Source: Eubacteriales bacterium (GTDB lineage Bacteria; Bacillota; Clostridia; Lachnospirales; Lachnospiraceae). Taken from it: DNA of 32,028 nt. The first letter of the stretch is position 1. Each line of letters starts with the position of its first letter. Below, one piece after another: positions 1-32,028 of the stretch. The notes below the pieces were generated by a model. The model was not told where the DNA came from and made no database searches. It saw only the letters and a list, made by a program, of their open reading frames with translations. The stretch is taken from assembly GCA_030525875.1 (NCBI GenBank), contig JAUNDV010000023.1, positions 1-32,028 on the forward strand. Direction: 5' to 3'. The position numbers and the translations under genes are program-made.

Positions 1-53
1 ATATGGTCACTTTTATACTTGATGAACTTTTACACACAAAATTGGACTTGACC
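1..53 (-). mobile_element. IS-like terminal sequence, left copy (possibly IS256 family)
   Basis: This stretch is an exact reverse-complement match to 31974-32026, and the match stops at position 54. Read outward (minus strand) it begins GGTCAAGTCC, followed by AATTTTGTGTGTAAAAG. From memory this resembles IS256-family terminal inverted repeats, which have an AAGTCC block followed by TGTGTAAAA. The element body would lie outside the window, and no transposase is present inside. The family assignment is inference; the duplication itself is seen directly. Confidence 0.6.
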
Positions 54-65
54 TTCTCTGATGGT

Positions 66-115
66 GTTTTTTGTACTTATTCACACTTATATAAACGTTT
101 TTAGGTACAAAAGCT
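66..115 (-). repeat. GTAC palindromic repeat unit, left copy
   Basis: GTAC cores lie at 73 and 105, 32 bp apart and in opposite orientation (TTTTGTACTT, then TTTAGGTACAAAA). The reverse complement closely matches the third unit of the right-end array (about 31825-31866), including the shared CTAAAAACGTTTA segment. A degenerate extra half-unit, TTATACAAAAGCC, follows at 125-137. This is therefore a dispersed repeat family. It is non-coding: its 99-residue plus-strand reading frame has no family resemblance. Confidence 0.75.
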
Positions 116-232
116 ATTTAGCGCTTATACAAAAGCCTATTTCCTCAACTACGAAGTCAAAAAAAGAAGGACCATCGCTCCATAGGTTGAATTTTACCTA
201 CTTTGCAGACAGCCCCTTTCTTATGTTCTTAC

Positions 233-273
233 GTCTTTATGCCATTATGTCTTTATGCCATTATGTCTTTATG
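233..273. repeat. 16-bp tandem repeat, 2.6 copies
   Basis: The unit GTCTTTATGCCATTAT occurs at 233-248 and 249-264, followed by a partial copy (GTCTTTATG) at 265-273. It lies downstream of the last gene of the efflux cluster. There is no obvious terminator with a U-run here, so transcription from the cluster probably runs into this repeat. Its function is unknown. Unit number could vary between strains by replication slippage. Confidence 0.8.
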
Positions 274-294
274 TTCTTTTATTTTTTCAATTTC

Positions 295-705
295 TTAGTT
301 TCCAGCAAATATTCCTTTTATCTGATTTACTATATTTTTAGGTCCTCTGTATGTAGCTGAACCGAAGCCGTAAACAAACTCCATAATTGTAGAGAAGAAG
401 AAATATAAGATTGCCTGTAGAACTCCTCCACCGTATACGGCTGTTACCTCTATTGCCAAAAGTACTCTAAGTACAGGTATTGTAAAAGGAAATATGCCTA
501 ATAAGAAAAACCATCCATTTCCCATACTTATCTGGCAAAGCACATAGTCCCTGTAAAAAGGTATCCATGCCTTATAGCCTGCGACTCCTGCTTTTCTGAA
601 CATCTCCATTCTGGCAACACAGCTTAAGACTATTACAGTTAGTGTAACCATAAAACCTATGCCGTGAAGCATAAAGTAAAGTACATTTTCAAAAAAATCC
701 ATCAT
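295..705 (-). CDS. Small integral membrane protein, DUF5684-like
   Basis: A protein of about 136 residues with several hydrophobic segments. Its segment of the type KAGVAGYKAWIPFYRDY matches the pattern of DUF5684-type membrane proteins common in Clostridia and Bacteroidetes, whose function is unknown. I start it at 705. The ribosome-binding site AGAAGGGGG directly abuts the upstream ATG at 711, which leaves no spacer, whereas it sits 6 nt from the ATG at 705; a further ATG follows at 702. The gene lies 157 bp downstream of the second TolC-like gene on the same strand and may be the tail of the efflux operon, but the A/T-rich gap with repeats between them makes co-transcription uncertain. No catalytic motif is visible. 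Family assignment is from memory of the motif. Confidence 0.75.
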   Translation of the reverse strand: MMDFFENVLYFMLHGIGFMVTLTVIVLSCVARMEMFRKAGVAGYKAWIPFYRDYVLCQISMGNGWFFLLGIFPFTIPVLRVLLAIEVTAVYGGGVLQAILYFFFSTIMEFVYGFGSATYRGPKNIVNQIKGIFAGN

Positions 706-711
706 AAACAT

Positions 712-867
712 CCCCCTTCTATAATATAAACCATACTATGCATTCATTGTAAAATAAATCAACTTATTCATTATAAAAATAAATCCACTTACTAATTATA
801 AAAATCAAAACTATGCATTCATTATAATCTCATTTATAGCCTTAATTATACCACAATTAGTATTTAT
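712..867. repeat. A/T-rich gap with internal direct repeats
   Basis: The sequence ACTATGCATTCATT occurs at 735-748 and again at 810-823. Between the copies are diverged ATTATAAAAAT repeats. No open frame is visible. The strand preceding the small membrane gene has no convincing sigma-A promoter, although several TATAAT-like strings are present, as expected by chance in such A/T-rich DNA. Confidence 0.6.
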
Positions 868-2124
868 TTAAGCAAGTATTCCCTGCATAGCCCAGTTATA
901 ATTATTGACTGCACTTAACAGATTTACGGCAGCAAGTCGTGCTGAGGCTTCGTAGCTTATGTATGTCATTTGCGCTGCCTCATATTCAGCTCTTCCAAGC
1001 ATTCCGAGCTCATACTTTGTCTGATTTGACTGTCTTGTTAATTCCGCCTTTTCCAATGTGCTTATTGATGAATCGTATAGTATCTTCTTTTTCTCAAGAT
1101 CTGCATATATTGCATCAAGCTCTGAGGAAGCCTTGGCAATAGCTTCATTTTCAGTCATATCTCTTAGATAGTATTCATATCCTGATCCTCCGCTGGCCTT
1201 TCCGCTGGCAACAACATCAGGATTTCCCTTTACTGCCATTTCTTTTTCTGCCTCATACTCGGCTCTGGTAGGTATCTTCATGTCTGATACAGGAATTTCA
1301 GCTATCTGCGGTATATTTTCAGCTGACCAGCCCAATTGAAGTCCTATAGAAGCTGCAAGGCTGTTCATAGCATCTTCAAGCTTCTTTAGACTATTTTTTG
1401 CAAGCTCAAGATTGTTCTTTGCAAGCTCCGCTTCCCTTGAAGTCGCCATGTCATTGGCACTCAGGTTGCTGTTTGTCTGGCTTAGTGTTTCGTAAAGCTT
1501 CACCTGCTGTGCTACCATGCTGTGATTTATTCTAAGCTCTTCATATGATATAAGCAGACCCTCGATTACTGAGTCCAGCTGTTTTCTAAGAGGAGAAAGC
1601 TTTATATCAAGAGACTTCTCTGACCTTTGCAGGCTTCTTCCAAGTGTAGATACGGCTTCATTAAGCTTGTCTCTTCCTGCTTCTGCCTCCTTCATTCCCT
1701 GTTCCAGCTTAGCAAGTGCTTCGTCCTTTGTTATAAAACTTCCCGGATTTGAGGTATCTGGAACATAGTTTCCCGGTATGCTCTGTATCATGGACTGGGT
1801 CTTTTTTAATTCTTCAAGTGTACTGTCTATCAGCTCCAGCTGATCCTTGGTATCCATTACGAAGCTTCCATAGGCAGCATTTATGTCCTGAATGCCTGAA
1901 TTTGCACTGTCATATATCTTTGTATAAACCGGATTAAAATATCTGACAAGCGTATCCACTTCGTCCCATTCAATGACATTATCCATCATCCTGCTATAGG
2001 TTTCCTCGCTCATCCCTTCTGGTATCTGGTCATAAGGAGGCTGTGCCATAGCTGAAAATGCTGAAAATGTTCCTATGAACAGGCCTGATATAATTATATT
2101 TTTTATTTTATTGATTTTGGTCAT
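868..2124 (-). CDS. TolC-family efflux protein, second paralogue
   Basis: A 418-residue secreted protein. An N-terminal signal peptide (basic start, hydrophobic segment about residues 10-24, then AMAQ) precedes a long, mostly alpha-helical body rich in heptad-like Leu/Ala/Glu, as in the TolC/outer-membrane-efflux-protein family (PF02321). Near residues 52-66 the stretch VIEWDEVDTLVRYFNPVY parallels a similar stretch in the upstream paralogue. It follows that paralogue by 98 bp, and both follow the RND pump. The start is backed by AAAAGGTGGAAAG just upstream. In diderm bacteria this family forms the outer-membrane duct. In a presumed monoderm its place is unclear; it may span the wall or extend the fusion-protein tube. 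Sequence similarity between the two copies looks low outside the fold. Confidence 0.8.
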   Translation of the reverse strand: MTKINKIKNIIISGLFIGTFSAFSAMAQPPYDQIPEGMSEETYSRMMDNVIEWDEVDTLVRYFNPVYTKIYDSANSGIQDINAAYGSFVMDTKDQLELIDSTLEELKKTQSMIQSIPGNYVPDTSNPGSFITKDEALAKLEQGMKEAEAGRDKLNEAVSTLGRSLQRSEKSLDIKLSPLRKQLDSVIEGLLISYEELRINHSMVAQQVKLYETLSQTNSNLSANDMATSREAELAKNNLELAKNSLKKLEDAMNSLAASIGLQLGWSAENIPQIAEIPVSDMKIPTRAEYEAEKEMAVKGNPDVVASGKASGGSGYEYYLRDMTENEAIAKASSELDAIYADLEKKKILYDSSISTLEKAELTRQSNQTKYELGMLGRAEYEAAQMTYISYEASARLAAVNLLSAVNNYNWAMQGILA

Positions 2125-2168
2125 CTTTCCACCTTTTAAAGCATTTATTTACGTTAGTTAAGCTAGGC

Positions 2169-2205
2169 AGAGTATTACTGCACTTTTTACAGTGCCAACG
2201 ACTCT
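2169..2205 (-). promoter_or_regulatory. Nested hairpin between the two TolC-like genes
   Basis: On the minus strand an outer AGAGT/ACTCT pair encloses GCACT/AGTGC. There is no following U-run, so it is not a standard terminator. It may be an mRNA processing or stabilising structure upstream of the second paralogue. Confidence 0.35.
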
Positions 2206-2222
2206 TACTATTTTTAAAAATA

Positions 2223-3395
2223 TTACTGTCCCTGGGACTGTGTAACACCTCTTAATACTCCGTCATATTTAACCTCAGCCTTCAAAAGATTTCTTTCGGC
2301 TGTCTTCTGTGCTGCATCCTTGGTAAGTGTATCCTGCTGTATCTTGTAGTAATCCATCTGGCTGATCATGCCAAGAGAAAGCTGGGTTTCTGCCTTCTGC
2401 ATCTCACCCTTTTGTATTTCTGCTGCTGAAACAGCATTTTTGTAGGCATCTGCGGCTGAAATAAGTGCATCGTAGCTACTCTTTATCTGAAGCTTGACGC
2501 TGTCTGTGTCATCATTTAACTGTTTTTCATTTTTCTCTATTACTGAAGTAGAAAATGAGGTTGTCTTTGCATTTTCAAGCTTGATCTTATCAATTTTCAA
2601 AGTGTAGTTCGCCTCAAGAGCCTTCTTCAGATCTTCCTCGTAGTTGATTGTAGCAATTCTCTCAAGGTCAGTCTTTGGAAGCTCTGCAATTTCTGCCTGT
2701 GAATCGTACTTCCAGCCACAGAGTACAATGAGATTCTTGTAGCTTTGGTCTATGGCTGCATCCATTGTTACAAGCTCTGCTCTTACGTTGTCATAGGCTT
2801 CCTTAGCATTTAAAACATCAACCTTGGTAGCAAGTCCAAGATTAAATTTATTTTCAACGGATTTATACTGCCTCTCAAGATATTCAGCATTTGAGCTTAG
2901 AAGCGCTTTCTTATCAAGCATTTCATAATAGTCTACCATCATGGTTTTAACATTTAAGGCTATACCTGCTTCGATCTGCTCATAGCCTAATCTTAAGACC
3001 TCTGAATCGGTTACATTTTCATCTGCCTGCTCTCTGGCTGAATTGGCCTGGGCTCTGAGCTGTGCAGCTAAGACTGCATTTGTAGACTCTGCTGCCGCTG
3101 CCATATCTTCATAATCTGCCGCCTGGTCATTGAGATAGGACTGTACATCCTGGGCATCCATAAGCTTTCTTTCATCCTTTGAAAAATTGTGCTTATTTGT
3201 AAGGACTGTTGCATTGTATTCATTTACAAGTGCATCTATCTCCTTCCATTCAAGCTTGTTGTCCCTTAGCATAGCCCATTCTTCTTCACTTCTGGCAAAT
3301 TCTGGTGATGCTGCAAATGCATTAATGCCCGTCAAAGCAAGCTGTGTACAAGCTAAAAGAAGCAGGGCCTCTGTTTTGTATATTTTATGTTTCAT
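2223..3395 (-). CDS. TolC-family efflux protein, first paralogue
   Basis: A 390-residue secreted protein. The signal peptide ends near residue 29 (INAFAA). The rest is a predominantly helical TolC-type body in two halves. The second half has the family's typical helix-turn segments, such as YKSVENKFNLGLATKVDVLNAK (about residues 177-198, here with one internal Gly-Leu turn) and LSLGMISQMDYYKIQQD near residue 350; this 'x-LG-x-x-x-x-x-D' pattern is characteristic of TolC proteins. The start is preceded by GGAAGGATGAAGG. It lies 183 bp downstream of the RND gene, the gap holding a GC-rich hairpin. With the RND pump and fusion protein it would complete a tripartite efflux system. The family call is firm, but the cellular location in a monoderm is inferred and unsettled. 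Confidence 0.85.
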   Translation of the reverse strand: MKHKIYKTEALLLLACTQLALTGINAFAASPEFARSEEEWAMLRDNKLEWKEIDALVNEYNATVLTNKHNFSKDERKLMDAQDVQSYLNDQAADYEDMAAAAESTNAVLAAQLRAQANSAREQADENVTDSEVLRLGYEQIEAGIALNVKTMMVDYYEMLDKKALLSSNAEYLERQYKSVENKFNLGLATKVDVLNAKEAYDNVRAELVTMDAAIDQSYKNLIVLCGWKYDSQAEIAELPKTDLERIATINYEEDLKKALEANYTLKIDKIKLENAKTTSFSTSVIEKNEKQLNDDTDSVKLQIKSSYDALISAADAYKNAVSAAEIQKGEMQKAETQLSLGMISQMDYYKIQQDTLTKDAAQKTAERNLLKAEVKYDGVLRGVTQSQGQ

Positions 3396-3440
3396 CCTTC
3401 ATCCTTCCATCAGATATCTAATAACAACTAATAATACTCA

Positions 3441-3476
3441 AGGCGCGAACTATGTTTAAATCAAAGTTACGCGCCT
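3441..3476 (-). promoter_or_regulatory. GC-rich hairpin between RND pump and TolC-like gene
   Basis: AGGCGCG...CGCGCCT arms are extended by AACT/AGTT, giving about 11 pairs with one bulge and a loop of about 13 nt. It is followed on the minus strand by TGAGTATTATT rather than a T-run. It could be a weak terminator or processing site that lowers or decouples expression of the TolC-like genes relative to the pump. Confidence 0.5.
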
Positions 3477-3578
3477 AAAATATTGCTAATACTTATGCTT
3501 ATTTCTATTATAAAATCTCAAAGTGCATTTTCCAACTTACATTTAGCTTACGACTTTATAATCTAATTCTGAAAATGC

Positions 3579-6500
3579 TTAATCATCTTCAATATTTTCC
3601 ATATGCTGGGTATCTATTGATTTTAACTTTCTGTCCTTCTTTCTGTTCATGTAGTAATAGTAAACAGGAAGTACCAGAAGGGCAAGTACTGTTGAGGTGC
3701 AAAGTCCTCCTACAGATACAAGCGCAAGTCCCTGCATAAGCTCTCCTGATTCTCCAAAACCAAGAGCCATAGGTATCATGGAAAGTACCGTTGTAAGTGT
3801 AGTCATAAGTATAGGTCTAAGTCTTGTTGCACCTGCTTCAACTATTGCCTCATTTAACGGCATACTGTGCTTATACTGCTCAACTGTATCTACATAGAGA
3901 ATACCGTTGTTAACAACTGTTCCTACAAGCATCAGGAAGCCTATAAGTACTGGCATTGATATAGGTGAATCAAACAGCCACATGAGTGTGAAGGAACCTA
4001 TAAGTGCAAATGGAATTGTGGTCATGACCATGAATGAGAATCTTGGAGATTCAAACTGGGCTGCCATTACAACAAATACGAGGAAAATAGCTATAAGTAT
4101 TGCCTTGAAAAGGTTTGAAAATTCTTCATTCATCATTTCAAGCATTACATTTTCCTGAAGCTCAACACCATTTATAAGATTTGGCTCTACATATTTCTTA
4201 TGTATATCCATGGCTGTCATATTGTCTGCGAGCTCTGTAAACTCTGCTACTATACTTGCCTGATACTGTCTGTCTACTCTCTGTATGGTCTGAGGGCTGT
4301 CTTCATATTTTATATCAGCTATATCCTTTAAGAGAACTGAGCTTCCAGTATTTCCAGTAAGCATTATGGATTCTACCTCAGCTACCTCATCATATCTGTC
4401 CTTAGGGAATTCTACTCTTACTGAGAGTTCCTTATCATCTACACTCATATTGTCAGCTTCTTTTCCGGAAAGCATGAGATTCAGATTTGCAGCAAGCTGT
4501 GCTGGAACAAAGCCCTCGGCACTTGCAGCTACAGGGTCTATATCTATCTTTATAAGTGGTGAAGAATTGTCAAGACTTGATTTTACAGCTGTAACCCTGT
4601 TGTCATGCATAAGTGCTTCTTCAATTCTCTCTGTAACTTCCTTTAGCTTGTCATAATCTGAATGTACAAGTGTGAGAGAATAATTTCGTCCCATATTCAT
4701 TACACCAGTAGTGGAATAACCTTCAACTGTAATATCACAGTTATCGACCCTTTGTAATTCCTTTCTCCAGGCTCTTACAGTTTCATTTGTAGATTTTTCT
4801 CTATCTGACTTAAGATATGCCGTAAGAGAACCTGTAGATCCACTTGAAGTTAACATATAGTCTTCAAGATCAGGATCTTCGCTTATTATTGCCTCTATTT
4901 CCCTGTACTTCTGATCCTGCTCTGATACTACCAGATCCGGCTTCATATCTATTGTAATATTTATAGTTCCTTCATCGATTTCAGGCATCATTACCATATC
5001 CAGCTGTGAAGCAAGTCCAAATGATGCAATAAGCAGAGCTACTGTAACTCCGACTGCAAGCTTTTTATGTCTAAGCACCTTAGCCATAAGACTTCTGTAT
5101 CCGTACTGGAGAAGTCTTATGAACTTATATGCATATGCCTTTGGATTTTCCTTTGGTCTGTAGTAAACATAGCAAAGGGGAACTATGGTTATTGATGATA
5201 TAAATGATGCTGCCATACAGAAAACTATAGTCATTCCAAGAGGCTGGAAAAACTGTCCTGCAAGTCCGCTTAATATTCCAAGTGGAAGGAAAACGACACA
5301 GGTTGTAAGTGTTGAACCAAGTACTGACTGTCCTACAGTTCCTGAACCATTGAGTGCTGCATTTATATAATTCTTAAAGCTCTGCTTTGGCTCTTTTTCC
5401 ATGGCTCTAAAGCAGGACTCAAGTATAACTATAGAGTTATCAACCATCATACCTACACCAAGCACGATTGAGCTAAGTGTAATTACATTGAGGGAATATC
5501 CCTTTGCCCACATCATGATTATGGCTGAAAGTATAGATATAGGTATTGAGGTCGCAACTATGAGCGATCCCTTTACATCTCCAAAGAAGAGGAAGAGCAC
5601 AACTGTTGAGATGACAATTGCCATGATCATAGTTGAAAATACTGTCTTTAAGGAGTTAATAATCTGGTCGGCGCTATCATTTATAATTACTATATCCAGA
5701 TTAGGATCAGAGGCTTCAAGATTTTCGATTGCATTTTTAGTCTGTCTTGAAACATCTACAGCTGTATATTTCTGGTTTCTGTTTACGCCGAGCATAACGG
5801 TATCAACGCCATTATATCTTCCTATAGCGCTTGCATCTGCATCTGCTCTGTATACATTTGCAATATCCTCAAGATAAATGATATTTCCATTTCCAGCTGT
5901 AATAGGTATTCTCTTTAACTCTTCTGGAGTTTTATATTCAATACCTGCTGATAAATTGAGCTTGGTACTTCCAACATCAGCTGAGCCTGCCGGCATGGTA
6001 AATGAGGCTGAACCGACGATTTGTGCCACAGTTCCTATGTCCAGTCTGTACTGCTGAAGTTTCTCTGGTATAAGCTCAACTCTTATATATTCCTCTGAAC
6101 CTCCAGAAATGTCTACTGATGCTACAGAGGATAATTTTTCAAGCTCTGGAACTATGTGCTTTTCTGTATAGTTGTAAATATTGTTTACACCCTTGTTGTT
6201 TACACTTAGGAAAATGGATGAAACCTGATTTACATCCATCTCTATGATAGTAGGATCAGACGCATCCTCAGGTAAAGAGTTCTTAGCCAGATCCAGCTTC
6301 TTTCGCAAGTCTGAATATGCATTATCCATATCTGTTCCATACTCATACTGCATAAGTACCATAGATAAGTTGTCCTGAGACTGGGATGTCATGGTGTCAA
6401 CGCCGCTAAGTGTACCTACGGCTTCTTCTATAGGATTTGTTACAAGCTCGTCTATATCCTCAGGTCCTGCACCCGGATAAACAGTTGTTACAACAAGCAT

Positions 6501-6632
6501 TGGCATGTTTATCTCTGGTGTGAGTTCAAGCTTTGTACTTGTAAGTGACATTATTCCGAAAAACACCAGACATAATACAGCCAGCAAGGTAGTAACTGGT
6601 TTTTTAAGCACAAATTTTGTGATTTTGTTCAT
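3579..6632 (-). CDS. RND-family efflux transporter (AcrB/HAE1-like permease)
   Basis: A 1017-residue proton-driven pump subunit of the usual family length. The architecture is a first transmembrane helix (about residues 10-30), a large extracytoplasmic loop, a helix bundle (about 335-490), a second large loop (about 560-850) and a second bundle (about 860-995). The proton-relay helix 4 reads GMMVDNSIVILE (394-405), with Asp398 kept and the second Asp of AcrB replaced by Asn399, a variant I recall as frequent in Gram-positive RND proteins. The gene starts 3 nt after the fusion-protein stop, and its ribosome-binding site GAGGAGGAGTAAGG lies inside that gene's end, so the two are translationally coupled. 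Substrates cannot be told from sequence; drugs, bile acids, lipids or peptides are all possible. Confidence 0.95.
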   Translation of the reverse strand: MNKITKFVLKKPVTTLLAVLCLVFFGIMSLTSTKLELTPEINMPMLVVTTVYPGAGPEDIDELVTNPIEEAVGTLSGVDTMTSQSQDNLSMVLMQYEYGTDMDNAYSDLRKKLDLAKNSLPEDASDPTIIEMDVNQVSSIFLSVNNKGVNNIYNYTEKHIVPELEKLSSVASVDISGGSEEYIRVELIPEKLQQYRLDIGTVAQIVGSASFTMPAGSADVGSTKLNLSAGIEYKTPEELKRIPITAGNGNIIYLEDIANVYRADADASAIGRYNGVDTVMLGVNRNQKYTAVDVSRQTKNAIENLEASDPNLDIVIINDSADQIINSLKTVFSTMIMAIVISTVVLFLFFGDVKGSLIVATSIPISILSAIIMMWAKGYSLNVITLSSIVLGVGMMVDNSIVILESCFRAMEKEPKQSFKNYINAALNGSGTVGQSVLGSTLTTCVVFLPLGILSGLAGQFFQPLGMTIVFCMAASFISSITIVPLCYVYYRPKENPKAYAYKFIRLLQYGYRSLMAKVLRHKKLAVGVTVALLIASFGLASQLDMVMMPEIDEGTINITIDMKPDLVVSEQDQKYREIEAIISEDPDLEDYMLTSSGSTGSLTAYLKSDREKSTNETVRAWRKELQRVDNCDITVEGYSTTGVMNMGRNYSLTLVHSDYDKLKEVTERIEEALMHDNRVTAVKSSLDNSSPLIKIDIDPVAASAEGFVPAQLAANLNLMLSGKEADNMSVDDKELSVRVEFPKDRYDEVAEVESIMLTGNTGSSVLLKDIADIKYEDSPQTIQRVDRQYQASIVAEFTELADNMTAMDIHKKYVEPNLINGVELQENVMLEMMNEEFSNLFKAILIAIFLVFVVMAAQFESPRFSFMVMTTIPFALIGSFTLMWLFDSPISMPVLIGFLMLVGTVVNNGILYVDTVEQYKHSMPLNEAIVEAGATRLRPILMTTLTTVLSMIPMALGFGESGELMQGLALVSVGGLCTSTVLALLVLPVYYYYMNRKKDRKLKSIDTQHMENIEDD

Positions 6633-6635
6633 TCC

Positions 6636-7820
6636 TTACTCCTCCTCTGAAAGCACCTGTACATTTGCGCCCTCATAAAGCTGAGCTGTCCATGTTACTA
6701 TTATTTCATCATCCTTGGTTATTCCCTCGGTTATTTCTGTACTCTTTCCATCTGAAGCACCTGTCTGAACCTCTACCTTGTGAACTATGGCAAGTTTGTT
6801 ATTTTCATCTATTGTGCTTCCTGCTGCTTCTACTGCATTTTCATTATATTCAACTGTGTATACATAATTCTTTCCACCGTCATAATAAACTGCATTTGTA
6901 TCAACAGTTACCGCAGATTTTGCGCCTCCTGATCTAAAATATACATTTACATTTGAACCTGGTGTAAATACTGCATCTCCTTCAACTGAGGCCTCTACAA
7001 GATAAAGCCCTGTCTGCTGTCCCGGAACTGTTGCTATCTCTGTAATAGCTCCTGCATATTCAGAACCCTGCTTTTCTATTCTTACCTTATCTCCGACCTT
7101 TATTGACTGAAGAAGTCTGTCTGTTACAGAGAACTGCACCTCCATTGCTCCTTCTCCAGAAATGATACAGATTGGATTTCCCGGAGCTACCATCTGGTTA
7201 AGCTCCATGGTTTCAGATTCCACCTTACCTGCTGCCGGTGCTGTAGGCATGGAGAACTCAAGCTGTGTATTATAGTTAAGCTCTGCTCCCTGTAATGCGA
7301 GTTCCGCTCCTTCAACTGCTGCCTTTGCCTGCTCTAATCCGGTCTTTGTCTGCTCAAACGCCTGAACAGATACATCTCCTGTCTGAAGTAAGGCAGACAT
7401 TCTGTTATAATTTGCAAGAGTTGTCTTATATGCCTCCCTTGCTGTATTAAGCTGAACCTTTGCACTATCAAGCTGGATCTTAGCTGAATCTATCTGCTTT
7501 TGATTGTCAATCTTGCAAATAGGTGCACCCTTTTCTACAATCTGTCCCTGCTCAACATATATTTCTATTACCTCACCCTGTGTTTTAGGGATAACGTAAT
7601 ACATATTTGAAGGAAGTATAGTTCCTACAAGTCCTGTTTCTATATCTATGTCTTTTACCTCTGGAAATGCTGTTGAAACTGTTGATAAAGGCTTTGTATC
7701 CATAGGCTCCTCAGGCTTCATTATCCTGAATATTACAGCAATAACAAATATTACCGCACAGGCTGCCAGAAGGCTCCTCCAAATGTTTCTTCCAGTATTT
7801 TTCTTTGTTGTCTCGCTCAT
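6636..7820 (-). CDS. RND efflux periplasmic-adaptor/membrane-fusion protein (HlyD/AcrA family)
   Basis: A 394-residue protein with one N-terminal membrane anchor (about residues 15-32). After it come a split biotinyl-lipoyl-like domain (GEVIEIYVEQGQIVEKGAP, near 83-101, and APAAGKVESETMELNQ, near 193-208), a coiled-coil hairpin between them (about 105-185) and a beta-barrel domain. It links the RND pump to TolC-type ducts in tripartite exporters. Its ATG overlaps the tetR stop by 4 nt and its stop is 3 nt from the pump start, which is good evidence for one transcript. It lacks a lipobox and is tethered by the helix, as expected for a Gram-positive version. Confidence 0.92.
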   Translation of the reverse strand: MSETTKKNTGRNIWRSLLAACAVIFVIAVIFRIMKPEEPMDTKPLSTVSTAFPEVKDIDIETGLVGTILPSNMYYVIPKTQGEVIEIYVEQGQIVEKGAPICKIDNQKQIDSAKIQLDSAKVQLNTAREAYKTTLANYNRMSALLQTGDVSVQAFEQTKTGLEQAKAAVEGAELALQGAELNYNTQLEFSMPTAPAAGKVESETMELNQMVAPGNPICIISGEGAMEVQFSVTDRLLQSIKVGDKVRIEKQGSEYAGAITEIATVPGQQTGLYLVEASVEGDAVFTPGSNVNVYFRSGGAKSAVTVDTNAVYYDGGKNYVYTVEYNENAVEAAGSTIDENNKLAIVHKVEVQTGASDGKSTEITEGITKDDEIIVTWTAQLYEGANVQVLSEEE

Positions 7821-8446
7821 TTTTTATATACTCCTTCCTTAAGCACTGTGAGCATTGCATCAAACTGCCTCATGGCAGCTTCCTTGTGTTGTGGTGTCAA
7901 AAGTATTCTTGAAACAGCTATCATTATAGCTATATGAACCTGAATCATAAGCGCTCTTATAATTTCCTTTGAGGCGATATTATATTTTGTTTTGTCTATG
8001 TGCTCATATATCCAGTCTGCCAGTTCCTCTTCTGATTTCTCATTTTTCTTAAAGCAATCTTTGTGCTCCTCCATTCCTAAGATAGGATTAAAGCCATTTC
8101 TTATTGCAATATTTCTACTGAAATCAAAAAAGTTATTTTCTTCAAAATATTCTATTGAATAATCCAGGAGCAGGTACAGAGATTTTATATAATCTCCTTT
8201 TTGCTCTATCATACATTTCTTGATAAACTCATCCTGTTTATTTTTGGCATCCTGAAGCAGATATCTAAGTACATCCTGCTTATCTTCAAAATATGTATAA
8301 AAGCTTCCCCGGCTTATCCCTGCCTCTTTTACTATCTTATTGATAGAAACATTTTCCATAGCCACTTCACAGAACTCATGCATAGCCGCATCCTTTATAC
8401 GATTGCGTTTTTCCTCTGGAAGCTTGTAAAAACGTTCGCTTGGCAT
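7817..8446 (-). CDS. TetR-family transcriptional regulator of the efflux operon
   Basis: A 209-residue regulator. The N-terminal helix-turn-helix of TetR type spans about residues 10-57, with the recognition region VSINKIVKEAGISRGSFYTY. The C-terminal ligand-binding/dimerisation half is diverged. It is the first gene of the efflux operon and overlaps the fusion-protein gene by 4 nt. Two 13-bp TGACA-N3-TGTCA palindromes sit in its promoter, so autoregulation and repression of the whole pump operon are the simplest reading, relieved by a pump substrate. The translation start is preceded by AAAGGAGAAGCTGA. The ligand is unknown. Confidence 0.92.
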   Translation of the reverse strand: MPSERFYKLPEEKRNRIKDAAMHEFCEVAMENVSINKIVKEAGISRGSFYTYFEDKQDVLRYLLQDAKNKQDEFIKKCMIEQKGDYIKSLYLLLDYSIEYFEENNFFDFSRNIAIRNGFNPILGMEEHKDCFKKNEKSEEELADWIYEHIDKTKYNIASKEIIRALMIQVHIAIMIAVSRILLTPQHKEAAMRQFDAMLTVLKEGVYKK

Positions 8447-8556
8447 TCAGCTTCTCCTTTCTTAACCACATATACATATACAGGTATAATGTGTATTTTC
8501 TGTCAAAAAAATTTTGTTTATAAAAATTTTAGAATATTTTTTATACAAAAAGCAAG

Positions 8557-8589
8557 TGACAGCTTGTCATTTTAGATGACAGACTGTCA
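8557..8589 (-). promoter_or_regulatory. Two TetR-type operators
   Basis: TGACA-GCT-TGTCA (8557-8569) and TGACA-GAC-TGTCA (8577-8589) are two near-perfect palindromes with centres 20 bp apart, about two helical turns. The upstream one fills the spacer between -35 and -10; the downstream one begins at the -10 box. A further TTGTCA half-site forms part of the -35 box. Binding of two dimers on one face would block RNA polymerase. Confidence 0.75.
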
Positions 8590-8597
8590 CTTGTCAA
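8569..8597 (-). promoter_or_regulatory. Sigma-A promoter of the efflux operon
   Basis: Minus strand: TTGACA (8597-8592), 17-nt spacer, TAAAAT (8574-8569). This is close to consensus. The leader to the tetR ATG is about 115 nt. The -35 box starts only about 13 nt after the gntR stop codon, with no terminator between. Confidence 0.75.
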
Positions 8598-8609
8598 TAT
8601 AGTGCATTT

Positions 8610-9326
8610 TTATTTAATATTTTTTTTATCTTTTACTTTAGACCTTTTGTCGCTCTCTTCCTGCCTGAGCTTGTTGAGCACTGCTGTCTCCTGATTTGCT
8701 ATGTGCTTCTCTACAAGAACAAGTCCTTCTTCCAGGTCCTTTGCCTTAAAGCACCTGATCATCTTCTCATGCTCGTCGATAAGATTCTTGCGGTAGTTCT
8801 CATCCTTAAGATATTCCATCCTGTAACGATACATGTTCTCCTTGAGATTAAAAAGAAGCTCTTTCAGCTTATCATTGTCAGCTGCTTCATAAATAATAAA
8901 ATGAAATTCTTCATCAGAAGCTGCCATATCCACAATATTGTCATTGGCTACTGCCTTTACAAACTTACGCTCCACAGCTTCAAGCTTTTCTATTCCTGCC
9001 TCAGATATCTTTGTCATTGAAAGTGTAAATGCCAGCTTCTCAAGTGTCATGCGTACTTCCAAAACATCCTTAAGCATTTTCTCTGAAATTCCTGCTACTT
9101 CAGCTCCCTTTCTAGGAATCATCAGCACAAGTCCTTCTTTTTCTAGTTTTCTTATTGCCTCTCTTATAGGTGTACGGCTTACTCCCATCTTATCTGCAAG
9201 CTGTATCTCCATAAGACGCTCTCCCGGCTGAAGCTCGCCCTTTAAAATGGCCTGACGTAAAGTCGTGAAAACAAGGTCACGAAGTGGCATATATTCATTA
9301 AAATTAACTGTAAAATCTGAACCCAT
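8610..9326 (-). CDS. GntR-family (FCD/FadR subgroup) transcriptional regulator
   Basis: A protein of about 238 residues. The winged helix-turn-helix occupies roughly the first 75 residues, with GELQPGERLMEIQLADKMGV followed by SRTPIREAIRKLEKEGLV, the classic GntR recognition motif. A helical FCD ligand-binding domain follows, with metal-ligand-type Asp and His residues in ASDEEFHFIIY and IDEHEKMIRCF. I start it at 9326 because GGAAAGG lies 6 nt upstream; a longer frame to 9392 exists but runs through the promoter. It lies downstream of ispE on the same strand but has its own promoter. FCD regulators usually sense small carboxylic acids or sugar acids. The promoter geometry it shares with ptsG suggests a role in sugar uptake, which is inference. 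Confidence 0.9.
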   Translation of the reverse strand: MGSDFTVNFNEYMPLRDLVFTTLRQAILKGELQPGERLMEIQLADKMGVSRTPIREAIRKLEKEGLVLMIPRKGAEVAGISEKMLKDVLEVRMTLEKLAFTLSMTKISEAGIEKLEAVERKFVKAVANDNIVDMAASDEEFHFIIYEAADNDKLKELLFNLKENMYRYRMEYLKDENYRKNLIDEHEKMIRCFKAKDLEEGLVLVEKHIANQETAVLNKLRQEESDKRSKVKDKKNIK

Positions 9327-9363
9327 AAAATACCTTTCCAATGCTATCTTTAATCCAAATCTT

Positions 9364-9392
9364 ATTGTACTGAAATAAATACAATTTTTCAA
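9364..9392 (-). promoter_or_regulatory. gntR promoter with embedded TTGTA-N10-TACAA inverted repeat
   Basis: Minus strand: TTGAAA (9392-9387), 17-nt spacer, TACAAT (9369-9364). The inverted repeat TTGTA-N10-TACAA starts at spacer position 3 and ends inside the -10 box. The same arrangement, base for base in position, occurs at ptsG. This suggests a shared operator and probable autoregulation. Confidence 0.6.
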
Positions 9393-9468
9393 GACCTTTT
9401 TATAAAAAATTGTATTTTTATGTATTTTGTATACATATTTATTTTGGTATTTGCTTAGATATTTTCAG

Positions 9469-10374
9469 TTATTTTCTTGTTTCTGTTTCAATAACATCAG
9501 ATACTATATCATTCCATGCGCTTTTATTAAATTCTTCAAAGGCTCTGTGCATAGAAGCCTTATCTTCAAAAATGCCGAAAACAGTTGGTCCGCTTCCGCT
9601 CATCATTGCTTTTACTGCTCCGCATTCCAGCATTTTCTTTTCAATATCTTTTATCTCTGTTACATATTCAACTGTAACAAGCTCTAATATATTTCCCATA
9701 TTTTGAATAAGCTTGTCCACATCGCCGTTCTTTATCGCCTCATAACATAAAACAGTGTCAGGATGATCCTCCTTCTTTCTATTAGCTATATCGAGTCCTT
9801 CGTAAACGGCTTTTGTTGAAACTCCCCTTCCAGGCTTTACAAGGAGAATATCCAAGGCTGGAACTGAATCCAGCGGACTAAGTTTCTCTCCTATTCCTTC
9901 AGCAAGGCAGGTTCCTCCTATAATACAAAATGGGATATCTGCTCCGAGTCTTTTACCAAGGCGGCATAACTCTTCCCCATCTATATTGAGCTCAAACAGA
10001 CGGTTCATTCCTCTAAGCACAGCTGCTGCATCTGTCGATCCTCCCGCAAGCCCTGCCGCTGCTGGTATCCTCTTTATAAGCTCTATGCTTACACCTTCTT
10101 TAATGTCGTATTCTTCCATAAGAAGCTTTGCAGCCTTATAAGCTATATTTCTTTCATCGCAGGGAACTTCCTGCAGCTTATCAGAAACGACTCCTCTCTC
10201 ATCCTTTACCTCTAGCTCTATACCATGTCCTATCTTACTTAAAATAATTTCATCACACAGTCCAAGCTCCTGCATCAGCATGCAGACTTCATGATATCCA
10301 TCTTCATTTTTTCTTATAACATCAAGGCAAAGGTTTATCTTTGCATGTCCCTCTTCATGGATTTTATCCATCAT
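9469..10374 (-). CDS. ispE: 4-diphosphocytidyl-2-C-methyl-D-erythritol kinase
   Basis: A 301-residue GHMP kinase that phosphorylates CDP-methylerythritol with ATP in the non-mevalonate (MEP) isoprenoid pathway, in the cytosol. The N-terminal AKINLCLDV carries the substrate-binding Lys12. The glycine-rich ATP loop PAAAGLAGGSTDAAA is at 104-118 and the late motif SGSGPTVFGIF is near the end. Length is slightly above the usual 280-300. It starts at paired ATG codons behind TGAGGTTATAAAT. The L,D-transpeptidase lies upstream and the GntR regulator downstream on the same strand, an arrangement I recall from other Lachnospiraceae. The 222-bp gap to the transpeptidase holds hairpins and a possible tiny open frame. 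Confidence 0.96.
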   Translation of the reverse strand: MMDKIHEEGHAKINLCLDVIRKNEDGYHEVCMLMQELGLCDEIILSKIGHGIELEVKDERGVVSDKLQEVPCDERNIAYKAAKLLMEEYDIKEGVSIELIKRIPAAAGLAGGSTDAAAVLRGMNRLFELNIDGEELCRLGKRLGADIPFCIIGGTCLAEGIGEKLSPLDSVPALDILLVKPGRGVSTKAVYEGLDIANRKKEDHPDTVLCYEAIKNGDVDKLIQNMGNILELVTVEYVTEIKDIEKKMLECGAVKAMMSGSGPTVFGIFEDKASMHRAFEEFNKSAWNDIVSDVIETETRK

Positions 10375-10548
10375 ATTTATAACCTCAGCTTCTTCTTTAT
10401 TTCTGTCTTATGTTCATATTTTGTTTACAAACCTTTTAAATTATCTTCATTTAATACACATAAAACGGACATTTTTTATTTCTATACTGTAATTACAAAC
10501 AGCAAGTGCTGTTTATACAATGCTAATAAGATTTTTTCATAATACTTG

Positions 10549-10572
10549 CCCTGATGAATTTATTCATCAGGG
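10549..10572 (-). promoter_or_regulatory. Perfect 10-bp hairpin downstream of the L,D-transpeptidase
   Basis: CCCTGATGAA / TTCATCAGGG with a 4-nt loop. On the minus strand it is not followed by a T-run. A weaker hairpin (CTCCC/GGGGG) at 10576-10591 is followed by T6 on the plus strand only. On the minus strand GGGAGGAA precedes an ATG at 10567 that opens a 14-codon frame (10567-10523). It may be a weak terminator, or a translational control element over a very short open frame. Confidence 0.5.
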
Positions 10573-10596
10573 TTCCTCCCATTTATGGGGGATTTT

Positions 10597-11313
10597 TTAT
10601 TCTTCGGCATTTACTACTTTTATATAGGATTTGCCTTCTTCATAAAGTCTAAGCACTTCCTTCATATATTCTTCTTTAATAGCTATGCAGCCTGCAGTAT
10701 TTATACCTCTTTCACAATGTAAAAATAAAGCTGAGCCCTTATAAGGTGTTCCTTCTATATTATATCCTGTATCTATGGCATAGTCGTAGCAGGTAGTCAC
10801 ATCTATCAGATGCTCTGATTTGCTTTTATCAAAATCCTGATACTCGTCTATATTTACAAGCTCATTATATCTGTCTGACTCCGAATCCCCATCCCAGTAA
10901 TATCTCTCATCTAATTTAAGGTAGTTATCTGGAAATCCCTCTTCCTTATCTTTAATTCCAAAAGGTGTATTCATTTTGAAAAGTCCTATAGGAGTCTTGT
11001 CATCGCCCTCTTTTGTCTTGCCAAGCCCCTGTCTGCCAAGATATGCTTCATCTGTAGCGAAGACCAGCTCAAAGCTGTCCTTTAACTGACCTGCTTCATC
11101 ACACTCTCTCTTATATGCTGAAACCTTTGCCCTAAGTCCTTTTCCCTCCACTGTAACAAAGAGCTGTGTATCAGCAGGAAGAACTGTGTCTAAAGGTCCT
11201 GTTATAGTATTCATTTTCTCATCTGCATGACATGAAAATGACATCGTTAATGCTGCTGTCACAATAAATGCAGGTAAAGCTAAAAATGTCTTTTTTAATT
11301 TATTTATTCTCAT
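10597..11313 (-). CDS. Secreted L,D-transpeptidase (YkuD domain)
   Basis: A protein of about 238 residues. The signal peptide (MRINKLKKTFLALPAF onward, ending about residue 30) is followed by a YkuD/L,D-transpeptidase catalytic domain. The active-site stretch is LFLHCERGINTAGCIAI, with His199 and catalytic Cys209; the usual S-[HRN]-G-C is here T-A-G-C. Such enzymes make 3-3 peptidoglycan cross-links or attach proteins to murein outside the membrane, and resist most beta-lactams. I chose the start at 11313, with AAGGAG 9 nt upstream, over a longer frame to 11376 because it places the signal peptide at the N-terminus. The gene is divergent from the phospholipase-like gene and upstream of ispE. 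Confidence 0.88.
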   Translation of the reverse strand: MRINKLKKTFLALPAFIVTAALTMSFSCHADEKMNTITGPLDTVLPADTQLFVTVEGKGLRAKVSAYKRECDEAGQLKDSFELVFATDEAYLGRQGLGKTKEGDDKTPIGLFKMNTPFGIKDKEEGFPDNYLKLDERYYWDGDSESDRYNELVNIDEYQDFDKSKSEHLIDVTTCYDYAIDTGYNIEGTPYKGSALFLHCERGINTAGCIAIKEEYMKEVLRLYEEGKSYIKVVNAEE

Positions 11314-11451
11314 TATGTATGTCTCCTTATAAGCAATATAATTATTTATGCTTTGTTTATATTTATTAAGCACCATACTGTTTCCTTTGTGCTATAATCT
11401 GTATTATAACATATTTTTTATACTTTACAGCTTAAAGAAGGGGGCTTTTAT

Positions 11452-12435
11452 ATGCCTGGCTTTACATCTCATTATATAATTGGGCAAAAGGCCTTTTCAG
11501 ACCTTTCTGAATGCAGACTTAAAGAAATAATAGCAAAGCATACGGCTGTTTTTCATCTTGGAGTCCAGGGACCAGATATATTTTTTTATAACGTTCTGTT
11601 AGCAAGACACAGGAGTGCTAAAAATGTTGGTATAATTATGCACGAATTTCATGTAAATGAATTTTTCGACAATGCACTTATACATATATCTAATATAAAT
11701 AATAAAGAAAGCTTTGATACAGCTGTCGCCTATATCGCTGGATACATGTGCCACTATGTAAGTGACTCCATTATCCATCCTTATATATATGCCCGGATAG
11801 GCTATAAGCCACAGCAGAGCCGCAAAGAGCGTAGTCTTGTTAACAGTCTGCACTGCCAGCTGGAAAATGATATAGATGCCATACTTTTGCTAAGATATAA
11901 AAATAAAAGACCTTCAGAGTTCAAGCAGCATGAAACCTTCAGCATAAGTAAGTCTGAGGAAAACCATCTTGCTTCATTTTTATGCTCTACTATAAATGAT
12001 ACCTATTTTTCTGAAAGATTTGGAAATACCTACTGTATCACCAATGGAATAATAAAACGCTCGATATGGGCCATGAAGATGGGCTGCAAAACTCTTCAGG
12101 ATCCTAGAGAGTCCAAACGCCGCAAGATCAATTATATAGAAAATCTGGTTAAGGCCTCTCCTGTAGTATCAAATAAGCTTGTTACAAACAGCATAGCTGA
12201 TCTCAAACAGGCCATGAATATGGAACATGAACGTTGGAGAAATCCATGGGATACAAGCTTTGTATCTGATGCTTCTCTTCCTGAATTATTCCTTCGAACA
12301 GTCCGTAAGCTCAACGAAAGTCTGTATCTTTTTAATTACTACATTGAAGAATCTGATTTTCTTCCTCAAAATAAAAAAAAGCTGCTCGAAGTGCTAGGAA
12401 ATTACTCCTTCCACAGCGGACTTTTTGCAGGCTAA
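11452..12435 (+). CDS. Zinc-dependent phospholipase C-like protein (PF00882)
   Basis: A 327-residue protein with the hallmarks of the zinc-dependent phospholipase C fold: an N-terminal TSHYIIG (His7), GPD (Asp42), a His at 64, and HYVSDSIIHP (His101, Asp105, His109). These supply the metal ligands of the trinuclear zinc site in the family. No signal peptide is visible, so it is probably cytosolic. Clostridial proteins of this type are often annotated as zinc-dependent phospholipase C, but none of this subgroup has a known substrate that I can name. It has its own strong ribosome-binding site (AAGAAGGGGG) and terminator, is one of only two plus-strand genes, and is divergent from the L,D-transpeptidase. 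Confidence 0.85.
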   Translation: MPGFTSHYIIGQKAFSDLSECRLKEIIAKHTAVFHLGVQGPDIFFYNVLLARHRSAKNVGIIMHEFHVNEFFDNALIHISNINNKESFDTAVAYIAGYMCHYVSDSIIHPYIYARIGYKPQQSRKERSLVNSLHCQLENDIDAILLLRYKNKRPSEFKQHETFSISKSEENHLASFLCSTINDTYFSERFGNTYCITNGIIKRSIWAMKMGCKTLQDPRESKRRKINYIENLVKASPVVSNKLVTNSIADLKQAMNMEHERWRNPWDTSFVSDASLPELFLRTVRKLNESLYLFNYYIEESDFLPQNKKKLLEVLGNYSFHSGLFAG

Positions 12436-12439
12436 AAAA

Positions 12440-12477
12440 CAAAGAGTGCTAAGCCTTAACTGGCTTTACACTCTTTG
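12440..12477. terminator. Bidirectional terminator between phospholipase-like gene and oppF
   Basis: CAAAGAGTG...CACTCTTTG arms with an inner AAGCC/GGCTT, then CTTTTATTTT on the plus strand and GTTTTTTAGC on the minus strand. It separates convergent genes and serves both. Confidence 0.85.
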
Positions 12478-12512
12478 CTTTTATTTTGACTGATTTAATT
12501 TTGTTTGAATTT

Positions 12513-13490
12513 TCAAGCGTGAAGCTCTTTTCTGTATTCCTCTATTTCTTTTTTATTTCCATATATATAATGCTCATTTCCTAAGTCTGTCCATACTGGC
12601 TTATCTACAGAATAGTCATGAATGCTTTCATCATATATAAGTACATCCCTTTCATGCTCCAAAAGAGGATTCGGCATTGGAATAGCTGAAAGAAGTGCCT
12701 TGGTATATGGATGCAGAGGATGTTTAAACAGCTCCTCTGTTTCTGCCATTTCCACAAATCTTCCCTTATGTATAACAGCTATCCTGTCTGAAATGAATTT
12801 CATAACTGAAAGATCATGGGCTATAAAAAGATAGGTAAGTCCCTTTTCCTTTTGTAGTCGGTCAAGCAGGTTTAATACCTGGGCTCTTACAGATACATCA
12901 AGAGCTGATATTGGTTCATCTGCAATAATAAATTCCGGTTCCATTATAACTGATCTTGCTATACCAATTCGCTGTCTCTGTCCTCCGCTAAATTCATGCG
13001 GGAATCTGGAAGCAAATTCTGGCAGAAGTCCTACTGCCTCAAGACTCTTTTCTACGGCCTCATTTACTGTTTTATGATCAAGGCCCTTGTGTATATTTGT
13101 AAATCCCTCTGAAACTATATAGCTGACCTTTGCTCTCTCATTGAGCGATGCCATAGGATCCTGAAATATCATCTGTATTTCATTTGTAACCTTTTTGTCC
13201 AGTTCCTTGGAAATACTTCCTGATATACGCTCTCCCTTATAATAAATCTCACCCTTTGCTGCAGGATATATCCTTATAAGGGTTCTTCCTATAGTTGTCT
13301 TTCCTGAGCCTGACTCTCCTACTATACCAAAGGTCTCACCCTTATATATATCAAAGCTGACATCCTTTACTGCTTTGAATTTTTTCTTTCCGCTTCCGAA
13401 GTCCACACAAAGATTCTTTACAGATAAAAGTACCTCTTTATTATTGTCAGTAGCTTTATTGTTTTTGTTTAACTCTGTATTATTTTCCAT
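12513..13490 (-). CDS. oppF: Oligopeptide ABC transporter ATPase OppF
   Basis: A 325-residue ATP-binding subunit. Walker A is GESGSGKTT, the signature is EFSGGQRQRIGIAR, Walker B is FIIADEPISALD and the switch is IAHDLSV. The C-terminal HPYTKALLSAIPMPNP segment is typical of the OppD/OppF class. It pairs with OppD to power peptide import through OppBC. It begins 15 nt after oppD and is the last gene of oppABCDF, ending at the bidirectional terminator. In the B. subtilis ykf operon the equivalent ATPase is YkfD; the neighbouring ykfBC genes here suggest murein peptides among the cargo (inference). Confidence 0.95.
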   Translation of the reverse strand: MENNTELNKNNKATDNNKEVLLSVKNLCVDFGSGKKKFKAVKDVSFDIYKGETFGIVGESGSGKTTIGRTLIRIYPAAKGEIYYKGERISGSISKELDKKVTNEIQMIFQDPMASLNERAKVSYIVSEGFTNIHKGLDHKTVNEAVEKSLEAVGLLPEFASRFPHEFSGGQRQRIGIARSVIMEPEFIIADEPISALDVSVRAQVLNLLDRLQKEKGLTYLFIAHDLSVMKFISDRIAVIHKGRFVEMAETEELFKHPLHPYTKALLSAIPMPNPLLEHERDVLIYDESIHDYSVDKPVWTDLGNEHYIYGNKKEIEEYRKELHA

Positions 13491-13505
13491 ATGCTTCCCT
13501 CTTTA

Positions 13506-14543
13506 TCAAAGATGCTTAAGCTCTTTTAATTTTTTTATCTCCTCAGGCATCTCAACCTTTGGTGCTCTTTCATCCAACAGCCAGGTCTTTGCCTTGTGAG
13601 TTTCGCTTACCTTAAAGTAAGGCGGTCTTATCTCAAAATCTATCTTCAGCGCATGAGGATTTCGTGGAGCAAATGCATCTCCCTTTATTTCCTGATATAG
13701 ATTAGGAGGTGTTCCCTGTATGCTGTACAGCTTCTCTCCCTTTGTTCCAAGCTGAGGCATGGATGAGAGAAGTGCCCAGGTATATGGATGCTTAGGCTCG
13801 AAGAAAATCTCGTTTGCTGTTCCAACCTCTATAATATCTCCACCGTACATTATAGCGACTCTGTCTGCAACTGAAGCAACTACACCAAGATCATGAGTAA
13901 TAAATACTATAGTAAGATTATACTTTTTCTTCATGTCCTTAAGAACTCTTAAGATCTGTGCCTGAATCGTAACATCGAGTGCTGTTGTAGGCTCATCACA
14001 GATAAGTATCTTTGGTCTGCATGCTATCGCTATTGCTATAACAACTCTTTGTCTCATACCTCCACTAAACTCGTGAGGATATTGTCCATAACGCTTTTCT
14101 GGATTGCTTATACCTACATCGCTAAGATAGGTAAGTGCCTCTTTCTTTGCATCTTCCTTGGAAATCTTTCCATATTCTCTTATAATGATTGACTCCTGAA
14201 TCTGCTCACCTATTGTCTTAAGTGGATTAAGTGAGGTCATCGGCTCCTGCATGATCATGGCAATTTCATGTCCTCTTATTGGAAGCCATTCCTTTTCTGT
14301 CTTGAACTTTGCAAGATCCTTTCCCTCGTACATTATACTACCTTCAGGAATGAAACCATTATTTTCAAGAAGTCCGTTGAAGGTCTTTGTCAGTACAGAT
14401 TTACCTGAGCCTGACTCTCCAACAATGGCAAGAGTTTCTCCTCTGTATATGTCAAGTTCAACATTTCTTATAGCTGTAAGCACCTTGCCTCTGAGGCTGA
14501 ATTTCACGACCAGGTCTTTGATTTCTAAAATCTTATCTTCCAT
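13506..14543 (-). CDS. oppD: Oligopeptide ABC transporter ATPase OppD
   Basis: A 345-residue ATP-binding subunit. Walker A is GESGSGKSVLTK, the signature is EFSGGMRQRVVIA, Walker B is ILICDEPTTALD and the switch is ITHDLGV. The C-terminal oligopeptide/dipeptide transporter extension contains HPYTWALLSSMPQLG. It starts 9 nt after oppC and 15 nt before oppF. The last 60 residues are charged and less conserved. Its role as a partner of OppF is well established in the family; specificity comes from OppA and is not encoded here. Confidence 0.95.
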   Translation of the reverse strand: MEDKILEIKDLVVKFSLRGKVLTAIRNVELDIYRGETLAIVGESGSGKSVLTKTFNGLLENNGFIPEGSIMYEGKDLAKFKTEKEWLPIRGHEIAMIMQEPMTSLNPLKTIGEQIQESIIIREYGKISKEDAKKEALTYLSDVGISNPEKRYGQYPHEFSGGMRQRVVIAIAIACRPKILICDEPTTALDVTIQAQILRVLKDMKKKYNLTIVFITHDLGVVASVADRVAIMYGGDIIEVGTANEIFFEPKHPYTWALLSSMPQLGTKGEKLYSIQGTPPNLYQEIKGDAFAPRNPHALKIDFEIRPPYFKVSETHKAKTWLLDERAPKVEMPEEIKKLKELKHL

Positions 14544-14552
14544 TCTGCCTCC

Positions 14553-15575
14553 TTATATATGATTCTTAGGATCTGCTGCATCTGCAAATGCATTTCCTAT
14601 TATGTAAAATGATATAGTAACAAATGATACCACTACTGTTGGGAAAATAAGCTGGTATCTAAGGCTAGGACTCATCATGAGAGCTCTTCCCTCATTTATA
14701 AGGCTTCCAAGAGATGGAATATTTATAGGAAGTCCCAAGCCGATAAATGTAATAAATACCTCATTTCCTATTGCTGCCGGAACTGCAAGTGCCATCTGAA
14801 GCATTATAACTGATACAAGATAAGGAAGAAGGTTTCTTGTCATTATTCTTCCAAAGCCTGTACCTACGCATCTTGAGGCGAGATTGTATTCCCTGTCTCG
14901 AAGCATTATAACCTGATTTCTTATAAATCTTGCCATCTGTATCCAGCCTGTAAGACACATAGCAAAGATAAGTGTCTTTATACCCGGCTTCATTATATAG
15001 GATATAAGGATAAGAATTATAGTATTTGGAATATTATCGAGGACATTGTAGATTTCTGTAAATATCCAGTCAAGTTTTCTTACATATCCCCAGATTACTC
15101 CTACAACTATACCGATTGCAGCCTCTATAAGTACTACAGAAATACCTATCAACAGTGAGTTTCTTGTTCCTGCCCAGATTCTTGCCCACAGATCCTGACC
15201 AATAGAGTTAGTTCCAAACCAGAACTGCGCACAAGGAGCAACATTTCTATATCCTGCATTTGTGGCAGGGTCTATATTTACTGCATTTGGATCATACTGC
15301 CCCGGAAGGTATGGCTGTATAAATGTAAATATTAATAAAGCAAGTACAGCCCATACAAGAAATAGTGCAACCTTATTCTTCTTGAAGCTGTTAAATGTAG
15401 ATCTCCAATAGGAATAATTTGAATAAGCAACCTTTTCTGAAGCATTTTCATTGAAATCTGCAAAGGAAAAAAGTTCCTTTTCCTGCTCACTTGTCAGATT
15501 GTTGATATCATATTTGACCTGTTCCTCAACCTTATCCATAAGATCCTGGGAAAGTTTATGTCTTAATGCTGCCAT
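14553..15575 (-). CDS. oppC: Oligopeptide ABC transporter permease OppC
   Basis: A 340-residue inner-membrane permease. A hydrophilic N-terminal extension of about 65 residues precedes the first helix (about 70-88). Family features include FGTNSIGQDLWARIWAGTRNSL in the first extracytoplasmic part and the cytoplasmic EAA loop (YNLASRCVGTGFGRIMTRNLLP, near residues 228-249 by estimate), where OppD/F dock. The extension is longer than in E. coli OppC. Its ATG overlaps the oppB stop by 1 nt (TAATG), so the two are translationally coupled. Confidence 0.94.
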   Translation of the reverse strand: MAALRHKLSQDLMDKVEEQVKYDINNLTSEQEKELFSFADFNENASEKVAYSNYSYWRSTFNSFKKNKVALFLVWAVLALLIFTFIQPYLPGQYDPNAVNIDPATNAGYRNVAPCAQFWFGTNSIGQDLWARIWAGTRNSLLIGISVVLIEAAIGIVVGVIWGYVRKLDWIFTEIYNVLDNIPNTIILILISYIMKPGIKTLIFAMCLTGWIQMARFIRNQVIMLRDREYNLASRCVGTGFGRIMTRNLLPYLVSVIMLQMALAVPAAIGNEVFITFIGLGLPINIPSLGSLINEGRALMMSPSLRYQLIFPTVVVSFVTISFYIIGNAFADAADPKNHI

Positions 15576-16516
15576 TACCTTGTTCCCTCCTTCTTGGTAA
15601 GATTGATTCTAGGATCTATGATGGACATAAGTATATCTCCAAGTAAGAGACCTATAATACCTACAGTTGCGTAGATAAGTACTATACCCTGAATCATGTT
15701 ATTGTCTGATTTCTTAATTACATCTACTAAAAGTCCTCCCATACCCGGTATAGAATAGAGAGATTCAATATATATAGATCCTATAACAGTATTTAAAAAT
15801 GAAGTAGGTATGTACTGTACAAGTGGTACTACTGCATTTTTAAAGATATGTCCTGACATTATTTTCTTTCTGCTTACACCCTTAGCTGTGGCAAGCTTTA
15901 CATAGTCCTTTGTGCTTTCATCAACCATGTAACGTCTTACCCACATAGAGTAATATGCTATATTTCCAAGTGAAAGGGAGATTACCGGAAGTATCCAGCA
16001 TTTTATATTTGATGCATCAAAAAGAAGAGGAGTGCCAAGGGCCGTGGTACCATACAGCTGGATAAACAGATAATATACCAGCGCCGGCACTGCCTGTATA
16101 AATACAATAAATACCGTTCCCAGCTTATCTATCCATTTTCCTTTGTATTCTGCCATCGCTATGCCAAGAGGCATACCTATTATCATAGAAAGTACAAGAG
16201 CCATGCTTCCAAGCTTTATGGACACAGGCAGCTTTGTCTTTAAAATATCCCATACCGGAACATTTTTGCGGTAGCGTCTGGAGGTTCCAAGGTCACCCTC
16301 TAAAAGATCTCCAAAAAAATCTACTATCTGCTCAGGCATAGGTTTATCTAATCCCATTTCATGCAGACCGACCTCTATCTGCTCCTCCGTAAGCTTATCG
16401 AAGTTGTCAAAATACCCCTCAATAGGCATCTGTCTTACAAGCACGAAAACTACGGTAAGTATTATAGTTAATGTAATGATCGATCGTCCTATTCGTTTTG
16501 CCAGATATTTAATCAT
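15575..16516 (-). CDS. oppB: Oligopeptide ABC transporter permease OppB
   Basis: A permease of about 313 residues with about six membrane helices. It begins MIKYLAKRIGRSIIT, the family-typical N-terminus, and has an EAA loop DYVKLATAKGVSRKKI followed by hydrophobic segments. I start it at 16516, with AGGAG 4 nt upstream; a frame reaching 16552 would run through the intercistronic hairpin. It forms the translocation channel with OppC and follows oppA after a 54-nt gap containing a perfect hairpin. Confidence 0.94.
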   Translation of the reverse strand: MIKYLAKRIGRSIITLTIILTVVFVLVRQMPIEGYFDNFDKLTEEQIEVGLHEMGLDKPMPEQIVDFFGDLLEGDLGTSRRYRKNVPVWDILKTKLPVSIKLGSMALVLSMIIGMPLGIAMAEYKGKWIDKLGTVFIVFIQAVPALVYYLFIQLYGTTALGTPLLFDASNIKCWILPVISLSLGNIAYYSMWVRRYMVDESTKDYVKLATAKGVSRKKIMSGHIFKNAVVPLVQYIPTSFLNTVIGSIYIESLYSIPGMGGLLVDVIKKSDNNMIQGIVLIYATVGIIGLLLGDILMSIIDPRINLTKKEGTR

Positions 16517-16530
16517 AGATCTCCTAATTA

Positions 16531-16560
16531 ATTGGCTGTTGTCCAAAAACAACAGCCAAT
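16531..16560 (-). promoter_or_regulatory. Perfect 12-bp hairpin between oppA and oppB
   Basis: ATTGGCTGTTGT and ACAACAGCCAAT flank a 6-nt loop. On the minus strand it is followed by TAATTAGGAG, not a U-run. It probably protects oppA mRNA from 3' decay or acts as a partial terminator, giving more binding protein than permease, as is usual for ABC importers. Confidence 0.7.
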
Positions 16561-16570
16561 CTAAAAATAA

Positions 16571-18490
16571 TTATTTTACTGCTTCATCAAATGCTTTTTT
16601 GTTTGCTTCCCACTCTTCCATTGAAATAAAGTGATCCTTTATACTCTGGAATTTGTATCTTCTATTAGGAATGGTTCCGCAGGATGCATATTCTCCTTCA
16701 AATACATCTAACTTACTTGCTACATATTTAGCAGGGCTTACACCATATGGTATAACCAAAGCATGATCTATAAGATATGCCTCTGCCTTTGCAAAAGCTT
16801 CGTATCTTTCATTCTTCTGTGAATCAAGCTTGATTTCCTTAGCAGCTTCTACAAGATTGAAATATTCCTGTACTGTCTCTGCTGCCTCTGTACCCTCTGT
16901 AATAGCTGTACGCATGAATGCATATGAAAATCCCTTTTCATCACCTGGCTCCTGATAGAATGGATCTGTCCATGTCTCTGGATCAGCATAATCTGCTCCC
17001 CAGTTTGACTTCATAAATGCATAGTTACCGCTTCTTCTTACCTCTGTGATGAAGTTCTCTGAAGGGCCGGCCTCAACGATAACATCTATAAAATCGCTTC
17101 CAAGAACTGACTCTACCTGCTGCTCAAGAACAGCACATTCCTTATCCCAGTTTGTAGTATTTGGATTGTATTTAACAAGCATCTTTACAGGGAAGGTAGC
17201 GCCCTTTGCTGTAAGCTCTTCCTTTGCCTTTGTTGCATATTCCTTTGCAAGATCTGCATTAAAGCTTCCCTTATTTATCTCTGTAAATGGCTCAAGTGCT
17301 GCATAGTCCTTTCCGTCTGCATTTGAGCTAAAGGTCTTAGGTGTAATAGTTGTACCAATGAAATCCTCTGGATTTTCTGGTGCTGTTATTGCCATTGTAG
17401 GGGTCTTGTCTACAGCATGGAATACAGCCTTTCTGAAGTTCTCGTTGTTAACTGCCTTCTTCCAGTTCTCTGGCTCATACTCTTCTCCAAACTGTGGATT
17501 AAAGTTAAAGAGATAGAAATATGAGAAATCTGTCTGAGGTCTTGACATAGATACAAGGTTCTTTGTTTCCTCGTTGCTAAGCCAGTCATCTACAATATCT
17601 GAACTGATATCTGCATAATCGATCTCACCTCTCTTAACCATCTCAGGTCCGAGGGTTGCTGCATCAGCATTGTAGGTCTCTACGATTTCGCTTATATGAA
17701 CATTTTCCTTGTCCCAGTATAAAGGATTCTGCTTAAGAACATGCTTTACCTGTGGCTCATATTCTGCAAGATAGTAAGCACCGCAGTAATACATCTTGTC
17801 ATTTGTTGTTCCAAATTCCTTGCCGTATTCCTCAACAAGAGGTCCGTATACAGGCATATAAACTACATATACAACTGATGAAAGGAAATATGGTATCTGG
17901 TCTGCAAGTGTATATTCAAGAGTATAGTCATCAACTGCCTTTACTCCTACCTCTGAAAAATCTATCTCAGGGTATTTATTTCCATTTTCATCCTCGGCTC
18001 CTGAAATGCCCTTGTAGTACTCCTCTGCGTTTGCAAGAACACCAAAGAGGTTCTGTGCATAAGGTGACTCATACTCAGGTGTGAGCTGATACTTTATAGC
18101 TGCTACAAAGTCATTTGCTGTAAGCTCAGCCTTCTCTTCACCATTGTGATCTACCCATTTAACACCTTTTCTAAGGTGGAAGGTCCACTTAAGTCCATCC
18201 TCTGACTGCTCCCAGCTTTCAGCAAGACCCGGAATAAGATTTCCGTGTGCATCTGTCTCAATCAGGTTATCGATAGTATTGGCTGCTACAAACATATGGT
18301 CAATATCTGCAAGATTGAGATAGTTAAGAGTTGCCATCTCACTTCCGTACAGAGTGTTGTAAACAGTATCTGCATTACCGCTTGTTCCACCGTTATTAGA
18401 TTCGCCGCCACTCTTGCCGCCACAGCCTACAAGTGAAGCTGCTGCCATGACAAAAGCAAGGCCTAATGCTGCTATTCTTTTCTTATGCAT
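16571..18490 (-). CDS. oppA: Oligopeptide-binding lipoprotein OppA
   Basis: A 639-residue extracellular solute-binding protein of family 5 (SBP_bac_5), longer than the usual 540-600. It has a lipoprotein signal peptide with lipobox LVGC (Cys23) and a Gly/Ser/Asn-rich linker. The body begins with LYGSEMATLNYL and contains LAESWEQSEDGLKWTFHLRKGVKWVDHNGE (about residues 89-118), the family signature region. It captures peptides at the cell surface for OppBCDF. It is first in the opp operon with its own promoter and leader hairpin. The nearby epimerase and NlpC/P60 peptidase point to murein peptides as likely ligands (inference); general peptides are equally compatible with the sequence. Confidence 0.95.
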   Translation of the reverse strand: MHKKRIAALGLAFVMAAASLVGCGGKSGGESNNGGTSGNADTVYNTLYGSEMATLNYLNLADIDHMFVAANTIDNLIETDAHGNLIPGLAESWEQSEDGLKWTFHLRKGVKWVDHNGEEKAELTANDFVAAIKYQLTPEYESPYAQNLFGVLANAEEYYKGISGAEDENGNKYPEIDFSEVGVKAVDDYTLEYTLADQIPYFLSSVVYVVYMPVYGPLVEEYGKEFGTTNDKMYYCGAYYLAEYEPQVKHVLKQNPLYWDKENVHISEIVETYNADAATLGPEMVKRGEIDYADISSDIVDDWLSNEETKNLVSMSRPQTDFSYFYLFNFNPQFGEEYEPENWKKAVNNENFRKAVFHAVDKTPTMAITAPENPEDFIGTTITPKTFSSNADGKDYAALEPFTEINKGSFNADLAKEYATKAKEELTAKGATFPVKMLVKYNPNTTNWDKECAVLEQQVESVLGSDFIDVIVEAGPSENFITEVRRSGNYAFMKSNWGADYADPETWTDPFYQEPGDEKGFSYAFMRTAITEGTEAAETVQEYFNLVEAAKEIKLDSQKNERYEAFAKAEAYLIDHALVIPYGVSPAKYVASKLDVFEGEYASCGTIPNRRYKFQSIKDHFISMEEWEANKKAFDEAVK

Positions 18491-18553
18491 ATTTTACCTC
18501 CCCAAATAAAATATTTTTAAATTTTCAGAATTTCATATAAAAAATGTTATAAA

Positions 18554-18586
18554 AAGGGGCGCAGACCACCCTTGGTTGCGCCCTTG
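18554..18586 (-). terminator. Terminator-like hairpin in the oppA leader
   Basis: GGGCGCAACCA / TGGTCTGCGCCC pair with one mismatch and a 4-nt loop, followed on the minus strand by CTTTTTATAA. It lies 64 nt upstream of oppA and 162 nt after the ykfB stop. It can end ykfB transcripts, and because a promoter lies just upstream it could also attenuate oppA transcription. Confidence 0.7.
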
Positions 18587-18622
18587 CATTTCCTACTTAG
18601 TTTGAATATGAAAATTTCTTTT

Positions 18623-18651
18623 ATTTTAGCACAAATCTTATAACTTGACAA
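18623..18651 (-). promoter_or_regulatory. Candidate sigma-A promoter for oppABCDF
   Basis: Minus strand: TTGTCA (18651-18646), 17-nt spacer, TAAAAT (18628-18623). The predicted leader of about 125 nt contains the terminator-like hairpin. A nearby TTTGTGC extension is not a clear TGN motif. Confidence 0.6.
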
Positions 18652-18747
18652 TTTTTTTAACAAAGAAATTATGTTCTTTAATATTATTTTTATACTTTAT
18701 TTATATAGACAAAAAGAAATTGCCGTAAATTAAGCTGTGATCATAAT

Positions 18748-19839
18748 TTAATTTTCAAACTGAGGAACTCTGACTATTCCTATGCCATATTCTTCAGGCA
18801 TGATAATCCTTGGACCATCAAATGCAGGACCTCCATCATAAGGATCCTCGCTGCATAAGCATGGGCCGTCAAGATCTGCCATTGTTATTACTGCCTGTGA
18901 AGCTGCAAGATGAGCTGCTGCCGATACACTTATCTTAGACTCAAGCATACAACCTATCATACATTCTACATTTCCCTTTTCACAGAGTCTGCATATCCTA
19001 AGCGCCTCGTTTATACCGCCTGTCTTCATAAGCTTGATATTGATGTAATCTGCTGCATGATATCTGATAAGCCTCTCTGCATCCTCTGGTGAAAAAACAG
19101 CCTCATCTGCAAGTATCTTAGTATTTACATTTTTTGTAATATAATATAGATCCTCAAATGCATGTGCCTTTACCGGCTGCTCAACTAAATCTATATCAAG
19201 TCCTATATCTTCCATAGTCTTGATGATTCGTATTGACTGCTGTCTGTCCCAGCCCTGGTTAGCATCTACACGTATCTTTATATCCTTGCCTACAGCCTTC
19301 CTTATTGCCTCTATACGGGCAACATCCTTAAGACCTTCCTTACCAACCTTGACTTTGATTATCCTAAAACCATCCTCTACAGCTCTTATAGAATCCTTTA
19401 CCATTTCATCTATAGGATTGACTGAAATAGTAACATCTGTTTCTATTTCCTTTTTATTGCCTCCTAGAAGTTTGTACAAAGGAAGTTTGTTTTTCTTTCC
19501 GCAAAGATCGTAGAGTGCCATATCGACTGCCGCCTTCGCAGAAGTATTTTTTATAATGGAAGCATTTACAGTCTTCATTATCTCATCTATGGATTCAAGG
19601 TCTGTAATCTCCATTCCTATGATACTTGGAGCTATAAATTCCTCAACTGCGCATTTTATGCTTCCCTTTGTATCTCCTGTAATAACGGCTGTAGGTGGGG
19701 CTTCGCCATATCCCTCTCCCTCGTCCGTTTCGATACATACAAGGATATCATTTACACTATTTACCGTCCTAAGTGCTGTCTTGAAAGGTGTAATCAAAGG
19801 AATATTAACTTCAACTGTTCTTATATTTAAAATTTTCAT
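18748..19839 (-). CDS. ykfB: L-Ala-D/L-Glu epimerase (enolase superfamily)
   Basis: A 363-residue dipeptide epimerase that interconverts L-Ala-D-Glu and L-Ala-L-Glu, allowing murein-derived dipeptide to be degraded in the cytosol. The catalytic set of the family is intact: KVKVG with base Lys164, metal ligands Asp192 (VDANQGW), Glu220 (LVEQP) and Asp245 (ADEAV), and second base Lys269 (INIKL). Positions are within two residues of those I recall for B. subtilis YkfB. It follows the YkfC-like peptidase by 63 nt and precedes oppA. The best ribosome-binding site (AAAGGAG) is about 24 nt from the ATG, with GCACA-GCT-TGTGC between; folding of that stem could shorten the distance. Other enolase-family dipeptide specificities cannot be excluded. 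Confidence 0.9.
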   Translation of the reverse strand: MKILNIRTVEVNIPLITPFKTALRTVNSVNDILVCIETDEGEGYGEAPPTAVITGDTKGSIKCAVEEFIAPSIIGMEITDLESIDEIMKTVNASIIKNTSAKAAVDMALYDLCGKKNKLPLYKLLGGNKKEIETDVTISVNPIDEMVKDSIRAVEDGFRIIKVKVGKEGLKDVARIEAIRKAVGKDIKIRVDANQGWDRQQSIRIIKTMEDIGLDIDLVEQPVKAHAFEDLYYITKNVNTKILADEAVFSPEDAERLIRYHAADYINIKLMKTGGINEALRICRLCEKGNVECMIGCMLESKISVSAAAHLAASQAVITMADLDGPCLCSEDPYDGGPAFDGPRIIMPEEYGIGIVRVPQFEN

Positions 19840-19902
19840 AAGCTGTCACTGCACAAGCTGTGCTTTCTCCTTTCCAAAAAGACTTAAAAATAGTTTTATA
19901 AA

Positions 19903-21102
19903 TTACCAGAAAATGCTTCCGCAGGCCGTTACCCCGTCATACAGATCCTGTCTGAAGCAATCATCTGTACTTCTGAAGGAATTGATTACAACCCCATCAG
20001 AGCCTGCCTTTGCTGTTGAATGAATATATTTGCAATCTCCAAGATACATTGCTATATGTCCCTTAAAATATATAAGGTCAGCAGGTTTTAGCTTTGAAAT
20101 GGCCTTCATTGGATCTTCTGCCCATTCCTTGGCTGAAACGATTTCCTTTACAGGATACTGCTCTTCTATTGAAGCATCCCTGTAAATATATACACCATTA
20201 AGCATATATGCCATTGAGCAGAGTCCTGAACAGTCTATTCCCTGAGGAGTTTTTCCTGCCCATCTGTATTGTGTACCTAAATACATCTTAGCCGTATCTA
20301 CAACATTTTGACGGAATTTTTCTTCATCAAGCGGAGTAACATGTCCATATACAGAACAGTCATCCAGCTTTGTCTCTTCATCATATTCAATGTCCACAAG
20401 CTCAAATGGTGCTTCAAGTGCACTGCTTCTTATATAAAAGGCGTAATCGTCTTCGTCTTCCTCATCAAAGAAACTTTCTCCAAAGAAAGGTGTCTTCATG
20501 ATATAGACCTTTGTCCACCCCTTCTTTACCTCACTCTGATCCTCTGCTGCTAAAAGCTTCGCACCTCTATATACTGTGATCCTGTCGCAGGTCGTATTTG
20601 TGATATCCGGCACTGACACCAGATCCGCACAGGCTGCCCAGACTGTCTTTAATCCACATTTTAGGTTGTATACATTTCCATAGCCCTCTTCCAAGGCTTC
20701 CTCATAATAGCCAGCATAGGCATCGGCTATATTCTTATAGGTGGCCCACAGATTCTCCATACGTTCTGCATCATCGTATCCAAGATCGCCTACTGTCTGA
20801 AATTCATCCATATATTCGAGCGACTGCACCTTTTCACCAAGGTCTGTTATATAGCCCTCATATCCATAATCTGTAACAAAATGCAGCATTCTTCCATAGC
20901 GCATGGCATTATACGGCATATTTTCCATATAGCTTTCATCTGGTCCTATTTCCCTTATTCTCAGCATTTGTCCATGCAAAAGTGTATCAAGTACATCTGA
21001 TATTTCATTTTTCATAACTGGCTTTTCCCATACAGGAAGCGTAATCCCCATTACTATTCCCGGTACAAGCTCTTTTTCATGTCTTACCATCTCTGTACGC
21101 AT
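19903..21102 (-). CDS. ykfC: NlpC/P60 peptidase, YkfC-like (gamma-D-glutamyl-L-diamino acid endopeptidase)
   Basis: A 399-residue cysteine peptidase. Two SH3-like regions fill the N-terminal part (for example MLHFVTDYGYEGYI, then VYGHVTPLDEEK), and the C-terminal NlpC/P60 domain carries Cys291 (GIDCSGLC), His349 (GHIAMY) and a third polar His361 (IHST). There is no signal peptide, as in cytosolic YkfC, which cuts L-Ala-gamma-D-Glu from the diamino acid of imported murein peptides. Its product is the substrate of the next gene, the epimerase, which gives strong functional support. It begins 63 nt after mscS, with a good CAGGAGAAG site. An unusual helical insert of about 110 residues (about 95-150) lies between the SH3-like regions. 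Confidence 0.88.
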   Translation of the reverse strand: MRTEMVRHEKELVPGIVMGITLPVWEKPVMKNEISDVLDTLLHGQMLRIREIGPDESYMENMPYNAMRYGRMLHFVTDYGYEGYITDLGEKVQSLEYMDEFQTVGDLGYDDAERMENLWATYKNIADAYAGYYEEALEEGYGNVYNLKCGLKTVWAACADLVSVPDITNTTCDRITVYRGAKLLAAEDQSEVKKGWTKVYIMKTPFFGESFFDEEDEDDYAFYIRSSALEAPFELVDIEYDEETKLDDCSVYGHVTPLDEEKFRQNVVDTAKMYLGTQYRWAGKTPQGIDCSGLCSMAYMLNGVYIYRDASIEEQYPVKEIVSAKEWAEDPMKAISKLKPADLIYFKGHIAMYLGDCKYIHSTAKAGSDGVVINSFRSTDDCFRQDLYDGVTACGSIFW

Positions 21103-21165
21103 TTTTCTTCTCCTGTTAAAATATATTCTGCAAAATTTATTGCTTATAATCCTAATTTTAAAAAT

Positions 21166-22032
21166 TTATTCGCTCTTTTTTATATTTACATCCAGCTGGT
21201 TGAATGGAATCTCTATGCCTGCTTCATCAAAGCGCAGCTTTATTTTTTCTGTAATATCCCATTTTACTGGCCAGTAATCATCTGTACCTGTCCAGCCTCT
21301 TAGCTTAAGTATAACCGCACTGTCTGCCAGCTCATCTACATAGACCTCTTTACTTTCCTCACTCAAAAATCTTGTTTCTTCTTCAATGAGCTTATAAAGA
21401 ATTTCTTTTGCTTTCTTAAGGTCAGAATTATAGCTGATTCCAACTGGTATAATAAGTCTTCGCTTATCACTTGCAGTTACATTTGTAAGCGGTGAATTTG
21501 CAAGTGTTCCATTTGGAACTGTTACAATCTTGTTATCTACTGTTGAAAGTGTGGTATAAATTATTCCAATATTTTTTACTGTTCCTTCTCCGCTGGTACT
21601 TACTATATAATCTCCTATCTTAAAAGGCTTAAGCATTAGTATCATAACTCCTCCGGCAAAATTTGAAAGACAGCCTTGGAGTGAAAGGCTTATTGCTATA
21701 CCAGCAGATCCCAGGAGGGCAATGATTGAGGCTGAGCTTATTCCTAATCTGTCTGCAATAATAAAAATCATTACTCCATACATCAGTACGCTTAGACAGG
21801 CTCCCAGGAATCTGCTGACTGCTTCTTCAATATTCATCTTGGTAAGTGTCTTTACAGCCCACTTCTTTACCATTGAAATAATCTTTCTTCCAATAAGGAA
21901 AATGACTATGGCTATAACGATCTGGCAGGCATACTTTACTAAAGCAGGTAGAAGCTTATCCAGCTCCTCCATAATCAAATTAGGCTTTACTGCATTTTCA
22001 GATGAAAGTAATGTAGCAATATTATCGACCAT
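21166..22032 (-). CDS. mscS: Small-conductance mechanosensitive channel (MscS family)
   Basis: A 288-residue channel that opens under membrane tension to release solutes on osmotic downshock. Three hydrophobic segments occupy roughly residues 30-50, 70-95 and 100-130. The pore-lining helix and following part read SLSLQGCLSNFAGGVMILML then KPFKIGDYI, the MscS signature, with the beta domain following. Length is near E. coli MscS (286). Its ATG overlaps the upstream hydrolase stop (TAATG), so the two are translationally coupled. It is a lone channel of standard architecture, and its place next to cell-wall recycling genes may reflect shared cell-envelope expression. Confidence 0.95.
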   Translation of the reverse strand: MVDNIATLLSSENAVKPNLIMEELDKLLPALVKYACQIVIAIVIFLIGRKIISMVKKWAVKTLTKMNIEEAVSRFLGACLSVLMYGVMIFIIADRLGISSASIIALLGSAGIAISLSLQGCLSNFAGGVMILMLKPFKIGDYIVSTSGEGTVKNIGIIYTTLSTVDNKIVTVPNGTLANSPLTNVTASDKRRLIIPVGISYNSDLKKAKEILYKLIEEETRFLSEESKEVYVDELADSAVILKLRGWTGTDDYWPVKWDITEKIKLRFDEAGIEIPFNQLDVNIKKSE

Positions 22033-22874
22033 TAAATACTCCCTTCTTTTGCAAGATACTGATCAAAGATAAGTCTTGAAACGGACTGTCCATAGGTTGT
22101 AGCAGGATGATCACTGTGATAGGATCTATCTGAAAAGTCTTTATTGAGCAGCACTATCACATATTCACCATAAGGTGTATGTACTATTCCTCCGTCATTT
22201 CTGCATTCATCCATTGAGCCTGACTTTGAAGCGACCCAGATGAGCTGATTTTCAGGAGCACCATAATTGTCCTCATCCATATAATAGCAAGGGAACTTTC
22301 CTATGAGCATGCTGTTATAATGCTGTTTTCTGCAGATTTCTATCATCTGCTCTGAAGCATTTTTGCTGATCAGCTCTCTCTTTGCCATCCTTATCCACAT
22401 GGATGCATAATCCTCTGGTGTAGTTGTTCCGAGTCTTTCGTATTTTTCAAAATCAATAGGATTATGAAGCTTTGTATGCTTACAGCCTAAGCTCCATGTT
22501 ACTTCATTGATATAATCAAGTCCTACATAGTCTATCAGCATATTAGTCGCTATATTATCGCTGACAATGATCATGAGTGTCGCTGTATTTAGAACTGAAA
22601 GCTTTGATCCTGTCTCAAGAGAGCTTATAACGCCACTTCCATTTATGGCAAAACGCTCTTCATATGTAAGAAGCTCATCCAACGAAGCTTCTCCCTTTTC
22701 TATCTTGTCGAAAAGTGCTGCTAATATAAACAGCTTACAGCAGCTTGCTGTTTCATATTCCTCATGTTCGTTTATCCTGATAACATGTCCCTTAAGGTCA
22801 TCAATATAGATCCCCATTGTACCATCATAACCATATAATTCAGCCTTTATACGGCTTTCCAGACTTAAATCCAT
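22032..22874 (-). CDS. Class A beta-lactamase-like serine hydrolase, cytosolic
   Basis: A 280-residue protein of the serine beta-lactamase/D-Ala-D-Ala peptidase fold. The three active-site motifs are present: SxxK as SCCK (Ser44-Lys47), SDN (Ser105-Asn107) and KSG (Lys217-Gly219). No signal peptide precedes them, and the omega-loop ExxLN of true class A lactamases is not recognisable, so drug resistance is unlikely. The substrate is unknown. The neighbours (murein peptide recycling, MscS) suggest a peptide or ester related to the cell envelope. It sits 31 nt after dtd and overlaps mscS, so it is probably co-transcribed with both. Confidence 0.85.
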   Translation of the reverse strand: MDLSLESRIKAELYGYDGTMGIYIDDLKGHVIRINEHEEYETASCCKLFILAALFDKIEKGEASLDELLTYEERFAINGSGVISSLETGSKLSVLNTATLMIIVSDNIATNMLIDYVGLDYINEVTWSLGCKHTKLHNPIDFEKYERLGTTTPEDYASMWIRMAKRELISKNASEQMIEICRKQHYNSMLIGKFPCYYMDEDNYGAPENQLIWVASKSGSMDECRNDGGIVHTPYGEYVIVLLNKDFSDRSYHSDHPATTYGQSVSRLIFDQYLAKEGSI

Positions 22875-22905
22875 CTTATAAAACCTCTTTCTGTAAATTT
22901 ATTTA

Positions 22906-23355
22906 TTACATAATCTCATTTGAATCCAGAACTATGGTAAATGGTCCGTCATTGAGAAGCTCTACCTTCATGTCTGCCCCAAATCTTCCTATCTCTACTT
23001 TATCAACATATTTTTTTGCTTCCTCAATTATATGCTCATACATAGGAAGCGCTGTTTCAGTTCTTGCCGCATGGACAAAACTCGGCCTGTTTCCCTTTTT
23101 GCAGTCTGCACAAAGTGTAAACTGTGATATTAGCAATAATTCACCATCCACATCGTTAAGTGAGCAGTTTGTCTTTCCTTTGGCATCCTCAAATATTCTT
23201 AGTCCACAAAGTTTCTTTACCATTTTATCAGCTATTACGTCCGTATCTGTATCTGTTATCCCGATAAGCACCAGAAAACCTTTTTCTATATGACCAAGCA
23301 GCTCTCCATCTACCTTGACAGATGCATGCTTTACCCTCTGTACAACAAATTTCAT
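22906..23355 (-). CDS. dtd: D-aminoacyl-tRNA deacylase
   Basis: A protein of about 149 residues that removes D-amino acids (and glycine) mischarged on tRNA. The family motifs SQFTLCAD and NDGPFTI are present; the latter carries the cross-subunit Gly-Pro usual in the family. It starts MKFVVQRVKHASV. I chose the ATG at 23355, since the family begins there; AAGGAG lies 11 nt upstream, and a TTG nine bases earlier is a possible alternative. In many Firmicutes dtd follows rel; here it instead heads the murein recycling cluster and has its own promoter. Confidence 0.96.
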   Translation of the reverse strand: MKFVVQRVKHASVKVDGELLGHIEKGFLVLIGITDTDTDVIADKMVKKLCGLRIFEDAKGKTNCSLNDVDGELLLISQFTLCADCKKGNRPSFVHAARTETALPMYEHIIEEAKKYVDKVEIGRFGADMKVELLNDGPFTIVLDSNEIM

Positions 23356-23389
23356 TTTATTCAAATCTCCTTAAACAACATATTAAATA

Positions 23390-23418
23390 ATTATAAACGT
23401 TATACATTTTTACTGCAA
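23390..23418 (-). promoter_or_regulatory. dtd promoter
   Basis: Minus strand: TTGCAG (23418-23413), 17-nt spacer, TATAAT (23395-23390), a good sigma-A match. The predicted leader is about 30 nt. Confidence 0.7.
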
Positions 23419-23439
23419 CTCAAAAGTAGCATGCAGTAA
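23410..23439. promoter_or_regulatory. TTACTGCA...TGCAGTAA inverted repeat between divergent dtd and yhaM
   Basis: Eight-base perfect arms (23410-23417 and 23432-23439) overlap the -35 box of dtd and end 3 nt before the -35 box of yhaM. It is a candidate operator for a shared regulator, or a chance structure. Confidence 0.45.
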
Positions 23440-23442
23440 TCA

Positions 23443-23471
23443 AAGACATTTTTTGAATTTTAGAGTATAAT
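23443..23471 (+). promoter_or_regulatory. yhaM promoter
   Basis: AAGACA (23443-23448), 17-nt spacer, TATAAT (23466-23471) on the plus strand; the leader to the start codon is about 43 nt. Confidence 0.65.
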
Positions 23472-23520
23472 AGCATGGTTAGTAAGTATTAGAACAATTT
23501 ATATGAAAATGGAGACAAAG

Positions 23521-24468
23521 ATGAGATATATAGAAACTCTCAGAGATGGCATGCGGGTAAGCGATGTCTATCTTTGCAAAACAAAATCTATAGCTATTAC
23601 CAAGAATGGCAAGGAATATGGAAATGTAGTTCTGCAGGACAAAACAGGTCAGATAGAATGTAAGATCTGGGATCTTGGCAATCCCGGAATAAGTGAATTT
23701 GAGCCTTTGGACTACGTACATGTAGATGGAAATATTACTGTTTTCAACAATGCAAACCAGCTCAATATCCAGCGCATAAGACCTGTAGGCGAGGGGCAAT
23801 ATGATCCTTCTGACTATTTTCCTGTGACCAGCAAAAATATACCAGACATGATATCAAAGGTCAGAAAGCTGGTTTCCGATATTAAAAACGAGCATCTTAA
23901 GGCACTGCTTTCTCTCTTCTTTATGGATGAGGATTTTATGAAGAGATTTTCCCAGCATTCTGCTGCAAAATCAGTGCATCATGGTTATATTGGTGGTCTC
24001 CTGGAACACACTCTGAGTGTTGCAGAGCTTTGCCTGATGTGTGCACAACACTATCCTTTTGTAAACAAGGATCTGCTTATATCAGGTGCCTTACTTCACG
24101 ACATTGGAAAGACTTCCGAGCTGTCAGCATTTCCATATAATGACTATACTGATGATGGCCAGCTGCTTGGACATATCGTCATTGGAACTGCCATGATAGA
24201 AGAAAAGCTGAGACAGCTTCCTGAATTTCCACAGAAGCTGAGAGCTGAGCTTATCCACATGATATTATCCCATCATGGTGAGCTGGAATTTGGTTCTCCT
24301 AAGAAGCCTGCACTTATGGAGGCACTTATCCTGAGCTTTGCAGACAATATGGATGCAAAGGTTGAGACCATGTACGAAGCACTTGAAGCAAAGCCAGCTC
24401 AAAACAGCGATGGATGGATAGGTTACCAGAAGCTTCTAGATTCAAATATAAGAAAAACATCAATTTAA
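23521..24468 (+). CDS. yhaM: 3'-5' exoribonuclease YhaM (OB-fold + HD domain)
   Basis: A protein of about 315 residues, like B. subtilis YhaM (314). An N-terminal OB-fold nucleic-acid-binding domain (about 1-110) is followed by an HD phosphohydrolase-type nuclease domain with GGLLEHTL, ALLHDIGKT, and a late HMILSHHGE metal-binding segment. It degrades single-stranded RNA (and DNA) in a metal-dependent way in the cytosol. I start it at 23521 because GGAG lies 6 nt upstream; the frame remains open to 23503. It is divergent from dtd and convergent with fbp. Confidence 0.95.
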   Translation: MRYIETLRDGMRVSDVYLCKTKSIAITKNGKEYGNVVLQDKTGQIECKIWDLGNPGISEFEPLDYVHVDGNITVFNNANQLNIQRIRPVGEGQYDPSDYFPVTSKNIPDMISKVRKLVSDIKNEHLKALLSLFFMDEDFMKRFSQHSAAKSVHHGYIGGLLEHTLSVAELCLMCAQHYPFVNKDLLISGALLHDIGKTSELSAFPYNDYTDDGQLLGHIVIGTAMIEEKLRQLPEFPQKLRAELIHMILSHHGELEFGSPKKPALMEALILSFADNMDAKVETMYEALEAKPAQNSDGWIGYQKLLDSNIRKTSI

Positions 24469-24475
24469 TACGCAA

Positions 24476-24533
24476 AAAACTCCTTTTATTTTGCAAGCTG
24501 TATTCACAGCAAGACTTCAATAAAAGGAGTTTT
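24476..24533. terminator. Bidirectional terminator between yhaM and fbp
   Basis: AAAACTCCTTTTATT and AATAAAAGGAGTTTT form a 15-bp stem around a 28-nt loop that itself can pair TTGC/GCAA. On the plus strand ATTTTAC follows; on the minus strand TTGCG follows a T-run at the arm base. It serves both convergent genes. Confidence 0.8.
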
Positions 24534-24540
24534 ATTTTAC

Positions 24541-26472
24541 TTATCTTTCTTCAATTTGTCCTTCTCTGTATGCTTTGAGAAGTTCTTCCATATCGCTTAT
24601 CTGCCTCTTTAGCTTGTCCCCGATATCTGTATCAGAAACTCTTGCCCTTGGATTCATCTGCTGTACGATTTCAACCATAGGCGTTGATTCCTCACCCTCT
24701 ATAAAAGGTGCATGGGCAGCAAGTGCTATAGACTGTGAATTGTAAATGAGTGTATAGCCAGCAATACCTGTCTTTGCGTGATAAGACTTTGCAAGACCAC
24801 CATCTATTACAAACAGCTTTCCACCTGCTTTGTAAGGTTTTTCTCCATCCTTTCTCTTTACAGGCACATGTCCATTTATAATATGGCCTTTATCCACATT
24901 AAGGCCAAACTCCTCAAGTATCTTATCCACTATCTCAACATTGTTGTTTATCTTATAATATGGATTCATTGGCTCCTTAACAAGTTCCTTATCATCAGTA
25001 AAATAATGCTCAAAAACTGTCATTTTTGCTTTACCGAACACAGGCGACTTAAGTCCGCACCAAAGATACCACATCAAATCTACAGCATTTTTCTTTTGTG
25101 GACTGTTATTATCAAGATAATAGGCATCGATTATTGATTTATTAAAATAATCCATGAGCGCCTTGCCCTGATAATACTTGCCATTTACCCTTGGAAAGCT
25201 CATGAAGCTTCCATCCTCATTCATAGGAATACAGCCATGATACAGAAGATTATTATTTACTGTCTTGTAAATAGAGCCATTTGAATACAAAAACTGTATA
25301 TGCTTTTTCAAAAGCTGGCTGTGAGTAAAGGAAAGTCTCAGAGTATCAAGAAGCTGTCTCTCCCCGTCTGTAAGCTTGTATGGATCACCCGGATATATAG
25401 TAGGAAAATTCGTATCCATCATTTTACATTCTTTTCCTTCTATCTCCACTACTCCTCTTTCGAAATCGATCTTATCAAGAAGTAATCTGTCCTCCATCTC
25501 ATATTCTGGATGTGCTTTGATAAGTTCCGCCTCTACCTTGAACTGAATAATGGTTATTGCCTTGTGCATTTTCGCTACAAGCCATGGATCAACCTCATCA
25601 TATTCATTTTCATCCAGAAGGTGTGGCATAAACCTTGTGCATGGGTCATTTCCATATACTCTTTCTGCAAATATTGAAAGTGCTCTTAGATTGATTCCAT
25701 AGCCATCTTCAAGTACATCAAAATTATTGTAGCTTGTTGCTATACGAAGTACGTTGCATATGCAGGCTTCATTTCCACAGGCTGCACCCATCCAGTCTAT
25801 ATCGTGATTTCCCCACTGTATATCTACATCGTTATATTTCATCAGTTCATCTATAACAAGATCTGCATGCGGTCCTCTGTCAAAAATGTCTCCTATGATA
25901 TGCAGTGAATCAATGGTCATATTGTGGATAAGATCACAAAGCTCAATAATAAATGAGGCACCAGCATCCTGATTTACTATGGTATCAATAATGTTGCTAT
26001 AGTAAACCTGCTTATCCTCCTGACTTCCATCCTCCTGCAGAAGTTCCTCCAGAATATAGGCATATTCCTTAGGCATTTTCTTTCTTACCTTGGATCTTGT
26101 ATATTTGGATGAAACAAGCTTACATATCTTTATAAGTCTGTAAATGCTTATCTTCTGCCAGTCACAATAGCCATGTTCCTTTTTCTTCCTGCTGATATAT
26201 CTTTCAGGATAGTAGATCAGTTTTGCAAGCTCCTGCTGCTCCTCATCTGAAAGTACCTTTCCAAACTGCTCCGTAATCTTAGTCCTGATGATACCAGAAG
26301 AGGATCTAAGCAGATGTATAAAGGCTTTGTCCTCTCCGTGGATGTCACTGAAGAAATATTCTGTCCCCTTTGGAAGCCCAAGTATTGCGTTAAGATTTAT
26401 TATCTCGCTCACGCAGGCTCTCCTGTTTGGAAACTCCTTTGACAGTAGTTTTAAATAATCTAAATCACGCAT
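24541..26472 (-). CDS. fbp: Fructose-1,6-bisphosphatase, class III
   Basis: A 643-residue enzyme (B. subtilis Fbp is about 670) that hydrolyses fructose-1,6-bisphosphate to fructose-6-phosphate, the irreversible gluconeogenic step. The metallophosphatase motifs are YFFSDIHGEDKAF (about 39-51), IGDIFDRGPHADL (about 192-204) and WGNHDIDWMGAA, followed by late HIINGHVP for metal binding. It is unrelated to the class I enzyme of E. coli. It begins 17 nt after ptsI and is the last gene of the ptsHI-fbp group, so a gluconeogenic phosphatase is transcribed with the sugar-uptake phosphorelay. No allosteric signature was identified. Confidence 0.96.
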   Translation of the reverse strand: MRDLDYLKLLSKEFPNRRACVSEIINLNAILGLPKGTEYFFSDIHGEDKAFIHLLRSSSGIIRTKITEQFGKVLSDEEQQELAKLIYYPERYISRKKKEHGYCDWQKISIYRLIKICKLVSSKYTRSKVRKKMPKEYAYILEELLQEDGSQEDKQVYYSNIIDTIVNQDAGASFIIELCDLIHNMTIDSLHIIGDIFDRGPHADLVIDELMKYNDVDIQWGNHDIDWMGAACGNEACICNVLRIATSYNNFDVLEDGYGINLRALSIFAERVYGNDPCTRFMPHLLDENEYDEVDPWLVAKMHKAITIIQFKVEAELIKAHPEYEMEDRLLLDKIDFERGVVEIEGKECKMMDTNFPTIYPGDPYKLTDGERQLLDTLRLSFTHSQLLKKHIQFLYSNGSIYKTVNNNLLYHGCIPMNEDGSFMSFPRVNGKYYQGKALMDYFNKSIIDAYYLDNNSPQKKNAVDLMWYLWCGLKSPVFGKAKMTVFEHYFTDDKELVKEPMNPYYKINNNVEIVDKILEEFGLNVDKGHIINGHVPVKRKDGEKPYKAGGKLFVIDGGLAKSYHAKTGIAGYTLIYNSQSIALAAHAPFIEGEESTPMVEIVQQMNPRARVSDTDIGDKLKRQISDMEELLKAYREGQIEER

Positions 26473-26489
26473 ATAAATAGTACCCGATA

Positions 26490-28106
26490 TTAATCCATGT
26501 TTCTAACTATCTTTCTTATAGGAAGTACGAAGCTAGGTGAAACTGAAAGCTCGTCTACGCCCATTTTTACAAATTCTTCTGTAAGAGTTGTATCTGCACC
26601 AAGTTCTCCACAAATTCCTGCCCATTTTCCTTCCTTATGCGCATTATCCACAACCATCTTGATCATACGCAGAATAGCAGTATGATGTGCATTGTAAAAT
26701 GGATCCAGCTTCTCATTCTGACGGTCAATTGCAAGAGTATACTGTGTAAGATCATTGGTTCCAATACTGAAGAAGTCAACTTCCTTAGCTAACAGATCAG
26801 AAATTATTGCTGCGGCAGGAGTTTCTATCATGATACCCTCTTCCATATCCTCTTTAAATGGAATTCCCTGCTCTCTAAGCTCTTCTTTAACATTCGCAGC
26901 TATTTCCTTTATCTTTCTTACCTCTTCCAAAGAAGTAATCATTGGATACATGATTGCAAGATTTCCATGCATACCTGCACGGTAAAGCGCTCTCAGCTGG
27001 GTCTTAAATATTTCAGGTCTCTCAAGACAGATTCTGATAGCTCTAAAGCCCATAGCCGGGTTATCCTCATGATCAAGATTAAAATAATCTATCTGCTTAT
27101 CTGCACCTATATCAAGAGTACGTATAATAACCTTCTTACCTGCCATGTTCTGGGCAACTGTCTTATAGGCCTGGAACTGCTCATCCTCTGTTGGATAATC
27201 TGAACCAGCAAGATATAAGAATTCTGATCTGAACAGTCCTATTCCCTCGGCATCATTTTGAAGGACTGAAGCAAGATCCTTTATGCCCCCGATATTGGCG
27301 TAAAGATTTATCTTTCTGCCGGATTTAGTAACTGTTTCCTTATTCTTAAGCTCCTTGAGCATATCTCTGCTCTTAAGCTCTTCATTAAGTTTTTCTCTGT
27401 ATGTAAGTATGGTTTCTGCATCTGGCTCAACTATAAGCTTTCCTTCTGCTCCATCTACTATAGCAAGTACTCCATCCATATCCTCTGTATAATCAATATC
27501 TATAAGAGCTGGAATATTCATGGTTCTTGCTAGAATAGCTGTATGTGAATTCTTTGAACCATATCTTGTTACAAATGAAAGTACCTTATCTCTGTCCATC
27601 TGAACAGTTTCAGATGGTCCTAAATCATCTGCTACAACAATTACAGGATCATCTCCTGTGATTCCACTGTCAGTATGTCCCAAAAGCACCTTTACAAGTC
27701 TCTCCGAAATGTCCTTTACATCAAGTGCTCTTGCCTTCATATAATCGTCATCCATAGCTGAAAACATCTCAGCAAAGTTGTCTCCAGTAGTTGCTACGGC
27801 ATATTCTGCATTAACACTTTCATTTGTAATAATATTTTTTATAGAGTCATTATAGTCCTCGTCCTCAAGCATGATCTGGTGAATCTCAAGTATTGCAACT
27901 CCATCTTCACCAACTTCCTTAAAAGCTTTATCTCTAAGCTTGGAAAGGTCATCTATTGCTTTGTCCTTTGCAGCCTCAAATCGCTTTATCTCTTCTTCTG
28001 GATCATTTACATGTTCTCTTTTTACTACATAATCATCTTTTTTATAAATTGCAATCTTACCTATTGCAATGCCCTTAAAAATTGATTTTCCAAGTATTAT
28101 TTTCAT
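26490..28106 (-). CDS. ptsI: Phosphoenolpyruvate-protein phosphotransferase (PTS enzyme I)
   Basis: A 538-residue enzyme that transfers phosphate from phosphoenolpyruvate to HPr, the first step of the sugar phosphotransferase system. Phospho-acceptor His188 lies in GSKNSHTAILAR. The PEP-binding barrel carries FRSEFLY, DFFSIGTNDLTQYTLA and the catalytic Cys in GICGELG. The length is slightly short (about 570 in B. subtilis), mainly at the C-terminus. It follows ptsH after a 79-nt gap with a hairpin. The ATG is at 28106; no strong AGGAGG is evident, and GGCAGGTATATTCCG is the nearest purine-rich stretch. Confidence 0.97.
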   Translation of the reverse strand: MKIILGKSIFKGIAIGKIAIYKKDDYVVKREHVNDPEEEIKRFEAAKDKAIDDLSKLRDKAFKEVGEDGVAILEIHQIMLEDEDYNDSIKNIITNESVNAEYAVATTGDNFAEMFSAMDDDYMKARALDVKDISERLVKVLLGHTDSGITGDDPVIVVADDLGPSETVQMDRDKVLSFVTRYGSKNSHTAILARTMNIPALIDIDYTEDMDGVLAIVDGAEGKLIVEPDAETILTYREKLNEELKSRDMLKELKNKETVTKSGRKINLYANIGGIKDLASVLQNDAEGIGLFRSEFLYLAGSDYPTEDEQFQAYKTVAQNMAGKKVIIRTLDIGADKQIDYFNLDHEDNPAMGFRAIRICLERPEIFKTQLRALYRAGMHGNLAIMYPMITSLEEVRKIKEIAANVKEELREQGIPFKEDMEEGIMIETPAAAIISDLLAKEVDFFSIGTNDLTQYTLAIDRQNEKLDPFYNAHHTAILRMIKMVVDNAHKEGKWAGICGELGADTTLTEEFVKMGVDELSVSPSFVLPIRKIVRNMD

Positions 28107-28135
28107 CGGAATATACCTGCCTTCATTTTATTTAA

Positions 28136-28161
28136 AAAGCGTACTAATATAAGTACGCTTT
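28136..28161 (-). terminator. Terminator-like hairpin between ptsH and ptsI
   Basis: AAAGCGTACT and AGTACGCTTT form a perfect 10-bp stem with a 6-nt loop, followed on the minus strand by TTTAAATAAAATG. A partial terminator here would make HPr more abundant than enzyme I, the usual ratio. Confidence 0.65.
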
Positions 28162-28185
28162 AATTGTATATCACTTTGGTTTTAA

Positions 28186-28443
28186 TTAAAAGTGTTCCTC
28201 AAAGAACTTCTTTACAAATTCGCAGTTTTCTTTCTCTGCTCCACCTTCAACAATAACTTCAACCTCGTCATGCTGCTTAACACAGAGCTTCATGATAGAG
28301 AAAATCTTCTTAAGATCACCCTCAGCATCGCCCTTTTTTAATGTAATCTTAGAATCCATCTTAGCTGCTTCCTTTACAAGCATTCCTGCTGGTCTTGCGT
28401 GAAGTCCTAACTCATCCTTTATTGTATACTTGAAACTCTCCAT
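28186..28443 (-). CDS. ptsH: Phosphocarrier protein HPr
   Basis: An 85-residue PTS carrier that passes phosphate from enzyme I to sugar-specific EIIs. The active site is GLHARPAG, with His15. Position 46, where Bacillus-type HPr has the regulatory Ser phosphorylated by HPr kinase, is Lys here (DLKKIFSIMKL against the usual NLKSIMGVMSL), so it should lack the HPr-Ser-P/CcpA branch of carbon catabolite repression. I recall other Lachnospiraceae HPrs with Lys or Arg there, so this may be a lineage trait. The ribosome-binding site AGGAGGT is excellent. It follows cutC by 47 nt. Confidence 0.95.
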   Translation of the reverse strand: MESFKYTIKDELGLHARPAGMLVKEAAKMDSKITLKKGDAEGDLKKIFSIMKLCVKQHDEVEVIVEGGAEKENCEFVKKFFEEHF

Positions 28444-28490
28444 GATAACTACCTCCTGTTTATACTTTATTATCGTTTATATTTTATCAC

Positions 28491-29261
28491 TTATCTTGTA
28501 GAATGCATATAAAAATTATTCAATATTTTTCTAGCTCTTGAAACCTCAGCTTCGTCTGTGTAAAACAGGCTAAATTCATCCTTGTTGTCAGCACCCATAG
28601 ATACGCTTTGCTGTCTGAATGCCATCTTTGATTCAATAAGTTTCTTTGCTGACATATGATATGCTCCTGCCCCTGTTCTTTTGCACAATTCTTCGAGATT
28701 AGAAGAATTTATGCCAGCTCCAGGCATGATCATACAGCTCTTACCAAGCTCATTGAGCTCTCTCAATACCTCACAGCCTTCTATAGCTGATCCCTTCTGT
28801 CCGGAAGTAAGCACGGTATCAAAGCCAAGTCTGCATATTGTTTCGTAGGCCTGCCTGTAATCTTTTGTCATATCAAATGCTCTGTGGAATGTTTTGCTCA
28901 TATCTCCTGCAATGTCGCACAGCTTACTACAACGCTCTTCATCAACTGTTCCATCTGCATTCAGTATTCCTATTACAACGCCATCTGCCCCAAGTTCCCT
29001 AAAAGCTCTTGTTTCTTCTGTTAGTATCTCGTAATCATATGCTGTATAGAGAAAATCTCCTCCACGTGGTCTTAATAACACATGTATCTTAAGTCTGTCT
29101 CCCACTGCCCTCTTCACTTCTTTAAATAAAGAGATCTGCGGGCTAAGTCCACCCATAGGAAGTGCAGAACAAAGCTCTATTCTGTCAGCACCGCCATTCA
29201 TAGCTGCAATCGCTGACTCAACGCTATCTACACAGCATTCTAAAATAATCTTATTCATCAT
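28491..29261 (-). CDS. cutC: CutC family protein
   Basis: A 256-residue TIM-barrel protein of the CutC family, historically called a copper homeostasis protein. The N-terminal motif ILECCVDSVESAIAAMNGGA is followed by DRIELCSALPMGGLSP, the family hallmark, with later VLLRPRGGDFLYTAYD and TFHRAFDMT. The copper role in bacteria is disputed, and the enzyme activity is not settled. It overlaps the upstream CBM9-like gene by 4 nt, and a metabolic role linked to carbohydrate is possible from context. It starts at a paired ATG. Confidence 0.93.
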   Translation of the reverse strand: MMNKIILECCVDSVESAIAAMNGGADRIELCSALPMGGLSPQISLFKEVKRAVGDRLKIHVLLRPRGGDFLYTAYDYEILTEETRAFRELGADGVVIGILNADGTVDEERCSKLCDIAGDMSKTFHRAFDMTKDYRQAYETICRLGFDTVLTSGQKGSAIEGCEVLRELNELGKSCMIMPGAGINSSNLEELCKRTGAGAYHMSAKKLIESKMAFRQQSVSMGADNKDEFSLFYTDEAEVSRARKILNNFYMHSTR

Positions 29262-29884
29262 TCAGTTATTCTTACCTCTGCAAAATCCTGTGGTCTGTGA
29301 AAATCAGGATGCTCACTTTCAATATGGTTAAATGCACCAAAATGTATTATTTCTTCATTTTGAGCAATCTTATAAAAGTTCATATAAAAAATCTGTTCAC
29401 CGGAAAATGGATTATAGCCAAGCTTTTCTACAATACAGCTTTCAGGTATGTAAAAGCAAAGCTTCCATCCATCTTCTGTCTGTATGGTTTCTACATTCGC
29501 CATATCATAGGCTTCATCAGAAAGAAATGCTCTTTCCTTCCTGCTTCTTCCAAATTTAGCATACATACATCCTTCGGCATTGATCTCAAAATTGAAATAA
29601 GGCACATCTGTTGACTCTGGTCTCCTGCCATCTGATGGAAATGCCGCAAATACCTCCATTGCACTGTCGTCACATACCATTTCTCTATCATTGTGATGCG
29701 TAACAATTGTATCTGTTTCCTCTGTTTCCATCTCGATATAAAGGCCTCTAGCTTCTATATATCCAACACGTCCCTTGGTATATGGCTTTCTTTTAGCCAT
29801 CCACTGAAAATCTTTTATTTCAAAAAGTTCACATTTAGTTATCTCAGCTTCATTATTTATTTTCTTTATTGAATATGTCTTCAT
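29258..29884 (-). CDS. CBM9-like carbohydrate-binding family protein
   Basis: A 208-residue protein with the beta-sandwich pattern of carbohydrate-binding module 9-like proteins (CBM9_2-type). The C-terminal HFGAFNHIESEHPDFHRPQDF then AEVRI is characteristic (aromatic and His/Pro-rich strand). No signal peptide, membrane segment or catalytic domain is visible, so it is a stand-alone, apparently cytosolic protein. Its ligand is unknown. It starts 91 nt after ptsG, behind that gene's terminator, with GATGAGGCG before the ATG, and overlaps cutC by 4 nt, so the two are coupled. The promoter is not evident. Confidence 0.78.
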   Translation of the reverse strand: MKTYSIKKINNEAEITKCELFEIKDFQWMAKRKPYTKGRVGYIEARGLYIEMETEETDTIVTHHNDREMVCDDSAMEVFAAFPSDGRRPESTDVPYFNFEINAEGCMYAKFGRSRKERAFLSDEAYDMANVETIQTEDGWKLCFYIPESCIVEKLGYNPFSGEQIFYMNFYKIAQNEEIIHFGAFNHIESEHPDFHRPQDFAEVRITE

Positions 29885-29932
29885 AAATCACGCCTCATCC
29901 AATCAGAGTTTTATTTAATTAGAGTTTTGTTT

Positions 29933-29961
29933 AAAAAAAGAGGGTATCAAGTGATACCCTC
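29933..29961 (-). terminator. Rho-independent terminator of ptsG
   Basis: GAGGGTATC and GATACCCTC form a perfect 9-bp stem with a 4-nt loop (29940-29961), followed on the minus strand by TTTTTTT (29939-29933). It begins 14 nt past the ptsG stop and is the cleanest terminator in the window. Confidence 0.92.
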
Positions 29962-29975
29962 AAATTATAAGCAAA

Positions 29976-31436
29976 TTACTTGCAAAGCTTCTTGAATTCA
30001 TCTGCTACAAACTGAACCTTAGGTCCGATGATTACCTGTACGGTATTCTTACTTGGACGCATAACTCCAGCTGCTCCTGAAGCCTTAATCTTGCTTTCAT
30101 TGATTAATGTGTAGTCCTTGATCTCAAGACGAAGTCTTGTAATGCAGTTATCGATGCTTACGATGTTGCCCTTTCCGCCGCATCCTTCAAGGATACCCAT
30201 AGCAACCTCTGTAAAGTTATCGTTAGCTAATGTGATCTTCTGCTCTGATTCCTGGTCATCATCCTCACGTCCAGGAGTCATAAGATTGAACTTAGCAATA
30301 ACAAAACGGAATACTACATAGTAGATGATTCCAACAACGATACCTACTGGAATGATCATCCATGCGTTCTGTGCACAAGGTGTAAATGAGCTTAAGAATA
30401 AGTCAATAGCACCACCTGAGAATGAGAAACCTGCTCTGATTGGAAGTGCAACTGTGATAGCTGCTGTAATACCTGCAAGAAGTGCATGTACCAAGTAAAG
30501 AGCTGGTGCAAGGAACATGAATGAGAACTCGATAGGCTCTGTAACTCCTGTAAAGAATGAACAGAATGCTGCAGAAGCTAAAAGTCCGTAAACAACTTTC
30601 TTCTTACCTGGCTTAGCTGCATGATACATTGCAAGACATCCAGCTGGAAGACCGAACATCATGAATGGGAAGAATCCTGTCATGTACATACCTGTTCCGT
30701 ATGATGACTGAACGCCTGCCCAGAAGTTTGAAAGGTCATTGATACCAGCAACGTCAAACCAGAATACTGAGTTAAGTGCATGGTGAAGACCAACAGGAAT
30801 AAGTAATCTGTTGAAGAATGCGTAAACGCCTGCTCCGATTGATCCCATTCCAATGATAGTCTCTCCGAATGATACAAGTCCTGTATAAACGATAGGCCAT
30901 ACAAAGAATAAAACTACAACTGCTACAAGTGATGCAAGTGCTGTAACAATTGAAACTGCTCTCTTACCTGAGAAGAATGAAAGAGCATCTGGAAGCTTAA
31001 CAGATTTGAATCTGTTGTAGCATGTTGAACCAATAAGTCCGGCAAGGATACCAACGAACTGGTTGTTAATCTTAGCGAATGCTGGGTTTGCTTCTCCACC
31101 AACAAGAACGCTTACTACTCCTGTGCTAAGGAGAGTTGTAATCATTAAGAATGATACAAGTCCTGCAAGTGCTGCTGTTCCATCATTATCATCTGACATA
31201 CCAGCTGCAACACCAATTGCGAAGAGCCATGGCATATTGTCGATAAGAGCACCACCGGCTTTGATTAAGAAGAAACCAATTGTATAAGCAGCTCCCCCCG
31301 CGGTAAATCCTGCAACCTCACCAGCCATTGCTGCAGGTGCTAAAAGGTATCCAATACCCATAAGGATACCAGCAACTGGCAGACACGCAACTGGAAGCAT
31401 AAGTGACTTACCAATTCTCTGTAAAAACTTTAGCAT
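29976..31436 (-). CDS. ptsG: PTS glucose-type EIICB permease
   Basis: A 486-residue phosphotransferase-system permease that imports and phosphorylates glucose or N-acetylglucosamine. It begins MLKFLQRIGKSLMLPVACLP. An EIIC membrane domain (about 1-385) contains the GVTEPIEFSF motif. A C-terminal EIIB domain has Cys431 in SIDNCITRLRLE as the phosphorylated residue. There is no EIIA domain, so EIIA must come from elsewhere. I set the start at 31436, with AAAGGGGG 8 nt upstream; the frame is open to 31601, but that part spans the promoter. It is the sole sugar EII in the window, upstream of ptsHI. Glucose versus N-acetylglucosamine cannot be decided from sequence alone. Confidence 0.94.
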   Translation of the reverse strand: MLKFLQRIGKSLMLPVACLPVAGILMGIGYLLAPAAMAGEVAGFTAGGAAYTIGFFLIKAGGALIDNMPWLFAIGVAAGMSDDNDGTAALAGLVSFLMITTLLSTGVVSVLVGGEANPAFAKINNQFVGILAGLIGSTCYNRFKSVKLPDALSFFSGKRAVSIVTALASLVAVVVLFFVWPIVYTGLVSFGETIIGMGSIGAGVYAFFNRLLIPVGLHHALNSVFWFDVAGINDLSNFWAGVQSSYGTGMYMTGFFPFMMFGLPAGCLAMYHAAKPGKKKVVYGLLASAAFCSFFTGVTEPIEFSFMFLAPALYLVHALLAGITAAITVALPIRAGFSFSGGAIDLFLSSFTPCAQNAWMIIPVGIVVGIIYYVVFRFVIAKFNLMTPGREDDDQESEQKITLANDNFTEVAMGILEGCGGKGNIVSIDNCITRLRLEIKDYTLINESKIKASGAAGVMRPSKNTVQVIIGPKVQFVADEFKKLCK

Positions 31437-31462
31437 TATAAGATCCCCCTTTGAGATTTTTA

Positions 31463-31497
31463 TACATTTCAAATAAGCTAACCGTGAAATGTAGCTT
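31463..31497 (-). promoter_or_regulatory. Two mutually exclusive hairpins in the ptsG leader
   Basis: Stem A is TACATTTCA/TGAAATGTA (31463-31471 with 31485-31493), 9 bp perfect. Stem B is AAGCTA/TAGCTT (31475-31480 with 31492-31497). Both use the same 31492-31493 bases and cannot form together. Such alternative folding resembles antitermination targets upstream of PTS genes, but there is no U-run after stem A. Confidence 0.5.
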
Positions 31498-31498
31498 A

Positions 31499-31527
31499 AT
31501 TGTATAACATTATATACAATAATGCAA
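31499..31527 (-). promoter_or_regulatory. ptsG promoter with TTGTATA...TATACAA operator
   Basis: Minus strand: TTGCAT (31527-31522), 17-nt spacer, TACAAT (31504-31499). The inverted repeat TTGTATA-N6-TATACAA (31500-31519) occupies the spacer and overlaps the -10 box. Its outer core TTGTA-N10-TACAA lies at the same distance from -35 and -10 as in the gntR promoter. A TATAAT at 31514-31509 inside the repeat is a possible alternative -10 without a good -35. Confidence 0.65.
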
Positions 31528-31689
31528 TGAAAAAAACTGCCAAAAATCATTTTTTTGGAAGTTTTTTTTACTTTTTTATTAAAAAAATTATTTTTCCACA
31601 AAAATATCTAAAAATTTTATTTTAAAAAATGGCTTGCTTGATAATTCAGTGAATATGTAAGAATTCAGACACTGTGTAGAATTGCTTTC

Positions 31690-31973
31690 TGGAGATGGGT
31701 TTGTACCTAAATCGTTGTTATCAGAGCTAAAATGTACAAAACTATACTTGCCAGAGATGGGTTTGTACCTGTAAAGGTTTACACAGGGGTGGGAAGGTAC
31801 AAAATCTACCAGCTAAAGGCGGGGTTGTACCTAAAAACGTTTACACAAGTGTAGATAGGTACAAAATCTACATAAAAAATCTTGCGTTTGTACCTAAACG
31901 GACTTAAAAATAAGGAATAGGTACAAAAACCTGCCTAAAGTACAAGCTTTTGTACCTAAAGTGCTGTTAACAG
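31690..31973. repeat. Array of alternating GTAC half-units at 31-bp spacing (BIME-like)
   Basis: Nine GTAC cores start at 31703, 31734, 31765, 31797, 31827, 31859, 31890, 31921 and 31952; the steps are 31, 31, 32, 30, 32, 31, 31 and 31 bp. Orientation alternates strictly: TTTGTACCTAAA, then AGGTACAAAA. One pair plus its gaps repeats every 62-63 bp. The gaps differ in sequence, although GAGATGGGTTTGTACCT is identical in the first two units. An extra core at 31940 breaks the rhythm. There is no reading frame, since 62 is not a multiple of three. Confidence 0.85.
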
Positions 31974-32026
31974 GGTCAAGTCCAATTTTGTGTGTAAAAG
32001 TTCATCAAGTATAAAAGTGACCATAT
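31974..32026 (+). mobile_element. IS-like terminal sequence, right copy (possibly IS256 family)
   Basis: The exact inverted copy of 1-53, beginning GGTCAAGTCCAATTTTGTG and pointing out of the window. It interrupts the last array unit 18 bp after its GTAC core. The flanking bases (31966-31973, GTTAACAG) do not match the left flank, so these look like two different insertions or insertion ends. No transposase is present in the window. Confidence 0.6.
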
Positions 32027-32028
32027 TT

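Follow-up and report, generated by a model that had tools for sequence, protein, structure and literature searches.

The DNA analysed here, a window of 32,028 nucleotides (contig C23, positions 1-32028, of an assembly of 1,826,976 bases in 36 contigs), ends in a BIME-like array of a non-REP family. The family occurs throughout this genome and is intergenic wherever its flanks are known. Its cores are conserved, its spacing is constant, and an insertion sequence (IS) has repeatedly inserted into it with duplication of the target. Our preferred reading, to which we give about an even chance of being correct, is that these are helically phased arrays bound by a putative protein and serving as the preferred landing pad of the IS. 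In such a model, near-identical 9-bp cores alternating every three helical turns would all be placed on one face of the DNA, where a protein would occupy them. This core-bound protein, either a host factor or the transposase itself, would steer insertion, and the IS would enter, with its 8-bp duplications, on the face away from the cores.

The array at the end of the window

The array comprises nine cores, TTTGTACCT (>) or AGGTACAAA (<), in strictly alternating orientation between 31700 and 31957; read in the sense of unit A, it lies on the minus strand. The cores start at 31700>, 31732<, 31762>, 31795<, 31824>, 31857<, 31887>, 31919< and 31949>, and their GTAC centres lie 30-32 bp apart; the earlier note, which described nine alternating GTAC cores about every 31 bp, was right in count, orientation and spacing. 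Seven of the nine are exact 9-mers, while those at 31732 (ATGTACAAA) and 31824 (GTTGTACCT) carry one mismatch each. Against these seven exact 9-mers in 31690-31973, 2000 dinucleotide shuffles of the same stretch gave a mean of 0.017 and never more than one. An extra off-register core at 31938 (AAGTACAAG, two mismatches) spoils the perfect regularity of the array.

The intervals between cores fall into four spacer classes, A-D. By unit alignment, the array consists of a class C unit of the >< type (31700..31740, 41 bp), a class B unit of the <> type (31732..31770), a class A unit of 42 bp with an inner motif like RTGTAAACSTTT (31762..31803), a further B unit (31795..31832) and A unit (31824..31865), a class D unit (31857..31895) and a class C unit (31887..31927), all on the minus strand; both A units are also recognised by the A-unit model. 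The last two units, on the same strand, were classed by eye. One is a D unit (31919..31957), absent from the D alignment because the off-register core at 31938 split it during automatic pairing, and the other is the first part of a C unit (31949..31973) cut by the IS. The remainder of this unit lies at the start of contig C7, for a joined length of 41 bp. Indeed, the array does not stop on its own at 31973: an 8-bp target duplication (GTTAACAG) occupies 31966..31973, with its second copy across the element, on C7, and the left end of the IS begins at 31974 and runs to 32028, where the contig stops inside it. This end matches an IS256-type inverted repeat at 20 of 28 positions. It is the presence in the array of this element, whose ends are of IS256 type, that brings the window to its end.

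The adjoining gene encodes a PTS EIIC/EIIB protein (29976..31601, minus strand, ORF as listed; its true start is probably further in), and on the other side of the array a PTS EIIA gene lies 898 bp away on C7. The opposite end of the window has a similar organisation. Positions 1..53, where the contig starts, hold the left end of a further copy of this IS, followed by an 8-bp target duplication (54..61) whose partner is found at the start of contig C9. A class A unit at 70..111 on the plus strand is the remnant of a second array common to the window and C9. Short tandem repeats are also present near this end, at 220-278 and 742-827 (TTATGTCTTTATGCCA; 25-bp unit). An Rfam scan of 31400-32028 returned eight matches up to E 5, none of which came near its own gathering score, and promoter-like sites numbered 3, compared with 2.6 in shuffles.

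Unit classes, spacing and genomic setting

In this 1.83 Mb genome, the two-core pattern occurs at 30 places, each read on both strands. The family amounts to 12 arrays and one solitary A unit (C7:791-832), that is, 13 loci. The arrays are present as 16 fragments with 103 listed cores (four of these with two mismatches), four pairs of fragments being joined via IS target duplications. The covariance model of class A gives 63 matches at E <= 1 in this genome, a figure that includes matches on either strand, matches to other classes and two weak stray ones. Outside the arrays, no excess of cores is obvious, as one-mismatch core matches number 849 genome-wide versus 756 for a reversed control pattern, and the excess of 93 compares with 103 array cores. 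A lone one-mismatch core 58 bp outside the array C25e was left out of that array. One array, on contig C35, contains a run of N (L048 4725-4824).

The 31-bp spacing peak proposed in the earlier note extends to the whole family: over all arrays, 78 of 79 gaps between GTAC centres measure 30-32 bp (mean 31.2 bp, sd 0.7, about three helical turns) and one measures 38 bp. This count takes in only oppositely oriented neighbours 24-40 bp apart, and leaves out same-orientation neighbours in C7b (10768/10831, 10925/10947), C32a (14881/14900/14919) and the window (31919/31938). Alternation is imperfect in these three arrays, which weighs against the phased-array reading. Extra same-orientation cores 19-22 bp apart are seen at array ends (L038 10947; L045 4901 and 4920).

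Alignments comprise 26 class A units, all of 42 bp, 19 class B units of 38-39 bp, 18 class C units of 40-42 bp and 14 class D units of 38-39 bp. Two of the 79 units, both <>, stand outside the alignments: one in C25e that measures 46 bp, and one that is degenerate and opens C32a. Cores have a mean identity of 0.94-0.97, and mean spacer identity is 0.755 in A, 0.499 in B, 0.581 in C and 0.730 in D. The arrays read as AB and CD modules, with a module order, judged by eye, that is consistently A then B and C then D. Identities within and between arrays are 0.733 and 0.756 for A, 0.581 and 0.494 for B, 0.596 and 0.580 for C, and 0.783 and 0.728 for D, the within-array values being drawn from only 3 to 20 pairs per class. 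Because two units of one class resemble each other almost as closely across arrays as inside a single array, the arrays probably spread as multi-unit blocks, the AB and CD modules, and not by single units.

This organisation bears on the possibility that the arrays are selfish or neutral repeats whose blocks are copied, whose spacing is simply inherited and in which the IS merely tolerates intergenic DNA. Such an account, which we consider a serious though clearly less probable contender, is favoured by the block-wise structure with its consistent module order by eye, by candidate functions that are still putative, and by the family being known from one genome only. The last point also counts against the phased-array reading, since spacing could come from block duplication and not from selection. 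The selfish account sits poorly with a spacing that is strict although spacer identity in class B is only 0.50, and with insertions that far exceed the share expected from intergenic space alone (assumed to be 12% of the genome). Spacing that stays constant while spacers diverge is more in keeping with a phased binding site than with a hairpin.

The units could nevertheless act as hairpins, either in RNA, as 3'-end stabilisers or terminators, or as cruciform DNA, in the manner of classical REPs. Ten folds of nine single units as RNA gave z scores of -1.6 to -4.4. The single units and the window array fold better than most or all shuffles, which speaks for hairpins and against the phased-array reading, but they do so because neighbouring cores are inverted repeats, which must fold. 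One terminator-like match (31958-31918, minus strand) was found, compared with a mean of 0.2 in shuffles. The position of the units at gene 3' ends also agrees with hairpins, as does the fact that four of the six array insertions lie at the centre of a unit, the expected place of a loop. The consensus folds of B and D, however, stop at the core and do not extend into the spacers, with the exception of three weak inner pairs on the minus strand of class B that show double changes but also broken cells; in A and C, pairing was only counted on a supplied structure. Changes on both sides of a core pair occur in none of the four classes, which points to a sequence site more than to a stem, although the test is weak since the cores hardly vary. 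Furthermore, each core can pair with either neighbour, and loops of 20-24 nt make poor cruciforms. We regard the hairpin reading as unlikely.

As far as their flanks are known, the arrays sit between predicted genes (ORFs of at least 90 aa). Five lie between convergent genes, five between co-directional genes, and two have one side unknown, so that none of the ten arrays with both sides known has a divergent setting. Gene orientations across IS joins were combined by hand for this count, and two overlapping ORFs of 98-100 aa inside arrays were taken as spurious. The neighbours include EF-Tu, EF-Ts, IlvD, a semialdehyde dehydrogenase and BrxA. With the IS removed, the BrxA-side array stands between the EF-Ts gene and the BrxA gene (BREX defence, PF08849, E 2.6e-57), which on contig C31 (L043 6940-7539) starts 229 bp from the array. 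It seems very improbable that the arrays are operators through which one transcription factor controls neighbouring genes: the cores are conserved and repeated, and some arrays have regulator genes close by (Fur/PerR-like, iron-dependent repressor, AraC-like, LacI-like and CRP-like), but a location at 3' ends and between convergent genes, with 0/10 in divergent settings, and neighbours otherwise as unrelated as EF-Tu, EF-Ts, IlvD and PTS genes argue against it.

Insertion of an element with IS256-type ends

Ten of the 16 array fragments break off at the end of a contig, where they abut one or other of two constant sequences. The corresponding IS-end pattern has 11 occurrences, all at contig ends, of which 4 are left ends and 7 are right ends. 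Compared with a 28-base inverted repeat that we take to be that of IS256, the right end matches at 21 of 28 positions, and the left and right ends agree with each other at 18 of 28. Elements of the IS256 family generate target duplications of 8 to 9 bp. An 8-bp duplication matches each of the four left ends to a right end; two of these duplications could be 9 bp through an ambiguous end base. Joining the flanks of the pairs restores units of 42, 41, 39 and 42 bp, one of which has a degenerate core. The reference repeat is printed as an inverted repeat in a Tn4001/IS256 paper (PMC4045577, excerpt). No match to PF00872 (Transposase_mut) at E <= 1e-10 is found in this genome, the IS body lying outside the assembly. 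The putative assignment of the element to this family rests on its ends and on the duplication length. The IS left end, with up to 3 mismatches, was found in none of 115 relatives. Four IS256-type loci of two congeners (G018 and G004) are without the IS-end pattern, and the inverted repeats of three of them revealed nothing comparable.

Three right ends are unpaired. Those at C5, in a degenerate B-like spacer (by eye), and at C35e adjoin arrays; the one at the start of C25 does not, the 1548 bases of L054 being free of exact cores. This copy, the sole non-array site among seven, lies just upstream of a small ORF. The arrays total 3117 bp (hand-set spans) of 1,826,976, or 0.17% of the genome, so that finding 6 of 7 insertion sites in arrays has a binomial P of 1.7e-16, or of 5.7e-11 if insertion is confined to the assumed 12% of the genome. 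With six of the seven sites in arrays and four paired 8-bp duplications, the suggestion of the earlier note that such repeats are IS targets is borne out.

Measured from the centre of the left core, the insertion centres at the four complete sites are at 16, 16, 17 and 4 bp. For C5 and C35e, distances were taken from the centre of the right core and amount to 26 and 15 bp, which entered the phase test as 5 and 15.5 bp; these two sites have one flank only, and their distances assume the 31-bp period. Four of the six array insertions fall midway along a unit. With the helical repeat set to 10.4-10.5 bp, the resultant is 0.89-0.90 (P 0.003 and 0.002), with the insertion centres clustered half a helical turn from the cores. 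The test, which is post hoc with n=6 and includes one degenerate core, makes helical phasing of insertion a lead, not proof, and clustering at the 31-bp unit period itself is not significant (P 0.24), two points that weaken the phased-array reading. The six insertion sites lead to a testable prediction that links helical phase to the target choice of an IS256-type transposase.

Sequence similarity suggests that the transposase may itself recognise A units. The class A consensus is identical to the IS left end in 20 of 25 aligned columns, which include a single gap and take in the inner motif GTGTAAA and the core. Of 60,000 random 55-mers drawn from the retrieved part of the genome, 62 scored as high, as did 38 of 40,000 AT-rich ones; none of 300 shuffles did. 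One possible explanation is that the array descends from IS256-type ends and that the transposase would bind A units as extra left ends, drawing the element in. The rarity of the alignment among random 55-mers supports this origin, as does a scan of 134 kb with the left-end stretch in which the only place outside IS ends to score at least 14 was one A unit. Several observations stand against it. Twelve comparisons were made, which brings the corrected chance of the match to about 0.01; the right end does not match, its score of 8 being attained by 115 of 300 shuffles; against the left end, single A units score 8-14, only 1 of 26 reaching 14; at three other places in the genome, the score with the A consensus reaches 14; and insertions fall in B and C units too. 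Descent from IS ends is a doubtful proposition. More doubtful still is a self-made landing pad, in which the end of the element would have been amplified into phased intergenic arrays, with transposase on one face and new copies entering on the opposite one. If true, this arrangement would keep the element in harmless places.

Comparison with known repeats and occurrence elsewhere

BIME arrays, which are REP arrays, are known from enterobacteria, Xanthomonas and Stenotrophomonas. An excerpt of PMC2817692 describes BIMEs as alternating REPs that bind gyrase and IHF, and ties them to REP palindromes and RAYTs. The present arrays resemble BIMEs, and BIME-2 in particular, in their alternating, regularly spaced units, recurrent inter-unit modules and extragenic location (PMC2817692, excerpt), as well as in being targeted by IS (PMC1525189, excerpt). 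With alternating intergenic units at multiple loci, the BIME-like architecture recognised in the earlier note is supported. The likeness to REPs drawn in that note does not extend to the units: these are not imperfect palindromes, the half-units pair only with the neighbouring core and show no compensatory changes (a weak test), and the core consensus, TTTGTACCT / AGGTACAAA, carries on reading no GTAG or CGTC tag, although most REPs carry one or the other (PMC3733652, excerpt). Nor was the dedicated TnpA-REP transposase that the note had envisaged recovered. A PF01797 profile search of this genome (assembly 97.75% complete) found no intact RAYT or Y1 transposase, only two short fragments covering 31 and 24 of 121 profile positions, each with an internal stop. 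These broken Y1-type fragments lie at C6:22550-22642 and C8:27414-27485. Further differences from BIMEs are the phasing of the cores at three helical turns and the four spacer classes. BIME architecture and IS targeting are thus found here with unrelated cores and without an intact RAYT, which suggests that alternation at whole helical turns, rather than the REP hairpin, may be what matters in this design.

Several IS families, IS256 among them, have REP arrays as targets, the IS256-family example being ISRm5 of Sinorhizobium meliloti 1021 (5 of 7, association type 2; PMC1525189, excerpt). The present case is similar in that an IS256-type element is concentrated in intergenic repeats. It differs in species and repeat, the target being a non-REP array, and in the four matched 8-bp duplications. 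Outer cores point inward at 21 of the 22 array ends not cut by the IS (hand count), the sole outward exception being a degenerate core at the start of C32a, so that the smallest element is an inverted pair, as in REPINs. REPINs occur as many dispersed doublets, unlike these 13 loci, which are mostly long arrays and for which no intact RAYT was found. BOX elements differ from the present arrays in module sequences and regular alternation. They are comparable as an interspersed repeat family of a non-proteobacterium, Streptococcus pneumoniae (PMC3049150, excerpt). A CRISPR array is ruled out, since the cores alternate and the spacers recur as classes A-D. Among the titles and abstract openings listed in literature searches, no description of such a repeat family was found.

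The exact two-core pattern was found in 1 of 61 genomes, 24 of them congeners, and that one is this genome itself. The A model gave only weak single matches in 3 of the 24 congeners (E 0.009, 0.31 and 0.76) and weak matches in 10 of 249 other sampled genomes of the bacterial family (E 0.0095 or worse), one of the 249 being a congener. These were taken as chance, as they score at most 25 bits versus 46-70 bits for the full-length A units of this genome. The earlier note named half-units found only here as grounds for refutation. This does not hold within the genome, with its 13 loci, but it holds among the 24 congeners, where no convincing copy was found; the 249 family genomes yielded none either. 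On the best reading, the repeat family would be restricted to the species. Beside the EF-Tu gene, 14 congeners showed no array by eye; the flank looked non-orthologous, so that no empty site could be demonstrated. The PTS gene next to the window array has no DNA match in the 24 congeners. Plasmids and phages searched with window positions 31690-32028 gave no match, and the A motif and the IS left end, both as exact patterns, are absent from viral contigs. Two viral-contig matches look like chance, with no further cores in the 280 bases around each.

In 84,980 species genomes, a collection that possibly does not include this genome, the three-core pattern matched only two unrelated tRNA-tail repeats, both in Paludibacteraceae (L031 and L032). 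These matches were set aside as copies of a tRNA 3' tail, recognised as tRNA by eye, that end in AGGTAC and are spaced 34-36 bp apart. They form a separate small array of similar look next to a tRNA gene, in which tail copies (GCCTCAGGTAC) and inverted copies alternate (L031 1589-1754 and L032 4547-4668).
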